Part shown: positions 1-64,000 of the stretch, in pieces
Layout of the letters: the number at the start of each line of letters is the position of its first letter
How positions within the stretch are numbered: position 1 is the first letter of the stretch
Source: Halorhabdus rudnickae
GTDB taxonomy: Archaea; Halobacteriota; Halobacteria; Halobacteriales; Haloarculaceae
Direction: 5' to 3'
DNA: 64,000 bases
Assembly (NCBI RefSeq): GCF_900880625.1
Contig: NZ_CAAHFB010000001.1
Coordinates: 1,736,001 to 1,800,000, forward strand
Translations under genes and position numbers: made by a program
Notes under the pieces: generated by a model
The model's input: only the letters and a program-made list of their open reading frames with translations
Told to the model about the DNA's origin: nothing
Database searches by the model: none

Positions 1-817
1 CATGGAGGAGACCGTGCCCGTCACTGTCGTCGAGACGCCGCCGATGCGGGCGGTGGCTCTGCGAGCCTACGAAGACACGCCGTACGGCCTGCGCCCCCTC
101 ACGGAGGTCTGGACCGACGAGTTCCATCCGGATCTCGATCGGGCCATCGACCTCCCGGAGGGCCAGGACCGCGACGCCACAGAGGAACAGATCAGGAGCG
201 CCTTGGACGACGGTCGTCTCGGGGACGTGCGTCTCATCACGCACACGGTCCCGGGCGAGCTCGCAGGCGTTCCCAAGAACGAACCGGACGTCATGGAGAC
301 CCGCGTCGGCGGCGGTTCGCTGACCGATCGCCTCGAGCACGGCCTCGAACTGCTCAACGACGGCGAGTACGCCATGACCGACGTCTTCCGCGCCGGCGAG
401 TACGCCGACGTGGCGGGCGTCACCAAGGGCAAGGGCACCCAGGGCCCCGTCAAGCGCTGGGGCGTCCAGAAACGGAAGGGCAAACACGCCCGCCAGGGCT
501 GGCGCCGCCGGATCGGCAACCTGGGTCCGTGGAACCCCTCGCGGGTTCGCTCGACGGTGCCCCAGCAGGGCCAGACCGGCTACCACCAGCGCACCGAACT
601 CAACAAGCGCCTCATCGACCTCGGCGACGACGACGTCACCCCCGACGGTGGCTTCGTCAACTACGGCGAGGTCGACGGGGAGTACGCGCTCGTCAAGGGC
701 TCGGTTCCCGGGCCCGAGGAGCGCCTGGTTCGCCTGCGCCCGGCCGTCCGGCCGACCGACCAGCCGCGTCTCGACCCCGAGGTGCGGTACGTCTCTACGG
801 AGTCAAACCAGGGGTGA
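1..817 (+). CDS. rpl3: 50S ribosomal protein L3 (uL3), 5'-truncated by window edge
   Basis: Large-subunit protein reaching towards the peptidyl-transferase centre. The frame is open to the window edge, so the ATG at position 2 is an internal Met. From memory of haloarchaeal L3 (about 338 aa), roughly 65 N-terminal residues lie outside. The visible 271 residues include the conserved basic block GTQGPVKRWGVQ (about residues 143-154) and the tail PAVRPTDQPRLDPEVRYV. The stop is 5 bp before rpl4, so the two are co-transcribed. Identity is certain; only the start is missing. Confidence 0.97.
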   Translation, partial: MEETVPVTVVETPPMRAVALRAYEDTPYGLRPLTEVWTDEFHPDLDRAIDLPEGQDRDATEEQIRSALDDGRLGDVRLITHTVPGELAGVPKNEPDVMETRVGGGSLTDRLEHGLELLNDGEYAMTDVFRAGEYADVAGVTKGKGTQGPVKRWGVQKRKGKHARQGWRRRIGNLGPWNPSRVRSTVPQQGQTGYHQRTELNKRLIDLGDDDVTPDGGFVNYGEVDGEYALVKGSVPGPEERLVRLRPAVRPTDQPRLDPEVRYVSTESNQG

Positions 818-822
818 GATGA

Positions 823-1566
823 ATGCAGGCAACACTACACGACCTGGACGGCAGCGCCGACGGCGAGGTCGAGCTGCCGGACGTCTTCGAGACGCCCTAC
901 CGGCCCGACCTCATCAAGTCGGCAGTGCTCGCCGCCCAGGCCAACCGCAAGCAGAAGTACGGAGCCGACGAGTACGCGGGCCTGCGGACGCCCGCCGAGT
1001 CGATGGGGAGTGGCCGCGGTCAGGCCCACGTCCCCCAGCAGGACGGCCAGGCACGACGCGTCCCCCAGACGGTGGGGGGCCGGCCGGCCCACCCGCCGAA
1101 GGCCGAGAAAGACCCTGCGCCCGACCTCAACGACAAGGAACGCAAACTTGCGACCCGATCGGCGATCGCGGCGACCGCCGACGCGGATCTGGTCGCAGAG
1201 CGCGGTCACGAGTTCGACGAAGGTGTCGACCTGCCGCTGGTCGTCTCTGATTCCTTCGAGGATCTCCAGAAGACCCAGGCAGTCGTCGACGTGCTCGAGA
1301 GCCTCGGCGTCCACGCGGACATCGAGCGGGCCGACGACCGGACCGTGCGAGCCGGCCAGGGGACGACCCGCGGCCGGAAGTACCGCACGCCGACGTCGAT
1401 CCTGTTCGTCACGAGCGAGGAGCCCTCGAAAGCGGCCCGCAACCTCGCGGGCGCGGACGTCACGACCGCACGCGAAGTCAACACGGAAGACCTCGCGCCG
1501 GGCGCGACGGGCGGGCGACTCACCGTCTGGACGGAAAGCGCACTCGCGGAGGTGGCCGACCGATGA
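823..1566 (+). CDS. rpl4: 50S ribosomal protein L4 (uL4)
   Basis: Large-subunit protein whose long loop lines the exit tunnel. At 247 aa it has the normal archaeal length. The tunnel-loop segment (about residues 60-90, SMGSGRGQAHVPQQDG) is Gly/Arg-rich as expected, followed by the globular Rossmann-like part. The ATG lies 5 bp after the rpl3 stop, and the 3' end overlaps rpl23 by 4 bp (ATGA), which indicates translational coupling. Confidence 0.97.
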   Translation: MQATLHDLDGSADGEVELPDVFETPYRPDLIKSAVLAAQANRKQKYGADEYAGLRTPAESMGSGRGQAHVPQQDGQARRVPQTVGGRPAHPPKAEKDPAPDLNDKERKLATRSAIAATADADLVAERGHEFDEGVDLPLVVSDSFEDLQKTQAVVDVLESLGVHADIERADDRTVRAGQGTTRGRKYRTPTSILFVTSEEPSKAARNLAGADVTTAREVNTEDLAPGATGGRLTVWTESALAEVADR

Positions 1567-1826
1567 CCGATCCGATCGACGTCATCGAGCACCCTCACGT
1601 CACCGAAAAGGCCATGGACAAGATGGACTTCCAGAACAAGCTGCAGTTCATCGTCAAGACGGACGCGGCCAAGGCCGACGTACGCGAGGCCGTCGAGCAG
1701 CAGTTCGACGTGACGGTCGAGAACGTGAACACGCAGGTCACGATGAATGGCAACAAAAAGGCGGAGGTTACCCTCTCGGCTGACGACGACGCCGAGGAGA
1801 TCGCCTCCCGAATCGGGGTGTTCTGA
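1563..1826 (+). CDS. rpl23: 50S ribosomal protein L23 (uL23)
   Basis: Small (87 aa) large-subunit protein at the tunnel exit, a docking site for SRP and the translocon. The N-terminus IDVIEHPHVTEKAMDKMD carries the family signature (HPxxTEKA). Strongly acidic C-terminal half, as expected in a high-salt cytoplasm. The start overlaps the rpl4 stop by 4 bp; rpl2 begins 2 bp after its stop. Confidence 0.96.
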   Translation: MTDPIDVIEHPHVTEKAMDKMDFQNKLQFIVKTDAAKADVREAVEQQFDVTVENVNTQVTMNGNKKAEVTLSADDDAEEIASRIGVF

Positions 1827-1828
1827 AC

Positions 1829-2557
1829 ATGGGACGACGTATTCAGGGACAACGACGCGGTCGCGGGACGCCCACGTTCCGGGCGCCCTCCCATCGCTAC
1901 AAGTCCGATCTCTCACACCGGAGCACCGAAGCGCGTGACGGCGATCTCATTGCGGGTACGGTCGTGGATATCGAACACGATCCGGCCCGGAGCGCGCCCG
2001 TCGCCGCCGTCGAGTTCGAAGATGGTGACCAACGACTGGTACTGGCGCCGGAAGGCGTCGGCGTCGGCGACGAGATCCAGGTCGGGGTCAGCGCGGATAT
2101 CAAGCCGGGCAACACGTTGCCACTGGCGGAGATCCCCGAGGGCGTCCAGATCTGTAACGTCGAGGCTAATCCCGGCGACGGTGGGCAGTTCGCCCGCGCG
2201 TCGGGCGTCTCGGCCCAGTTGATGGCCCACGACCGCAACGTAACGGTCGTTCAGTTGCCCAGCGACGAGGTCAAGCGACTGGATCCGGACTGCCGGGCGA
2301 CGATCGGCGTCGTCGCGGGCGGCGGCCGGACGGAGAAGCCCTTCGTGAAGGCAGGCAACAAGTACCACAAGATGGCCTCCCGCGGGACGAAGTGGCCGCG
2401 GGTCCGCGGTGTCGCGATGAACGCCGTCGATCACCCCTTCGGTGGTGGCGGCCGCCAGCATCCCGGCAAGCCCAAGTCCATCTCACGCAACGCCCCGCCG
2501 GGCCGGAAAGTGGGCGACATCTCCTCGCGACGCACCGGCCGAGGTGAGGACCAATGA
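1829..2557 (+). CDS. rpl2: 50S ribosomal protein L2 (uL2)
   Basis: Core large-subunit protein needed for subunit joining and peptidyl transfer. 242 aa, the usual archaeal length. The invariant motif [12 protein letters not shown] is at about residues 200-211 and includes the histidine close to the catalytic centre. The N-terminus [13 protein letters not shown] is the standard archaeal form and fixes the start. The stop overlaps rps19 by 4 bp. Confidence 0.98.
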
Positions 2558-2979
2558 GTTCGAGTGACTATCAGATCGGCCACGAGGGTGAGTTCACCTA
2601 CCGTGGTCACACGCTAGAGGAGTTGCAGGAGATGTCGATCGAGGAAGTCGCGGAACTGTTACCCGCACGCAAGCGGCGAAGCATCAAACGCGGCCTGTCC
2701 TACGAAAAGGAACAACTGCTCGAGAAGGCCCGCGAGGCCGGCGAGGAGGAGACGGCGAACGACCCGATCAGGACCCACCTGCGGGACATGCCGATCCTCC
2801 CCGAGTTCGTCGGGATCACCTTTGCGGTCCACAACGGCCAGAGCTTCGAGCGCGTGAAGGTCGAACCGGAGATGATCGGCCATTACCTGGGCGAGTTCCA
2901 GCTCACGCGCACGAGCGTCGAGCACGGACAGGCCGGGATCGGGGCGACCCGCTCCTCGAAGTTCGTGCCCCTCAAGTAA
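2554..2979 (+). CDS. rps19: 30S ribosomal protein S19 (uS19)
   Basis: Small-subunit head protein near the A-site. 141 aa, the archaeal/eukaryotic (S15e-like) form with an N-terminal extension. Signature motifs [19 protein letters not shown] and the C-terminal [11 protein letters not shown] are both present. It overlaps rpl2 by 4 bp and is followed after 3 bp by rpl22. Confidence 0.97.
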
Positions 2980-2982
2980 TCC

Positions 2983-3459
2983 ATGGGAATCAGCTACTCA
3001 GTCGACGCAGATCCGGAGACGACGGCGAAAGCGATGCTCCGGGAGCGTCAGATGAGCCACAAGCACAGCAAGGCCATCGCCCGGGAGATCAAGGGCATGA
3101 CCGCCGAGGCGGCGGTCGCCTATCTCGAGGACGTCATCGAGGGCGCCCAGTCGGTGCCCTTCAAGTCCCACAATTCGGGCGTCGGCCACCGATCAGACGT
3201 CGAGGGCTGGGACGCCGGCCGATACCCCGAGAAGGCCAGCGAGGCCTTCCTCGACCTGCTCGAGAACGCCATCGGCAACGCCGAGTACGCGGGCCAAGAC
3301 GGCGAGTCCATGGAGATCATGCACGTCGCCGCTCACAAGGTCGGCGAGCAGCGTGGTCGCCAGCCCCGTGCAATGGGTCGAGCCAACGAGTGGAACACGC
3401 CGGAGGTCGACGTCGAACTCATCCTGGTAGAACCCGACGCCGAGGAGGGTGATGCCTGA
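2983..3459 (+). CDS. rpl22: 50S ribosomal protein L22 (uL22)
   Basis: Large-subunit protein whose beta-hairpin lines the exit tunnel. 158 aa, archaeal L17e-like form. Recognised by the N-terminal DPETTAKAMLRERQMSHKHS and the C-terminal part GRQPRAMGRANEWNTPEVDV. The last base of its stop is the first base of the rps3 ATG (TGATG overlap). Confidence 0.96.
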   Translation: MGISYSVDADPETTAKAMLRERQMSHKHSKAIAREIKGMTAEAAVAYLEDVIEGAQSVPFKSHNSGVGHRSDVEGWDAGRYPEKASEAFLDLLENAIGNAEYAGQDGESMEIMHVAAHKVGEQRGRQPRAMGRANEWNTPEVDVELILVEPDAEEGDA

Positions 3460-4478
3460 TGGCCGACGAACTGCAGTTCATCGAGGACGGCCTCCAGCGC
3501 ACCCAGATCGACGAGTTCTTCGAGGACGAACTCGGTCGGGCGGGCTACGGCGGCATGGAAGTCGCTAAGACGCCGATGGGGACCCAGATCGTCCTCAAGG
3601 CCGAAAAGCCCGGCATGGTGATCGGGAAGGGTGGGAAGAACATCCGCAAGATCACCACCACCCTCGAAGAGGAGTTCGACCTCGAGGACCCCCAGGTCGA
3701 CGTCCAGGAGGTCGAGGAGCCGGATCTGAACGCCCGGATCGTCGCCGATCGCCTGGCCAACGCCTTAGAGCGCGGCTGGTACTTCCGGAAGGCCGGTCAC
3801 ACGACGATCGACCGGATCATGGAAGCCGGCGCGAAGGGTGCCGAGATCGTCCTCTCGGGGAAGGTCACAGGCGCCCGCTCCCGCGTCGAGAAGTTCAACC
3901 GCGGCTACATCAAGCACAACGGCGAACCCGCCGAGGACATCGTCGACCACGGTCAGGGCGTCGCCGTCATGAAGCTCGGCACGATCGGCGTGGACGTCAA
4001 GATCATCCCGCCGGAGGCCGAGCTGCCCGACGACTTCGAGATCTACGAGGACGTCGACGTCTCGGAGTACGTCGAAGAAGTCGAAGGCGACTCGGTCGAG
4101 GAGCTACTCACCGGCGAGCCCGAAGAGGGCGAGGATGACGCGGAAGCCGCGACGGGCGCGCCGCCCGAGGAATCCGAGGAGGCGGCCGACGAGGACGCCC
4201 CCGAGGAGGAAGTCGTCGAGGAGGCTGCCGAGGCCGAAGAGTTCGACGACGTCGATGTCCCGGACGATTCGGGTGTCGAGGAAGACCTCGACGAACTCGA
4301 GTCGGCCGTCGACGAGGAACTCGACGAGGAGACAGAAGAAGAGGCCGAGGAACTCCTCGAAGAGATGGACAGCGCAGAGCAGGACTCCGCGGACACTTCG
4401 AGCGGCGACGAGCCGCGAGACGACGCGGATGCAGACGCTGCCGACGACGAAGCTGACGAGGAGGGTGACGAGGAATGA
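3459..4478 (+). CDS. rps3: 30S ribosomal protein S3 (uS3) with long acidic tail
   Basis: Small-subunit protein at the mRNA entry tunnel. The KH domain is clear ([20 protein letters not shown], about residues 50-69), followed by the S3 C-terminal domain to about residue 205. The remaining 130 or so residues are almost entirely Glu, Asp, Ala and Ser, a low-complexity acidic extension. At 339 aa it is longer than most archaeal S3 (usually 210-310). It overlaps rpl29 by 4 bp. Confidence 0.97.
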
Positions 4479-4684
4479 CGATCCTCCATCCCACGGAGAT
4501 CCGCGACATGACGCCCGCCGAGCGCGAGGCCGAACTCGAGGACCTCCAGACGGAACTGCTGAACGCCCGCGCCGTCCAGGCGACGGGTGGCGCTCCGGAG
4601 AACCCCGGGCGCATCAAGGAGATCCGCAAGGCGATCGCGCGGATCAAGACGATCGAAGCTGAAGAAACAGAGGAGACAGCGTAA
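4475..4684 (+). CDS. rpl29: 50S ribosomal protein L29 (uL29)
   Basis: 69-aa two-helix protein at the tunnel exit. Family signature: [20 protein letters not shown] followed by [18 protein letters not shown]. The start codon overlaps the rps3 stop (ATGA), and the final base of its stop is the A of the next ATG, so it is tightly coupled to both neighbours. Confidence 0.96.
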
Positions 4685-5001
4685 TGTCACGTACCGCCGT
4701 CACCCTGCCACGCCACGAACTGATCGGGCTCGCCGTTCGCGTCAGCGACGCGACCGATCCCGGTCTCGTGGGCATCGAGGGAACGGTCGTCAACGAGACG
4801 ACCAACACCCTCGTGATCGGGGCTGGCGGGCGGACGTGGCAGGTCCCGAAGGCCGCCGTGACCTTCGAGTTCGAACTGCCCGACGGTGCGGGGGACGATC
4901 CCGATTCGGGTGCGTCCACCGTCGTCACCGTCGAGGGAGTGCGGCTCGTTGCACGGCCAGCCAGACGGACCGAGCGGAGAGGTGATTCCACATGGCGTTA
5001 G
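4684..5001 (+). CDS. rnp1: RNase P protein component 1 (Rpp29/Pop4)
   Basis: Protein subunit of archaeal RNase P, the enzyme that trims tRNA 5' leaders. 105 aa with the Rpp29 Sm-like fold signature: [21 protein letters not shown] then ETTNTLVIG and a short basic tail ([12 protein letters not shown]). It sits between rpl29 and rps17, its conserved place in the archaeal spc cluster, and overlaps rps17 by 10 bp. Confidence 0.93.
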
Positions 5002-5318
5002 GATTGAACGTACGACAGCCGGACGAGACCTGTGACGACCCCAACTGCCCGTTCCACGGCACCCTCTCGGTGCGCGGGCAGACGGTCGAAGGCACGGTCG
5101 CGTCCACAGACATGGAGAAGACCGTCGTCGTCGAGCGCGAGTACGACGTCCCGGTGCCGAAATACGACCGCCTGATGAAACGGCGGAGTCGCATCCCGGC
5201 TCACGCACCCCCGTGCGTGGACCTGGATGAGGGCGACACGGTCACGATCGCAGAGACCCGACCACTCTCGAAGACGAAATCACACGTAGTGGTCGAGAAA
5301 CACGGAGGTGAGGCCTGA
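4992..5318 (+). CDS. rps17: 30S ribosomal protein S17 (uS17)
   Basis: Primary 16S rRNA binder. 108 aa, archaeal form with the N-terminal segment [17 protein letters not shown] and the core [20 protein letters not shown]. The ATG lies inside the 3' end of rnp1 in another frame; the last base of its stop is the first base of the rpl14 ATG. Confidence 0.96.
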
Positions 5319-5716
5319 TGGAGGCCCTCAACGCCGACGTCACCCAGGGCCTAGAGAAGGGTTCGCTCGTCACGTGTGCGGACAACACGGGCGCACGCGA
5401 ACTCAAGGTCATTAGCGTCGCGGGCTACTCCGGGACGAAGAACCGCCACCCGAAGGCGGGCCTGGGCGACAAGATTACCGTCTCGGTGACCAAGGGTACC
5501 CCAGAGATGCGACGGCAGGTGCTGGAGGCAGTCGTCGTCCGCCAGCGCAAGCCGATCCGGCGACCCGACGGCCAGCGCGTGAAGTTCGAGGATAACGCGG
5601 CCGTCATCGTCGACGAGAACGAGGATCCCCGAGGGACCGAACTTCGCGGGCCGATCGCCCGCGAGGTGGCCGAACGCTTTGGCTCCATCGCCTCGGCAGC
5701 CACGATGATCGTATAG
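5318..5716 (+). CDS. rpl14: 50S ribosomal protein L14 (uL14)
   Basis: Intersubunit-bridge protein of the large subunit. 132 aa with the conserved [15 protein letters not shown] block near the N-terminus and the C-terminal [18 protein letters not shown]. Normal length. Two bases separate it from rpl24. Confidence 0.97.
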
Positions 5717-5718
5717 CT

Positions 5719-6075
5719 ATGAGTGAACAACCAACCAAACAGCGCAACGAGACCGAGCGCGCGCCGTTGCACGAGCGACACAAGCAGGTCCACGCGACGC
5801 TGACCGACGACCTCCGCGAGGAGTACGACACCCGACGCGTCCGCGTCAACGCGGGCGACACGGTCGAGGTCATGCGCGGCGACTTCGCCGGCGAAGAGGG
5901 CGAAGTGCTCGACGTCGACCTCCGGGACGCGACGATCAGCGTCGAGGACGTCACCGTCGAGACCGCCGATGGCGAGGAAACTCCCCGCCGTCTAGAGGCC
6001 AGTAACGTCCGCGTGACTGATCTGGACCTCGCTGACGACGTGCGACGGCAGCGACTCGAGGAGGACGAACAATGA
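5719..6075 (+). CDS. rpl24: 50S ribosomal protein L24 (uL24)
   Basis: Assembly-initiator protein of the large subunit. The KOW motif is at about residues 42-58 ([19 protein letters not shown]). 118 aa, the archaeal/L26e-like form with the N-terminal segment [20 protein letters not shown]. It overlaps rps4e by 4 bp. Confidence 0.96.
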
Positions 6076-6863
6076 GCAACCACCAGAAACGACTCTCGGT
6101 ACCGGAACGCTGGCCGGTCGAGCGCAAGACCGAGACCTTCACCGTCAAGGCCGACGCCGGCCCACACGGCGAGGCCGGCGTGCCCCTGCTGATCGTCCTC
6201 CGGGACGTCCTGGGGTACGTCGACAGCCGCAAGGAGGCTCGCTTCGCGCTCGATCAGGACCAGGTGCTGATCAACGGCGACCCCGAAAGCGACGAAACCC
6301 GTCCCGTGGGGATGTTCGACATCCTTGCGTTCATGGAGCGCGAGGAGTTCTACCGCGTGTTCCCCGGCGAGGGCGGTCGGCTCGCGCTGACGCCCATCGA
6401 CGAGGACGCAGCCCAGTCAAAGCTCGGCAAGATCGTCGAGAAGGGTAACGTCCCCGGCGGCGACCTCCAGCTGACGCTGCACGACGGCGAGACGCTGCTG
6501 GTCGGCGAGGACGCCCCCTACGAGGGCAACGACTCGATCGTCGTTGCCAACGACAGCGAGGAGATCGTTGCCCACTTCGAGTACGAGGAGGGCGCTCTCG
6601 TTACGGCCGTCGATGGCCAGCACGCCGGCGAGATCGGGACGATCGAAGAGATCCAGGTCACGCCCGGCAGTGCCGACAACAACGTCATCGTCGAACGCGA
6701 GGACGGCTCGACAGTCGAGACCGTCGAGGAGTACGTCGTCGTCATCGACGAGAACTTTACTAGCGACGACGCCGACGAGGACGTCAAGGAGGACGAATCC
6801 GACGCAGAAGCCGACGAGGCCGACGCCGAGGACGCGTCCGAAGACGGAGGTGCTGAGGAATGA
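6072..6863 (+). CDS. rps4e: 30S ribosomal protein S4e (eS4)
   Basis: Archaeal/eukaryotic-specific small-subunit protein. It begins with [20 protein letters not shown], followed by an S4-like RNA-binding segment ([20 protein letters not shown]), the central S4e domain and a KOW-like region ([14 protein letters not shown]). The last 35 or so residues form an acidic tail, extending the protein to 263 aa against about 235 in other haloarchaea. It overlaps rpl5 by 4 bp. Confidence 0.95.
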
Positions 6864-7387
6864 GCTCCGAGACCGAGGCCGGGTTCCACCCGATGCGCGA
6901 GCCGTCCGTCGAGAAGGTCGTCGTCCACATGGGCATCGGTCAGGGCGGTCAGCAGCTGGCTGACGCAGAGGAGATCTTGGCAGAGATCGCCGGCCAGCAG
7001 CCCGTCCGGACCAACGCCAAGGCGACCGTCGGCGAGTTCGAAATCCGGCAGGGTGACCCCGTCGGGACAAAGGTCACGCTGCGGGATGAGGACGCCGAGG
7101 AGTTCCTCGAGACGGCACTGGAACTGGTCGACATCGAAGCGTCGCAGTTCGACGAGACCGGCAACTTCAGCTTCGGTGTCGAGGAACATACTGACTTCCC
7201 CAGCCAGGAGTACGACCCGACCATCGGGATCTACGGGCTGGACGTGACGGTGAACCTGACGCGGCCGGGCTATCGCGTCACCAAGCGCGATAAGGCGTCC
7301 CGGGCGATCCCCGCGAACCATCGGCTCGATCCGGAGGACGCGATCGCGTTCGTCGAGTCGACCTTCGACGTGGAGGTGAGCGAATGA
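6860..7387 (+). CDS. rpl5: 50S ribosomal protein L5 (uL5)
   Basis: 5S rRNA-binding protein of the central protuberance. 175 aa, archaeal L11e-like. Motifs: [37 protein letters not shown] and [18 protein letters not shown]. It overlaps rps14 by 4 bp. A 389-aa open frame on the opposite strand here is codon-bias noise, not a gene. Confidence 0.97.
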
Positions 7388-7578
7388 GCGAGAGCGAGAC
7401 AGACAGCGACACGGGCGCAGAAGCAACCGGCGAGCAGGCCGCAAAGCGGACCGGCCAGCTAGAGGCCTGCCAGCGCTGCGGGCGCGAACAGGGCCTTGTC
7501 GGCAAGTACGACATCTTCCTGTGCCGGCAGTGTTTCCGGGAGATCGCCCCCGACATGGGATTCGAGAAGTACAGCTAA
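7384..7578 (+). CDS. rps14: 30S ribosomal protein S14 (uS14), zinc-binding
   Basis: Small-subunit head protein. 64 aa including an acidic N-terminal stretch; the conserved C-terminal half carries a four-cysteine zinc site (CQRCG ... FLCRQC), the C+ form of uS14. The ending MGFEKYS is typical. It overlaps rpl5 by 4 bp; rps8 begins 2 bp after its stop. Confidence 0.95.
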
Positions 7579-7580
7579 CG

Positions 7581-7973
7581 ATGACAGGAAACGATCCACT
7601 CAGCGCGGCGCTCGCGGAGATCGATAACGCCGAGAGCGTCGGCCAGCTGTCACACATAGTCGAGCCCGCCTCGAACGAGATCGGCAACGTCCTCGAAGTG
7701 TTCTACGACCGTGGCTACATCGACGGTTTCGAACACATCGAAGACGGCAAGGCCGGCAAATTCGAGGTCGAATTGAAAGGTGCGATCAACGAATGTGGCC
7801 CGGTCAAACCCCGCTATTCGGCGGGATCCGACGAGTTCGAGCAATGGGAGAAGCGATTCCTCCCTGCTCGGGACTACGGGACGCTCGTCGTGACCACCAG
7901 CCACGGGATCATGAGCCACTACGAGGCCCGGCAAGCGGGCGTCGGTGGCCAGGTGATCGCCTACGTATACTGA
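7581..7973 (+). CDS. rps8: 30S ribosomal protein S8 (uS8)
   Basis: Central-domain 16S rRNA binder. The start is placed at the ATG giving MTGNDPLSAALAEIDNAE, the usual archaeal N-terminus; a longer in-frame extension would overlap rps14. 130 aa, with the C-terminal signature LVVTTSHGIMSHYEARQAGV. rpl6 starts 2 bp after the stop. Confidence 0.97.
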   Translation: MTGNDPLSAALAEIDNAESVGQLSHIVEPASNEIGNVLEVFYDRGYIDGFEHIEDGKAGKFEVELKGAINECGPVKPRYSAGSDEFEQWEKRFLPARDYGTLVVTTSHGIMSHYEARQAGVGGQVIAYVY

Positions 7974-7975
7974 CA

Positions 7976-8512
7976 ATGCCACGCACAGAACTACAGCTAC
8001 CGGAGGACGTGAGTGCCGAGATGGACCATCTTGAACTCACCGTCGAAGGGCCCGAAGGCAGCGTCACGCGCCGGCTGTGGTATCCGGACGTGTCGGTCGA
8101 GGTGGCCGACGAGACGGTCGTCATCGAGTCTGCGGAAGACGACGCAAAGACGATGTCGACGATCGGGACCTTCGAGAGCCACGTGCAGAACATGTTCCAC
8201 GGCGTCACCGAGGGCTGGGAGTACGAGATGGAAGTCTTCTACTCTCACTTCCCGATGCAGGTGCGCGCCGAGGATAGCGAGATCGTCATCGAGAATTTCC
8301 TCGGAGAGCGCGCGCCGCGGACGACCCCGATCCACGGGGACACCGAGGTCGAGATCGACGAAGAGCAGATCACGCTGCGCGGGCCCAGCATCGAGGATGT
8401 CGGCCAGACGGCCGCGGACATCGAGCAGCTAACCCGCGTCACGGACAAGGATGTCCGCGTCTTCCAGGACGGCGTCTACATCACCCAGAAACCGAACCGA
8501 GGTGAGGCCTGA
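7976..8512 (+). CDS. rpl6: 50S ribosomal protein L6 (uL6)
   Basis: Large-subunit protein near the factor-binding site, made of two similar L6 folds. The start at [18 protein letters not shown] gives 178 aa, the normal archaeal size; the frame extends upstream but only inside rps8. The central segment [20 protein letters not shown] is diagnostic. Its stop overlaps the rpl32e ATG by 1 bp. Confidence 0.97.
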
Positions 8513-9468
8513 TGGCCGAAGACGAGGAATTCACGGAGTTGACGGACGTCAGCGGGATCGGCGACGGAACGGCCGAATCGCTTCGCGAGGCCGGCTTCGA
8601 GACTATTTCCGATCTGCGCGAGGCGACGGAAGACGAACTTATCGAAGTCTCGGGCATCGGCAACGCGCTGGCTGCCCGGATCAAGGCCGACATCGGCAGT
8701 GTCGAACCCGACGAGGACGTTGACGCCGATGTCGACGAGGAGTCCGAAACGGACGCCGAGACCGAGAGCGCCGAGTCCTACGAGGAACTGACAGACATCA
8801 GCGGCGTCAGCGAGGACAAAGCCGAGACGCTGCGGGAGGCGGGCTTCGAGACGGTCGAAGACGTCGCCCGCGCCGAGCAATCGGACCTGACCGCGGTCGA
8901 GGGCATCGGCAACGCCCTGGCCGCCCGAATCCAGGCCGACATCGGCGAACTCGACGTCTCGGCCGCCGAGACCGCCGAGGTCGAGGAGGCTGGTGCGGAA
9001 GCCAAAGAGGCCGAAGATGTCGAGACGGAACTGCAGGCGCGCGGCCACGCAGAGAAGACGCCCGAGTTGAGCGACGAGGAGGCACGTCTGCTCGTCCAGC
9101 GACGACGCGAGGGCAAGCCGCAGTTCAACCGGCAGGACTACCACAAGAAAAAGCGCGTCCCGACGTCCTGGCGACGCCCGCGGGGCGGCCTCTCGAAGCA
9201 GCGCCGCGGCGTCAAGGGCAAGGGCGATACTGTCGAAGCCGGATTCCGGACGCCCGAAGCGGTTCGGGGACTCCACCCCTCTGGCTTCGAGGAAGTCCGC
9301 GTCCACAACGTTGCGGACCTCGAGGGTGTCGACGGTGACAGCCAGGCAGTGCGGATCGCCTCGAAAGTCGGTGGCCGCAAGCGCGAGCGCATCGAGGAGG
9401 TCGCGGAAAACGAAGGGATCCGCGTCCTCAATCCCACCTACGTCGAAGTCGAGGTGAACGATGACTGA
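8512..9468 (+). CDS. rpl32e: 50S ribosomal protein L32e (eL32) with duplicated helix-hairpin-helix N-terminus
   Basis: Archaeal/eukaryotic large-subunit protein. The eL32 core occupies about residues 185-318 (starting near [20 protein letters not shown]). In front lie two copies of a helix-hairpin-helix DNA/RNA-binding repeat (about residues 5-60, [20 protein letters not shown], and 85-145, [20 protein letters not shown]) joined by acidic linkers. Haloarchaeal L32e proteins are often extended this way; two full repeats bring this one to 318 aa. It overlaps rpl19e by 8 bp. Confidence 0.95.
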
Positions 9469-9910
9469 TCTGAGTGCACAGAAACGGATGGCCGCCGACG
9501 TACTGGACGTCGGGAAGAACCGCGTCTGGTTCGATCCCGAGGCCCAAGACGAGATCGCCGAGGCGATCACGCGGGCGGATCTGCGTGATCTCGTCGATCG
9601 AGGCGTCATCCGCGCCGAGGAACCGGACGGCAACTCCCGCGGACGGGCCAAAGAGCGCCAGCAGAAGCGTGCGTACGGCCACCAGAAGGGACACGGGTCC
9701 CGGAAGGGGTCTGCGGGAGCGCGACAGAACGAGAAAGAAGACTGGGTCTCGCGGATCCGTGCCCAGCGGGAACACCTTCGCGAACTCCGCGACGACGGCG
9801 AGCTGTCGCCGACGGAGTACCGCGAACTGTACGATCAGGCCAGCGGCGGCGAATTCGACGACGTCGGTGACCTGACGCGATATATTGACGACCAATACGG
9901 TGATCAGTGA
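9461..9910 (+). CDS. rpl19e: 50S ribosomal protein L19e (eL19)
   Basis: Archaeal/eukaryotic large-subunit protein with a long helix that forms an intersubunit bridge. 149 aa. Recognised by the start [20 protein letters not shown], a basic middle (about residues 55-90) and the helical ending. It overlaps rpl32e by 8 bp; rpl18 follows immediately, with the ATG at the next base after the stop. Confidence 0.96.
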
Positions 9911-10474
9911 ATGGCGACAGGACCACGATACAAGGTGCCGATGCGTCGGCGCCGCGAATCCCGGACGGACTACCATCAGCGGTTGCGCCTGCTGAAATCC
10001 GGCAAGCCCCGCCTCGTGGCGCGGCTCTCGAACAGCCAGGCCAGGGCGCAGCTGGTGACTACCGGGCCCGATGGAGACGAGACAGTTGCAGCCGCCGAGT
10101 CGAACGACCTCGCCGAGTACGGCTGGGAGGCACCGACGGGCAACCTGCCCGCCGCGTATCTCACCGGCCTGCTCGCCGGGCTGCGAGCGATCGACGCCGG
10201 CTACGAGGAAGCCGTGCTGGACATCGGACTCAACACGCCGACGCCAGGGAGCAAAGTATTCGCGATCCAGGAGGGTGCGATCGACGCCGGCCTGGAAATC
10301 CCCCACAACGACGACGTGCTTGCCGACTGGGAGCGGACCAGCGGTGAACACATCGCCGAGTACGCCGAGATGCGTGAGGAACCGCTGTATAGCGGGGATT
10401 TCGACGCGACAGAGCTACCCGCACACTTCGCGGAGTTGCGGGAGACGTTACTCGAAGGTGACATCGAACTATGA
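9911..10474 (+). CDS. rpl18: 50S ribosomal protein L18 (uL18)
   Basis: 5S rRNA-binding protein of the central protuberance. 187 aa, archaeal L5e-like. The start [20 protein letters not shown] and the block [20 protein letters not shown] are the family signature. It overlaps rps5 by 4 bp. Confidence 0.97.
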
Positions 10475-11103
10475 GCGACGGATGGGAACCACGAACGCGG
10501 CTCGGCCGCCAGGTCGCCGACGGCGAGATCGACTCGATGCGCGACGCCCTGAACGCCGGGCTGCCGCTGAAGGAACCGGAGATCGTCGACCAGCTCGTCC
10601 CCGGGCTGGAAGACGAAGTACTGGACATCAACATGGTCCAGCGGATGACCGACTCTGGCCGCCGGGTGAAGTTCCGGTGTGTCGTCGTCGTGGGCAACCG
10701 CGACGGTCTGGTCGGCTACGCCGAGGGGCGTGACGACCAGGTCGGCGGCGCGATCCAGAAGGCAATCGAGGTCGCCAAGCTGAACCTGATCGACGTCTCG
10801 CGTGGCTGTGGCTCCTGGGAGTGTGGCTGTGGCCGAGCGCACACGGTCGCGCTGCGGACCACGGGCAAGGCCGGCAGCGTCGAGGTCGAACTCCAGCCCG
10901 CCCCGCGCGGACTGGGCCTGGCCGGCGGAGAAACCGTCCGGCACGTCCTCGAACTCGCCGGCATCGAAGACATCTGGACGCGCTCGTCGGGGAACACCCG
11001 CACGACGGTCAACTTCGCAAAGGCGACGTTCAACGCCCTGCGGAACACGGCCGAAGCACGGGTCCCCGAGCGAGCCTTCGAGGAGCGCGAGGTGATCGAG
11101 TAA
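10471..11103 (+). CDS. rps5: 30S ribosomal protein S5 (uS5)
   Basis: Small-subunit protein important for decoding accuracy. 210 aa, archaeal S2e-like. The dsRBD-like core ([20 protein letters not shown]) and the cysteine-containing segment [14 protein letters not shown] are typical of archaeal S5. The last base of its stop is the first base of the rpl30 ATG. Confidence 0.97.
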
Positions 11104-11567
11104 TGGAAGTACTCGTTCAGTTGCGAGGCGAGGTTGACGTCAGTCAGGACGTCGTCGACACCCTGGAGATGCTCAACCTGGGCCGCGTCAATCACGCCAC
11201 GTTCGTCCCCGAGACCGAGGCCTACCGGGGCATGATCACGAAGGTTCACGACGTGGTCGCCCACGGCGAACCCTCTGTCGAGACAGTCGAGTTGCTCCTC
11301 GAAAAGCGGGCTGAGCCTGCCGAAGGCGAAGGAGACATCGACGACGAGTGGGTCGGCTGGAACACAAACTACGACGACCTCGAAAGTCTGGCCGAAGCCC
11401 TCCTCGAAGAGGAGACAACCCTGCAGGAAGTCGGCCTGTCGCCGACACTCCGTCTGCACCCACCACGGAAGGGCCACGACGGGATCAAGCATCCGACCAC
11501 CGAGGGCGGACAACTCGGTAATCACTCGACCGAGGCGATCGACGACCTGCTGGAGGCGATGCGATAA
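11103..11567 (+). CDS. rpl30: 50S ribosomal protein L30 (uL30)
   Basis: Large-subunit protein, archaeal L7e-like, 154 aa. The start at the ATG giving [20 protein letters not shown] coincides with the rps5 stop (TAATG). The C-terminus has the conserved LHPPRKGHDGIKHP. The frame is open further upstream, but only inside rps5. Its stop shares a base with the rpl15 ATG. Confidence 0.96.
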   Translation: MEVLVQLRGEVDVSQDVVDTLEMLNLGRVNHATFVPETEAYRGMITKVHDVVAHGEPSVETVELLLEKRAEPAEGEGDIDDEWVGWNTNYDDLESLAEALLEEETTLQEVGLSPTLRLHPPRKGHDGIKHPTTEGGQLGNHSTEAIDDLLEAMR

Positions 11568-12052
11568 TGACTAGTAAGAAAAAGCGCCAGCGCGGTTCGC
11601 GCACACACGGCGGTGGCACGCACAAGAACCGTCGCGGTGCCGGTCACCGCGGCGGTCGCGGCGACGCCGGCCGCGACAAACACGAAATGCACAACTACCC
11701 GCCGATCGGCAAGAGCGGGTTCACGCGCCCCGAGAAGACCCAGGAGGACGTCCGCGAGATCGACGTCCGGAAACTCGACGAGGACGCGGCCCTGTTGGCC
11801 GCCGAGGGCCTCGCCGAGGAGACCGACGGCGGCTACCGGATCGATGCCCGCGAAGTCGTCGAGGACGGTCACGAGGCCGACGTCGTAAAAGTACTCGGTA
11901 GCGGGCAGGTCCGCAACGAACTGACCGTCGTCGCCGACGCGTTCTCGGCCGGTGCCCGCGAGAAGCTCGAGGCCGCCGGTGGGAGTGCGGAGCTGAGCGA
12001 GCGCGGCGAACAACGACAGGATAAAGAGCACGCCGACGCCGACAGCGAGTAA
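11567..12052 (+). CDS. rpl15: 50S ribosomal protein L15 (uL15)
   Basis: Large-subunit assembly protein, 161 aa. The very basic Gly/Arg-rich N-terminus (KKKRQRGSRTHGGGTHKNRR) is characteristic of archaeal L15 and penetrates rRNA. The acidic C-terminal tail is a halophile feature. Last ribosomal gene of the operon; secY starts 2 bp after its stop. Confidence 0.96.
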   Translation: MTSKKKRQRGSRTHGGGTHKNRRGAGHRGGRGDAGRDKHEMHNYPPIGKSGFTRPEKTQEDVREIDVRKLDEDAALLAAEGLAEETDGGYRIDAREVVEDGHEADVVKVLGSGQVRNELTVVADAFSAGAREKLEAAGGSAELSERGEQRQDKEHADADSE

Positions 12053-12054
12053 GG

Positions 12055-13518
12055 ATGAGCTGGAAGGACACCGCTGAACCACTGCTGACGCGGATGCCGT
12101 CGGTCGCCCGCCCGGAGGGCCACGTGCCGTTCAAGCGCAAGCTGGGCTGGACAGCCGGCGTGCTAGTGCTGTATTTCTTCCTGACCAACGTCTACCTGTT
12201 CGGACTGGGGACCGGTGGCGGCGACGCGTTCGGTCGCTTCCGGTCGATCCTGGCCGGTGGACAGGGGACGATTTTGCAACTCGGCATCGGGCCAATCGTT
12301 ACGGCAAGCATCGTCCTGCAGTTGCTGGGCGGTGCGGATCTGCTGGGCCTTGACACCCAGAACAATCCACGCGATCAGGTGCTCTATCAGGGCCTCCAGA
12401 AAGTGCTGGTACTCGTGATGATCGCCCTGACCGGGCTCCCGATGGTGTTCGCCGCCAACTTCCTGCCGGCAGACCCGGTCTTTGGACTGGGTACAACGGG
12501 AACGAAGTGGCTCATGTTCCTCCAGATCGCCGTCGGCGGTGTCCTCATCCTCTACATGGACGAGGTGATCAGCAAGTGGGGCGTCGGGAGCGGGATCGGC
12601 CTGTTCATCATCGCTGGCGTCAGCCAGAGTCTGGTGGGCGGGTTGATCGCGATCCCGCAGCTATCGCCGACCAACGACTGGGGCCTCATTCCTTCCTGGA
12701 TTGCGATGGGGCTTGGCTACCGGGACATCCCTTCGGTGCTGACCACGGAAGGGTTGCTGGACTTCCTCTTTGGACAAGGCCAGATCATCGCCCTGCTCAC
12801 GACTCTCTCGATCTTCGTGATCGTCGTCTACGCGGAGTCGGTCCGGGTGGAAATCCCGCTCAGTCACGCTCGCGTGAAGGGTGCCCGCGGACGATTCCCC
12901 GTGAAACTCATCTACGCGAGCGTCCTGCCGATGATCCTCGTCCGGGCGTTGCAGCAGAACGCCCAGTTCCTCGGGCGGATACTCAACCAGCAACTCGGGG
13001 GCAGTATGCCCGCTATCCTGGGCACCTACGGATCGAACGGTAATCCAACGGGCGGACTGTTCTACTACCTGGCACCGGTCCAGTCGCCGAGTCAGTGGGC
13101 GTGGTTCCTCGGTGGAGTCTCCCAGCCGGTCTGGAAGGTCCTGCTGCGTGTCGGTATCGATCTCACCGTCATGATCGTCGGCGGCGCCATATTCGCCGTC
13201 TTCTGGGTCGAGACGACTGACATGGGTCCGGAGGCGACGGCCCAGCAGATCCAGAATTCCGGCATGCAGATCCCCGGCTTCCGACAGAGCCCCGGCGTAC
13301 TCGAGAAGGTGCTTGGACGGTACATTCCGCAAGTGACGGTCATCGGCGGCGCCCTCGTTGGCCTGCTGGCCGTCCTGGCGAACATGCTCGGCACGATCGG
13401 CGGCGTCACCGGAACCGGACTGCTGCTGACCGTGAGCATTACCTACAAGCTCTACGAGGAAATCGCCGAGGAGCAACTCATGGAGATGCATCCCATGATG
13501 CGCCAGATGTTCGGCTAA
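12055..13518 (+). CDS. secY: Preprotein translocase subunit SecY
   Basis: Central channel of the Sec translocon in the cytoplasmic membrane. 487 aa with about ten hydrophobic segments. The plug/TM2 region (LQLGIGPIVTASIVLQLLGG), the conserved GVGSGIGLFIIAGV and the cytosolic loop RVEIPLSHARVKGARGRFPV between TM6 and TM7 are all present. Last gene of the ribosomal operon, 2 bp after rpl15. The next conserved genes (adk onwards) are displaced 8.2 kb downstream by an accessory block. Confidence 0.97.
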   Translation: MSWKDTAEPLLTRMPSVARPEGHVPFKRKLGWTAGVLVLYFFLTNVYLFGLGTGGGDAFGRFRSILAGGQGTILQLGIGPIVTASIVLQLLGGADLLGLDTQNNPRDQVLYQGLQKVLVLVMIALTGLPMVFAANFLPADPVFGLGTTGTKWLMFLQIAVGGVLILYMDEVISKWGVGSGIGLFIIAGVSQSLVGGLIAIPQLSPTNDWGLIPSWIAMGLGYRDIPSVLTTEGLLDFLFGQGQIIALLTTLSIFVIVVYAESVRVEIPLSHARVKGARGRFPVKLIYASVLPMILVRALQQNAQFLGRILNQQLGGSMPAILGTYGSNGNPTGGLFYYLAPVQSPSQWAWFLGGVSQPVWKVLLRVGIDLTVMIVGGAIFAVFWVETTDMGPEATAQQIQNSGMQIPGFRQSPGVLEKVLGRYIPQVTVIGGALVGLLAVLANMLGTIGGVTGTGLLLTVSITYKLYEEIAEEQLMEMHPMMRQMFG

Positions 13519-13744
13519 GCCGACACCTGACTGGCTACCGGAATGGGGCCACCAACGTTTCCAGATTGAAACGACGGACAAGCAGGTCGATATTTCTTAC
13601 CCGCCAGGCGGGCGTGATGATCAGTGTATATCAAACCGTCGGGGCGGGGGCTACCACGTATTCTATCCCCTGGATCGACGACGGCAATGGAGATGGACTC
13701 CACCACGTCTCGGGAGGCCGTGTGATCGACGGCCTCGGGGAAGA

Positions 13745-14563
13745 CCGCCCGGGGACGTCGACAGCTTCGCCGACGGGACGATCCAGATGGCCGAGTTCGA
13801 ACTCGCCGCGGGGAGTCCACTCGCCGGACAGACCGTCGCGAAAGCCGATCGGTTCGACGATCTCACGTTCGCTGCGATCCTGTGTTCCGGGGAGGATGGG
13901 GCCTGCGAAGAGATCGTCATCCCGCGCGGTGACACGGTACTGGAAGCCTGCGACGAGGTGATCGTCATCGGGACCGACGAGGCGGTGACGGCTTTCAGCC
14001 ACGCTGTGGCCCCGGATGACGACTACCACGACGTCTTGCTCGTCGGCGGGAGTTCGGTCGGCTACCAGACTGCGAGACTGTTCGAGGAACGCGGGATTCG
14101 ACCCAAGCTGATCGAGCGGGACCCCGAACGCGCGCAGTTTCTCGCCGAGTCGCTACCAAAGACGACGGTGTTACAAGCTGATGCCACCGACCGGGGCTTC
14201 CTCGAGAGCGAGAACATCGAGGCGGTCGATGTCGTCGTCACGACGCTGGAAACTGACGAAGCCAACTTGCTCGCGGGACTGTTCGCCAAGCGACTCGGTG
14301 CCGGCCGCGCTATCGCAGTCGTCGAAAACGGCGGCTACGTTCAGCTGTTCGAAACCGTTGGGATCGATATTGCCATCCAGCCCCGTGAGGTGGCCGCCGA
14401 GGAGATAACTCGGGTCACGCGCGAGGAACACGCCGAGAACGTCGCGATCATCGAGAGTGATCGCGCGGAAGTGTTGGAGATCGAAATAAACGAAGACAGC
14501 GTTTTCCACGGCCAGTCCATCCCGAGGCGGTCAGTCCCGTCTGACTGGGCGGCCGAGCGCTAG
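13745..14563 (+). pseudogene. trkA: TrkA potassium-uptake regulator, truncated at both ends
   Basis: Remnant of a double-RCK TrkA (NAD- and ligand-binding regulator of TrkH channels). Homology begins in the first RCK_C domain (the frame reads DVDSFADGTIQMAEFE, with an ATG at 13787), continues through a full second RCK_N domain (LLVGGSSVGYQTARLFEERG, then LIERDPERAQFLAE) and stops early in the second RCK_C domain at a TAG. About 130 N-terminal and 50-60 C-terminal residues of the family are missing. The TrkA homology stops close to where TrkH sequence begins in another frame, so one deletion probably removed the trkA end and most of trkH. A short product from 13787 could still be made. Confidence 0.78.
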
Positions 14564-14871
14564 ACGAGTCGACCGTCCGCGGAATTCACGCCTTCACGCT
14601 GCTGTATCTCGCGCTGTTCTTCCTCGGAGTCGTGGTGATCATGCTCGATGCGGGCCGGGTCGGCATGGAACTGGCAGTCTTAGACGGATTGAGCGCCGTC
14701 GCGGCGACGATCGGCAACGTCGGGCCAGGCTTTGGCATCGTCGGTCCGATGAAAAGCTACCTGCCGTTCCCCTGGACATCGAAACTATGGATGGTCTTTC
14801 TGATGTGGATCGGCCGCCTGGAGATTTTCCCCGTGTTCGTCCTCCTGACGCGGGTCTACTGGCGGTCGTGA
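14560..14871 (+). pseudogene. trkH: TrkH C-terminal fragment
   Basis: Last 100 or so residues of a TrkH/KtrB cation channel. The frame opens right after a TGA at 14542-14544 and reads LDESTVRGIHAFTLLYLALF, then the fourth pore region (ATIGNVGPGFGIVGPMKSYL) and the C-terminal end WIGRLEIFPVFVLLTRVYWR. Only two transmembrane segments and one pore loop remain, so it cannot form a channel. It joins the truncated trkA directly. The final 110 bp recur in diverged form at 16283-16394, on the far side of the AT-rich island. An intact homologue is at 49934. Confidence 0.82.
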
Positions 14872-15043
14872 GACGTTGGAAACGAGCATTCTCACGACTA
14901 CGAAACGAGATACTGATCAGTTACTAGTCCGGCGGTTAGGAAAGTTATATAGAAATAGCAACTATAAAACATATTTCTATCATCCAATATAGAAATGATA
15001 TAGTAAAATTACCATTGTTTGACTGTATTTCTGATCATGGAGC
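14872..15043. promoter_or_regulatory. AT-rich leader with three ATAGAAAT elements
   Basis: Base composition drops sharply after the trkH fragment. Three copies of the octamer ATAGAAAT lie at 14949-14956 (direct), 14973-14980 (inverted, ATTTCTAT) and 14989-14996 (direct), inside a run also containing TATA-like strings. They precede the Tat-protein gene at 15044 by 50-95 bp. Such repeated inverted/direct octamers look like binding sites for a dimeric regulator or an AT-rich promoter array. No transcript evidence is available. Confidence 0.4.
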
Positions 15044-15394
15044 ATGAAGCTAACTACAAGGCGCCAAGTACTGAATCTACTTGGCTCGTCAGCGTTGTTA
15101 GGTGCTACCGCTTCTGTAGCATCAGCAAAAAAGAAGAGTGACAAAGTGGATAAACTAAGGGATCAACTATTGGAAAGGTATCCACGAAATGAGGTATCTG
15201 TTGCTTGTAATATTTATAAGAAGGAAGAGAAAAAAGTAGAAAAAGGAAAGAAAACTGAAAAACAGGCACGGAAAAATCTTGAGGATAGATTGATTGATCA
15301 CCCAGTCCCATCAGAAATATCTGCCGATATATTAGATTGTAGACAAAAGATAAAGGAACATAATAAAAAGAAAGCCAATAAGGAGGAAGAATAA
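15044..15394 (+). CDS. Small Tat-exported, lysine-rich protein (unknown function)
   Basis: 116 aa. The N-terminus is a good twin-arginine signal (TTRRQVLNLLGSSALLGATA, cleavage expected after the ASA near residue 28). The mature part of about 88 residues is dominated by Lys and Glu and looks like a charged helix or coiled coil, with two Cys (CNIYKK and DCRQK) that could form a disulphide outside the cell. So basic and AT-rich a gene is foreign to its GC-rich, acidic surroundings. The next gene starts 1 bp after the stop, so the pair is an operon. I do not recognise the family. Confidence 0.7.
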   Translation: MKLTTRRQVLNLLGSSALLGATASVASAKKKSDKVDKLRDQLLERYPRNEVSVACNIYKKEEKKVEKGKKTEKQARKNLEDRLIDHPVPSEISADILDCRQKIKEHNKKKANKEEE

Positions 15395-15395
15395 T

Positions 15396-15902
15396 ATGGT
15401 TACTCTATCATTAGATGAGAAAGAATCAGAGAAGAATAGCTCATTAAACTCTAAGAATAATGTGTCCATTGACACTATTGAAAATAAAATCCATCTTTGG
15501 TCTAAGGCACTTATTGCGGGTAATGCAAATGCTACAGCTAGGCTTTTCACGCAATATACACCAGACGAAGATGGAGACTACGAAGTCAGTGTCGACTATT
15601 TTAAAAACGCAGATCTCCTCCTGGCAAATGCAGAATTATCAGTGATTGTTCGGGACAGCTTTGGACTGTCTAAGCACAAAGTATGTGATATATCAGGAGG
15701 ATCGGATGATGAGAAAAGATCAGTTAATGGTATTGAATTAGACGCTGGAACAGAATATGATATCGGGATTGAGATATTCACCAACGCGGGTGCATTTATG
15801 AATGAAACGTATGCAGACTTATATAATTCCAAAAGCCTCCCTCCGGAGATAGGGCCGAGACATCGGTTCGTACTTAATGAATTTAAGATGAGAAAAGACT
15901 AA
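15396..15902 (+). CDS. Hypothetical protein, partner of upstream Tat protein
   Basis: 168 aa, AT-rich gene starting 1 bp after the preceding stop. No signal peptide or membrane segment. The first 35 residues are polar; the rest alternates short hydrophobic strands with polar turns (for example ATARLFTQYTPDEDGDYEVS and ELDAGTEYDIGIEIFTNAGA), which suggests a beta-sandwich. A KHKVCDISGGSDDE segment lies in the middle. I cannot assign a family. Its position next to an exported protein suggests it binds or accompanies it. Confidence 0.6.
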   Translation: MVTLSLDEKESEKNSSLNSKNNVSIDTIENKIHLWSKALIAGNANATARLFTQYTPDEDGDYEVSVDYFKNADLLLANAELSVIVRDSFGLSKHKVCDISGGSDDEKRSVNGIELDAGTEYDIGIEIFTNAGAFMNETYADLYNSKSLPPEIGPRHRFVLNEFKMRKD

Positions 15903-15989
15903 AATCTAGCTGATAACAGCACTTGTATTTGTCTTACTTAATCTGATTCTAGAATGAAGAATCGATCTTTATAGAATGTGGGCACATAA

Positions 15990-16166
15990 TCAATTGTTAT
16001 CAATAGTCGTCTCGCGATATTCTTGAAATCCAAGCAAGACAAGAAAAAATAACACTGTAAAAAGATATATCGACATTCCATTTGAGAAGGGGTGGAACAC
16101 GCGATATACAATGTACCCTCCAATTGCAGATACCAAGCAGTAAGCCATCAACCGGGTATCATCCAT
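15990..16166 (-). CDS. Two-helix membrane microprotein (58 aa)
   Basis: Short gene read from sequence, opposite in direction to the two genes before it. It starts MDDTRLMAYCLVSAIGGYIV, has two hydrophobic segments (about residues 6-22 and 31-47) separated by FHPFSNG, and ends in a polar tail (QEYRETTIDNN). A TATA-like stretch (on the minus strand AAATTTATATTC, near 16190-16201) lies about 25-35 bp upstream of the ATG, as expected for a leaderless archaeal gene. It resembles in size and layout the 54-aa protein at 17534 in the next island. A membrane immunity or anchor role is speculative. Confidence 0.5.
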   Translation of the reverse strand: MDDTRLMAYCLVSAIGGYIVYRVFHPFSNGMSIYLFTVLFFLVLLGFQEYRETTIDNN

Positions 16167-16282
16167 TGTTAGATAATAATGTTTTCTATATGAATATAAA
16201 TTTTGGGTTCGGGAACGGGCCGTATTTCACCATGCCCAAACAAGCACTCTCCCATCTGGCCGAAATTCAGCGATTTTAGGTC

Positions 16283-16394
16283 CTTTAGTTCCCCGACACC
16301 TCGAAGCTGCTGCTATCTTCCTGCTGTGGATCGGCCACCTGAAGATCTTTCCCGTGCTCGTCCTCCTCACGCGGGCCTACTGGCGGTCGTGAGG
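16283..16394 (+). pseudogene. trkH: Second, decayed copy of the trkH 3' end
   Basis: About 110 bp matching 14762-14873; the last 76 bp differ at about 9 positions. The frame reads IFLLWIGHLKIFPVLVLLTR and ends with the same tail and stop, but the segment before it (TSKLLL) is in another frame, so there is at least one indel. Together with the copy at 14762 it forms imperfect direct repeats bracketing the first AT-rich island. Confidence 0.75.
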
Positions 16395-16405
16395 AATGGT
16401 CCGGA

Positions 16406-16426
16406 GTAATACTTTTACAGTATTAC
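16406..16426. promoter_or_regulatory. Operator dyad of the AbrB-PIN operon
   Basis: Perfect 7-bp inverted repeat GTAATAC / GTATTAC separated by the 7-bp spacer TTTTACA. A further related half site (GTTATTAC) lies at 16433-16440. The AT-rich spacer is 25-32 bp before the ATG at 16445, where the TATA box of a leaderless archaeal promoter should be. Binding here would block TBP, as expected for autorepression by the AbrB-type antitoxin encoded just downstream. Confidence 0.65.
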
Positions 16427-16444
16427 GACTAAGTTATTACCACA

Positions 16445-16741
16445 ATGCCGCGCATCACCAGCAAGGGACAGGTCACGATCCCGAAGGAGATTCGGGAGGC
16501 GCTCGGGATCGAACCGGGTGATGAAATCTCTTTCGAGCGGACTGACGAGGGCTGTGAGATCCGGAAGGAAGCGCCGACCACCGAAACAGGAGGGGATCCC
16601 TTCGAGACGTATCGGGGACGGGCCGAGAGCGACGAGACGATGCCGGAGCGAATGCGGCGCCTCCGCGGAGAATACCCGCGAGAGGAGACACCGGAAACCG
16701 ACGACGGCGGATCGGGCGCAATGTCGGAGGATGAGACGTGA
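16445..16741 (+). CDS. AbrB/SpoVT-family antitoxin
   Basis: 98 aa. The N-terminal swapped-hairpin DNA-binding domain is textbook (ITSKGQVTIPKEIREALGIE, residues 4-23, then PGDEISFERTDEG). The C-terminal half is acidic and probably disordered, the part that normally wraps the toxin. It overlaps the PIN-domain gene by 4 bp, the standard VapB-VapC arrangement. Likely represses its own promoter through the dyad at 16406-16426. It lies between the trkH and hemH repeat copies, inside the accessory block. Confidence 0.85.
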   Translation: MPRITSKGQVTIPKEIREALGIEPGDEISFERTDEGCEIRKEAPTTETGGDPFETYRGRAESDETMPERMRRLRGEYPREETPETDDGGSGAMSEDET

Positions 16742-17214
16742 GGACCGCTGTCGATACGAACGCCTTGATCGCGTTGTTATACGACGACGAACACGCAGAC
16801 GAAAGCGAGGCTGCGCTCAGGGACGCCTACGAGCAAGGTGCGGTCGTCATCACGCCGATCGTCTACGCAGAGCTGGCGGCCGACGGAACGTTCGACGACG
16901 CATCGGCGCTCGACCGGTTCCTCGAAGACATGAGCATTCGGCTCGTCGAACCGTCACGTCGAGCGCTGTTCGCGGCCGGCGATCGCTTCCGCGAGTACGT
17001 CGATCGGCGACCGGACGGCCTACAGTGTCCGTCCTGCGGGACGGAACAGACAGTCGAGTGTGAGCATTGCGGGACGTCACTGTCCCCGCGCCAGCACGTC
17101 GCCGCTGACTTCCTCATCGGCGGCCACGCGATGACCGAGGCTGATGCCCTGATTACATTCGACGAAGGATTCTATGGGTCGTATTTCCCATCACTGACTG
17201 TCCGCCCGGACTGA
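16738..17214 (+). CDS. vapC: PIN-domain toxin (VapC-like) with internal zinc-ribbon
   Basis: 158 aa, GTG start overlapping the antitoxin stop. PIN-domain nuclease, expected to cut RNA. Acidic active-site residues are visible: Asp in AVDTNALIALL (about residue 5), Glu in PIVYAELAADG (about 44), Asp in HVAADFLIGGHA (about 124) and Asp in ALITFDEGF (about 142). Between the second and third sits an inserted four-cysteine knuckle, CPSCGTEQTVECEHCG (about residues 101-116), not usual in short VapC toxins. Neutralised by the AbrB protein encoded just upstream. Confidence 0.85.
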   Translation: MRTAVDTNALIALLYDDEHADESEAALRDAYEQGAVVITPIVYAELAADGTFDDASALDRFLEDMSIRLVEPSRRALFAAGDRFREYVDRRPDGLQCPSCGTEQTVECEHCGTSLSPRQHVAADFLIGGHAMTEADALITFDEGFYGSYFPSLTVRPD

Positions 17215-17283
17215 ACTGCTCGACCGGACAGCGCTCACTGCTGGCAAGCAACCCCCTTTCCGATCCGCCCCCTACGACGTCGC

Positions 17284-17406
17284 ATGTCGCCCCCACCCAT
17301 CCTGCCGTTGAATTTCGGCGAACCGGCCCTCCCCGAACGTGAGGCTGTCGTCTCGTATCTCAAACGCATCTACCGCATGGTTGAGGGCGATACCACTGTG
17401 GACTGA
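17284..17406 (+). pseudogene. hemH: Decayed copy of the hemH 5' end
   Basis: A 40-codon open frame (MSPPPILPLNFGEPALPERE ... VVSYLKRIY) that copies the first 40 or so codons of the ferrochelatase at 18652, with some missing codons, and then hits a TGA. Similarity also extends about 45 bp upstream of the ATG (from 17241, compare 18608), so promoter and start were duplicated together. With the intact copy it brackets the second AT-rich island as an imperfect direct repeat. Confidence 0.8.
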
Positions 17407-17533
17407 GTGTGGAACGACCGCTCAAACTGGCCGATATTCCGATGTTATCAGGCTCTTCCAGCCATATCCAAAATAAGAACACAAAAGGAATATTTACTAT
17501 GAGAACCAATAAATCATCATACAAGAACAATGC

Positions 17534-17698
17534 ATGTCATGGGAACTAGAACGGAAAGAAATCATCGCTATCGTACTGATTGCTTCATACGGAGTTGCTC
17601 TGCTACTTGGTCCGAAACATCTAGTAACGATCATTTTCATAATTGCCGCTCTTGTATTCGCGTTATCCTCGGAATTATACAACAACAATCAGGCATAA
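17534..17698 (+). CDS. Two-helix membrane microprotein (54 aa)
   Basis: Short gene read from sequence. It starts MSWELERKEIIAIVLIASYG and has two hydrophobic segments (about residues 10-26 and 30-46) joined by a short GPKHL loop, ending in ELYNNNQA. A TATA-like AATAAATC stretch lies about 25 bp upstream. An ATG 4 bp earlier opens a different frame that shows no protein-like pattern. Size and two-helix layout match the 58-aa gene at 15990-16166. It immediately precedes the Gly/Ala-rich fragment at 17731, hence the possible immunity or anchoring role (speculation). Confidence 0.5.
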   Translation: MSWELERKEIIAIVLIASYGVALLLGPKHLVTIIFIIAALVFALSSELYNNNQA

Positions 17699-17730
17699 CG
17701 TCTCCCTGTGCGTGTATGAATCTCGTCTAA

Positions 17731-18246
17731 AATCGAGGGCACAGTAATTTCGATCTTTCAGATGCTAGTGGGAAATTTGGAGGACCACATATTTCGACGG
17801 CTGAAAACCATAGTGTTCCGGAAGGAGAATTGACAGAATACACGAAGGGAAAAGAAGCTCTGGAGGAGGCAGATCCAAATGCAGGTTGCGATGCAAGTGC
17901 AATCTTGGGTGGTGCGGGCGTTGTATTAGGAATCACCGCAAGTGCATTGTCAGGGGGTGTAGCTGCTGCATTAGTCGGCACCAGTTCTGTTCTCGGCATA
18001 GCAAGCGTACTTGACGGTATGTCAGAGAACCATGACTCAGAATCTAGTTCAACCGACGAATATTCGTACGAATTCGAAGAAACGGCATACATCACCACCC
18101 AAGAGATATCGATGTGGGCTCATGACTGGCGATTCGCTATTCCTATTCAGAAGGGACAGACCGGCCAATTCAAAATGTGGAGAGATATCAATGGTGCCGG
18201 AGGCAAAGTGGGTGATGCCGACGTGGGTGAATGGACGGAAGAATAG
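17731..18246 (+). pseudogene. Fragment of a Gly/Ala-rich, probably membrane-active protein
   Basis: Open frame of about 171 codons after a stop at 17728-17730, without an ATG; TTG at 17830 is the only plausible start. It reads DASGKFGGPHISTAENH, then a strikingly hydrophobic Gly/Ala stretch (about 42 residues, CDASAILGGAGVVLGITASA onward), an acidic linker (ENHDSESSSTDE) and a beta-rich end (SMWAHDWRFAIPIQKGQTGQ). A further open segment (18265-18393: DDEHGRPHDFKYDPDDDTTL) may be its displaced C-terminus. Probably a 5'-truncated secreted protein; the hydrophobic core recalls pore-forming or bacteriocin-type segments, but I cannot identify it. Confidence 0.45.
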
Positions 18247-18607
18247 GGAGGGAAGGGAACATGGGATGTAGATATCCCCCTCATATAATAGTCGAGAAGA
18301 CACTATTAAGAATCCACCAGATATTGATGACGAGCATGGACGACCACATGACTTCAAATACGATCCTGATGACGACACAACACTTGTTTAATCGATATAT
18401 GAAAATATAGAGTACGGCTTGATGATCATCCCCCAGTACAACCCCGGCTGGGGGAAACCTTCGCACTCGCGACTGCGAGAGTAGTCGAGGGCACGCTCGG
18501 TTAGTGGGGACGACGATTACGACGACGTCACCGACGGTCGATCGAGCGGTTTCGCGACGGGGCGGCCTGAGCGGTCACCGAGTCCAGAGTTCGTCCGGAT
18601 CGCTCCG
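18247..18607. other. End of second AT-rich island and return to GC-rich DNA
   Basis: Contains the orphan open segment 18265-18393 described with the previous entry, then a hairpin (CCCCCAG at 18430-18436 pairing with CTGGGGG at 18448-18454) without a T-run. After about 18430 composition returns to GC-rich. No gene is seen. Confidence 0.4.
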
Positions 18608-18651
18608 CCGGCAAGCAAACATCTATTCCGATCTGGCCGTAACTGTGAGTC

Positions 18652-19698
18652 ATGTCGAGTGCCATCCTGCTGTTGAATTTCGGCGAACCGGCCACCCCCG
18701 AACGCGAGGCCGTCGTCTCGTATCTCGAGCGCATCTTCTTCAACAACCGCGAGATCGAGGGCGATACGACGGAAGCCGAGGCCCGCGAACGGTCGCGCGA
18801 ACTCGCCGAGCGCCGGGCCGGGCCGCTGATCGAGGAGTACGAAGAGATCGGCGGCTCGCCCCTGAACGGCCAGGCTCGTGAGCAGGCCGACGCACTGCAA
18901 GAACGACTCCAAGAGCGCGGTCGCGACGTCGAGACGTACATCGGGATGCAGTTCACCGAGCCGTTTATCGAGGACGCACTGGACGCTGCGATCGAGGACG
19001 GCCACGAGCAGATCATCGGCCTGCCGATCTACCCACTCTGTGGCCCCTCGACGACCGTCGACGCACTGGAAGAACTCCGCAAGGCCGCCGACGAACGTGA
19101 GTTCGACGCACTCCAGGAAATCTCGGGCTGGCACCGCCACCCCGATTACCCCCGCCTGCGGGCTGACGCGATCGAAGCCTACGCCGAGGAGCGTGGTGTC
19201 GATCTGACAGACCCCGAGACGACCCTCGTGTTTTCAGCCCACGGCACACCCCAGTACTACCTCACGGAGGAAGGGAGCCGCTATGACACCTACGTCACCG
19301 AGTACGTCGAGACGGTGGCTGGATTGCTCGATGTCGATTCGTACGAACTGGGCTACCAGAACCACGAGAACCGGGATATCCCCTGGACGGAACCCGAGAT
19401 CGAGGACGTCATCGAGACCGTCGACGCCGAACGCGTCGTCGTCGAGCCGATCAGCTTCATGCACGAACAGAGCGAGACCCTCTCGGAACTCGATGTCGAA
19501 CTCGCGGAGGAAGCCAACGCGGCAGGCTTAGAGTTCCACCGTGTGCCGATACCCCACGACGATGATCGTTTCGTCGGCGTGCTCGAGGATCTTGTCGAAC
19601 CCTTCCTCGCTGACTTCGACCCCGCAGTCTACCAGTTCCGGCAGTGTCAGTGTCGGGACGAGCCGGGAACGATGTGTCTGAACGCGCCGATTGAGTGA
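18652..19698 (+). CDS. hemH: Ferrochelatase
   Basis: Inserts ferrous iron into a porphyrin to make haem. 348 aa. Typical start (AILLLNFGEPATPEREAVVS), the conserved SAHGTPQYY (about residues 199-207, with the catalytic His) and the later Glu in EPISFMHEQSETLSELD. The C-terminus carries three closely spaced Cys (FRQCQCRDEPGTMCLN) that could bind an iron-sulphur cluster, as in some ferrochelatases. The 5' 130 bp are duplicated at 17241-17400. hemE lies nearby on the other strand; hemG, often next to them in haloarchaea, is not in the interval. Confidence 0.92.
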   Translation: MSSAILLLNFGEPATPEREAVVSYLERIFFNNREIEGDTTEAEARERSRELAERRAGPLIEEYEEIGGSPLNGQAREQADALQERLQERGRDVETYIGMQFTEPFIEDALDAAIEDGHEQIIGLPIYPLCGPSTTVDALEELRKAADEREFDALQEISGWHRHPDYPRLRADAIEAYAEERGVDLTDPETTLVFSAHGTPQYYLTEEGSRYDTYVTEYVETVAGLLDVDSYELGYQNHENRDIPWTEPEIEDVIETVDAERVVVEPISFMHEQSETLSELDVELAEEANAAGLEFHRVPIPHDDDRFVGVLEDLVEPFLADFDPAVYQFRQCQCRDEPGTMCLNAPIE

Positions 19699-19738
19699 CA
19701 GCGGTTATACCAATGGAGACGAACGATCTACGTGACCG

Positions 19739-20062
19739 ATGGCCCGCACAGTCGAAATTACGGGGCGGCTGATTGTACTCTCCCTCTATGCGGTCACGAT
19801 TCTCGGGTTCCTTGTGTTCGTCGGGGCCATACTATACCCGTTCGACGGTCCTGCGAACCTCGGGCTGGCAGTGCTGTTTGTCGGGGTCGCCGTTGCGATG
19901 GTAGTCCATCTCTGGCGGATAAAGACCGGCCGGGACACAGTTGAGTTTCCCCCGCCCGGCAACGTCCACCACCGACCGCTCTCGCCCGGATGGATGGCCA
20001 AAGAACGGTGGCTGAAAGCGGTCAACCAGCTTCCCGAAAACGACGATGACGACAAAGCCTGA
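19739..20062 (+). CDS. Small membrane protein (unknown)
   Basis: 107 aa. Two hydrophobic segments (about residues 9-34, LIVLSLYAVTILGFLVFVGA, and 42-60, LGLAVLFVGVAVAMVVHLW), then a cytosolic Pro-rich tail (EFPPPGNVHHRPLSPG). It follows hemH by 40 bp on the same strand and converges on hemE. No family recognised; the position suggests only association with the haem genes. Confidence 0.65.
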   Translation: MARTVEITGRLIVLSLYAVTILGFLVFVGAILYPFDGPANLGLAVLFVGVAVAMVVHLWRIKTGRDTVEFPPPGNVHHRPLSPGWMAKERWLKAVNQLPENDDDDKA

Positions 20063-20079
20063 GCGGTTGATGAAACTGC

Positions 20080-21087
20080 TCAGCGCTCGATGGACTTCGC
20101 CGTCTCGACGAATGCCTCAACGGCTGCGACGGGCGTATCTTTGTTGACACCGTGGCCCAAGTTAAGAATATGTCCCCGGGGTCCGGCCTGTTCGATCACT
20201 TCACGCGTGCGTTCGCGGACTATTTCTGGATCGGCAAAGAGGACCGAGGGATCGAGGTTCCCCTGGACGGGTCGGTCACCCAGTTGGTCGCGAGCCGCGC
20301 CCATCTCGACAGTCCAGTCTAAGCTGACCACGTCCGCCCCCGTCGCCGCAAGTTGATCGAGTCGACCGCCCATGTTCCGGACGAAAACGATCGTCGGCGC
20401 GTCGACGTCGGCCAGAATCTCTCGGTGGAGTGGCTGGATGAACTCCCGGTAGTCCGCTGGGGGCAAGACTCCGGCGTAGGTATCGAACAGTTGGACGACG
20501 TCCGCACCGTGATCGACCTGGTACTGGAGGAACTCGCGAACAGCGTCGGCGAACGTTCCGAGCAAATCACGGAACGCTTCGGGGTGGCGAGCCTTGAACT
20601 GGCGGGCGGGGTAGTGGTTCCGGGTGGGATGGCCGGCGATAGCATAGGAGGCAAGCGTGAACGGGCCACCGGCAAAGCCGATGAGGCCGGTCTCATCGCC
20701 GACCCGGGCGTCGAGTCGATCGAGCAGGTCGCCGACGTAATCGAGTGACTCCTCGATGTCGTCGTAGGTGTCCGGGACGTCCGCCGGGTCGGAAACAGGC
20801 TCGTCGATGACTGGGCCCTTCCCGGACTCGATGTGGTACGCAAAGCCGAGCGGTTCGAGGATCGTCAGGATGTCCGAGAACATCACCAGCCCGTCGGGAC
20901 GATAGCGATCCCAGGGGAGGAGCGTGATTTCGGCGGCCACCTCGGGAGTCGTGACGGCTTCGAGAAAGTCGTACTCCTCCCGAAGGCGCCGATACTCCGG
21001 GAGATGCCGTCCCGCCTGGCGCATCAGCCACACCGGCGGCCGTTCGGTACGCTCACCGCGGGCGGCCCGTGCGAGTAGATCGCTCAT
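20080..21087 (-). CDS. hemE: Uroporphyrinogen decarboxylase
   Basis: Decarboxylates uroporphyrinogen III to coproporphyrinogen III. The start at the ATG giving MSDLLARAARGERTERPPVW makes 335 aa, the family norm; the frame is open further upstream but that part has no homology. The signature PVWLMRQAGRHLPEYRRLRE (about residues 18-37) holds the substrate-binding Arg residues, and the second signature is visible as GFAGGPFTLASYAIAG. Convergent with the hemH unit. Neighbouring hemH indicates a classical or coproporphyrin-type haem route. Confidence 0.94.
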   Translation of the reverse strand: MSDLLARAARGERTERPPVWLMRQAGRHLPEYRRLREEYDFLEAVTTPEVAAEITLLPWDRYRPDGLVMFSDILTILEPLGFAYHIESGKGPVIDEPVSDPADVPDTYDDIEESLDYVGDLLDRLDARVGDETGLIGFAGGPFTLASYAIAGHPTRNHYPARQFKARHPEAFRDLLGTFADAVREFLQYQVDHGADVVQLFDTYAGVLPPADYREFIQPLHREILADVDAPTIVFVRNMGGRLDQLAATGADVVSLDWTVEMGAARDQLGDRPVQGNLDPSVLFADPEIVRERTREVIEQAGPRGHILNLGHGVNKDTPVAAVEAFVETAKSIER

Positions 21088-21218
21088 CGCCGGGGATTGT
21101 ACTCGAACGTGGTTAAGGAATTCCCATATAGATCGCCGACGGGGGCCGATCTCTACCTGAAAAACGCAAATGGCATGGGATGACAAAACATATCACAGTT
21201 CGTGGTGTATATTAGAAC

Positions 21219-21602
21219 ATGGGTCGCTACGATGTCGAAGTGGACACAGCACGGAATCGAATGACACTCACGCTGGAGGGGCAACTGGACAAGAGCCAAA
21301 TCGAAGCCATCATCGACGAGATGGCTGAAGGAGCGAAGCAACTCGATGAAGGCTGGGGCCTCATCAATGATATTTCCGAATTCAAGCCGGCGGCAGACGA
21401 CGACGAAGCGGACCTGAAAGAAGGAGCGGTACAGGCAGGCCGACTCGGTATGGATACTGTCGTCCGCGTCACCGGCGAGTCGGTCACGGCCGAATTTCAG
21501 TGGGAACGGATCGGTGAAGAAGCGTCGTCCGAGGAGGGATACGATGTCTTCGTGACCGAATCAGTCGAAGACGCCACGGCGATGCTCGACGAACGTCAGT
21601 GA
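21219..21602 (+). CDS. SpoIIAA/STAS-like small protein
   Basis: 127 aa, soluble and acidic. The alternating pattern (MTLTLEGQLDKSQIEAIIDE ... GWGLINDISEFKPA ... GMDTVVRVTGESVTAEFQWE) fits a SpoIIAA-like or STAS alpha/beta fold, a family often used as a signalling or lipid-binding module. No catalytic residues can be named. Divergent from hemE, with an ACATATC TATA-like stretch about 25-30 bp upstream. Fold assignment is inference. Confidence 0.55.
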   Translation: MGRYDVEVDTARNRMTLTLEGQLDKSQIEAIIDEMAEGAKQLDEGWGLINDISEFKPAADDDEADLKEGAVQAGRLGMDTVVRVTGESVTAEFQWERIGEEASSEEGYDVFVTESVEDATAMLDERQ

Positions 21603-21754
21603 CCTGGCCGCCTTGGCTCCACAGAGATCCACAACGGACTTTGAGATAATCAACACAGCCGAGAAGCTGTCTCCAATTCGCCGTCGCCTTGAGACACTGT
21701 CGAGGCCAATCGGCAAACGTCACATAGTTAATTCTCGGTGGCGAACCTCCGCTC

Positions 21755-22402
21755 ATGAGTCAGCCGAAAATTCTGCTGTTAGGGCCGCCAGGCGCGGGTA
21801 AAGGGACACAGAGTTCGAACCTCGTCTCCGAGTTCGGCGTCGAGCACGTCACGACGGGCGATGCACTCCGCTCGAACAAGGAAATGGATATCTCGGATCT
21901 CGGCCTGGAATACGACACACCCGGTGAGTACATGGATCGAGGCGAACTCGTCCCCGACGAAGTGGTCAACGCCATCGTCGAGAAAGCCCTGACGAGCGCG
22001 GACGGCTTCGTCCTCGACGGGTATCCACGAAATCTCGACCAGGCCGAAGAACTCGAATCGATGACGGAACTGGACGTGATCGTCTCGCTGTCGGTCTCCG
22101 AAGCCGAACTCGTCGATCGTCTCACCGGTCGTCGAGTCTGTTCGGACTGTGGGGAGAACTACCACGTCGAATTCGATCAGCCCGAGAAAGCGGGCGTCTG
22201 TGACGAGTGTGGCGGCGAGTTGATCCAGCGCGAGGACGACCAAGAGAAAGCGGTCCGCAATCGCCTCGAGGTATTCGCGGAGAACACCGAACCCGTCATC
22301 GACTACTACAGCGATCGGGACGCGTTCGTCGAAATCGATGGCGAACAGTCCCTCGATGACGTCTGGAATGACCTGCAGGCGGCCGTCGAGAGCGCTATCT
22401 GA
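21755..22402 (+). CDS. adk: Adenylate kinase
   Basis: Converts ATP + AMP to 2 ADP in the cytosol. 215 aa. P-loop [10 protein letters not shown] at residues 10-19; NMP-binding segment; [13 protein letters not shown]; and a long LID with a four-cysteine zinc knuckle (CSDCG ... VCDECG, about residues 128-154). This is the long, zinc-containing form also found in Gram-positive bacteria. In haloarchaea adk normally follows the ribosomal/secY cluster closely; here 8.2 kb intervene. Confidence 0.96.
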
Positions 22403-22475
22403 ACGACGGACCAACCGGGGTCGCGTCGTTGGAAAATACAAAGTTGATTTACCTGCGCCCGTTAGAGGGTTTACG

Positions 22476-23354
22476 ATGGCACGGACAGGCGAGAAAATAG
22501 ATCGTCTCGTGGCCGAGGACGCAAGCATGGAGGAGGCCATCGAGACAGTGCTGGCTGCGGCCGAAGAGCAGGGGACTGTCTCGTGGGGCGACGTCAGCGA
22601 CGACCTCTCGAGCGGCCAGTGGGGACGACTGATCGAAACAGGGCTGCTGACCGACGCCGACGGCGACGGGTTCGTCATCAACGATCCCGACGGCGTCCAC
22701 GATGCCCTAGAGGACGCCGACCCCGACGAGGACGACGGTGGCGGCTGGTCGACCTGGGACAAGCTCGCCGGCGTCGGCGCCGTCTCGTTGATCGCCGGCT
22801 ACTCGATCCCCTCGATCAAGACCACCGTCGGCACCGTTCTGGACACTGTCCTCGGGCCGATGGAAGCGATGTTGCCCTTCTACATGGTGATCCTGGTACT
22901 GGCGACACTGACTGGCCTCTGGTCGGCGTTGCTACAGGACAATCTCATGGACATGAGCGGGATGGGTGAACACCAAGAGAAGATGCAGGAACTCCAGGAG
23001 CGCCGCGAACGCGCCAAAGAAGAGGGCAACGAGGAGGAACTCGACCGCATCCAGCAAGAGCAAATGGAGATGATGAGCAACCAGATGGGCATGTTCAAAC
23101 AGCAGTTCCGTCCGATGGTCTGGATCATGCTGTTGACCATCCCGGTGTTCCTGTGGCTGTACTGGCGGACCGGAAGCGGCGATCTCGGTGTCACGGGAGT
23201 CGCGATCGTCATGCCGCTGTTCGGCGAGATCAGCAGCTGGACTGCCGGGACGCTCGGTCCCTGGCCGGCCTGGCTGTTCTGGTACTTCATCTGCTCGCTA
23301 TCGTTCAGCCAGATCGTCCGCAAGGCATTGAACGTCCAGACTTCGCCGACCTGA
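22476..23354 (+). CDS. DUF106 / EMC3-like membrane insertase
   Basis: Archaeal member of the YidC/Oxa1/EMC3 superfamily, which helps insert membrane proteins. The start [20 protein letters not shown] gives 292 aa; an N-terminal cytosolic part of about 95 residues is followed by TM1 ([18 protein letters not shown]), TM2 ([20 protein letters not shown]), a charged coiled coil ([20 protein letters not shown], methionine-rich) and two more TM segments. A homologue lies between adk and cmk in many haloarchaea, near the Sec genes. Confidence 0.85.
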
Positions 23355-23440
23355 TCGGCGAGACTCGGCTAATCGGCCGTACATGGCGGCGTTCTGCCGC
23401 GAGACACACGCCTTTTTACCGCGCCGTTCGCATACCGAGT

Positions 23441-24019
23441 ATGTTGATCACCGTCTCCGGCCCTGCCGGCAGCGGCAAGAGTACGCTGGCGGAGAGTCTC
23501 GCCGACGCCTTGGACTACGAGCACGTCAGCGGCGGCGACATCTTCCGGTCGCTCGCCCAGGAACAGGACATGACGCCCCTCGAACTGAACAAGCAAGCCG
23601 AGGAAGACGAGGCGATCGACCTCGACCTCGACCGTCGCCTGCGGACGATCGCGCGCGACCGCGACGATCTCGTTCTCGAATCACGACTGGCCGGGTGGAT
23701 GGCCGGGAACTATGCGGATCTCAAGCTCTGGCTGGACGCGCCGTTGGACGTCCGGGCCGACCGGATCGCCCAGCGGGAGAACAAACAGATCGAGCAAGCC
23801 AAAACCGAAACCAGAGAGCGCGGCGAAAGCGAGGCCCAGCGCTATGAGGCGTACTACGGCATCGACATCGAGGACCTCTCGATCTACGACCTGGCGATCA
23901 ACACTGCCCGCTGGGCCCCCCAGGGCGTGTTGAGCGTCGTCCTGCACGCCGTCGAGTCCTACGAGCAGAACGGTGACGAAGGCAAAGCCCCCGTCGAGGG
24001 CGTCTCCTACGATTTCTAA
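23441..24019 (+). CDS. cmk: Cytidylate kinase
   Basis: Phosphorylates CMP/dCMP using ATP. The start at [20 protein letters not shown] gives 192 aa, the archaeal norm; the P-loop GPAGSGKST is at residues 7-15. A TATA-like CTTTTTACC at 23412-23420 lies about 25 bp before the ATG, supporting a leaderless transcript from this start. The long upstream extension of the frame lies within the DUF106 gene in another frame. The truB ATG overlaps its stop (TAATG). Confidence 0.94.
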
Positions 24020-24903
24020 TGGCCCTGCGTGGTCCGCCCGCCGAACGCTCGCCCGCCGAACTCCTTTCGTTTGGAGTGCTCAACCTCGATAAGCCACCTG
24101 GCCCCTCCGCCCACCAGGTCGCGGCCTGGGTGCGTGACTTGGCCGGCGTCGACCGGGCGGCCCACGCCGGGACGCTCGACCCGAAAGTGACTGGGTGTCT
24201 GCCGATGCTGCTCGGCGACGCGACGCGAATGGCGCAGGTCTTCGACGACAGCGAGAAGGAATATGTCGCAGTGCTGGAGGTACACGACCGCGTGAACCAG
24301 CCCGATCTGGAACGGGTCGCAGCGGACTTCGAGGACGAAATCTACCAGAAGCCGCCCAAAAAGAGCGCCGTCGTGCGCCGGCTGCGCGTCCGAGAGATCA
24401 TCGATCTAGCGGTGCTGGAGAGCGAACAGCGCCAAGCCCTGCTCAGGGTACGCTGTGAGAGCGGGACATACATCCGCAAGCTCTGTCACGACATCGGGAT
24501 GGCGCTCGGGACCGGCGCACACATGGGCGACCTCCGACGCGTCGGGACCGGGCCCTTCGACGACCGGGACTTGGCAACGCTCCACGACTTCGCCGACGCA
24601 CTGGCGTGGTACCGCGAGGACGACGACCCCGTAGCACTCGAAGCAGTCGTCCAACCCGCCGAGCGTGCGCTGGTCGACCTGCCGTCGGTGACGATCGCTG
24701 AGAGTGCAGCCAAAGCGGTGGCAGACGGTGCACCGGTGTACGCCCCCGGCGTCATCGATGCCGACGCGTGCCTCGGTCCCGACGCCGAACCGCTGGTGGC
24801 CTGCTACACGCCGAACGGTGCCGTGGTATGTCTCGGTCACCTGATCGGTGATCCCGACGCCGAATCGGGGACTGTCGTGGACCTCGAGCGCGTGTTAGTA
24901 TAG
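24019..24903 (+). CDS. cbf5: tRNA/rRNA pseudouridine synthase, TruB/Cbf5 family
   Basis: Catalytic subunit of H/ACA guide ribonucleoproteins and of tRNA U55 modification in archaea. 294 aa. Conserved GVLNLDKPPGPSAHQV and the catalytic Asp in HAGTLDPKVTGCLP (about residues 52-65), the RCESGTYIRKLCHDIG block, and a C-terminal PUA domain (VYAPGVIDADACLGPDAEPL). It overlaps the cmk stop by 1 bp; cmk-truB linkage is conserved in archaea. Confidence 0.92.
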   Translation: MALRGPPAERSPAELLSFGVLNLDKPPGPSAHQVAAWVRDLAGVDRAAHAGTLDPKVTGCLPMLLGDATRMAQVFDDSEKEYVAVLEVHDRVNQPDLERVAADFEDEIYQKPPKKSAVVRRLRVREIIDLAVLESEQRQALLRVRCESGTYIRKLCHDIGMALGTGAHMGDLRRVGTGPFDDRDLATLHDFADALAWYREDDDPVALEAVVQPAERALVDLPSVTIAESAAKAVADGAPVYAPGVIDADACLGPDAEPLVACYTPNGAVVCLGHLIGDPDAESGTVVDLERVLV

Positions 24904-25088
24904 ACGAAGGCTCATCGACTGGGACGGGGAATAACTATCGTCTGCCGTCCCGCACTTCGCTGCCCTCCAGTCGAAGCTCCATAGCACTGCCAACGATGGA
25001 ATACACCACTGCCGGCCAGTGTCAGCAAGGTTCGACCCTTTCGGCGAAACGAAGGCCTTAACTCTGGCTCCATCGTTGTCCAAATCAC

Positions 25089-25159
25089 GGGACCGTAGGG
25101 TAGCGGTATCCTCGGCGCATGGGGTGCGTCGGACCCGAGTTCGAATCTCGGCGGCCCCA
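25089..25159 (+). tRNA. tRNA-Pro (anticodon GGG)
   Basis: 71-nt cloverleaf. Acceptor 5' strand GGGACCG and 3' strand CGGCCCC with discriminator A; D arm with G18G19 (AGCGGTA); anticodon stem GGCGC/GCGTC around the loop ATGGGGT (anticodon GGG at 25122-25124); T arm CCGAG-TTCGAAT-CTCGG. No intron; CCA is not encoded. One acceptor pair is imperfect (A4 opposite C69). A T-run (CCTTTTTACT, 25168-25177) follows as a likely terminator. Located 185 bp after truB. Confidence 0.92.
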
Positions 25160-25182
25160 CTACACCACCTTTTTACTGCGGA

Positions 25183-25202
25183 GGGGTGCCTATCGGCACC
25201 CC
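25183..25202 (+). terminator. Hairpin downstream of tRNA-Pro
   Basis: Perfect 8-bp stem GGGGTGCC / GGCACCCC with a TATC loop, followed by TTCTT. It could terminate tRNA read-through, or be a relic of an element that inserted next to the tRNA. Confidence 0.45.
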
Positions 25203-25600
25203 TTCTTGCAAAAAGCTGGACCAAAAACATCTGCTCGCGAGCCGACGGTTCGCTCGCAGGGAAACGCCTCACTACGTTCGGCGTATGCGTACTGCCGGAA
25301 TGGGGCAATGATTCGATAAGTCCGATAACGGCAGGCGAGAGCTGGTCGCGGACAAAGCCGCGACATGGAAGCTTGTGCCGTACTGGGCGACAAACTTCCG
25401 CTTCTTGTCATACTCAAAACCGATCACCGAAGTCGAGCGGCTCGGCGTGCGGTCAACGTTGCCCGAAGAAACCTCGTATCGGCGTCTGATTGACTATCTT
25501 GGTGCGTATGCCTTCTGGGACATGCTAAGTGGGTTGCTCGCTCCACAACCGCGCGATTTCGAAGCTGTCGAGGACTTGTCCCAAGATGTCGAGGGTGTGA
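25203..25600. other. Gene-free stretch after the tRNA
   Basis: About 400 bp without a convincing gene. It holds an imperfect inverted repeat (CTGCTCGCGAGCC near 25230 against GGTTCGCTCGCAG) and a GTG-initiated open frame at 25375 that runs into the antisense of the next gene. The first 75 or so codons of that frame (VPYWATNFRFLSYSKPITEV onward) are not obviously noise, but I recognise nothing. tRNA-proximal DNA is a common site for decayed integrated elements. Confidence 0.3.
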
Positions 25601-26956
25601 CTACTCGTTGGGTAGCTCGTCGTCGGCTGCCCGGCGCCGGTAGAGGTATGCCGCGCCGAGTCCAGCGATGCCCGCCGGCAGGGCGTAGCCCGGATCTGGG
25701 AACAAATCAGTTGTCTCAACAGTAAGGTCTTGGTCTGCCCAGGTGTGATGGTGCCCAAGCGTTCCCAGCCGTGTCCGCGATCCCTCACTCGATCCCTCGA
25801 CTCCGCAGTCGAGCGCGTACACGTGGCCGTCGTCGCTCCCGACGAAGACAGTGCCGGCGACTACCGTCGGCGACGACCAAACCGAGTCCCCGGTTTCAAA
25901 GGACCAGTTCTCGGTTCCATCTTCGGCGTCGATCGCGTATACGTGGTTGTCGTCGCCGCTCCCCACGACGACAGTGTCGTCGACTACTGTCGCCGACGAC
26001 GACCAAAATGTCGCTCCTGTTTTGAAAGACCAGTTTTCGGTGCCGTCCTCGATGCTGAGCGCGTACACGTAGCCGTCGTCACTCGCCACGAAGGCGGTGC
26101 CGTCGATCACCGTCGGCGATGACCGGACTTGGCCGGTGTCGAAGTGCCACAGTTCAGTACCGTCATCGGCGTCCAGCGCGTGTACCCCACCGCCCTCACG
26201 GTTGCCCCCAAGGTCGTTCCCGACGACAACAGTACCGTCAACCACCGTCGGTGATGACCGCAGTTTATCTCCGGTTTCGAAGCGCCATTGTTCCGTGCCG
26301 CTTTCGGCGTCAAGCGCATACACGTAGCCGTTACTTCCGACCGGTGTACCGCCACTCGCCACGAAGACAGTGCCGTCAACCACCGTCGGTGATGACTCAA
26401 CCGGGTAGTCCGTTTTGAAGAACCAGTCTTCGGTGCCGGTCTCGGCATCGATCGCGTACAGTCCATTGTAGAGATCACCCACAAAAAGAGTGCCGTCGAC
26501 CACTGTTGGCGACGAGTAAATCGGCTGACCGGTATCAAAGCGCCATAGTCTGGCCCCGTCCGTCGCATTGAGCGCGTACACGCGCTCGTCTCCGAGTTCA
26601 CTCCCAATAAAGACGGTACCGTCGATTACCTGCGGCGACGACCGGACTACGTTCCCGGTTTTGAAGGACCACTCTTCGGTACCGTCCGCCGCATCAAGCG
26701 CGTACACGTGGTTGTCGTCGCTCCCAATGAAGACGGTATCGTCTACTACAGTCGGCGACGAATGGACTTCCCCTCCGGTTTCGAAAGACCAGAGTTCGCC
26801 GCCGTCCGTAGCGGTCACCCCGCCGACCCCCTGTGTGAGGCCCGCCGCGCCGGCGAAGACGCTCCCAGTAATTTTCAGGAGGCCCCGGCGGGTAAACGCG
26901 GGAGGCAGTCGCCGCCGAGGCGGCTCGTCGGCCAGTGTCGTATCCCGGTCAGACAT
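25601..26956 (-). CDS. Tat-exported beta-propeller protein with eight PQQ-like repeats
   Basis: Secreted, membrane-anchored repeat protein. The start is at MSDRDTTLADEPPRRR, 5 bp after a good ribosome-binding site (GAGGTGA); an ATG 8 codons earlier is less likely. Twin-arginine signal FTRRGLLKITGSVFAGAAG (about residues 20-38). Then eight tandem repeats of about 38-45 residues with the pattern W-x-F-x-T-G ... SSPTVVDGTVFVGS ... VYALDA, enough for a closed eight-bladed propeller, and a C-terminal hydrophobic anchor (PAGIAGLGAAYLY) before RRR. PQQ-enzyme catalytic residues are not evident; ligand binding or adhesion is more likely. 451 aa. Confidence 0.85.
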   Translation of the reverse strand: MSDRDTTLADEPPRRRLPPAFTRRGLLKITGSVFAGAAGLTQGVGGVTATDGGELWSFETGGEVHSSPTVVDDTVFIGSDDNHVYALDAADGTEEWSFKTGNVVRSSPQVIDGTVFIGSELGDERVYALNATDGARLWRFDTGQPIYSSPTVVDGTLFVGDLYNGLYAIDAETGTEDWFFKTDYPVESSPTVVDGTVFVASGGTPVGSNGYVYALDAESGTEQWRFETGDKLRSSPTVVDGTVVVGNDLGGNREGGGVHALDADDGTELWHFDTGQVRSSPTVIDGTAFVASDDGYVYALSIEDGTENWSFKTGATFWSSSATVVDDTVVVGSGDDNHVYAIDAEDGTENWSFETGDSVWSSPTVVAGTVFVGSDDGHVYALDCGVEGSSEGSRTRLGTLGHHHTWADQDLTVETTDLFPDPGYALPAGIAGLGAAYLYRRRAADDELPNE

Positions 26957-27856
26957 CTTGCTCACCTCTCCACCACTCATGATTATGTCGTCGAAGTGAT
27001 GTAATCACTGACCGCCCGGTCGAGAGATCGAAGGGGCAGTTCAGAGCTATCATTGAATTTACTACAGAACAGCGTCGCATATTTGTTTCCCTCGGGCCGG
27101 TCGTATTCGCCAGTGCGACGCCCTCCCGTGCTGGATAGACGCTCTAAGTCTCGTAGTTGCTCAAATCCTTCATCTGGAATCTGTCACAGTGGTGAATGTT
27201 GAATAGAAGGCACGTCTTGGTCGTGAGTGAGTGAACTCAACTGGACAACGGAAGTACTTGCAAGTTGTGTGATCACGTTGTCTAAATTACCGCGTTAGAG
27301 AGACAGCAATAATCCTCCGGGGGTTGTAGCGTTCATCTCAGTTACTTACATTCGTGGTCACAGTCGCCACATCTCATTTTTGATTTCTTGAATTCGTCAC
27401 TCCATCCGAGTTCAGTGACATCAGTAACCTACATTTTGAGCATTCGAATATCATACTGATTGATTGGAGTCTTACACAGGCTCATGCCTACGGTGGAGTT
27501 CAGTATCTGACCAGCAGTTCTTTGCTGACTACACGCTCTCTATCCTGTACAATAACTAGTGACAATATTCCTTATTCGGTGGTTGTTTGCACTGGGTTCG
27601 GTAAGAGCCTCGGCAGTACTGACAGTATCTTCCGTCTCAGTCACAGCTTCACTCGCAGAAACTCAGTAATTCATTCCACTCTTGTTGCATAACTCCTCTA
27701 TAAGTCACGTTCCGGAGCGGCCCGAAATCCGATCTGACGGGACGATCGATCGACGCCTCTGTTGACCAGTCTCGTCATCGCAACGAGACAGTCGCTTTCG
27801 AAGGCTGCATTGACCCGAGCTAACCCGGCGAAAGCGCTTCGACCGGAAAAATCGGA
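26957..27856. other. Gene-poor stretch with possible gene remnants
   Basis: 900 bp of lower GC than its surroundings. On the minus strand a 65-codon open segment without a start codon (26983-27180) reads DEGFEQLRDLERLSSTGGRR and ends SDYITSTT, which looks protein-like. A 28-codon segment around 27352-27435 (minus) ends in a Cys-rich tail (KMRCGDCDHECK). Both lack starts and look like fragments of lost genes. Nothing else supported. Confidence 0.3.
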
Positions 27857-29449
27857 TCAGGAGTCATTATCGATCGCGGTCCGCTCTTTCAGTGCCTGTC
27901 CGCCGACGATGAGAGCGCCGAGAGTCAGCCCCCAGACCAAGTGCCCGAGCAGTCCGGCAAGATCAAGCATCGGGATTGGCGACGGGACCCCGACGAGTCC
28001 CAGCCACAGCGGCATGATCACCCCGGCGGCCAGCGCCCAGAGGACGACCGCCCAGCCGATGGCGACCGCCAGACACCACCGCCAGTCCTCCGCATAGCGA
28101 TCGGGGACTGATGCGAGGACGCCGGCGTAGACGAGTCCGAAGACGACGCTGTGGAACTCGTGGGTAATCCAACCGACGACCGCGTTCATGTTGCCGTACA
28201 GCGCACCGATGATCGGCACCACCCCGGAGGTCGCCTGCCCGACCAGCCCCATCGTCACCCCGGCCAGTAGCGAGACCACGACTGTCAGGCCAAGCGTCGT
28301 AGTCGGGACACCGTAGGCCCGAACGTCAGTGGCCGTCGACTGGCCGGGGTGGACTTCGGCGTCAGCGATCGGGAGGCTGAGTTCGACTGTCGTCGACCCC
28401 TCAGCCTCGGCACAGCCGATCTCCCCGTTGAGCGTATCGATCACCAGCCGGACAACGTTGAGCCCGAACCCGACCAAGGGGTCGTCGTAGTCCCCGCTAG
28501 CTCCCTCCTCCAAGATCTCGCGCTGGGCCGGGGTCAGGCCGGCCCCGTCGTCCTTGATACGGACACGAACCTCCTGGTCGGTGGCGTCAACGGCGACTTC
28601 GACGTGCTCGGCGCCACTCTCGGCCGCCCTGACGAGGACGTGTTCGAGCCCACGTTCGAGCATGACGTTGCCCCACACCGAAACGTCGTCCCGGAGGCGA
28701 TCGACCACCTCAATGGAAACGTCGGGATGGTCCGCGTCGACGGAGGCGATCGCCTCATCGAGAGTATTCCCGATCCGGGTCGCATCGAGTCCCTTCTGAG
28801 CGGCGGCACTCGACCGCGCGAGATACTTCACGTCGTCGACGGTGCGCTGGATGGTGTCGGCTTGGTCGCGGACCGTCCCAACCACCTGCTTGCGGAGTTC
28901 GGGGTCGTCGCGATCGGCGAGCACGCCGATCTGACCGTCGATTACCAGGACGGCGTTGAGAACGCGATCGCGCAGGCTCCGGTTGAGGACTTCCAGCCGG
29001 TCGGCCTGTCGCCGGAGTGTAACGCGCTGTTTGCGGTTTTCGGCCGCATACAGCCCCGTCAACGCGCCACCGATCGCCCCGCCGATCAGAAAGTTCGAGA
29101 GGTACGTGCTGTCGTTGATGGTGCCCATGCGTGTCATGGTGTCGATGCCCGACCCGACGAGTGTCAGGACGACGAGGACGAACATCGTACCCGTACCGAT
29201 CATCGTCCAGACGGCGGTCGTCCGAACGTACACCCGCTCGAAGGAGCCGACCGCCAACGCGACGCCGAACGCTGACAGGCCAAGCCCCAGCGTCAACGGG
29301 AGCAGCCCTGCGACCACGAACTGCAGGAGATCACCGTCGACAGTGAACGTGACAGTGAAACGGGTCAGCGCGAACCCCACGAGCGAAATCACCAACCCGC
29401 CGACCGAAACCCGACGGATAAGTGCGCCAACCAGGGACGATCGGTCCAT
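27857..29449 (-). CDS. Membrane histidine-kinase-like protein flanked by membrane domains
   Basis: 530 aa with the start MDRSSLVGALIRRVSVGGLV. Four N-terminal TM segments (residues 10-130), a coiled-coil/dimerisation region (about 150-215), an HATPase_c domain (about 220-385; N box near GLEHVLVRAAES, G1 DDGAGL, G2 VGFGLNVVRLVID) and five or so C-terminal TM segments (395-525). In the dimerisation helix, where related haloarchaeal kinases read RH(R)xLNAVLVI, this protein reads SLRDRVLNAVLVIDG, so the expected phospho-acceptor His appears absent. No response regulator gene is adjacent. Kinase or ATP-dependent sensor without acceptor; function open. Confidence 0.75.
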   Translation of the reverse strand: MDRSSLVGALIRRVSVGGLVISLVGFALTRFTVTFTVDGDLLQFVVAGLLPLTLGLGLSAFGVALAVGSFERVYVRTTAVWTMIGTGTMFVLVVLTLVGSGIDTMTRMGTINDSTYLSNFLIGGAIGGALTGLYAAENRKQRVTLRRQADRLEVLNRSLRDRVLNAVLVIDGQIGVLADRDDPELRKQVVGTVRDQADTIQRTVDDVKYLARSSAAAQKGLDATRIGNTLDEAIASVDADHPDVSIEVVDRLRDDVSVWGNVMLERGLEHVLVRAAESGAEHVEVAVDATDQEVRVRIKDDGAGLTPAQREILEEGASGDYDDPLVGFGLNVVRLVIDTLNGEIGCAEAEGSTTVELSLPIADAEVHPGQSTATDVRAYGVPTTTLGLTVVVSLLAGVTMGLVGQATSGVVPIIGALYGNMNAVVGWITHEFHSVVFGLVYAGVLASVPDRYAEDWRWCLAVAIGWAVVLWALAAGVIMPLWLGLVGVPSPIPMLDLAGLLGHLVWGLTLGALIVGGQALKERTAIDNDS

Positions 29450-29730
29450 TTCTACAGAGAATGGCAACGTCGCGCATAATACCTTGCCTCGGCGAAGACG
29501 TTCGGCCCGACCGTTTTCCGCATCGATGATCATCCTTGTTATCAGCGGGCGAGAAGAGGGCTCATAGTCAAGTGTCGTGATGCCCTGTCTTCTCGTATGA
29601 GATCCGGGTGCCCCGGCGGTCCCCAACGGAGCAATTCCAAGTCGCAGACAGACACCGGCCGGCAGCCGGATCGACCGGTTCCGACGGAACCATGCCGCGC
29701 GAACGACAACACAGATCCAGGTGATAGTAC

Positions 29731-30015
29731 ATGTGTCTAGGCATTCCGGGAGAAATCGTCGAGATAAACGGGCAGGAAGCACGCGCCGAGTTCTGGGACG
29801 TCGAGAAGACGGTCCGGATCGACGTCGTTGACGAGGATGTCGAGGTGGGAGATCACATCCTCAATCACGCCGGCTTCGCCATCCGGAAGATCCCCGACGA
29901 GGAGGTCGAAGAGACGATGGAAATCTACGAGTCGTTCCTCAAGGGCGACGAGGATGAGGCCCGCGAGGAGATCGGGGCGGCGGAGGGCGAACAGCTCGGG
30001 ATCGAGGGCCGATAG
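29731..30015 (+). CDS. hypC: [NiFe] hydrogenase maturation protein HypC
   Basis: Small chaperone that carries the Fe(CN)2CO unit with HypD and delivers it to the hydrogenase large subunit. 94 aa starting with the obligatory MCLGIPGEIVEI (Cys2 binds iron). The C-terminal half is acidic and extended compared with bacterial HypC (about 75-90 aa). First gene of hypC-D-E-A-B; hypD starts at the next base after its stop. Confidence 0.95.
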   Translation: MCLGIPGEIVEINGQEARAEFWDVEKTVRIDVVDEDVEVGDHILNHAGFAIRKIPDEEVEETMEIYESFLKGDEDEAREEIGAAEGEQLGIEGR

Positions 30016-31137
30016 ATGGCGACAAACGCCGATCGCGGGGACGACGAACTCCAGTTTCGTGACCCCGAGAAGGCCGAGCAGTTGACCGACGAACTCCAGT
30101 CGCTGATGGACGACATCGGCGAGCCGGTCAACGTGATGCACGTCTGTGGCTCCCACGAGCAGGCCATCGCGAAGTTCGGTCTGCGCTCGATCCTTCCCGA
30201 CGACCTGACAGTCCGGATGGGTCCAGGCTGTCCGGTCTGTGTGACCAACATGCCCGAGGTCGACGAGGCCGTGGCGCTGGCCGAAGACGGGAAGGTGGTC
30301 ACGACCTATGGGGACATGTTCCGGGTCCCCGGCACCGAGAAGAGCCTCGCGGACGCCAGAGACGAGGGCGCGGACGTCCGGGTGGTCTACAGTGCCAGCG
30401 AAGCCGCCGAGATCGCCGAGGAAGAGCCCGAAGAGGATGTCGTCTTCTTCGCGACGGGCTTTGAGACGACTGCCGCGCCGACCGCCGCGGTCCTCACGTC
30501 TGACCCGCCAGAGAACTTCTCGGTCCTCTCGGCCCACAAGTACGTGCCGCCGGCGATGGAGGTCGTCGCGGAAATGCCCGACACCGACGTCGATGGCTTC
30601 CTCGCAGCAGGTCACGCTGCGACGATCACGGGCTATGGTCTCTTCGAGGACTTCGTATCCGAGTACGATACCCCAGCCGTCGTCGGTGGGTTCGAACCGA
30701 TCGACGTGCTGTTCGCCCTGGCCAGGCTGTTGGAGTTTATCCGGGACGACGAGGCTGGCCTGGAGAACGCCTACCCCCGCTGTGTGTCCGAGGAGGGCAA
30801 CGTCCCGGCCAAGGAGATCATGTGGGACGTTTTCGACACCACCAGCGGGGAGTGGCGCGGGATCGCCGAAATTCCCGACGCGAACCTCGTCCTCAGTGAG
30901 GAGTACGCTCACTTCGACGCCCGCGAACGTTTCGACATCGATGTCGACCCGGGCGCAGCCGATCCCCTGACCGAAGACTGCATCTGCGGGGACATCATGG
31001 CCGGGCAGGCCGACCCCGACGAGTGTGAACTCTTCGGCGAGGAATGTACGCCCCAGGACCCCGTCGGGGCCTGTATGGTCTCTAGCGAGGGGACCTGCAA
31101 GATCTGGCTCGAATACGGCGGCCAGCCGGATCTGTGA
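30016..31137 (+). CDS. hypD: [NiFe] hydrogenase maturation protein HypD
   Basis: Iron-sulphur scaffold on which the Fe(CN)2CO group is built. 373 aa. All family Cys motifs are present: HVCGSHEQ (about residue 42), GPGCPVCVTNMPE (about 70-82), FFATGFETTAAPTAA, and the C-terminal [4Fe-4S] ligands (CICGDIMAG ... CELFGEECTPQDPVGACMVS ... GTC). No intergenic gap from hypC. Confidence 0.96.
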   Translation: MATNADRGDDELQFRDPEKAEQLTDELQSLMDDIGEPVNVMHVCGSHEQAIAKFGLRSILPDDLTVRMGPGCPVCVTNMPEVDEAVALAEDGKVVTTYGDMFRVPGTEKSLADARDEGADVRVVYSASEAAEIAEEEPEEDVVFFATGFETTAAPTAAVLTSDPPENFSVLSAHKYVPPAMEVVAEMPDTDVDGFLAAGHAATITGYGLFEDFVSEYDTPAVVGGFEPIDVLFALARLLEFIRDDEAGLENAYPRCVSEEGNVPAKEIMWDVFDTTSGEWRGIAEIPDANLVLSEEYAHFDARERFDIDVDPGAADPLTEDCICGDIMAGQADPDECELFGEECTPQDPVGACMVSSEGTCKIWLEYGGQPDL

Positions 31138-31146
31138 GGTGATCGA

Positions 31147-32229
31147 ATGACGGATACAGACAACGGCGACGTGCTCGAGGATAGCGACACCCCGACGGAC
31201 GGGTACACTGACGACGAGGTCATCACCCACGCCCACGGCGCGGGCGGCGGCCAGATGACCGATCTGATCGAGGAGTTGGCAGTCTCCCGATTCGCCGAGA
31301 GCGAGGCGGACGTCGGCCTGGCAGCCCTCGATGACGGGAGCGTCCAGCCGATCGACGACGAGCACTCGGTTGTCGTCACGACCGACAGCCACGTCGTCAC
31401 GCCCCTGTTTTTCCGCGGCGGGGACATCGGCCGACTCGCCGTCTCGGGGACGGTCAACGACCTGGCGATGATGGGCGCGACCGAACCCCTGGCGTTGACG
31501 AGTTCGCTGATCATCGAGGCCGGCACCCCACAGTCGACCGTCGAACGCGTCACTGAGTCGATGCGCGAGACTTGCGAGGAGGCCGGCGCGACCGTGACGA
31601 CCGGCGATACGAAGGTGATGGGTAGCGACGAGATCGACACGCTGGCGATCAATACGACGGGAATCGCCGTCGTCCCGAAGGGCGGCCACGTCCCCGACGC
31701 CGGTCTCTCGGTCGGCGATAAGATCATCGTCTCCGGGACGATCGGCGATCACGGGATCTCGCTGCTCTCCGAACGCGAGGGCTTCGACTTCGGCGGGGAC
31801 CTCGCGAGCGATGTCCAGCCGGTCAACGACCTCGTCGCCGCGGCGATGGACGCTGGCGACGTGACAGCGATGAAAGACCCCACGAGAGGGGGACTCGCCA
31901 CCGTTCTCAACGAAATGGCCGGCAAGGCGGACGTTGGTATCGACCTTGAGGAGCGGTCCATCCCCATCTCGGGGGCAGTCTCCTCGGCCGGCGAAGTGCT
32001 GGGCATCGAACCGTTCGACGTCGCCTGTGAGGGGGTCGTCGTGATGGGCGTCGCGAGCGATGACGCCGACGCAGTGCTTACAGCACTCAGGGACAATCCC
32101 AAGGGCGAGGACGCCGCAGTCGTCGGCGAAGTGGTCGAGGACCACGCCGGGCAGGTTGTCCTCGATACCGGCTTCGGACGGCGGTATCTCACCCCGCCGG
32201 AGGGTGAACAACTCCCCCGGATCTGTTGA
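31147..32229 (+). CDS. hypE: [NiFe] hydrogenase maturation protein HypE
   Basis: PurM-like ATPase that dehydrates its own C-terminal thiocarboxamide to thiocyanate, the cyanide donor for the active-site iron. 360 aa. Motifs: HAHGAGGGQMTDLIEE at the N-terminus, TDSHVVTPLFFRGGDIGRLA, DPTRGGLATVLNEMA, and the essential C-terminal Cys (end QLPRIC). It begins 9 bp after hypD and is followed after 1 bp by hypA. Confidence 0.96.
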   Translation: MTDTDNGDVLEDSDTPTDGYTDDEVITHAHGAGGGQMTDLIEELAVSRFAESEADVGLAALDDGSVQPIDDEHSVVVTTDSHVVTPLFFRGGDIGRLAVSGTVNDLAMMGATEPLALTSSLIIEAGTPQSTVERVTESMRETCEEAGATVTTGDTKVMGSDEIDTLAINTTGIAVVPKGGHVPDAGLSVGDKIIVSGTIGDHGISLLSEREGFDFGGDLASDVQPVNDLVAAAMDAGDVTAMKDPTRGGLATVLNEMAGKADVGIDLEERSIPISGAVSSAGEVLGIEPFDVACEGVVVMGVASDDADAVLTALRDNPKGEDAAVVGEVVEDHAGQVVLDTGFGRRYLTPPEGEQLPRIC

Positions 32230-32230
32230 C

Positions 32231-32695
32231 ATGCACGAGTTCTCCATCGCCACGCAGGTGCTCGAAGCCGCCCGGGAAGCGGCGGCCGATCACGGAGTGG
32301 ATACTTTCGAAGGTATCACCGTCTCGGTCGGCGAGGCCAGCCACGTCAATCCCGACCAGCTGGAGACGTGCCTCGAAGCGGCGGCCGACTCGACGATCAG
32401 TGACGGCGAACTCGACATCGAACTCGAAACCGTCGTTCCCTACGCCGAGTGTTCGTGTGGCTGGAGCGGCGAACCCGAGACGATCGATCGTGCGCTGGCC
32501 TACGCCCCGGACCTGACCTGTCCGGAGTGTGACGCTCGCCTGGAGCTTGCTCGCGGCAACGAGTGTCGACTCATGAGCGTCACGATCCCGGACGAGAACG
32601 GAGACGCCGACCGCGCGAATACGAACGACAGCGAGGGAGAAGGCGAAAGCGACGGACTGAACCCCGACGCAGTAGAATCCGATCCGAGCAACTGA
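32231..32695 (+). CDS. hypA: Hydrogenase nickel incorporation protein HypA
   Basis: Nickel-binding metallochaperone. The start MHEFSIATQVLEAAREAAAD supplies the His2 nickel ligand; the frame is open upstream only inside hypE. The zinc site has the CxC ... CxxC pattern (ECSCGWSG, then LTCPECDARL) as in archaeal HypA. 154 aa, with a polar acidic tail of about 35 residues beyond the usual 115-120. hypB follows after 21 bp. Confidence 0.93.
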   Translation: MHEFSIATQVLEAAREAAADHGVDTFEGITVSVGEASHVNPDQLETCLEAAADSTISDGELDIELETVVPYAECSCGWSGEPETIDRALAYAPDLTCPECDARLELARGNECRLMSVTIPDENGDADRANTNDSEGEGESDGLNPDAVESDPSN

Positions 32696-32716
32696 TCGCG
32701 TACACAAAATCAGACA

Positions 32717-33622
32717 ATGAATTACACGATACGACAGCCGTTCGCGGACGCGATACCAATCGACCGACTGCTCGACCGCCTGCTATCCGATTCCGATCCG
32801 CTCGGACCGTTGCAGGCCCATCGGATGGGCCACGGCGACGACGATCACGACCACGGCGAGGGCGACGCCGAGGCCGACATTCTCGCACAGTTCGCCGAGC
32901 AGGCCGACGACCTCCACGAGCACGTGGTCCACGATCACGGCATCTTCGTCGCCGAGTTCCTCGGCGCGACAGGGAGCGGCAAGACCCGGCTCATCGAGCG
33001 CCTGATCGAGCGGGCGCCCGACGACGAAGAGATCGGCGTGATCGTCGGCGACGTGGCCGGGGAGGACGACGCCACCCGCTTTCGGGAGTTGGGCGTCTCC
33101 GTCGCCAACGTCAATACGGGCAAGGAGTGTCACCTCGACCCCTCGCTGGTCGAGGGCGCACTAGAGGATCTCGATCTCGACGCGCTCGATACGCTGTACA
33201 TCGAGAACGTCGGCAACATGGTCTGTCCGGCGGACTTCCCGCTCGGGGCACAGGCCCGTGTGCTCGTCGTCTCGGCGACGGAAGGCGACGACGTGGTGCG
33301 TAAGCATCCCCTCCTGTTCCAGGCCTGTGACGGCGCAGTTATCAACAAGGTCGACATCGCCGAGGCGGTCAACGCCGACCTCGACTTGATGGAATCGGAC
33401 GTGAGCGAGATCGCCCCGGAGATGCCGACGTTCCAGACCAGTGCCGAACACGGCGAGGGGCTGGAGGAGCTGGCAGCGTTCTTAGACGAGCGGGGGCACA
33501 CCCACGCGAGCGATCACGAGGCGTACGTGGCCGGGGACGGACACAGTCACTCACATGGTGAGGAGCAGTCTCACGACCACACGCACGAAGACGGTCACGA
33601 ACACGCTCACTCGCACGACTGA
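32717..33622 (+). CDS. hypB: Hydrogenase nickel incorporation GTPase HypB
   Basis: GTPase that drives nickel insertion with HypA. 301 aa. P-loop GATGSGKTRLIERLIER (about residues 81-97), switch regions, LYIENVGNMVCPADFPLG and the base-binding NKVDIAEAVN. Two His-rich nickel-storage regions: HRMGHGDDDHDHGEG (about 35-49) and a long C-terminal tail with more than a dozen His. Last gene of the hyp run. Having His-rich segments at both ends is unusual. Confidence 0.95.
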   Translation: MNYTIRQPFADAIPIDRLLDRLLSDSDPLGPLQAHRMGHGDDDHDHGEGDAEADILAQFAEQADDLHEHVVHDHGIFVAEFLGATGSGKTRLIERLIERAPDDEEIGVIVGDVAGEDDATRFRELGVSVANVNTGKECHLDPSLVEGALEDLDLDALDTLYIENVGNMVCPADFPLGAQARVLVVSATEGDDVVRKHPLLFQACDGAVINKVDIAEAVNADLDLMESDVSEIAPEMPTFQTSAEHGEGLEELAAFLDERGHTHASDHEAYVAGDGHSHSHGEEQSHDHTHEDGHEHAHSHD

Positions 33623-33751
33623 GCTTCGGTGGCCCTGGAGAAGAAGTACCGTACGTGAGTGGTAAATCCATCTGTCGTGATTGCAGGAGACTTCTCCCAG
33701 CCGTTCCGACAGATCTATTTATTCAGTATCAGAATATGGGCGGACGCGACG

Positions 33752-34462
33752 ATGATCGATCTGCCCGATAGCGAATATGAAGAACGCGTCGAACGAGCGC
33801 GTCTCGCTCGGGAAGAAGCCAGAGCGACCATTACAGAGCAAACCTCGACACTCTCGGATATCGATGAAAAAGCAATCCAGATTTTCCGGATCAACACGGT
33901 CATCGCGAGCATCCTCGTGACTGGCGTCTCGATAGTCGTCAGTAGCGACTCGGCAACTTACACGGACCTGATTAGTGGGTATACGACCGCTAGCGCGCTA
34001 TTCTTGTTCACGTCTATCCTTCTCGCGGCAATAACGTATACAGCCACTGCCGAGCGGATCGGTATCAATGCCGCAACGATCGGAGAAAGCATCCTGAATC
34101 AGCAATATGACTACGATCTGGTTGAGGAACAAATCGCGTTGGAATACGGCAAGATGATACAGAAAAACTACGAGAAGAACGCTTCGAACGTGCTTCTGTT
34201 CACGCTGACGCTGATTACAACCGTCGGAGCAGTCTGTTATCTCGCCATCGGTCTGGTAGACATCTACAGTACTTCAGGCGTTTCTCCCGCACTCAATGTC
34301 GTTATTTTCCTCTTTTTCGCCGTATTCGGAAAACTCAGTGGACTCTACGGGACGACCGCCCGATGGTGGAAACTCACTGATCCCGACGAACGGCTGCAAA
34401 CGTGGATAGCTGACTGGATAGAGAAACTCCCGGTCGGAAGTGTGCCAAAGGTTCTTGAGTGA
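33752..34462 (+). CDS. Four-helix membrane protein (unknown)
   Basis: 236 aa from the ATG giving MIDLPDSEYEERVERARLAR. A TATA-like TATTTATTC at 33715-33723 lies about 30 bp upstream, which favours this start over a GTG at 33659. An N-terminal helical stretch, then two TM pairs (about residues 45-100 and 145-205) with a cytosolic loop (NQQYDYDLVEEQIALEYGKM) between. The 2+2 layout resembles SLATT/CysO-associated membrane families, but no motif proves it. Confidence 0.6.
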   Translation: MIDLPDSEYEERVERARLAREEARATITEQTSTLSDIDEKAIQIFRINTVIASILVTGVSIVVSSDSATYTDLISGYTTASALFLFTSILLAAITYTATAERIGINAATIGESILNQQYDYDLVEEQIALEYGKMIQKNYEKNASNVLLFTLTLITTVGAVCYLAIGLVDIYSTSGVSPALNVVIFLFFAVFGKLSGLYGTTARWWKLTDPDERLQTWIADWIEKLPVGSVPKVLE

Positions 34463-34481
34463 TTCGCTCCAATACGTTCGT

Positions 34482-34586
34482 ATGAGTGCCGCCGAAAATG
34501 AGGACGAAGACGAGCGCGAGCGGCCTACCATCGAGTCACAAGTAGTATTTAAAGGCGACTTCGACGAAGACGACGATGACGAGTGA
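34482..34586 (+). CDS. Tiny acidic protein (34 aa)
   Basis: Starts MSAAENEDEDERERPTIESQ and ends in an acidic run (GDFDEDDDDE). Extremely acidic, no hydrophobic core. It shares the pattern RPxIE(S/T)Q with the overlapping 41-aa frame that follows, which argues that both are translated and related. Function unknown. Confidence 0.4.
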   Translation: MSAAENEDEDERERPTIESQVVFKGDFDEDDDDE

Positions 34587-34701
34587 GGAAGCCGACGACA
34601 GGCCGACGAAAGACGAGGGACGCGATCGTCCAGACATCGAGACCCAAGAAGCCCTTGGTGGGGATGCTTCGAAGGAAGAAACCGATTCTGACTCGGAATA
34701 A
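34576..34701 (+). CDS. Tiny acidic protein (41 aa), paralogue of the previous
   Basis: Overlaps the preceding small gene by 11 bp in another frame. It reads MTSEEADDRPTKDEGRDRPD, then IETQEALGGDASKEETDSDS. The segment RPDIETQEALGGD aligns with RPTIESQVVFKGD of its neighbour. Acidic, probably disordered. Followed by nrdB convergent on the other strand. Confidence 0.4.
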   Translation: MTSEEADDRPTKDEGRDRPDIETQEALGGDASKEETDSDSE

Positions 34702-34779
34702 TCAGGTCGGTATCGGCTCATTTCGATCGTCATGCCGATAGATGGCGATTGACAGTGGGGGTAGCACTCCCGTATTCGC

Positions 34780-35772
34780 CTACCACTCCAGGGAGCCGCC
34801 GCTCTGGTACTCCGTGACCTGGGTCTCGAAGAAGTTCTTTTCCTTGTTGAGATCGACCTGTTCGGACATCCACGGGAAGGGGTTGTCCGTCCCGTACTGT
34901 TCGGGCAGGTCCAATTGGTCCAACCGGCGGTCGGCGATGTACTCGACGTAATCGGCGAACTGTTCGGGACCCATCCCCAGAATCTCCTCGGGGCAGGCCT
35001 CGCGGGCGTAGATCTGCTCTAACTCGACGGCTTCTTCGATGAGATCGATCACCTCGGCGTCGAACTCATCAGTCCAGATGTCCTCGTGCTCGGAGCGAAT
35101 CTGGTTGATGAGATCGACGCCGAATCCCACGTGCAGAGACTCATCGCGCATGATGTATTCGAACTGCTGGCCGATCCCGACCAACTTCGACTGTCGCTTG
35201 AGCCCGAGCATCATCGCAAAGCCCGCATAGAAGAAGATCCCTTCCATGATGACGTAAAAGCCCACGAGATCACGGAGGAGGTCCCGGACGTCGTCCTCGC
35301 CGTCGATCGTGAAGTCGGGATCGTCGATCGAGCGCGTCAGGTTGACGACGAACTGGTCTTTTTCGGCGATCGAGGGGACACGGTCGTACATGCCGTAGAG
35401 ATAGTCAGGTTCGAAACCCAACGAGTCACAGCAGTAGATGAACGTGTCCGTGTGGATGGCCTCCTCGTAAGCCTGCCGGAGGAGGTACTGACGACACTCC
35501 GGTGCGGTGACGTACTCATAGAGGGCCAACACGAGGTTGTTCGCGGTCAGCGATTCGGCCGTCGAGAAGAACCCGAGGTTCCACTCGACCAGCTGGCGCT
35601 CGGCGTCGGTGAGTTCCTCGCCGTTCCACTGGGCGACGTCGTCCTGCATGGGGATCTCCTCGGGGACCCAGTTGTTGTTGACGCCCGCCTCGTAGTACTC
35701 GCGGGCCCAGTCGTAGTCGATCGGCAGGATCTTGTTCGGATCGTGTTCGGCGTCGGTATCGAGTATTGGCAT
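34780..35772 (-). CDS. nrdB: Ribonucleotide reductase small subunit NrdB, class Ic-like
   Basis: Metal-radical subunit of class I ribonucleotide reductase. The start MPILDTDAEHDPNKILPIDY gives 330 aa. Ligand segments: FFSTAESLTANNLVLALYEY (first carboxylate is Glu), RQAYEEAIHTDTFIYCCDS (Glu and His ligands) and DESLHVGFGVDLINQI. At the position of the radical tyrosine (E. coli EXXHxxxY) there is Phe (EAIHTDTF). Glu at the first ligand and Phe at the radical site are the hallmarks of the chlamydial Mn/Fe class Ic enzyme. Downstream of nrdA by 38 bp. Confidence 0.92.
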   Translation of the reverse strand: MPILDTDAEHDPNKILPIDYDWAREYYEAGVNNNWVPEEIPMQDDVAQWNGEELTDAERQLVEWNLGFFSTAESLTANNLVLALYEYVTAPECRQYLLRQAYEEAIHTDTFIYCCDSLGFEPDYLYGMYDRVPSIAEKDQFVVNLTRSIDDPDFTIDGEDDVRDLLRDLVGFYVIMEGIFFYAGFAMMLGLKRQSKLVGIGQQFEYIMRDESLHVGFGVDLINQIRSEHEDIWTDEFDAEVIDLIEEAVELEQIYAREACPEEILGMGPEQFADYVEYIADRRLDQLDLPEQYGTDNPFPWMSEQVDLNKEKNFFETQVTEYQSGGSLEW

Positions 35773-35810
35773 GGATAGCGGTGGTTGTGAGGTTCGTAGT
35801 TCGCTGGCGA

Positions 35811-38309
35811 TTACTGGCAGGCGTCGCAAGTCGGGTCTTCGACGCTTGCGAGGTCAGTATCCCCGTCGCTGGTCGCGGTGGTTCGCTCGTCTGATTCGGT
35901 GCCATCGACACTCCCCGAGTCCCCGCGATGCTGGGTCTTGCCGTACTCCGAGAGGTCGAGCGTTGACTTCTCGATCTGGGAGGCCCCGAGCGTCCGGAGG
36001 TAGTAGGTCGTCTTCAGGCCGAGTTCCCAGGCAGTCGTGTAGATGTCATCGAGCAGGGTCCCGTCCGTCGAGGGGAAAAAGACGTTGTGTGAGACCGACT
36101 GGTCGATCCACGTCTGGCGGTGGGCCGTCAACCGCAACTGGTGGCGGGGATCGATCTCGAAGGCACCTCGGTAGAGTTCCTGTAGATCGTCCGGAATCTC
36201 GCCGATCTCCTGGATCGAACCGTCGTGATACTTGATGCGATCGAGCATCTCCGCGTCCCAGAGATCCCGGTCCCGGAGGTCGGCGACGAGGTGGTCGTTG
36301 ACGATCGTGAAGTCCCCGGACATGTTCGACTTGACGTAGAGATTGGAGTACTGGGGCTCGATGGAGGCCGTCGTTCCGTTGATCGTTGAGACGGTCGCTG
36401 TCGGCGCGATGGCCATCGTATTGGAGTTGCGCATGCCGTGCTCGGCGATGGTCTCGCGGACCCCATCCCAGTCGAGGGTCTCCTCGCGATCGGTGGGGAT
36501 CTCCTGGCCGCGTTCCGCCTCCAGCAGGTCGACGGTGTCCTGCGGGAGGATTCCACGGTCCCATTTCGAACCCTCGAACGACGGGTAGGGACCCCGCTCT
36601 CCGGCGAGTTCCGCGGACGTTCGAATCGCGTGGTAGGCGACGAACTCCTGCCAGCGGTTGGCCTTCTCGACGGCCGCCTCCGAGGCCATCGGGACGCCGA
36701 TCTCCATCAGCGCCTCGTGAAAGCCCATCGTCCCGAGACCGACGGGACGGTGGCGCATGTTCGAGTCTTCGGCTTCCTCGGTCGGGTAGAAACACAGGTC
36801 GACGACGTTGTCGAGCATCCGCATCGCCGTCTCGACGGTCGATTCGAGATGATCCCGGTCAAGCCTCGCGGGCGCGGACGCCCGCTCGGTCTCCGCGGAA
36901 CTGCCTTCCGCGCTGTCGCCGTCCCGCACGTGCGTCGAGAAGTTCACACTGCCCAGGTTACAGACGGCGTGCTCGTCCTCGCTCGTGTTGAGCGTGATCT
37001 CCGTACAGAGGTTCGACGAGCGGACCGTGCCCTCGTGGTCCTGTGGCGAGCCGATGTTACAGGGGTCTTTGAACGTCACCCAGGGATGGCCGGTCTCGAA
37101 CAGCCGCGTCAGGAGCTGTCGCCACAGTTCGTCGGCTTCGACGCGCTCGAAGTTCTCGATCTTTCCGTTCTCGGCGGCCTGTTCGTACTCCCGATACGTT
37201 TCGGCGAAATCGCTTCCGGTGGCTTCGTGGAGGTCGGGCACCTCGTCGGGGCTGAACAACGTCCAGGACTCGCCGGCCTGGACGCGCTCCATGAACAGGT
37301 CAGGGATCCAGGCGGCGGTGTTCATGTCCGGCGTCCGGCGGCGTTCGTCGCCCGTGTTGCGCTTCAGATCGAGGAATGCCGGGAAGTCCAGGTGCCAGGC
37401 CGCCAGATACCCGCAGGCGGCTCCGCGGCGCTTGCCCGAGCGGTTGATCGCCGCCGTCACGTCGTTCGAGATCCGGAGGAAAGGCACGACACCGGTCGAT
37501 TCGACACCCGTGGACTCGATCATGGCACCCTCGGCGCGCAGCGGCGTCCAGTCGTTGCCCAGCCCGCCGGACCACTTCGAGAGTTTCGCGTGGTGCTTGT
37601 AGGCCTCAAAGATCCCCTCCAGGTCGTCAGGGACGGTGGTGAGATAGCACGAGGATAGCTGGGGGTGGGCCGTCCCGCTGTGGAACAGCGTCGGCGTCGA
37701 GGGGGTAAATTCGAGTTTCGAGAGAACGTCGTAGAACTCCTTGGCGCGGGCGTCGGGATCGTCTTCCTCGATCGCCAGCCCCATCGCGACGCGCATCCAG
37801 AACGCCTGGGGGAGTTCCAGGTGTTCGCCGTCGTTCGTTCGAAGGAAATACCGTTGATACAGTGTCTCCATCGCCAGGTACTCGAAGTGCTCGTCGCGGC
37901 CGGGGACGAGATAGTCGGCGAGCGCTCCGAGGTCGAACCGTTCGAGCAACCGGTCGTCGAGCAGGCCGACCTCAACGCCGCGCCGGAGGTTCTCGACGAA
38001 CGTTTCGCGGTAGGCGCGGTCGAGATCGTCGCCAGTTAGATCCTCACCGATGACTTCGTGATAATACCGTTGGCGAAAGACTCGTGCGGCGATGCGCTTG
38101 TACTCGGGATTTCGTTCGATTCGGGCGGTCAGCGCCTGGAGGATCCCTTCGTACACCTCGGCGCGGTCGGCACCGGCATAGAGGTTCTCGTCGATCGCCC
38201 GTCGGAGGTCAGCACGCTCCTCGCTGGAGACCGCCGGAGCGTCCGCCGCGATGGCGCGGTCGAGTATCGATACGATTCGGTCAGTGGAACTCGCTGTCTG
38301 CTGGCTCAT
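35811..38309 (-). CDS. nrdA: Ribonucleotide reductase large subunit NrdA
   Basis: Reduces ribonucleotides to deoxyribonucleotides together with NrdB. The start MSQQTASSTDRIVSILDRAI gives 832 aa; the frame extends upstream only as antisense-like sequence. N-terminal ATP-cone-like domain (residues 1-90), then the catalytic barrel: SSCYLTTVPDDLEGIFEAYK (first active-site Cys), NLCTEITLN, VCNLGSVNFSTHV, GLGTMGFHEALMEIGVPM and the tyrosines near the C-terminus. The redox tail ends CDACQ, the CxxC pair that takes electrons from thioredoxin. The ATG overlaps the nrdR stop by 4 bp. Confidence 0.95.
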   Translation of the reverse strand: MSQQTASSTDRIVSILDRAIAADAPAVSSEERADLRRAIDENLYAGADRAEVYEGILQALTARIERNPEYKRIAARVFRQRYYHEVIGEDLTGDDLDRAYRETFVENLRRGVEVGLLDDRLLERFDLGALADYLVPGRDEHFEYLAMETLYQRYFLRTNDGEHLELPQAFWMRVAMGLAIEEDDPDARAKEFYDVLSKLEFTPSTPTLFHSGTAHPQLSSCYLTTVPDDLEGIFEAYKHHAKLSKWSGGLGNDWTPLRAEGAMIESTGVESTGVVPFLRISNDVTAAINRSGKRRGAACGYLAAWHLDFPAFLDLKRNTGDERRRTPDMNTAAWIPDLFMERVQAGESWTLFSPDEVPDLHEATGSDFAETYREYEQAAENGKIENFERVEADELWRQLLTRLFETGHPWVTFKDPCNIGSPQDHEGTVRSSNLCTEITLNTSEDEHAVCNLGSVNFSTHVRDGDSAEGSSAETERASAPARLDRDHLESTVETAMRMLDNVVDLCFYPTEEAEDSNMRHRPVGLGTMGFHEALMEIGVPMASEAAVEKANRWQEFVAYHAIRTSAELAGERGPYPSFEGSKWDRGILPQDTVDLLEAERGQEIPTDREETLDWDGVRETIAEHGMRNSNTMAIAPTATVSTINGTTASIEPQYSNLYVKSNMSGDFTIVNDHLVADLRDRDLWDAEMLDRIKYHDGSIQEIGEIPDDLQELYRGAFEIDPRHQLRLTAHRQTWIDQSVSHNVFFPSTDGTLLDDIYTTAWELGLKTTYYLRTLGASQIEKSTLDLSEYGKTQHRGDSGSVDGTESDERTTATSDGDTDLASVEDPTCDACQ

Positions 38310-38788
38310 GTGTCTGTGTCGTCGGGCGGGTCGGCCTCCGCGTCGAGAACGGCGTCCAGTTCCCGGCGAAACTCCGCCGGGTCCGAGAACGCCTCGTACA
38401 CCGAGACAAATCGGAGATACGCGACCGTGTCGCGGTCGCGCAGGTGCTCGGAGACGAGGTCGCCGATCTGCGTCGAGGCGACGATGCGGCCCTCGCGGTC
38501 GGCGAGGTCGTCGTGGATAGCCTCGACGATCTCGGTCACTGCCTCCTCGTCGACGGGACGCTTCTCGACGGCGCGTTCGATACCCACCCTGAGTTTCTCT
38601 CGATCGAACGGCTCGATGACCCCGTCGCGTTTGCGCACTTGCAGGGACTCCCACTCGGGGCGTTCGTAGGTGGTGAATCGGAACCCACAGTCTCGACACT
38701 CCCGACGTCGACGGATCGATGTCCCGTCGGCGCTCGGCTCCGTGTCGAGGACGTGCGTGCGATCGTTCCCGCAATCGGGACAGTCCAT
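38306..38788 (-). CDS. nrdR: Transcriptional repressor NrdR
   Basis: Nucleotide-sensing repressor of ribonucleotide reductase genes. The start is placed at MDCPDCGNDRTHVLDTEPSA (160 aa); an ATG three codons earlier is the alternative. Zinc ribbon CPDCG ... CRDCGFRFTTYERPE (residues 3-45) followed by an ATP-cone (KRDGVIEPFDREKLRVGIER). First gene of nrdR-nrdA-nrdB, overlapping nrdA by 4 bp, so it probably regulates its own operon through the site at 38816-38831. Confidence 0.93.
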   Translation of the reverse strand: MDCPDCGNDRTHVLDTEPSADGTSIRRRRECRDCGFRFTTYERPEWESLQVRKRDGVIEPFDREKLRVGIERAVEKRPVDEEAVTEIVEAIHDDLADREGRIVASTQIGDLVSEHLRDRDTVAYLRFVSVYEAFSDPAEFRRELDAVLDAEADPPDDTDT

Positions 38789-38815
38789 GGTTGTCACTAT
38801 CGAACCCCCGTTGAG

Positions 38816-38831
38816 GCCCTATATTTTGGGG
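38816..38831 (-). promoter_or_regulatory. Candidate NrdR box over the nrd promoter
   Basis: The core CTATATTTTG (38819-38828) matches the bacterial NrdR-box core CWATATATWG at 9 of 10 positions and is flanked by GC-rich arms (GCC / GGG). On the minus strand the same bases give AAAATATAG, a TATA box 31-40 bp upstream of the nrdR ATG, so repressor and TBP would compete. A weaker second element is centred 31-32 bp further upstream (38848-38863, ending GTGT). Boxes one to three helical turns apart are typical of NrdR targets. Confidence 0.55.
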
Positions 38832-38997
38832 TCAACGCGAACTAGCTGCAACATGTGCTGTGTTGGTGACCCCGATAAAGCTTTGCCAACCGGATTGTTC
38901 TAGTACAATCTCATTTGTATTTCAGGAGCAGAGTACCGCCAGTGATACGAGATAAGCCGGATGGGGACAGCGGATGCCCACTCGTCGAGCGGAAAAG

Positions 38998-40212
38998 TCA
39001 GGCACGATCCGACGCGGCTTGACCGGCCAGCGGACCGAGTTTGAGCGAGACAGCGATCACGACCAGAGCGAGCGCCAGCCCGATCTGGAGCGTCATCGCG
39101 GTTTCGATAGTCGTCGCCTCAGCGATCACGCCGACGGTGGCCGGCGCGAGGAAGAAGCCGGTCTGGGCTGCGACGTTGGCGATGACGTTGACGGGACCGG
39201 TGAAAGAGGGCCGGGACTCAATGCCCATCGAGATAAGTGTGGGAAACAGCCCCGAGATGAAAAAGCCGATCACGAAGATGAGCGCCAGCAGTGCGGTCCC
39301 GGAGGCAAGGACGAGTGCCGCGTACATCGCGACCACGAGGACGAAACCGACACCGACGAGCAGGTCCGTAAACCGGTATCGCTCGGCCAGGTAGCTGAAC
39401 GCGAGCCGGCCGGGAACGTACGCCGCCAGGTAGATAGACAGCGTGAGGTTGGCGACGGTTTCCGTGAACAGTTCTCCCGCGTAGTACGGCAGCCAGTTGA
39501 AGAAGACGCTCTCCATGCTTCCGACGAAGATCAGCGCAATCGCCATACCGTATATCGCGGGTTCCCGGAGCAGCACTGCCACGTCGTCCAGTTCGAGCGA
39601 CCGCTCGTTGTCGAGTGACTCAGGTCGGTCGAGTCGCCAGAGAGCCACCAGGACCGGGACCAGCGCGATCGCGAGGACGAGATAGGTGACTTGCCAAGAG
39701 TACTCCCACATCACGACGGTCACCAAAAGTGGCCCGAGCGTCGCGCCGACGGCCCAGGCCATCGTGTGTAAACTCAAAACGCGAGCTCGCGAGTTGGGGT
39801 AGAGGTGACTCAACACCGACCGATCGAGCGACCGGAAGATACCCGTCGAGAAACTCCGGACGCCGATGAAGGCCAGCAAGAGCAGGTACGTCGGCGAGAG
39901 ACCGAGGACGAGGACGCTACCGATGGTCGCGGCGACGCTGATCAGGAGAAAGCGCTTGATGTCGATTCGGCCGCTCGCCGTCCCGAAGATGAGCATTGCG
40001 AGGACGAACCCAACGGTCCCGACCGGCGTCACCAGGCCGAGATAGCTCTCGCTCACCGTGAAAACGTCCTCGAATACCGGTACCAGGGCACCGCGGGCCT
40101 GGATAAGTGCGCCGTCGAAGGCGACGAACGCGAACAGTACCACGGTCCAGGCACGCCTGGACGTGCGCTCACTCACTGTTGGTCCCTCCCGGCGGCGCGC
40201 GAGTAAATCCAT
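38998..40212 (-). CDS. Major facilitator superfamily transporter (copy A)
   Basis: 404 aa, 12 predicted TM segments. MFS signature between TM2 and TM3 (LIFGTASGRIDIKRFLLISV) and a second conserved run (GVRSFSTGIFRSLDRSVLSH). The start ATG gives MDLLARRREGPTVSERTS; a GTG 12 codons later has a better ribosome-binding site (GGGAGG) and may be the true start. Clearly paralogous to the next gene, in the same direction 78 bp away. Substrate unknown. Confidence 0.85.
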   Translation of the reverse strand: MDLLARRREGPTVSERTSRRAWTVVLFAFVAFDGALIQARGALVPVFEDVFTVSESYLGLVTPVGTVGFVLAMLIFGTASGRIDIKRFLLISVAATIGSVLVLGLSPTYLLLLAFIGVRSFSTGIFRSLDRSVLSHLYPNSRARVLSLHTMAWAVGATLGPLLVTVVMWEYSWQVTYLVLAIALVPVLVALWRLDRPESLDNERSLELDDVAVLLREPAIYGMAIALIFVGSMESVFFNWLPYYAGELFTETVANLTLSIYLAAYVPGRLAFSYLAERYRFTDLLVGVGFVLVVAMYAALVLASGTALLALIFVIGFFISGLFPTLISMGIESRPSFTGPVNVIANVAAQTGFFLAPATVGVIAEATTIETAMTLQIGLALALVVIAVSLKLGPLAGQAASDRA

Positions 40213-40290
40213 TGAAATACGCTCCTACCCCATAATTTGCTGACAGTTGTCCGTGGAAGATGTGAATGGGAAGACGACGAGTGGACATCA

Positions 40291-41532
40291 TCAGACAGCA
40301 GAGGCAGTCCCGGTCGGTCCGAGTTCGAGGAGTAGCATAACGAGTGTGAGCAGGCCTGCCAGTCCGATCTGTACGAGTATCGCGGTCCCGATCGACGTCG
40401 CATCGGCGAGCACACCGACGATTGCCGGGGCGGTAAAAAACCCGATCTGGGTGGCGACATTGCCGACAACGTTGACCGGCCCCGAGAACGACGGCACGGC
40501 TTCGATACCCATCGATATCAGGGTCGGGAACATCCCGGAGACCAGGAGGCCGACGCCGAAGATCGAGCCGAGCAGCAGGTACCCGTTCGCACCCGTGAAA
40601 GCGATATAGGTCAGCGCTGTCAGGAGGATACTCGTTACGAGGAGAAGTCGCGTGAAGCTGTACCGATGGCTGAGACGGCTGAACACCAGCCGGCCGGGAA
40701 CGTACGCCGCCAGGTAAATCGAGAGGACGATCCCGGTAATCCATCCGGAGAAGGTCACGTTGGCGTAACTTGTAAGCCAGGTGAAATAGATGCTCTCGAT
40801 GCTCCCGACGAAGATCAGCGCCACGAGCATCCCGTAAACAGCCGGCTCAGACAACAGCGGACGGATGTCGCTACGTGCAAACGATCGTTCGTTGGTGGTC
40901 CCCGTCGGTGTATCAAGCCGCCACAAAAGGACGAGCATGGGCACGGTGAGCGCGGCGAGAACCAGATAGGTCGCTCGCCAGGAATACTGGCTCAGAAGCG
41001 CCGTCACCAGGATCGGCCCCGACGTCGCACCGACAGCCCACGTCATCTCTTCGAGATTGAAAATTCGGGCGCGGGACTCCGGATAGAGATGGCTCAGCGT
41101 GGGGCGATCCAGCGCCCGGAAGATACCCGTCGACAGGCTCCGCATCCCGATGAGAGCGAGCAAGACGAGGAAACTCGGAGCTGCCCCGAGCAGTAAAAGC
41201 GACAGTCCTGTCAGCGCCACGCCGATCAGGAGAAAACGCCGGATGTTCACCCGACCGCTCGCCGAGCCGAGCCCCAGCAGCGCCACCAGATAACCGACGG
41301 TCCCGACCGGGGTAATCAACCCCAGCAGGCTCTTGTTGACCTGAAAGTGCGTCTCGAAGGTCGGGACGAGCGCGCCACGGACCTGCAGCATGGCACCGGT
41401 GAGGCCCACGAACAGGAAGATAACTATCAGCCAAGATTTGCGATTATCTTTTTCATCCACGCTATCGGATTTTCCGCTCGCGGAGTTAAACGTATTGAAC
41501 TCTGTCTCCGTGAGCCACGTCGCAGTGGTCAC
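40291..41532 (-). CDS. Major facilitator superfamily transporter (copy B)
   Basis: 413 aa, 12 predicted TM segments. Shares long stretches with copy A, for example GALVPTFETHFQVNKSLLGL, ITPVGTVGYLVALLGLGSAS and GMRSLSTGIFRALDRPTLSH, so the two come from a tandem duplication. The N-terminus carries about 30 extra polar residues. The gene ends 78 bp before copy A begins and diverges from hypF 57 bp away. Confidence 0.85.
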   Translation of the reverse strand: MTTATWLTETEFNTFNSASGKSDSVDEKDNRKSWLIVIFLFVGLTGAMLQVRGALVPTFETHFQVNKSLLGLITPVGTVGYLVALLGLGSASGRVNIRRFLLIGVALTGLSLLLLGAAPSFLVLLALIGMRSLSTGIFRALDRPTLSHLYPESRARIFNLEEMTWAVGATSGPILVTALLSQYSWRATYLVLAALTVPMLVLLWRLDTPTGTTNERSFARSDIRPLLSEPAVYGMLVALIFVGSIESIYFTWLTSYANVTFSGWITGIVLSIYLAAYVPGRLVFSRLSHRYSFTRLLLVTSILLTALTYIAFTGANGYLLLGSIFGVGLLVSGMFPTLISMGIEAVPSFSGPVNVVGNVATQIGFFTAPAIVGVLADATSIGTAILVQIGLAGLLTLVMLLLELGPTGTASAV

Positions 41533-41589
41533 GTGCTGAGGAAACGGACGTCGGCAGATTCAACACCGCGGGCGGCCCCATTCAACGTG

Positions 41590-43884
41590 ATGAGCGAACG
41601 GAGGCGCGCGACAGTCTCGGTCACGGGCGTCGTCCAAGGCGTAGGGTTTCGACCGTTCGTCTATCGGACGGCAACTGACGAGGACCTCGCTGGGCGAGTG
41701 AAAAATACCGGCGATGGACGGGTCGAGATCGTTCTGGAGGGTCGGGAGACAGGGATCGAGTCGTTCCTCTCGACGCTCCGGACGGACCCACCACCGCTGG
41801 CCCGCATCGAGGACGTGACGGTCGAAGACAGCGAACCGTGCGGGCTTTCGACCTTCGAGATCGTGGCCTCGATCGACTCTGGCGGTGGGTCGGGAACGAT
41901 CCCGCCCGACACGGCGATGTGCGACGCCTGTCTCGAAGACCTCCGGGATCCAGACTCACGCTTTCAGGCATACTGGGCGACCGCTTGTGTCGACTGTGGC
42001 CCACGATACACGGTCATTCGGGCGTTGCCCTACGACCGCCCAACCACGTCGATGGACGCCTTTCCGATGTGTGAGGACTGTCGAGACGACTACGAGAACC
42101 CGGCCGACCGCCGGTATCACGCCCAGACGATCGCCTGTCCGTCGTGCGGCCCGACGCTCTCCATACTCGATAGCGATGGGAACGAACTCGCCGGCGACGA
42201 CGACGCGATCGAACAGGCCGGCGACCGCCTCGCCGACGGCGACCTCGTGGCGATCAAGGGCATCGGCGGGACCCATCTGGCCTGCGACGCGACCGATTCC
42301 GAAGTCGTCGAGAGGCTACGCGAGCGGACGGGGCGCCCGGAAAAACCCTTCGCGCTGATGGCCCCCGATATGGAGGCGGTCGAATCGTTCGCAAAGGTTT
42401 CGGGCGACGAATGCGACGCACTCGAAGACACTCGTCGACCGATCCTCTTGCTCGACGGACAGCGCGACGACCGGCCGGATTGGTTCGACACCGTCTCGCC
42501 GGGCTTGCACACCGTCGGCGTCATGCTCCCGTACTCGGGCCTGCATCACCTACTGTTCGATCACGTCGACGGGCCGCTGGTGATGACCAGCGCCAACATG
42601 CCCGGTGTGCCGATGGCGACCGACCGGACGTCGATCCTCGACGATCTTGACGGGGTGATCGACGCCGCGCTGGTTCACGACCGGGAGATCGTGATGCGGT
42701 GTGACGACAGCGTCGCCCGCTTTGCCGGCGGGGAGCGGCGGTTCGTCCGTCGCTCACGCGGATGGGTGCCAGAGTCACTACCGCTGCCCGTGGACGCCGG
42801 CCGCGACGTGTTGGCCCTCGGCGCGGAGTTCGATGCGACCGTTGCTCTCACGCAGGCCGGCGAGGTCGTCCCCTCCCAGTACGTCGGCGACGTCGACAAT
42901 CCCGAAACGGTCGCGTATCTGCGCGAGACCGTATCCCATCTCCGAGACCTGCTCGGCACCGACCCCGACGTGGTGGCCTGTGACATGCACCCCGACTTCC
43001 TGACGACCAGGGAAGCGCGGGAGTACGCCGAAAACGGGGAAATAGCCGGCCCGGCCCAGGTGCAACATCACCACGCCCACGCCGCCAGCCTGCTGGCCGA
43101 ACACGAGCGCGAACGGGCGGTCGTAATCACCGCCGACGGGACGGGGTATGGACCGGACGGCTCGATCTGGGGCGGAGAGGTCCTCGACGCCAGCCTCGCG
43201 GATTTCGAGCGCATCGGCGGCCTCTCGACGTTTTCCCTCCCTGGCGGGACGGCTGCCATCGAACAACCGGCTCGCATCCTCGCGAGTCTGCTCGACGACG
43301 CTGCACGGATTGAGGAACTGCTGGTCGAGCGCGATGCGGTCGGAACACAGAGCGAGGCGGCGACCGTCCGCCAGCAGATCGAACGTGGCGTCAACACGCC
43401 TTCGACGACCAGTGCCGGCCGGTTGCTCGACGCGGTGAGCGCCCTGCTTGGCGTCTGTACCGAACGATCCTACGAAGGCGAACCGGCGATGAAACTCGAA
43501 AGTGCGGCGGTCGGTGGTGACGTACTCGACTTCGAGGTCCCGTACGACAGTCAAAACGGGTCGCGTGTGGTCGATTCCGGACAACTCGTCCGAGATCTAG
43601 CTACCCTTGCTAGCGATCACTCGACTGCGGATGTCGCCGCGACCGCCCAGTGGGCGCTGGCCCGCGGGTTGGCTGATCTTGCTATCGGAGTGGCCGAGGA
43701 CGCCGGAATCGACGCTGTGGGTTTCACCGGCGGGGTCGCATACAACGACGCGATCACCCGGACGATCCGCAATCGTGTCGAGGCGGCCGGGCTGGATTTC
43801 CTCGGTCACGATCGCGTCCCGCCAGGTGACGGCGGGATCGCCTACGGGCAAGTCGCAGTAGCGGCGGCCCGGAATGCAGAGTGA
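41590..43884 (+). CDS. hypF: Carbamoyltransferase HypF
   Basis: Makes the thiocarboxamide on HypE from carbamoyl phosphate, first step of cyanide ligand synthesis. The start MSERRRATVSVTGVVQGVGF gives 764 aa. Order: acylphosphatase domain (residues 8-95, GVVQGVGFRPFVYR), two zinc fingers (MCDACLED ... CVDCG and MCEDCRDD ... CPSCG, about 115-185), a YrdC-like domain (about 195-385), and a Kae1-like carbamoyltransferase domain with QHHHAHAASLLAEH (about 495) and TGGVAYNDAI. Separated from hypC-B by 8 kb. Confidence 0.96.
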   Translation: MSERRRATVSVTGVVQGVGFRPFVYRTATDEDLAGRVKNTGDGRVEIVLEGRETGIESFLSTLRTDPPPLARIEDVTVEDSEPCGLSTFEIVASIDSGGGSGTIPPDTAMCDACLEDLRDPDSRFQAYWATACVDCGPRYTVIRALPYDRPTTSMDAFPMCEDCRDDYENPADRRYHAQTIACPSCGPTLSILDSDGNELAGDDDAIEQAGDRLADGDLVAIKGIGGTHLACDATDSEVVERLRERTGRPEKPFALMAPDMEAVESFAKVSGDECDALEDTRRPILLLDGQRDDRPDWFDTVSPGLHTVGVMLPYSGLHHLLFDHVDGPLVMTSANMPGVPMATDRTSILDDLDGVIDAALVHDREIVMRCDDSVARFAGGERRFVRRSRGWVPESLPLPVDAGRDVLALGAEFDATVALTQAGEVVPSQYVGDVDNPETVAYLRETVSHLRDLLGTDPDVVACDMHPDFLTTREAREYAENGEIAGPAQVQHHHAHAASLLAEHERERAVVITADGTGYGPDGSIWGGEVLDASLADFERIGGLSTFSLPGGTAAIEQPARILASLLDDAARIEELLVERDAVGTQSEAATVRQQIERGVNTPSTTSAGRLLDAVSALLGVCTERSYEGEPAMKLESAAVGGDVLDFEVPYDSQNGSRVVDSGQLVRDLATLASDHSTADVAATAQWALARGLADLAIGVAEDAGIDAVGFTGGVAYNDAITRTIRNRVEAAGLDFLGHDRVPPGDGGIAYGQVAVAAARNAE

Positions 43885-43893
43885 AGCTGCGAC

Positions 43894-45543
43894 TCACCGA
43901 TCGACTTCGCCCATGATCGTATCGAGGCTGCCGAGCGTGGCGATAAAGTCGGCGACGTATTCGCCGTTGGCCATCTCGGGGAGGGCCTGGAGGTTCGAGA
44001 ACGATGGCCCACGGATCTTGAACCGCGCGGGTTTGTCCGTGCCGTCGCTGCGAATGTAGATCCCGAGTTCGCCTTTGGCTGCCTCGACAGCCCGATATAC
44101 CTCGGTGTCGGGTTCGGGCCGCAGCGTGCGTGGGACGTTCGACTGGATCGTCCGGTCGTCCTCTGGCCAGTCTTCCAGCAGGTCGGCACACTGCTCGACG
44201 ATCGCCGCCGACTCCTCGATCTCGCGCATCCGGACGAGCAGTCGGGCGTAGTTGTCACAGCCGTCCTCCGTGATCACCTCCCAGTCGAGTTCGTCGTAAT
44301 AACCGTAGGGGTCGTCCCGCCGGAGGTCGTAGTCGATCCCGGATCCGCGGGCGACGGGGCCGGTCACACCGTATGACTTCGCAATGTCCGGATCGAGGTG
44401 GCCAGTATCCAGCGTCCGCAACTGGATGATCTCGTTTTGACTGAGCAGGTCGTGGTACTCGGCCAGTCGGTCGGGAAGGAAGTCCAGAAAGTCACGGATC
44501 TCTGCGAGGAACTCCTCACGCGGTTCCGGCAGGTCCCAGGCGACCCCACCCAGCCGGAAGTAGTTGAACATGAGCCGCTGGCCCGTTAGGTCTTCGAGGA
44601 GACTCTGGACACGTTCGCGGTCCTGGATCGCGTACATGAAGGTCGCGGTGAAGTCACCGGCGACGTCAAGCGCGTAGGCTCCGACGGCGAGAAAGTGACT
44701 GAGGATCCGGGAGAGTTCGGCACTCATCGTCCGCAGAACCTGGGCGTACTCGGGGACGTCGATGTCCGCCAAGTCCTCGGCGGCCCGCGCGTAGGCCCAC
44801 TCGTTGAGTAACCCGCCACCGCCCCAGTCCCAGCGGTCGGGGTAGGGCATGATCTGGTGGCGGTAGGTACCCTGTTGACACACCTGTTCCTCACAGCGGT
44901 GGATATAGCCGATGTCCGGCTCGGCGTCGACGACCTGCTCGCCGTCCAGGGTCAACTGGACGTGGAGGACGCCGTGGGTGGCGGGATGGTGGGGGCCGAT
45001 GTTGAGCAACATCGTGTCACTCGCCCGCTCGTGATCGTCTTCGAGTGGATTGACGTTCTCCCGGTACGTGACGATCTGTGGCTGGGACTGGTCGTACTCT
45101 TCCCGGAGCGGATGCCCCTGCCAGGATTCGGGCAAGAGAATGCGCCGCAGGTCCGGGTGGTCGTCGTACTCGATGCCAAGGAGATCGTAGGCTTCCCGCT
45201 CGTGCCAGTCGGCAGTGTCATAGACCGACGCGGCGGACTGACTGGTCGGTTCGGCCTTGCTCGTCGGCACGACGACGCTGAGTTTCCGGGTCGGATCGTC
45301 GTAGCTCCGGAGGTGATAGATCGTCTCGAAACGATCGGCGTACTCCTGGGCCGTGACGCAGGCGCAATGATCGAAGCCGGCGCGGTCACTGAGCGCTTCG
45401 AGGACAGCGGCCACGCGGTCAGCCCGGACGACGATCCCTGGTGCGTTCCGGTGGGCCTCACGGGCGAGCACGGCATCGAGATCGGTCACGACGCGCTCCC
45501 ACTCCGCCCGTCGCTCCCGGCGGCTCTGCTGAACGGCGTCCAT
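43894..45543 (-). CDS. nuoCD: NADH dehydrogenase-like subunits C and D, fused (NuoCD)
   Basis: Peripheral-arm subunits of complex I. 549 aa from MDAVQQSRRERRAEWERVVT; an ATG 24 codons further upstream is possible but would overlap the divergent gene. NuoC part to about residue 165 (HEREAYDLLGIEYDDHPDLR), NuoD part from NIGPHHPATHGVLHVQLTLD to LGSLDTIMGEVDR. The two Cys near DIGYIHRCEEQVCQQG are typical of haloarchaeal NuoD and are not the CxxC pairs of a [NiFe] centre; no C-terminal CxxC exists. It stands alone, without other nuo genes, facing hypF 9 bp away. Quinone-reductase or orphan paralogue. Confidence 0.9.
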   Translation of the reverse strand: MDAVQQSRRERRAEWERVVTDLDAVLAREAHRNAPGIVVRADRVAAVLEALSDRAGFDHCACVTAQEYADRFETIYHLRSYDDPTRKLSVVVPTSKAEPTSQSAASVYDTADWHEREAYDLLGIEYDDHPDLRRILLPESWQGHPLREEYDQSQPQIVTYRENVNPLEDDHERASDTMLLNIGPHHPATHGVLHVQLTLDGEQVVDAEPDIGYIHRCEEQVCQQGTYRHQIMPYPDRWDWGGGGLLNEWAYARAAEDLADIDVPEYAQVLRTMSAELSRILSHFLAVGAYALDVAGDFTATFMYAIQDRERVQSLLEDLTGQRLMFNYFRLGGVAWDLPEPREEFLAEIRDFLDFLPDRLAEYHDLLSQNEIIQLRTLDTGHLDPDIAKSYGVTGPVARGSGIDYDLRRDDPYGYYDELDWEVITEDGCDNYARLLVRMREIEESAAIVEQCADLLEDWPEDDRTIQSNVPRTLRPEPDTEVYRAVEAAKGELGIYIRSDGTDKPARFKIRGPSFSNLQALPEMANGEYVADFIATLGSLDTIMGEVDR

Positions 45544-45602
45544 ATCCCCGGAAAGGACAGATGCAGGAAAGCCGATTTTGCCGAATTCACTAGCTCCTTG
45601 AA

Positions 45603-46274
45603 GTGCAGGTGGCAAGTCCCGACGTGAAATCTCTCGCGGCGACGCTGCACGAACCGCCCGACTGGCGAAACCCGATGCATACCTTCATCGCGGAGACAGC
45701 GGGCTTCGAGCGGACGGAGTTGCTGATCTGGAACTTCTCCCGGGAGGCGACGGATGTCCTGCTGTTTCGCGTCATCGGTCCGATCGACCCCTACCGCCAG
45801 GCGATCGAGCAAGCGCAGTTCGTCACCGACCACGATCTGACGACCATCGACAACGATTCCTTCTACGCCTACGTCGAGCACGAGACGCGTGATCTGGATC
45901 GTCAACTACGCGATTCCTTCGAGGGCAAATACGTTGTGCTCGTCCCGCCGGTCATCTATCACGCCGATGGAACGACGCGACTCCGAATCGTGGGCCGATC
46001 CACTGCTCTCGAATCGGTGATCGCGGCGGTCCCCGAAGCGATTGACGTCACCGTCGAGTCCATCGGCGAGTATCGCGGCCCGTCACGGGGAGCGCTCGAT
46101 CTCACGGATCGCCAGCGAGAAGTCGCCCAGATCGCCGTCGAGATGGGATACTACGACGTGCCGCGGAACGCATCGGTCGGTGACGTCGCTGCACGCCTGG
46201 AATGTGCAGCCAGTACCGTCTCGGACCATCTCCGAAAAGCCGAACGCGCCGTGATGAGTGGTCTGTTCGGGTAA
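45603..46274 (+). CDS. HTH-10 (Bat-type) transcriptional regulator
   Basis: 223 aa, GTG start (alternatives at 45609 and 45624). The N-terminal part of about 150 residues is of the haloarchaeal bacterio-opsin-activator partner type. The C-terminal HTH-10 domain is clear: LTDRQREVAQIAVEMGYYDV, PRNASVGDVAARLECAASTV, SDHLRKAERAVMS. Divergent from nuoCD with about 60 bp between, so it may control that gene. Ligand unknown. Confidence 0.85.
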   Translation: MQVASPDVKSLAATLHEPPDWRNPMHTFIAETAGFERTELLIWNFSREATDVLLFRVIGPIDPYRQAIEQAQFVTDHDLTTIDNDSFYAYVEHETRDLDRQLRDSFEGKYVVLVPPVIYHADGTTRLRIVGRSTALESVIAAVPEAIDVTVESIGEYRGPSRGALDLTDRQREVAQIAVEMGYYDVPRNASVGDVAARLECAASTVSDHLRKAERAVMSGLFG

Positions 46275-46315
46275 TCATCCCCACACAGTCCCGTTTGCCG
46301 ACGTTCCGAATACAG

Positions 46316-47059
46316 TCAGGGCGTCCCAAATACAGTCAGGGCGTCGTTTTCCAACCCGGTTTGGGAGAACAGCGAAACGACGTCGCCCGCCTGGATGACC
46401 GTCTCGCCTTTCGGTGTGAGGACGTCTCCCTCGCGTTCGATACCGACGACGAGCATCTCGTCGGCCAGCAGTCCGTCTGCGACGGCGTCTTCGATAGTCC
46501 GACCGGCGATCTCGGCCCCCTGGGAGACGGTGAACTCGACGACCGCCGCCTCACCGGCAAGGCCCATGAAGTCCGTCAGCGAGGGCCCTTTCGGTGCGTC
46601 CTCGGGGCCGAAGGGATCGTACGGACGGTGATACTGCTCTTCGATTACACTCTCATCTTCGATCGTCAACCCGATGTCCGACAGCGCGGCGGCGATCCGT
46701 CCGATGTCGTCCGTATCAGTGCCGATGGCGGTGATCGTCAGGTTCGCCGACCCGGCCATCAACTCACGGGCGGCGATGACCCCCGAAATATCCAGGGCCG
46801 CCTGCGCGAGGTGATCGCGATCCGGGATCGACGCGGTACATCGGAATTCGTAAGCAACGTATCCGTCGATGGCCTTGTAATCGATATCCGCGAGATACCC
46901 ACGAAGGATCCCATCCGCTTCGAGTTGGCTGATCCGGTTGCGGATCGTCGCCGGCGTCACCTCCATCTCCTCGGCAATCTCCGGTGCCGCCGTGTTCCGT
47001 GCGTCCGCCGCCAAATGGTAGAGAATGCGCTTGTCGATCTCGTCGAGGCGATGGTCCAT
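46316..47059 (-). CDS. Lrp/AsnC-type regulator with C-terminal RCK_C domain
   Basis: 247 aa from MDHRLDEIDKRILYHLAADA. Winged helix (residues 1-55, PEIAEEMEVTPATIRNRISQ), a RAM-like ligand-binding middle (about 60-140), and a TrkA-C/RCK_C domain (about 165-245: EFTVSQGAEIAGRTIEDAVA, DEMLVVGIEREGDVLTPKGE). This Lrp-RCK_C fusion is a haloarchaeal family. Placed next to usp-trkA-trkH genes, it may respond to potassium or a nucleotide. Two perfect dyads lie in its upstream region (47179-47195 and 47226-47241). Confidence 0.88.
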   Translation of the reverse strand: MDHRLDEIDKRILYHLAADARNTAAPEIAEEMEVTPATIRNRISQLEADGILRGYLADIDYKAIDGYVAYEFRCTASIPDRDHLAQAALDISGVIAARELMAGSANLTITAIGTDTDDIGRIAAALSDIGLTIEDESVIEEQYHRPYDPFGPEDAPKGPSLTDFMGLAGEAAVVEFTVSQGAEIAGRTIEDAVADGLLADEMLVVGIEREGDVLTPKGETVIQAGDVVSLFSQTGLENDALTVFGTP

Positions 47060-47178
47060 GCGCGCGCTACGAACGTCTCGCATAATTACCTCTCGCTATG
47101 TGGCCGACTGACAGACTAAGCAAAGCCACCACAGATAGTGCGTTCTTGCCCGGTTAGACGAATGATATCGCCTAATTT

Positions 47179-47195
47179 ATTTTCGTATCGAAAAT
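47179..47195. promoter_or_regulatory. Perfect dyad ATTTTCG-TAT-CGAAAAT
   Basis: 17-bp perfect inverted repeat with an AT centre, 120 bp upstream of the Lrp-RCK_C gene and 139 bp before the gene at 47334. It resembles the W-centred dyads bound by Lrp-family proteins. Confidence 0.5.
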
Positions 47196-47225
47196 TTAGT
47201 CCGCAGATTTATACCGTCCCGATAA

Positions 47226-47241
47226 GCTATCAATAGATAGC
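47226..47241. promoter_or_regulatory. Perfect dyad GCTATC-AATA-GATAGC
   Basis: 16-bp perfect inverted repeat 31 bp from the first dyad (end to start). It could be a second operator in the same divergent promoter region, or a small hairpin in the transcript leading to 47334. Confidence 0.45.
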
Positions 47242-47333
47242 AATCGGTCGCAGACAACCGAAGAAACCGACCGGGTCGGTACACTCCGCTGTCGGCTGAC
47301 TCATCCGTCGGCGAAGACGACCCACCTGACCCC

Positions 47334-47849
47334 ATGACCCAACCAGACGACGTGTCACCGGATATCCCCACGGATGTCCAGGATGCACTCGACGACAGCA
47401 GCGACCAACAGCTCAGAGAAATCATTCACGACGCCCAGGCGCGTCTGGAAGCCCACCACCCACTGACCGAGGAGGTACAATTACAGGAGGGCGAATCGTT
47501 CGTCCGAGACGAGGGTGAACTCGACGAAACGATCCAGCAGGCACTCGAAACGAGCGCCGACAGCGAACTGGGTGAACTCATCGACTATGCCCGCCATCGC
47601 CTCGAGGCACGGCCACCGCTGACGGACGTCGTCGAAGCGCGAGAGAACGAAGAACTCGTTCGGATCGACGACCACGGATCGTACTCGACCGTCGTCGTCG
47701 AACGGCCAGCGGAGGTGGGCGGGGCACGTGGCCCCTTCGCCTACATGGTCCAGTGAGAGCCACACGTCAACAGCAACGGGAAGTACAAGTGGCACTATCT
47801 CGGCCGCGTCCTCGACGAGGAGGAGTCCTGGCGTGAGAGAGTCGCTATT
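47334..47849 (+). pseudogene. Haloarchaeal hypothetical protein interrupted by TGA
   Basis: The first frame (47334-47756, 140 aa) has two tandem 45-residue repeats: DVQDALDDSSDQQLREIIHD ... ARLEAHHPLTEEV and TIQQALETSADSELGELIDY ... HRLEARPPLTDVV. It ends in a TGA at 47754-47756, but the same frame continues with protein-like sequence (EPHVNSNGKYKWHYLGRVLD) to a second stop near 47849. Homologues I know read through with a Trp near this point, so TGG-to-TGA is the likely change. The 140-aa product may still function. Confidence 0.65.
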
Positions 47850-48274
47850 TGAGCGTGTGGTGGTCCCGGTCGCCAATCGAGACGATGCGGCGGCGACGGG
47901 GGCGGCACTCGCGTCGTACCTCGGTGCGCCAAATCAGACGGTGATTGCTATCCATGTCGTCGAGAAGGCAGATGGGGCGCTCGATAAGGCCTCTGTCGAA
48001 CAACGCGAGACGGACGCCAAATCGATGTTCACGACCGTTTCTGAGGTGCTTTCGAGCACGTCGGTGATTCGAGACCGGGATCAGGTACGGGACCGACGTC
48101 GCGACGACGATCGTCGAGACGGCCCACGACGTCGACGCGAGTGCGATCGTGTTCACGCCCCGTGGCGGCAGCCGGTGGAAACAGCTACTCTCGGGCGATG
48201 TGACTCACAACCTCGTTCACAGCAGTGACGTTCCAGTCGTCGTTCTTCCCGATCGAGCGGTGAGCGACTCGTGA
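47833..48274 (+). pseudogene. UspA-family universal stress protein, frameshifted
   Basis: GTG start at 47833 reads ESLFERVVVPVANRDDAAAT ... TVIAIHVVEKADGALDKASV, a UspA N-terminal half, through SSTSVIRD (about 48075). After that the coding pattern continues one frame over as GIRYGTDVATTIVETAHDVD, AIVFTPRGGSRWKQLLSGDV, HSSDVPVVVLPDRAVSDS to a TGA at 48272-48274. A single indel around 48075-48090 explains it. It begins inside the 3' end of the previous pseudogene. Confidence 0.8.
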
Positions 48275-48340
48275 GCGGAACCACTGGCTTGGGAACGACG
48301 TTGTCGACCGGTCTAGGAGCCTAACGATTTAACCAGACAT

Positions 48341-48571
48341 ATGTACATCATCATCGTCGGCGCAGGCGACATCGGTACACCACTGATCAACATCGCGACG
48401 CGATCGGGTAACGAAGTCGTCGTCATCGAGCGCAACGAGGAGGACAAGCCACTGACGCCCCACGGGAATGTCCGGATCGAGCCGCACGATCTTTTGACGG
48501 TGTACTCGGCACGCGGAGCCGACCCGGAACTGACGAACGTCTTTGGCCACTATGAAGATCAGACGGTGTGA
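48341..48571 (+). pseudogene. trkA: TrkA with internal deletion
   Basis: 76 codons: the first 34 (MYIIIVGAGDIGTPLINIAT ... VVVIERNEE) are almost identical in DNA to the intact trkA at 49208 (about 3 differences in 100 bp), then the frame jumps to the C-terminal RCK_C end (KPLTPHGNVRIEPHDLLTVY ... NVFGHYEDQTV), which is clearly more diverged. About 150 codons are missing. The near-identity of only the 5' part suggests recent gene conversion. Confidence 0.8.
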
Positions 48572-48719
48572 TATCGACGACAGAAAGAGGCCGGGGCCGT
48601 CTTAGACTCCGGCATTTATTAGCCGGTCCAGTCTGTTGGGTTCAGATATGACCGCCCGATCCGACGTGACGATACGGATACCGAGAGTCGGAACGTCTTC
48701 GAGGCAGGTGGGGTGAGTC

Positions 48720-49253
48720 ATGACAGACTCGATGACAGCCCATCTCGTCGCTCCGGTCGCCGGCGAGGAAGACGCCCGTGTCACGGCAGCGAGCGCTCAC
48801 GCTCACGGTGGGGACGCCGAGATCGTCGCCGCCACCGACGGAGCGTCCCTGACGCTGGTGAACGTCCAGCTGCCGGCCGAGGAAGAAGACGCTGCGTCGC
48901 CGGTCGAACAGGGAGAGGCACTGATCGAGCAACTCATCGAGCGCACCGAATTGACCGAGACGACCTACGAGACTCGCGTCGTCGTCGAGGAGGACACCGA
49001 AGCGGCGATCCTCGAGACAGCAACCGAATACGATACGGTCTGTGTGGGCGCGATGCGGGAAAGCGCGCTGACCCAGGCGCTGTTCGGCTCGTTGCCGTGG
49101 CACCTCGGGACCGAACTCGATCGGACAGTCGTCGTCGCGCGCGGATCGGAACGCTCACCAATGTCGATCAGAGACGCTTTCATCAAACGACTGGAGGGTA
49201 AGCCAGCATGTACATCATCATCGTCGGCGCAGGCGACATCGGTACACCACTGA
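48720..49253 (+). CDS. UspA-like domain protein upstream of trkA
   Basis: 177 aa, acidic. It reads as a UspA-type alpha/beta domain (DSMTAHLVAPVAGEEDARVT ... EYDTVCVGAMRESALTQALF, then GSLPWHLGTELDRTVVVARG), similar to the UspA domains attached to haloarchaeal transporters. The last 20 residues (KPACTSSSSAQATSVHH) are encoded inside the trkA start in another frame, a 46-bp overlap that is probably secondary. Likely an ATP- or nucleotide-binding partner of the potassium uptake system. Confidence 0.7.
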   Translation: MTDSMTAHLVAPVAGEEDARVTAASAHAHGGDAEIVAATDGASLTLVNVQLPAEEEDAASPVEQGEALIEQLIERTELTETTYETRVVVEEDTEAAILETATEYDTVCVGAMRESALTQALFGSLPWHLGTELDRTVVVARGSERSPMSIRDAFIKRLEGKPACTSSSSAQATSVHH

Positions 49254-49897
49254 TCAACATCGCGACGCGATCGGGCAACGAAGTCGTCGTCATCGAACGC
49301 AACGAAGAACGAGCCAACCGAGCGGCCGATCAGTTCGATTGTCTCGTCCTCAACGCGGACGCGACGACAAGCGCGACACTGGAGGATGCCGGGGCCGACC
49401 GGGCCGACGCCATCATCTCGACGACCGACCGTGACGCGACGAACATCATGGTCTGTCTGCTCGCCCAGGAGTACGACATTCCGGCGATCCTCTCGGTGGT
49501 TCATACACCCGAACACATGAACCTCTTCGAGCAGATCGGCGTCAACACGATGGAAAACCCCCAGGAACTCATCGCCGAGTATCTCTACCGGGCCGTCGCT
49601 CGGCCCGCGATCGTCGATTACATGCGCATCGGCGAGGAGGCTGAGGTTTTCGAGATCACCGTCACCGAAAGCGCCTCGATCGCCGGCAAAACGCTTCAGG
49701 AAACCGCCGAAGAGGGACTGCTCTCCCAGGACGTCCTCGTCGTCGCCATCGAACGAGACGGCGCCAGCGAACCGATCACCCCACGCGGGACCACGACAAT
49801 CCACCCGGGTGACCTCCTGACGGTCTACTCGGCCGTCGGTGCCGAGCCGGAGATCACGGACATCTTCGGGCACTACGAGGATCGGACGGTCGAGTGA
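49208..49897 (+). CDS. trkA: Trk potassium uptake regulatory protein TrkA (single RCK unit)
   Basis: 229 aa. RCK_N Rossmann domain with GAGDIGTPLINIATRSGNEV and acidic DATTSATLEDAGADRADAII; RCK_C domain near residues 145-225 (EVFEITVTESASIAGKTLQE ... HPGDLLTVYSAVGAEPEITD). Cytosolic gating ring subunit that binds NAD(H)/ATP and opens TrkH. Followed by trkH after 36 bp. A decayed version sits 870 bp upstream. Confidence 0.92.
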   Translation: MYIIIVGAGDIGTPLINIATRSGNEVVVIERNEERANRAADQFDCLVLNADATTSATLEDAGADRADAIISTTDRDATNIMVCLLAQEYDIPAILSVVHTPEHMNLFEQIGVNTMENPQELIAEYLYRAVARPAIVDYMRIGEEAEVFEITVTESASIAGKTLQETAEEGLLSQDVLVVAIERDGASEPITPRGTTTIHPGDLLTVYSAVGAEPEITDIFGHYEDRTVE

Positions 49898-49933
49898 CCG
49901 GATGGGTCACACCTCAATAGACACCACACAGCT

Positions 49934-51475
49934 ATGAACGGAACGACGGCGACAGTCGCACGCGATCTGGGTCGGATCCTCGAAGCACTCGGCGGGATGA
50001 TGGCCGTCTCGATCGTCGTGCCGATCGCCTGGGGTGAATGGTTCGGTGCCGTCGCCTTCGGGGCCTCGGCATTCGTCCCGGTGGCTGCCGGCTACCTGCT
50101 GCACCATCGCTTCGCCGACGCCGACTCGCCCTCGCGTCTACACGGGATGGTCGTCGCGGCCACGGGCTGGCTACTGGTCGGCGTGTTCGGCTCGCTCCCG
50201 TTCCTACTGATCGCGTGGGGCGTCCACCTCGATCTGCCGACGGCCTTCGACGGAACGTCAACGCTTGCGGCCTTCCAGAATCCGCTCAATTCGATCTTCG
50301 AGAGCATGAGCGGCTTCACCGGAACCGGCCTGACGATGACCGACAACGAGGAAGTACTCCCGCGGACGCTGCAGTGGTGGCGGACGTTCATCGAGTGGAT
50401 CGGCGGGGTCGGTGTGATCGTCCTCACCACGGCGATCCTCGCTCGTCCCGGCAGCGGGTCGCTGACGCTCTACGAGAGCGAGGCCCGATCGGAGAAGATC
50501 CATCCGAGCATCGTCTCGACGGTCCGGACGATCTGGTGGATCTTCCTCCTGTTTACGTTCGTCTCGATCCTGACCCTGTTCGCGGCCGGAATGCCGATCT
50601 GGGATGCCATCAACCACGCTATGACCGGTCTCGCGACCGGTGGGTTCTCAATCACGGATAACTCGATTGCGACGTACGACAGCGCCATCATCGATACGGC
50701 CCTGATCCCGATTATGCTGTTGGGATCGATCGCCTTCCCCGTCCACTACCTCATTCTACAGGGCGACCTGCGGAACTTCTATGCCGACCTCCAGACTCGC
50801 TGGGTGTTCATCTACATGAGTGCCGGGTCGGCGTTGCTGTGGGCGTTCCTGTACGTCGGTCCCTACGACTCCCCACTATCGGCGATACGGTATGGTGCCT
50901 TTCAGTTCGTCTCCGCTGCGACCTGTACAGGCTTTCAGACGGCCGTCGACGCGACAAACGTTGCACTCGGGGCCTGGCCGGCCCAAGCGCAGTTGCTGGT
51001 CGCCTTTGGCATGTTCGTCGGCGGGGCGGCCGGGTCGACCGTCGGCGGGATCAAAATAATTCGCGGGCTGACCCTGATCAAGGGGATTCAGTATCACGTT
51101 GCCGATGTTTTCTATCCGGACAGCGCCGTCCGTCGGCTCAAAATCAACGATCGACGCCTGACCGAGACAGAAGCCAACCGGGAGTTCGTCGAGGCAACGA
51201 TCATTACCGCACTCTGGACGACGTTTCTCGTGGTCGGGACCGTCCTGTTGCTCGTCATCCTGCCCGCCGAGAAATTCTCACTGGCTAATGCATTCTTCGA
51301 GGTCGCAAGTGCCCAGGGCAACGTCGGTCTCTCGGCCGGTATCACCGGGCCAGAGTCGCTTCCCGCGGTCGGGAAAGCCGCCTTCCTCGGCCACATGTGG
51401 ATCGGGCGGCTGGAGATCATCCCGATCCTCGTCGCGCTGCGGACGCTGTTCAAGCGTGGAGGGATGTACCCATGA
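49934..51475 (+). CDS. trkH: TrkH potassium channel/transporter
   Basis: 513 aa membrane protein with four pore repeats. Selectivity-filter regions are visible as SMSGFTGTGLTMTD, TGLATGGFSITD, AATCTGFQTAVD and ASAQGNVGLSAGI; the end HMWIGRLEIIPILVALRTLF is the family's C-terminus. Takes up potassium, the main osmolyte of haloarchaea, under TrkA control. Its stop overlaps the next small gene by 3 bp. Confidence 0.94.
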   Translation: MNGTTATVARDLGRILEALGGMMAVSIVVPIAWGEWFGAVAFGASAFVPVAAGYLLHHRFADADSPSRLHGMVVAATGWLLVGVFGSLPFLLIAWGVHLDLPTAFDGTSTLAAFQNPLNSIFESMSGFTGTGLTMTDNEEVLPRTLQWWRTFIEWIGGVGVIVLTTAILARPGSGSLTLYESEARSEKIHPSIVSTVRTIWWIFLLFTFVSILTLFAAGMPIWDAINHAMTGLATGGFSITDNSIATYDSAIIDTALIPIMLLGSIAFPVHYLILQGDLRNFYADLQTRWVFIYMSAGSALLWAFLYVGPYDSPLSAIRYGAFQFVSAATCTGFQTAVDATNVALGAWPAQAQLLVAFGMFVGGAAGSTVGGIKIIRGLTLIKGIQYHVADVFYPDSAVRRLKINDRRLTETEANREFVEATIITALWTTFLVVGTVLLLVILPAEKFSLANAFFEVASAQGNVGLSAGITGPESLPAVGKAAFLGHMWIGRLEIIPILVALRTLFKRGGMYP

Positions 51476-51675
51476 ACGTCCGGGATTTACCGATCGTCAA
51501 CATTGTCTGTGAGTATGGGGCCCAGGACAGTGTCTTCGATTCGTTGCTGTTGGTTGGGCCAGTGCTCGTCGTACTGATCGCGACGCTCGGACGGTCGATC
51601 GTCACTGAACTGCTCGCACTCGCGTACGTCGCTGTTTTTCTGATCACCGTGTTGTATCGTAGCAGAGGCGGCTGA
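51472..51675 (+). CDS. Small two-helix membrane protein coupled to trkH
   Basis: 67 aa from MNVRDLPIVNIVCEYGAQDS. Two hydrophobic segments (DSLLLVGPVLVVLIATLG and LLALAYVAVFLITVLY) separated by RSIVTE. The ATG overlaps the trkH stop (ATGA), so translation is coupled. Possible accessory subunit of the channel; no family recognised. Confidence 0.65.
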   Translation: MNVRDLPIVNIVCEYGAQDSVFDSLLLVGPVLVVLIATLGRSIVTELLALAYVAVFLITVLYRSRGG

Positions 51676-51724
51676 TCTGAGCCAGACCGGGCCGAGCAAT
51701 CGCTGTCTCCGGCCACGTGGTTCG

Positions 51725-53464
51725 TCACTCTCGGTTGACGCCAGGATTGCTCACCGCACCGTTGGCCGCCGAGTCGAAATCCCGGTGGTACTTCGCCAGC
51801 ACACCACTTTCGTAGGTCGGCTCGGGATCGTCTCGCTCGTCGAGTCGCTGTTCGATCTCGGCGTCGCTCAGGTCGACATCTAGCGTCCGGTCGGGGATGT
51901 CCACGGTCACGGTGTCGCCGTCTTCGAGTGCGCCGATCGGCCCGCCGACGAAACTCTCGGGGGCGACATGGCCGATCATCGGCCCCCGCGTCCCACCCGA
52001 GAAACGGCCGTCAGTGAGCAGCGCAACGTCGTCCTCGTGGCCCTGGCCAACCACGGCGGCGGTGACGCCGAGCATCTCCCGCATGCCGGGACCACCCTTC
52101 GGCCCCTCACCCCGGATGACGATCACGTCACCCGATTCGATGTGGTCCTCCTGGACGTATTCCATGGCTTCCTCCTCGTTCTCGAAGATACGAGCCGGGC
52201 CCTGGTGGTGGAACTCGTCGTTGCCGGTCGCTTTCAGGACCGCGCCGTCGGGCGCGAGATTCCCGGTGAGGATCTTGATCGCACCTTCTGGCTCCTTGGG
52301 CGCGTCGATGGGATAGAGGAAGTCGGCGTCGATCTCACTCTCAGGTGGCAGTCGACCCTGCTCCTCTAAGTACTCGATCTCCTCGGCCAGTGTGCGGCCG
52401 GTGATCGTCATCGCGTCGCCGTGAAGCAGGTCGGCTTCGAGCAATCGGCGGAGGACGACCGGCACGCCGCCGATCTCGTGGAGGTCGTTCATCACCTTCT
52501 CGCCGCCGGGCTGGAGGTCGGCGATTTTGGGCGTCCGCCGGGAAATCTCGTCGAAGTCTTCGATGTCCAACTCGATACCGGCCTCGGCGGCCATCGCAAG
52601 CAGGTGGAGCACGGCATTGGTCGACCCGCCGATCGCCGTCTGGAGGGCAATGGCGTTCTCGAAGGACTCCCGAGAGAGGATCTCGGAGGGGCGGCGACGC
52701 TCCTCGATGACCTCGACGACTAACTCGCCGGTCTCGCGGGCGACATCATAGCGACTCTCATCCTCGGCAGGCGGGGAGGCACTCCCGAGCGGGGCAAGTC
52801 CGAGAACCTCAGAGATGGAGGCCATCGTGTTGGCGGTGAACATCCCGCCGCAGGCTCCCGCACCGGGACAGGCGTTGCGTTCGAGGTCGTCGAGTTCTTC
52901 GTCGTCCATGTCGCCGGTGGCGTGGGCACCCACGCCCTCGAAGACCTGGACGATGGTCACGTCCCGACCCTCGTGTTCGCCGGGCATGATCGACCCGCCA
53001 TAGAGGAAGACGCTCGGCAGGTCCGTTCGGATCATCGCCATCATCATCCCGGGCATGTTCTTGTCGCAGCCGCCGATCGTCACGAGACCGTCGACGCGCT
53101 CACCGAAAGCGACCAGTTCGACGGAATCGGCGATAACTTCCCGGGAGATGAGCGAGGCCTTCATCCCCTCGGTACCCATCGAGATGGCGTCGCTGATGGT
53201 GATGGTCCCGAACTCGACGGGCATGCCGCCGGCCTCGTCAGTCCCATTCCAGGCCGTCTCGGCGACATCGTCTAAATGGACGTTACAGGGCGTGATGTCC
53301 GCCGCGGGGTTTGCGATCCCCACCAGCGGCGAGTCGAAGTCGGCATCGTCGTAGCCCATCGCGCGGAACATCGCCCGATGGGGCGCCTTGTCGGCCCCTT
53401 CCGTGACGTCTGTGCTCGGAAGGTCCTCGTCTTTGTTGCGAGAGAACCTATCGTCGTTAGACAT
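51725..53464 (-). CDS. ilvD: Dihydroxy-acid dehydratase
   Basis: Branched-chain amino acid synthesis: dehydrates dihydroxy-isovalerate and dihydroxy-methylvalerate. 579 aa. Iron-sulphur ligands in GITPCNVH-type ([11 protein letters not shown]), [18 protein letters not shown] and [21 protein letters not shown]-terminal [16 protein letters not shown] and [16 protein letters not shown]. Stand-alone, with no other ilv gene nearby. Confidence 0.95.
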
Positions 53465-53620
53465 GCTCTAGGGGAGTCCCGCAGCGAGTAAAAAGGGCCC
53501 GGTGGATCGGATTGTCGCCGATATCGCACTCCGGTACCGTATCAGGACAGCGAGAACGGTTGCCAGCCGCTGGGCTGATCCGGTAGTCAACGAACACGCA
53601 ATCCCCCGTCGGCGTCGTCG

Positions 53621-54049
53621 CTATCGTATTCGCACTTCGATCCGGCCGTCGGCGACCTGCCCGAGCGTGTTGACGGTGCGCTCGTCATGAGAGCGATCGA
53701 TCACGAAGACGCCGATCGCCCCGGAGCTGTCGATACGTCCCGAGATCGCCTGGGCGAATCGGAAGAGTTTGCGCAGATCGACGGACAACGCCAGCGAGGA
53801 GAGGCTTATCAGGCCAGTCCGGACACGATCCTCGGCGGCCGCAGCGTACAGCAGCTCGTACAGCGCCGAGAACTACATCCCGACGCCGGTGAGATCGCTC
53901 TGGATCGAGACGGATTTGACCTCGGCGTCAGGCACGGTACCTGCGGTCTCGACGCCGAGATCAAGGTCGGTAAGCTCCGAGCGGAAGGTTTCGGCGGTGG
54001 CCTCACGGACGGCCACGTCGCCATCGACACAGAGAATCCGGTCGGTCAT
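53621..54049 (-). pseudogene. Broken signalling gene (receiver-like start, RecA/KaiC-like end)
   Basis: A single frame of 143 codons. It starts MTDRILCVDGDVAVREATAE, like a response-regulator receiver, runs 58 codons to an in-frame TAG, then continues FSALYELLYAAAAEDRVRTG ... SVDLRKLFRFAQAISGRIDS, GAIGVFVIDRSHDERTVNTL to a final TAG. The second part resembles haloarchaeal KaiC/RecA-like signalling proteins. Much of a normal gene is missing, so internal deletion plus nonsense change is likely. Confidence 0.6.
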
Positions 54050-54234
54050 TGGTTGTATACCACCCGCGGCAAGAAGAATATACTTACTGGCCCGGCAGTC
54101 AACGGCGAAAACGGAGTACCCAGATCGCCGATCCGCGGTCGAATGTGCCGGGCAACCGGGCGATTGCGTGTTCCATCGACGGGCTCACGCTGTCGGCGGT
54201 CGCCCCGCGTCGGCAACGCGAGTGCGGGAAGCGG

Positions 54235-54987
54235 CTATCCGGATCGGGGATGTGTCCGATCGGCCGAGAGATAGGCCGTTTCCAGATGGTCGAGGATGCT
54301 GTCGACAATGGTCGGGTCATACGTCCAAGCCCCGTAGAACGATCGCGATTCGCGTTCCTCAGCGAGTATGGCGCTCTTCTGGGAATCCGTCCCGCCGCCG
54401 TCGAAGACGACGAACCAGGTTTCAGCGATCTCTGCGTTGTCGACAGAGTGGACAGTGACACCGTCGAGATCGGGCGGTGGCTGGTCAGGCGTGCCATAGG
54501 TGTGCACGTCAAGGCCACGGGCCGCGATATCAGTGTAGATCGACGCCTCCCCGGCCAGCATCGACAGCTGCTGGAAGCCAGCATGAATGGTCCCCTCACC
54601 GACCCGCCGAGCGCGGTCCTCAATCTCTCGAGACGTGTAGAGCATCTGTTCAGTGTCGTAGGCAGTGAACGTCGTCTCCTTGAGATGACCGAGGATGGGT
54701 TCGTAGTTCATATCCGCGACGCCCGTCGTGTCCTGATCGGTTGCTACCCCATCGAGGAGTTCCCGCAACGTCCAGAGATGGACCATCGAGAGGACTGTGT
54801 CTCGATTGCTGAGGACGGCGAGGTCTTCAGGCCGTCCGGACGCAGTGGTAACAGCGTCGATATGGACGTTTTGGGACTGAAAGTACTCTCTGAGTTCCGC
54901 GACGATTTGCTCGTCGGAACTGCAATTGAATACGATGAGTTCTTTCTCGTGGTCATTGATCGCTTCGAGAATCTGTGTGAGTGTCAT
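54235..54987 (-). CDS. DICT-domain sensory protein
   Basis: 250 aa, no membrane segment. The pattern LEAINDHEKELIVFNCSSDE ... QFSMLAGEASIYTDIAARGL-like (here QQLSMLAGEASIYTDIAARG), TVHSVDNAEIAETWFVVFDG and the ending FYGAWTYDPTIVDSILDHLE is that of the DICT domain, thought to sense light or small molecules in archaea and cyanobacteria. No effector domain is fused. Lies next to the broken signalling gene, which may have been its partner. Confidence 0.8.
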   Translation of the reverse strand: MTLTQILEAINDHEKELIVFNCSSDEQIVAELREYFQSQNVHIDAVTTASGRPEDLAVLSNRDTVLSMVHLWTLRELLDGVATDQDTTGVADMNYEPILGHLKETTFTAYDTEQMLYTSREIEDRARRVGEGTIHAGFQQLSMLAGEASIYTDIAARGLDVHTYGTPDQPPPDLDGVTVHSVDNAEIAETWFVVFDGGGTDSQKSAILAEERESRSFYGAWTYDPTIVDSILDHLETAYLSADRTHPRSG

Positions 54988-55040
54988 TATGAAACGGGTA
55001 TGTGGCAGACCGGCATATAAGTACGGCCCTGACCGGAGGC

Positions 55041-55729
55041 GGTGTTCAGATACAGATTGAAGAGTGAGACGTGCTATTTCTCAAAGAGATATTTGCCCAA
55101 AAACGTACGCCTCAGCCATAGTATCGACCAGGTTGACGTAGATTTGTGGAGCGAGAAGCGACACCGCGATTTCTGGTGTAGCTCAGTATTCAGTTGCATC
55201 TTGCTGGATTAGAGCTTTCAAATACGATGCCTATTCTTGAGGCATTCGGTGTCGAACGTGCGCGGTCGACTGTTCATAATCGGGTCCACAAAGCAGATCT
55301 ACAGTCCGGGGATGGACAGAACCCAGATCACGTTGCGGTTGACGAAACCGTGACCGATCGGCAGTGAGCAGTATTGGCTGTACGCCGCCATCGATCCAGA
55401 AACAAACGAATTGCTTTATACAACGGTGAACCGGCCCGAAATTCGGCTCTTGCACACGCGTTCTTTCACGAGCTGCGTGAGACACACGATGTTGACGACG
55501 CAATGGTTCACATCGACGGATCGCACTCGTTGAAAGACACCTGTAACACTCAAGGCCCCGATTTCAGATGTGAACGCGGCGGAAATCGAAACGGATTCAA
55601 ACACGTATTTCGTGAGAGAAAGAATAGAAGCCCTTCGTTCTCAAACTGTGTTAGCTACGTCAGTCCAGAAACAGCAGGCGATTGACTCAGATCCTTTCGC
55701 ACTCGCATAGAACCAGGTATCTAAACACC
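55041..55729 (+). mobile_element. Decayed IS6-family insertion sequence, 689 bp
   Basis: Terminal inverted repeats GGTGTTCAGATAC (55041-55053) and GTATCTAAACACC (55717-55729) match at 12 of 13 positions. Inside, transposase fragments in changing frames: QLHLAGLELSNT-MPILEAF (about 55190-55240), HVAVDETV with the first catalytic Asp (about 55330), QYWLYAAIDPETNELLYTTV (about 55371-55430), ARNSALAHAFFHELRETHDV (about 55437-55500) and the end SFSNC ... ETAGD. At least two frameshifts and several stops. The size suits small IS6-type haloarchaeal elements. No target duplication sought beyond the ends. Confidence 0.75.
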
Positions 55730-55746
55730 ATCTCGAAATAAAACCA

Positions 55747-55757
55747 AATAATATATA
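55747..55757 (+). promoter_or_regulatory. TATA box of the island-3 operon
   Basis: The run AATAATATATA lies 27-37 bp before the ATG at 55784, the spacing expected of a leaderless haloarchaeal promoter. It decides the start of the following gene: an ATG at 55757 falls inside the TATA box itself. Confidence 0.6.
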
Positions 55758-55783
55758 TGAATTGGACTGATTGGCCGACATGT

Positions 55784-56959
55784 ATGGCAAAAAATAGAGA
55801 TTATGGAAGCAGTATTGGTAGAAGAACATTGCTAAAAAACATGGGCATCAGTGGGTTATTGGGATTAACTGGGGTTAGTATCAGCCGCCCTGCAGTAGGG
55901 TCGACACAATCACAAATTGGTGACGGTGTTACGGATCGTTCGCTACTTGCAGGAATAAACGATCCAAAATGGACTGAAAATGAAAAGGTGGAACAAAACG
56001 TAGGTAATAATACCAGTGTAACAGTGGGGTACATGGGTAGCGAATTAGATACGGTGTACGATGATGATAATAACGAGTGGGTGGAATATTGGAAACATCG
56101 GTTTGATCTTTCGAACATCGGTCACTCGGCCCCCTTAGGTAGCGACAAAACCTATAACATAGGTGAACAATGGTTCAAGTGTGGGCCTGCCTATCCGGAC
56201 TATGATCCAGAAGATCCGATCAAGTTTTATGATGTTCCGGTGGCTGGTGCCTGTGCGTGGCCAAATCCTCCAGGTGGTAACTGGAGTGAAGTCATTAAAG
56301 AAATAGTAGAAAAAGCAGCTACAGAAGCAAATCAGATTGTTAATCTGGCCCACACAGCAAGCACAATCTATAACGCATATCAAGAAAAATCCTTCAATTC
56401 TGAAGGCCCGGATTCAATCAAGTTGAAGAAAGACTATAACGCTGTGAAGAGAAACGAATCATCACACAGTGTTCATTTCTCGATACACACGGTTCCTGGT
56501 GGGTATAATACTGCCAAGATTGAGAGTGGTATTTCATATGGAGGGGGCTCAGATGAAGCTAGTGTAGAATTCAAAGTTGATATTACTGATGATACCGTCA
56601 CACCTCTCACGAAATCAGAAGGTTCGTCAACCAACATACAATCTAGTTTGCGCTCCCGATTTGATCAAATGAGCCAAGATGAATTGGACGAAATTGGTGT
56701 TATGAGAGTATACAAATCAGATCTTGAAAAGCTACTAAAGAAACTCAAAAAGGAGCGTCGGCGTAACAAACAACACCCAAGTAAGATTCAGGAAGATGCT
56801 GAGAAAATTGATAGAGAGATATACTCTGTGAAGCAAGCGAAACAAAGACTTGATTTCGAACCCGACGGACATACATATATAAAGACACAGTCGATGAATG
56901 TAGATATAAAGAAGGAAAAATCTGATTCAGACATCGCAAGAACACAATCCACAAGATGA
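55784..56959 (+). CDS. Large Tat-exported protein (unknown function)
   Basis: 391 aa. Twin-arginine signal SSIGRRTLLKNMGISGLLGL (about residues 8-27), cleavage expected after the VGS near 40. The mature part has a Trp/Tyr-rich domain (NNEWVEYWKHRFDLSN, EQWFKCGPAYPDYDPEDP, with Cys residues), a helical middle (WSEVIKEIVEKAATEANQIV), a beta-rich segment (HSVHFSIHTVPGGYNTAKIE) and a basic coiled-coil tail (LEKLLKKLKKERRRNKQ). AT-rich, basic C-terminus, unlike neighbours. A Tat signal, 360-390 aa length and this domain order recall halocin H4-type precursors, but I cannot show homology. It overlaps the next gene by 4 bp. Confidence 0.7.
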   Translation: MAKNRDYGSSIGRRTLLKNMGISGLLGLTGVSISRPAVGSTQSQIGDGVTDRSLLAGINDPKWTENEKVEQNVGNNTSVTVGYMGSELDTVYDDDNNEWVEYWKHRFDLSNIGHSAPLGSDKTYNIGEQWFKCGPAYPDYDPEDPIKFYDVPVAGACAWPNPPGGNWSEVIKEIVEKAATEANQIVNLAHTASTIYNAYQEKSFNSEGPDSIKLKKDYNAVKRNESSHSVHFSIHTVPGGYNTAKIESGISYGGGSDEASVEFKVDITDDTVTPLTKSEGSSTNIQSSLRSRFDQMSQDELDEIGVMRVYKSDLEKLLKKLKKERRRNKQHPSKIQEDAEKIDREIYSVKQAKQRLDFEPDGHTYIKTQSMNVDIKKEKSDSDIARTQSTR

Positions 56960-57453
56960 ATCGCCGTTCGGTTATCGCATCGCTCGGAGGAGCAATCACG
57001 ATCGGTACTTCTGGATGTGTGCATCTGAACTTCCTACAGAACACCCATAGACTCTGGTTCGTTCGCCTCAATCGCGCATGGGAAGGAACGGTTGAAGTCG
57101 ATGCACGAATCAAGCGCAACGGGACCGTCGTCCACGAGTCTAGCTACGAAGTTCCTGGTATCGAGGAAAGCGACAAGGGAGACGAAGAACCCATGGAATG
57201 GGCTGGTACGAGCCGGAAATTAATTCAATCGAAATGGGATACCGCTCCTGCTGTGTTTACCGTCGAAAGTAAACTGTCCGACAACGATGATTGGGTTACA
57301 GACTCGTTCTCTAACGTCGAGTCGACACATATTGGAGCGACAGTGGACATTGTCGGTCCTGGCGTAGCGGGCATCAAACCACACGAATTCGACTCTGAAA
57401 CAGAAGTACAGCAGTTCCTCGATCAAGTAACACCACCCAATGTAGAGCATTGA
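56956..57453 (+). CDS. Tat lipoprotein, partner of the large Tat protein
   Basis: 165 aa. Signal NRRSVIASLGGAITIGTSGC with a lipobox Cys at residue 20, so an anchored extracellular lipoprotein. The mature domain has alternating strands (HRLWFVRLNRAWEGTVEVDA, VFTVESKLSDNDDWVTDSF), an immunoglobulin-like pattern seen in many haloarchaeal lipoproteins. It overlaps the preceding stop by 4 bp, so the pair is translated together; a surface binding, inhibitor or immunity partner is plausible. Confidence 0.7.
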   Translation: MNRRSVIASLGGAITIGTSGCVHLNFLQNTHRLWFVRLNRAWEGTVEVDARIKRNGTVVHESSYEVPGIEESDKGDEEPMEWAGTSRKLIQSKWDTAPAVFTVESKLSDNDDWVTDSFSNVESTHIGATVDIVGPGVAGIKPHEFDSETEVQQFLDQVTPPNVEH

Positions 57454-57630
57454 CGGAAAGCCCCTGGACATTATCGCCATATGGAATATGGGTGCAAACG
57501 CTAAGCAAATATAAGATATAAGTTTTGAGTTAACCGAGCTAGATGATTCTGGACTCGGCATGCTTGATTCGCTGAGGAGAAAGCGTGTATCTACACTATA
57601 AGAATCAGGGGGGTTCGGGTATTTCCGAGA

Positions 57631-57827
57631 GGATCTTGCAACCAACATGGCCTCGATTTCAGAGACGAACGTCGTCGAAATCGAAACAGCCCCGAACATC
57701 CACTTCGTGGGGTAAAACACAGAACCGCTTCATTCTCACACGGTTTCAGCCAGGCCGCTGCAGAAACAGCAGACGAGTCGGTCAGGTCCGTCGCATTCGC
57801 ATGGAACCAGCGTATCTGAACACTACC
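57631..57827 (+). mobile_element. 3' remnant of a second IS6-family copy
   Basis: One open frame reads GSCNQHGLDFRDERRRNRNS, VKHRTASFSHGFSQAAAETA, DESVRSVAFAWNQRI and a TGA, the C-terminal end of the same transposase type as at 55041. It ends in GTATCTGAACACTACC (57812-57827), which matches the inverted repeat of the first copy. The left two thirds are missing. Same orientation as copy 1, so the two bracket the Tat gene pair as direct repeats. Confidence 0.7.
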
Positions 57828-57875
57828 TGCCCAGGAGAGGTGCCTTCAAGACCCTGCTGGCGCAATCGGTATACC

Positions 57876-58841
57876 ATGAGTCGGGTGTCAATCGGGGCTC
57901 GACTGCACGCGGGCTTTCAGAACCTCTCGCTGGCGCGCGATCGCCTCTATGGCGGCATCGGCTGGGCCATCGACGAGCCACAGCTGGTAGTGAACGCGGA
58001 TCGAGCCGACAGTCTCGTCTGTCCGGACGACGCAGTCGAGCCGTATGCCCGCCGAGCGATCGACGCACTAAGCGTCCCCGGGGCCGAGATCAGTGTCGAG
58101 CGCCGCTACGACCGCCACGCCGGGCTGGGCAGCGGAACCCGCCTCGCAGTGGCCGCATTGGTGGGAGTTGCCGACGCCTACGATCTCGATGTCGCGGTGC
58201 GCGAACGGGCTCCCGACCTCGGCCGGGGCGGACGAAGCGGCGTCGGGATCGCCACCTTTCTCGAGGGGGGATTCGTCGTCGACGGCGGTCACCCGACCGA
58301 ACGGTTCACCCACAGCCCCCCGGAGACCGGCACTTGGACCACGCCGCCGGTCGTCGCCCGCCACCCGATCCCCGAGTCCTGGCAGTTCGTCCTGGTCACG
58401 CCGACGATCGACGCCGGCCAGCACGGGAGCAACGAGGACGCGAGCATGCGCTCGATCGTCGAGCAGGCCGACCCGGGGATCGCCGACGAGATCGCCCCGC
58501 TGGTGACCCAGCGACTCCTGCCCGCGATCGCCGAGGGGGATCGCCGGACCTTCGGTGCGGCGATCACCCGGCTCGGTCGGCTCAATGGCGCCTGGTACGC
58601 GGACGAACAGGGCGGTGTCTATCGCCCGCCGGCCGGCCGGCTCGTCGAGGCACTCTCAGCCGTCGACGGCGTCGACGGCGTCGGCCAGTCATCGTGGGGG
58701 CCAACGGTCTATGCGATCACCGGGGTCGAGTGGGTCGATCGCGTTCGGGAGACGGCCCAGGAGGCCCTCGAAACAGTCGGTGTCGAAGGCGACATCCGTG
58801 CGGTCGGGCCGGACAATCGCGGGTTTACTCTCGAAGCGTGA
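57876..58841 (+). CDS. GHMP-family protein, beta-RFAP synthase-like
   Basis: 321 aa from MSRVSIGARLHAGFQNLSLA; the frame is open upstream only through the transposon remnant. Similar to beta-ribofuranosylaminobenzene 5'-phosphate synthases: the GHMP motif is HAGLGSGTRLAVAALVGVAD (about residues 83-102), with GRGGRSGVGIATFLEGGFVV (about 115) and VTPTIDAGQHGSNED. In methanogens this enzyme starts the tetrahydromethanopterin pathway; haloarchaea keep homologues whose role is less certain. Confidence 0.85.
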   Translation: MSRVSIGARLHAGFQNLSLARDRLYGGIGWAIDEPQLVVNADRADSLVCPDDAVEPYARRAIDALSVPGAEISVERRYDRHAGLGSGTRLAVAALVGVADAYDLDVAVRERAPDLGRGGRSGVGIATFLEGGFVVDGGHPTERFTHSPPETGTWTTPPVVARHPIPESWQFVLVTPTIDAGQHGSNEDASMRSIVEQADPGIADEIAPLVTQRLLPAIAEGDRRTFGAAITRLGRLNGAWYADEQGGVYRPPAGRLVEALSAVDGVDGVGQSSWGPTVYAITGVEWVDRVRETAQEALETVGVEGDIRAVGPDNRGFTLEA

Positions 58842-58868
58842 GCCCCACCCCACGGCGGTGACTGGTCG

Positions 58869-59072
58869 CTACTCGGGAGATTCGAGTTCGAAGGCGACCT
58901 CCAGTTCGACCTGGTACTCTCGTTGGTCACCCGCGAGTTCGACGCCCTGCTCGGTGACGTCCGCCCACTTCACGTTCTCGAGGGTTTCCTCTGCGCGGTC
59001 GATCGCGTTGTCGGCCGCGTCGTCGAAACTGTCGGTGGATGCCCCACGGAGGATGACCTTCTTGAAGACCAT
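58869..59072 (-). CDS. Dodecin flavoprotein
   Basis: 67-aa subunit of a hollow dodecamer that stores riboflavin/lumichrome. Sequence pattern [20 protein letters not shown] ... [20 protein letters not shown], with the flavin-stacking Trp (about residue 36) and the conserved beta-strand end [13 protein letters not shown]. Matches haloarchaeal dodecin in length and layout. Confidence 0.93.
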
Positions 59073-59174
59073 GTGAACAGTTCGTCCCGTGGATGGATAA
59101 ACCTGTTTGCAGCAAATGTAGGCCCAGACTCGGAGTTGTGTGAGACGACCGACGTCGAAAGTCCCGAAACGGTC

Positions 59175-61241
59175 TCAGAACTCGTCGGGGCCGGGCGCAG
59201 GCACGCCTTCCTCCTCCGGCCCGTCGGGCCCGTCCAGGTTGTACTCCTCGCGCAACTCCCGGATACGGTCCCGGATGTCCGCCGCGAGTTCGAACTCGAG
59301 GTTGTCCGCCGCTTCCTGCATCCGCTCCTGTAAGTCCTCGATAAGGCGTGCCGCGGTCTCTTCGTCCTCGGGATCGGCCGTCGCCGAGCCGCCGGTGTCG
59401 GTCTTGCTGCCCGGCAAATTCGTCTCGCCGATAGCCTTCTCGATGGTCGTCGGCTCGTGGCCGTGTTCCTCGTTGTACTCTCGTTGAATTCGCCGGCGAC
59501 GCTTCGTCTCCTCGATAGCTGCCTCCATAGCGTCGCTTGGATCGTCGGCATAGAGCACGACTTTGCCATTGACGTTGCGGGCGGCCCGTCCCATGGTCTG
59601 GACCAGCGTCGTCTCACTCCGGAGAAACCCTTCCTGATCGGCGTCGAGAATGGCCACGAGACTGACCTCGGGGATGTCCAAGCCCTCACGAAGGAGGTTG
59701 ATTCCCACCAGCACGTCGAACTCGCCGGCTCGAAGCCCGCGGACGAGTTCGTGCCGTTCCAGTGTATCGGTCTCGTCGTGCATGTACTCGACGGCGACGC
59801 CCGCCTCCTCGAGGTACTCGGTGAGATCTTCGGCCATGCGCTTGGTCAGTGTCGTGACCAGCGCCCGCTCGTCGTCGGGCAGCGCGTCCAGTCGATCCAT
59901 CAGATCGTCGACCTGCGACTCGGCGGGACTCACTTCTATTTCCGGGTCGACCAGGTAGGTCGGCCGGACGATCTGTTCGACCACCTGGTCGCTTTCCTCG
60001 CGCTCGTAGTCACCCGGCGTCGCGGACACGTGCAGTGTCTGATCGGTCTTTTCCTCGAACTCCTCGAAGGTAAGGGGGCGATTGTCGTAGGCCGTCGGAA
60101 GGCGAAATCCGTTTTCGACCAGCGAATCCTTCCGGGACTTATCACCCGCGTACTGGCCGCGGATCTGGGGGATCGTCTGATGGGACTCGTCGACGACCGT
60201 CAGGAAGTCATCGGGGAAGTAATCCAGCAGTGTGTAGGGCGCTTCCCCGGACTCCCGATCAGAGAGGTGGACGGAGTAGTTCTCGATGCCCGAGCAGTAG
60301 CCGGTCTCTTCGAGCATCTCCAGATCGAAGGTCGTCCGCTCCTCGATGCGCTGGGCGGCCACGAGGTCACCCTGCCGTTCGAAGTACGAGACTCGCTGTT
60401 CCATCAACTCCTCGATCTCCTCGATCGCATCTTCGAGTCGCCGTTCGGGGATCGAATAGTGCTCGGCAGGGTGGATCAAGGCGGCGGGTTCTTCGCTCTT
60501 GAGGTCGCCTTCCAGGGGATCGAGCTTCGAGATGCGGTCGATCTCGTCGCCCCAGAACTCCACCCGGAGGGCGTAGCGACCGTACATCGGGTAGATCTCG
60601 ACGGTGTCCCCGCGCACGCGGAACGTGCCGTGGGTGAAGTCGACGTCGTTGCGCTCGTAGTTCAGATCGACGAGGCGGCCGAGCAACTCGTCGCGGTCGA
60701 TCGCCTGGCCCCGCTCCAGGCGCAGCGACATGTCGACGTAGTTGGCCGGGTCCCCGAGGCCGTAGATCGCCGAGACGCTGGCGACGACGATGACGTCCTC
60801 GCGTGTCAGAAGAGAACGGGTCGCCGAGTGGCGTAGCCGGTCGATCTCGTCGTTGATCGAGGCGTCCTTCTCGATGTACTTGTCGGTCTGCTCGACGTAT
60901 GCTTCGGGCTGGTAATAATCGTAGTAGGAGACGAAATATTCGACGGCATTGTTCGGGAACAGTTCGCGGAACTCCTCGTAGAGCTGTGCCGCCAGCGTCT
61001 TGTTGTGGGCGATGACCAGCGTCGGCTGTTGGATCTCCTCGATGACCCACGAGACGGTATTCGTCTTGCCGGAGCCAGTGACTCCGAGGAGGGTCTGTTT
61101 GTCCTGGCCCGAGCGATAGCCTTCGGCGAGTTGCTCGATGGCGTCGGGCTGGTCGCCTGCGGGCTCGAAGGGCGCGTCGACGCGGAACTCGCTTTCGGCG
61201 TCCGGTCGGTCGGGCGAGAGGGGGCCACTGGTGTCGCTCAT
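59175..61241 (-). CDS. uvrB: Excinuclease ABC subunit B
   Basis: Damage-verifying helicase-like subunit of nucleotide excision repair. The start [20 protein letters not shown] gives 688 aa. Walker [12 protein letters not shown], beta-hairpin [15 protein letters not shown]-type VVDESH, helicase motif VI (TMGRAARN) and the C-terminal UVR domain ([20 protein letters not shown]). A bacterial-type gene common in haloarchaea. uvrA and uvrC are not in the window. Confidence 0.96.
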
Positions 61242-61534
61242 TGTGTCAGTGGTAACCGCTTGGGCTACTTGACCGCCTCGCTCGCTTCGACCGTGTGGTC
61301 GCGTTGTCGCTCGCAACGTCAGCAGGACGACTGTCTCAGCAATCGGGTGTCTCCCCTACACCGGCCCCGCCCAGGCGAGACCGACGTCAGCCGGACGAAC
61401 GCCAATGATATTCATCTAATCGGCGTGTACAGCCGAACAGGCCCGATACCTATCCAAATAATATAAAAAATGTTAAAAATATATCAAATATATCGAGGAG
61501 AATTATTTTGTATATCAAACCAAGAGACATATTC

Positions 61535-63417
61535 ATGAGTCGAATTAGGAGAGAACTATTGTCGGATTCGGCAGTATCTGTGTCTTAATCGTCCTGATCG
61601 CCACACTCTCCGCGGGAGCGGGAGCTGTGCCGGCACCGGACAGCACGCACAACAAAACACAACCAGACGGGACAGGGTTCGAAGCACGCCAGTGGGGAGA
61701 CGCGTTTAATCACGGTTGGGAAACGACTCGTGGGTATACTATTGTACAAGGCGATAACGGGTACTGGCGGTACGCAGACAAGGGCCAAAGTGGATCACTT
61801 GCGCCATCCCACGCCCGCGTCGGTATCGACGCCCCTCCAGCGACGGTCCAAAAACACCTCCGTCCTAGCTCATCGAAAGAGCAAACAAGTGGTTCGTCTA
61901 CTGGGACAACTTCCGAAGGGCCGACACTCAGCCCGGAACGAGCGGCCCCAGCCACCGGGACCGTCTCGTTTCCTGTTGTGATGGTGGATTTTACCGATAC
62001 GAGCCCGACGTATTCGCAAACGAACTTTCAAAACTTGCTGTTCGGGACCGATCCGTCGATCGCGTCCGGGCCGGGGAGCCTTTCGGACTACTATTCGGAA
62101 GTCTCTTACGGCCAGTTATCGGTCACAGGGAACGTCGTTGGCTGGGTGACGGCCGACAAAACCCACGATTATTACGGTAGGAATTCGGGCAGAATGGACG
62201 CGAACGTAAGCGAATTGATCAGAGAATCAGCACAGAAAGTCGATTCTCAGGTTGATTTCAGCCAATATGATAACGACGGTGACGACGTCGTCGATCAGTT
62301 CGTGGTCATCCATCAGGGTGCCGGCGAAGAATTTTCGGGCCAATCAACGGATATCTGGTCCCATCACTACTCGATCGATTATCAGACAAACGACGGTGTA
62401 ACGATCCAGTCGTACACGATACAGCCCGAAACCCAAAACGGGCAGATCTCGACCACCGGGGTATTCGCCCACGAGATGGGTCACGCGTTCGGTCTCCCGG
62501 ACCTCTACGATACCGATTATAGTTCCGCTGGAATCGGGGATTGGGGACTGATGAGTAGTGGAAGCTGGAACGGGGTAAATCGCGCGGGTGACTCTCCGGC
62601 ACATCTATCAGCCTGGAGCAAGCAGTATCTCAGCTGGATCTCACCGACGACACTGCAGAACGGCGAGTCCTTAGCAGACAAGCAGATCGATCCAGCAACG
62701 ACCACGACGGACTTCTATCAGCTCCGCCAACCGACGAGCCAGCAGCGTGAATACTTCCTGGTCGGAAACCGCCAACGAACAGGGTTCGACAAAGGACTTC
62801 CCGGAAGTGGCGTTGCGATTTGGCACATCGACCGCTCGAATATCGACAACAACTGCCTCTACTATAACGACTGTAACGACGATGAAAACGACAAGCTCGT
62901 CGATCTCGAAGCTGGCGATGGAGCAGCAGACTTAGACAACGACACGAACACCGGAAATGCCGCAGATCTCTGGCCGTCCGGGACCTTCGATGGCTCGTCA
63001 ACGCCCAGTTCTGACTTCGATAACGGGACTGCAAGCGACGTGTTCGTCGCAAATATTGGCTCGAGTGGCGGAGCGTCCTATACAGCGGATTTCGGGGTCG
63101 GATCGCAGACAACACATGCGTCAGTTGCAACAGGATCAGCGTCAAACGTCGACAGTTCCTCGGCGAGGTTAAGTGGCGATCTCACGGATCTGGGAAGTGC
63201 CGCCTCTGTGGACGTCTATCTCACCTACTGGATCGAAGGGCAGAAAAGCTCGACCCAGCAGTACGCTGATGGCGGAACACGCACTTCGACTGGCTCGTTC
63301 AGTGCAGATGCGAGTAGTCTACAGAGTGGAACGCCCTACGTGTTCAAAGCGATCGGCCAGGAAGATGACGGCGACTGGGTGCCGACCGGCCAAGAACAAA
63401 CCTTCCAGACATCGTAA
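61535..63417 (+). CDS. Secreted M6-family metalloprotease (signal peptide frameshifted)
   Basis: The main frame from GTG 61627 encodes 596 aa. Zinc site HEMGHAFGLPD (about residue 283), preceded by FPVVMVDFTDTSPTYSQTNF and followed by a Met-turn region (GDWGLMSSGSWNG); a C-terminal fibronectin-III-like domain (about 495-596, ASVATGSASNVDSSSARLSG). In the same frame just upstream of the GTG runs a hydrophobic stretch (TIVGFGSICVLIVLIATLSA-GAGA) ideal for a signal peptide, but it has no start and is cut by a TAG at 61546-61548. The ATG at 61535 (MSRIRREL) is one frame off. A single indel near 61556-61565 would join them, so the gene is either freshly broken or misread. Confidence 0.75.
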
Positions 63418-63577
63418 TCTCTTCTCTTCGAAGTTCCATCATCGAAGATTCGACATTTTGTGTACTCAAGTGGATGTTGAAAATTGTCTACTCATTGAAG
63501 TCAAATATCGTCTACAGCCGAATCATCGCAATTTGAGCTACACGACGACGCGAAATCACAGTTCAGTGTCGTCGGTA

Positions 63578-63861
63578 ATGGATTGCCCGACCAATGCGCC
63601 ACAACATATCGTCATCGCCGTCGTAGATGCGTTGCGGCCAGATTCAGAGTGATATGATTCCCGGCGCTCGTTTACGGTCCCGACGACGACGTATTTCTCT
63701 CGGGCACCGTCGATACCGAGACCGATATCGAACACTCAGAGAGAACTGAGGACCCACCGGATTATCTACGCTCAGCACTTCCCGAAAGTCAACCCAACGC
63801 ATCGGCATGGGACATTTCGTCGTTGACGTCCGACCAATTGGAAGCACTCGGCTACAAATAG
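63578..63861 (+). pseudogene. Sulfatase remnant with large internal deletion
   Basis: 5' piece 63578-63652: MDCPTNAPQHIVIAVVDALR-PDSE, the typical start of haloarchaeal sulfatases (IVVVDALRPD), ending in TGA just before the catalytic Cys/Ser region. 3' piece about 63667-63861: ALVYGPDDDVFLSGTVDTET ... SSLTSDQLEALGYK, the usual C-terminus. The 350 or so residues between, with the active site, are gone. Next to a glycosyltransferase, consistent with a lost step in sulphated glycan metabolism. Confidence 0.6.
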
Positions 63862-63873
63862 TGATGGCAACGA

Positions 63874-64000
63874 TCACTTGGCTGTGGGTTCCTCACGACG
63901 GAGTGTCTGATAATAGGCCTCGATTGACTGCGCTTTCGTAAAGGCTGATTCAAACGTCTCCCGGGCATTGGTTCCCTGTTTCTCGAGGAGTTCCGGCTGT
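63874..64000 (-). CDS. Glycosyltransferase, C-terminal end (cut by window edge)
   Basis: Only the last 41 codons are visible: QPELLEKQGTNARETFESAF, TKAQSIEAYYQTLRREEP. The pattern N-A-R-(E/Q)-x-F-x-x-x-F-T then an amphipathic helix ending the protein is the C-terminus of GT4-type glycosyltransferases. The rest lies beyond the window. Confidence 0.55.
   Translation of the reverse strand, partial: QPELLEKQGTNARETFESAFTKAQSIEAYYQTLRREEPTAK

What the first reader, a model, noticed from the sequence alone, without database searches (positions are those of the whole stretch)
55730..57630. AT-rich island 3: Tat protein and Tat lipoprotein as a translationally coupled pair inside an IS6-type composite
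A 391-aa Tat protein with Cys-containing, helical, beta and basic coiled-coil parts overlaps by 4 bp a 165-aa Tat lipoprotein. The pair sits between same-orientation remnants of one IS6-type element, i.e. a composite-transposon layout. The length and layout recall halocin H4-type precursors; the lipoprotein could be a surface partner or immunity factor. Homology to halocins is not shown.
Basis: partly seen in the sequence, partly recalled or inferred. Interest (0 to 1): 0.68.

Follow-up and report, generated by a model that had tools for sequence, protein, structure and literature searches.

The report
Halocin H4-related secreted protein pair
A salt-loving archaeon carries, on a small island flanked by mobile-element remnants, a gene pair whose first protein is a distant relative of the known archaeal antibiotic protein halocin H4 and whose second is a membrane-anchored partner that may protect the producer, which no experiment has yet shown.

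Summary
A (55784-56959, 391 aa, twin-arginine signal) overlaps B (56956-57453, 165 aa, Tat signal plus lipobox) by 4 bp, in a low-GC island (55041-57828) between two same-orientation IS6 remnants. In two of six congeners the same flanking genes lie 93-104 bp apart, without the island.

Homology to halocin H4 is supported, but indirectly: A's own seven-member branch does not match HalH4 alone; bridging members do, and a HalH4-side profile finds A at E 1e-9. HalH4's letters were typed from recall and checked against published primers.

The partner is the larger result. A Tat lipoprotein lies within 320 bp of A-type genes in 13 of 16 loci, against 0 of 38 other Tat-protein loci, and its orientation switches between lineages. 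Searching with B alone led to a second A-B pair in this genome, near a halocin C8-like gene. Two A-less congeners carry close B homologues, one as a tandem triplet.

Best explanation: a HalH4-type antagonistic protein with a cognate immunity lipoprotein. The kinship is strong; toxicity and immunity are inferred. A leukocidin-like fold is hinted at by a low-confidence model only.

The parts
55041..55728 (+). left IS6-type remnant, full length, broken by stops and frameshifts; outer end GTGTTCAGATAC at 55042
   Evidence: about 80% to L124-L127 over 692 columns; ORF fragments in three frames
55748..55757 (+). TATA-like box 27-36 nt before the ATG at 55784; fits a leaderless mRNA starting at that ATG (inference)
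   Evidence: AT-rich boxes also stand upstream of most other A genes listed, not clearly of L076 or L084
55784..56959 (+). gene A: Tat-secreted halocin H4-related protein, 391 aa
55784..55903 (+). Tat signal region of A (RR at residues 13-14, then hydrophobic stretch); end approximate
   Evidence: read from sequence; no Tat model hit at E<=1
56282..56383 (+). central helix pair of A (residues 167-200), in the place of the hydrophobic central segment of HalH4; model confidence low here
56714..56851 (+). basic helical C-terminal part of A (residues 311-356), expanded in window and L002 only
56956..56959 (+). ATGA: stop of A overlaps start of B
56956..57453 (+). gene B: Tat lipoprotein, 165 aa, predicted beta-sandwich with one C-terminal helix; candidate immunity protein
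56956..57018 (+). Tat signal and lipobox of B (residues 1-21, Cys 21)
   Evidence: R3, R4, G20, C21 are invariant in the 13 aligned partners
57635..57827 (+). right IS6-type remnant: 3' 190 bp with outer end, same orientation as the left one
   Evidence: 83% to L132, 73% to the left remnant

Best explanation
A is a member of a haloarchaeal superfamily of Tat-exported antagonistic proteins that includes halocin H4, and B is its cognate immunity lipoprotein. Proposed working: A crosses the membrane folded through Tat, loses its signal, may be trimmed by an extracellular subtilase (as reported for HalH4 and HlyR4), and damages the envelope of neighbouring haloarchaea through its central and C-terminal parts. 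B is exported, lipid-anchored on the outer face of the producer's own membrane, and binds A before it can act there. IS6 elements moved or captured the pair between two divergent genes. Shown by sequence: the pair, its conservation across genera, purifying selection, profile homology to HalH4, the switching partner orientation, B homologues without A, and the island absent from two congeners. Inferred: toxicity, target, processing, and protection by B.
For: Kinship with HalH4 (letters recalled; 359 aa; hexapeptides from 3 of 3 tested primers of PMC6759562 occur in them): profile of 16 members E 9.5e-17; without L048/L074 1.2e-12; another 13-member set 3.2e-10; a 10-member set without L048, L074, L078 2.2e-4. 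A-branch profile against distant-branch profile without HalH4: Prob 99, score 128; reversed controls <=25.8; best of 30 column shuffles 16.8; best of 25 groups of unrelated Tat proteins 17.6. HalH4-side profile finds A of the window at E 1.1e-9 among 195 sequences. Pairing: 13 of 16 loci against 0 of 38 decoys; counting only the 12 decoys with 850 b on both sides, Fisher p 1.5e-5. Of the 13 partners 9 are downstream on the same strand, 3 convergent (L077, L078, L084), 1 divergent (L079). Reverse test: the B profile found G000:C1:1593772; its convergent neighbour L148:4204-5241 matches the family at E 2.8e-10, and at 1.4e-8 with a profile made without L148 and HalH4; a gene about 2.6 kb away passes the halocin C8 model TIGR04449 (24.6 bits, cut-off 24). 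B homologues 54-56% identical without A: three in tandem in G143, one in G075. A and B distances correlate: r 0.88 (14 pairs), 0.30 with p 0.028 (11 non-redundant pairs).
Against: No activity or protection shown. The A branch alone does not match HalH4: no hit for the core7 profile, hhalign Prob 0.9. The distant members were chosen by resemblance to a profile that held L048, so scores between branches are inflated by selection. Three of 16 loci (L075, L076, L080) have no partner within 400 bp. B belongs to a wider Tat-lipoprotein family: of 12 B-type loci read, 11 have no recognisable A neighbour, so B-type proteins may have other jobs; the B copies in G143 and G075 lack the lipobox Cys. For HalH4 itself, deletion did not abolish inhibition of one indicator strain (PMC12893001, passages). 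The halH4 neighbourhood in H. mediterranei could not be read.
Confidence: 0.6

Rival explanations
1. A is an antagonistic protein but B is not immunity: it is a co-acting second component, or a folding or delivery partner of A, held at the producer's surface.
For: Coupled genes with a 4-bp overlap in the window; two-component toxins are among the structural look-alikes listed.
Against: Convergent and divergent partners call for separate expression; B homologues without A in two congeners make little sense for a helper.
Confidence: 0.2
2. A is a secreted surface or envelope-remodelling factor (adhesion, DNA uptake) and B its membrane anchor; killing is incidental.
For: HalH4 deletion blocked DNA uptake and smoothed the cell surface (PMC6759562, abstract and passages); cell-wall adhesins (ClfA, ClfB, SdrC) stand close behind leukocidins in the structure list (Z 9.0-9.6 against 10.6).
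Against: Patchy presence (2 of 7 genus genomes), IS-flanked island, halocin C8-like gene near the second pair.
Confidence: 0.15
3. The pair is a decayed passenger of an IS6 transposition with no present function.
For: Both IS remnants are broken.
Against: Both frames intact; dN/dS 0.28 and 0.24; the pair is kept down to about 25% identity.
Confidence: 0.05

Closest known systems
Halocin H4 (HalH4, HFX_5264, Haloferax mediterranei)
   Same: Tat-type precursor of similar length (359 against 391 aa), a central hydrophobic or amphipathic helix pair, a Y-containing strand near the C-terminus; profile homology through bridging members
   Different: A of the window has no direct pairwise match and has a basic helical C-terminal extension; whether halH4 has a B-type neighbour I could not see
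Halocin C8 family (TIGR04449)
   Same: a Tat-exported haloarchaeal antagonist; one member lies near the second pair of this genome
   Different: C8 toxin and immunity come from one gene (PMC11509114 and PMC3831642, passages); A and B are separate genes and do not match the model
Pore-forming colicins with separate immunity genes (recalled, no call)
   Same: toxin beside a membrane-located immunity protein, the immunity gene often on the other strand
   Different: no kinship tested; B is a lipoprotein, not an integral membrane protein
Leukocidin / alpha-haemolysin fold
   Same: best structural matches of a low-confidence model (Z 10.6, 162 residues, 3.5 A)
   Different: Foldseek TM-scores by query length 0.25 or less in the 50 rows shown, no sequence match; a helix pair where a stem would be

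Membership tests
Halocin H4 family | sequence homology to HalH4 | tested here: met
   met by profile through bridging members: HalH4-side profile finds A at E 1.1e-9, profile of 16 finds HalH4 at 9.5e-17; not met pairwise; HalH4 letters recalled
Halocin H4 family | Tat signal on the precursor | tested here: inconclusive
   RR motif and hydrophobic stretch present but no Tat model hit for A at E<=1; relative L084 passes TIGR01409 (17.8 against 16.7 bits)
Halocin H4 family | inhibits haloarchaea | not testable with these tools
   needs an inhibition assay
Halocin H4 family | activation by a halolysin | not testable with these tools
   the genome has two S8 peptidases, one with a Tat-type start (L155), so a candidate activator exists
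Halocin C8 family | match to TIGR04449 | tested here: not met
   no NCBIfam hit for A or B at E<=1
Leukocidin / alpha-haemolysin superfamily | shared fold | tested here: inconclusive
   Z 10.6, but adhesin rows from 9.6; model pLDDT 59; Foldseek TM by query length 0.25 or less in 50 rows shown
Leukocidin / alpha-haemolysin superfamily | sequence profile match | tested here: inconclusive
   8 PDB sequences at E<=10, none a leukocidin; too distant to decide
IS6 composite transposon | two copies in the same orientation around the cargo | tested here: met
IS6 composite transposon | near-identical flanking copies | tested here: not met
   73% identical to one another
IS6 composite transposon | target-site duplication | tested here: inconclusive
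   none seen by eye at 55041 and 57828; may have decayed

The most novel reading that the evidence does not exclude
HalH4 is one member of a widespread, fast-diverging haloarchaeal family of secreted, possibly leukocidin-like pore-forming proteins, each paired with a lipid-anchored immunity protein whose gene orientation switches, and with solitary immunity arrays in competitors: an archaeal counterpart of toxin-immunity arms races.
Probability: 0.3. Interest if true: 0.85.

Novelty: new variant of a known kind. Interest (0 to 1): 0.67.

Why it matters
The halH4 gene was reported in 1997 (Cheung et al., seen as a reference only), but in the papers and passages I saw no immunity factor for it is named; only C8's is described. 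If B-type lipoproteins protect against HalH4-type proteins, self-protection, specificity and mode of action become directly testable in tractable haloarchaea, and a set of unnamed hypothetical proteins gains a function.

Tried and rejected
Pfam, NCBIfam, PHROGs and PDB sequence searches with A and B gave nothing above chance (the PDB search was with A alone); Pfam and NCBIfam with relatives gave only Tat signals and weak hits below cut-off, apart from the halocin C8 model for the neighbour in L148. No viral contig relative for A; alignment A3 was too diverse for that tool. Plasmid tblastn: one record, Natronosalvus caseinilyticus NZ_CP100395.1, for A; seven other members (L008, L006, L048, L084, L080, L078, L079) gave 0 of 7. 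Viral fold library: nothing convincing. Lipoprotein fold: transthyretin-like Z 6.9 at best, no Foldseek hit at E<=0.001.

Rows dropped: 72 of 391 genomes matched, but I kept only 7 loci whose match reaches clearly beyond the Tat signal; seven places in genus g64 matching columns 8-153 at E 5e-4 to 6e-3 were not followed and did not recur (E<=1e-4; E<=0.05). In one search only L048 was added. In one search, of 20 places in 19 genomes I dropped L081, L082, L083 (short matches, E 0.012-0.017) and the duplicate L085, leaving 16 loci in 16 genomes. In one search, 6 of 44 decoys had no focal ORF and were left out; only 12 of the 38 others have 850 b on both sides. L076's focal ORF was mis-chosen by the script; by eye it too has no partner. 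For one search I fetched 12 of the B-type regions, mostly the stronger matches.

Idea rejected: that the partner association merely reflects the abundance of Tat lipoproteins; 0 of 38 decoys speak against it. Not settled: the leukocidin-like fold. The two structure jobs went to A and B singly, so neither the complex nor the helix pair alone was modelled.

A survey that I recall (Makarova et al. 2019, mBio, archaeal toxins) is not held; it may already list HalH4 relatives or partners, so I claim no priority.

Full report
What is there. The window belongs to a Halorhabdus-type genome: its nearest relative pair (L002, from genome G198 of the same genus) lies on a contig of the same length (325,844) as L033, Halorhabdus salina FL145. 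Gene A (55784-56959, 391 aa) and gene B (56956-57453, 165 aa) overlap by ATGA. A has a twin-arginine start, B a twin-arginine start and a TSGC lipobox. GC drops to 0.40-0.48 across most of the pair.

The island. Left of A lies a full-length but broken IS6-type element (55042-55728, 80% to its nearest copies), right of B the 3' 190 bp of another (57635-57827, 83% to L132), both in the same orientation and 73% like one another. The flanking genes (54235-54987 minus and 57876-58841 plus) are also neighbours in four of six congeners: with 104 and 93 bp between them in G271 and G143, and with other DNA of 567 and 1588 bp in G119 and G075; in G195 and G198 they are not adjacent. So the 2.9-kb spacer of the window is an insertion at a spot that takes up different DNA. 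The name of the right-hand gene (beta-RFAP synthase) is my recall and was not tested.

Conservation. A is found in 3 of 293 genomes by single sequence. With profiles, and after dropping matches limited to the Tat signal, 16 of 392 Halobacteriales genomes hold a family member. This is a lower bound: a second copy in the own genome (L148) was missed and came only through B. Identity to A of the window runs from about 70% down to 17%. No curated family covers them. Related pairs are under purifying selection: dN/dS 0.16-0.30 for three A pairs and three B pairs.

Kinship with halocin H4. L048, L074 and L078 match its mature part singly (E 9e-7, 9e-7, 1.5e-6). The 16-member profile gives E 9.5e-17, a profile without L048/L074 1.2e-12, another 13-member set 3.2e-10, and a 10-member set without the three single matchers 2.2e-4; A's own seven-member branch gives nothing. 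The link of A's branch to the HalH4 side rests on profile comparison: score 128 without HalH4, 124 with it, collinear over about 250 columns, against 26 or less for reversed controls and 17.6 or less for shuffled and unrelated ones; and on the HalH4-side profile finding 6 of 7 branch members ahead of all decoys, A at E 1.1e-9; the seventh, L003, ranked behind one decoy. Selecting the distant members by a profile that included L048 inflates these numbers; HalH4 itself and the partner gene were not used for selection.

The partner. Each of the first seven A loci has a Tat lipoprotein directly downstream (window). Among the 16 family loci 13 have one within 320 bp; 0 of 38 loci picked up only through a Tat signal do. 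The partner is downstream on the same strand in nine, convergent in three (L077, L078, L084) and divergent in one (L079). The partners are related across branches (hhalign E 1.5e-10, score 64, against 15.4 or less for shuffles), though L079's partner shows no match of its own. A and B distances correlate (r 0.88 in 14 pairs, mostly through close pairs; 0.30, p 0.028, in 11 non-redundant pairs).

Reverse test. The lipoprotein profile, run on the 7 genus genomes, finds many Tat lipoproteins. I read the surroundings of 12 B-type places. One, in the own genome (L148), has a convergent 345-aa Tat protein next to it that matches the family at E 2.8e-10, and at 1.4e-8 with a profile made without it and without HalH4. 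About 2.6 kb away is a gene that passes the halocin C8 model TIGR04449 by a small margin (24.6 against 24 bits). The other 11 have no recognisable A. Two of these, a tandem triplet in G143 with ATGA overlaps and a single copy in G075, are 54-56% identical to B of the window although those genomes have no A; they have lost the lipobox Cys. Solitary immunity genes in competitors are one reading; a general surface-protein role for this wider family is the other.

Structure. The model of A (pLDDT 59, pTM 0.61) is beta-rich with an uncertain helix pair within 159-207 and C-terminal helices. VIA-align ranks leukocidin and haemolysin chains first (Z 10.6 to 9.7 for the first 16 rows), with cell-wall adhesins from 9.6; Foldseek TM-scores by query length are 0.25 or less in the rows shown and no sequence profile match to such a toxin was found. 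I treat this as a hint. The model of B (pLDDT 76.5) is a beta-sandwich without a clear relative.

Mechanism. Best reading: A is exported and damages neighbours as HalH4 is thought to; B, anchored outside, protects the producer. PMC12893001 (outline and passages) states that HlyR4 cleaves HalH4 to an active C-terminal fragment, and also that deleting halH4 did not abolish inhibition of one strain. PMC6759562 (abstract and passages) links HalH4 to DNA uptake and speculates that it perforates the cell surface. The own genome has a Tat-type subtilase that could process A. Toxicity, processing and protection here are inferred.

Novelty. In the library searched I saw no description of a HalH4 family with lipoprotein partners, judging from listings and the passages named above; Makarova et al. 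2019, which I recall as the relevant survey, is not held, nor is Chen et al. 2024 on HalH4 activation. I therefore call it a new variant of a known kind.

Noticed in passing
L148:1194-1646 (-), own genome C1 about 1591193-1591645: Halocin C8-like gene (TIGR04449, 24.6 bits against cut-off 24) about 2.6 kb from a second HalH4-type pair and near an IS6 fragment.
   Followed up: partly
L143:4120-5626 (+), G143; L144:4180-4698 (-), G075: Tandem triplet and single copy of close B homologues without A, lipobox Cys replaced.
   Followed up: partly
L099 and L100 (G090): A stretch of at least 13.3 kb, 99.9% identical, occurs twice about 28 kb apart and carries the A-B pair in both copies.
   Followed up: no
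L121, L122: The same intergenic spot holds 1588 bp (a coding stretch on the other strand by eye) in G075 and 567 bp of repeat-rich DNA in G119.
   Followed up: no
own genome, list: Nine near full-length copies of the IS6-type element besides the window remnant, some with intact transposase frames.
   Followed up: partly
window 61627-63417 (+): A 596-aa open frame in another lower-GC stretch at the window end.
   Followed up: no
genus g64 places: Seven weak matches (E 5e-4 to 6e-3) spanning columns 8-153 of the first profile; not seen again with later profiles.
   Followed up: no
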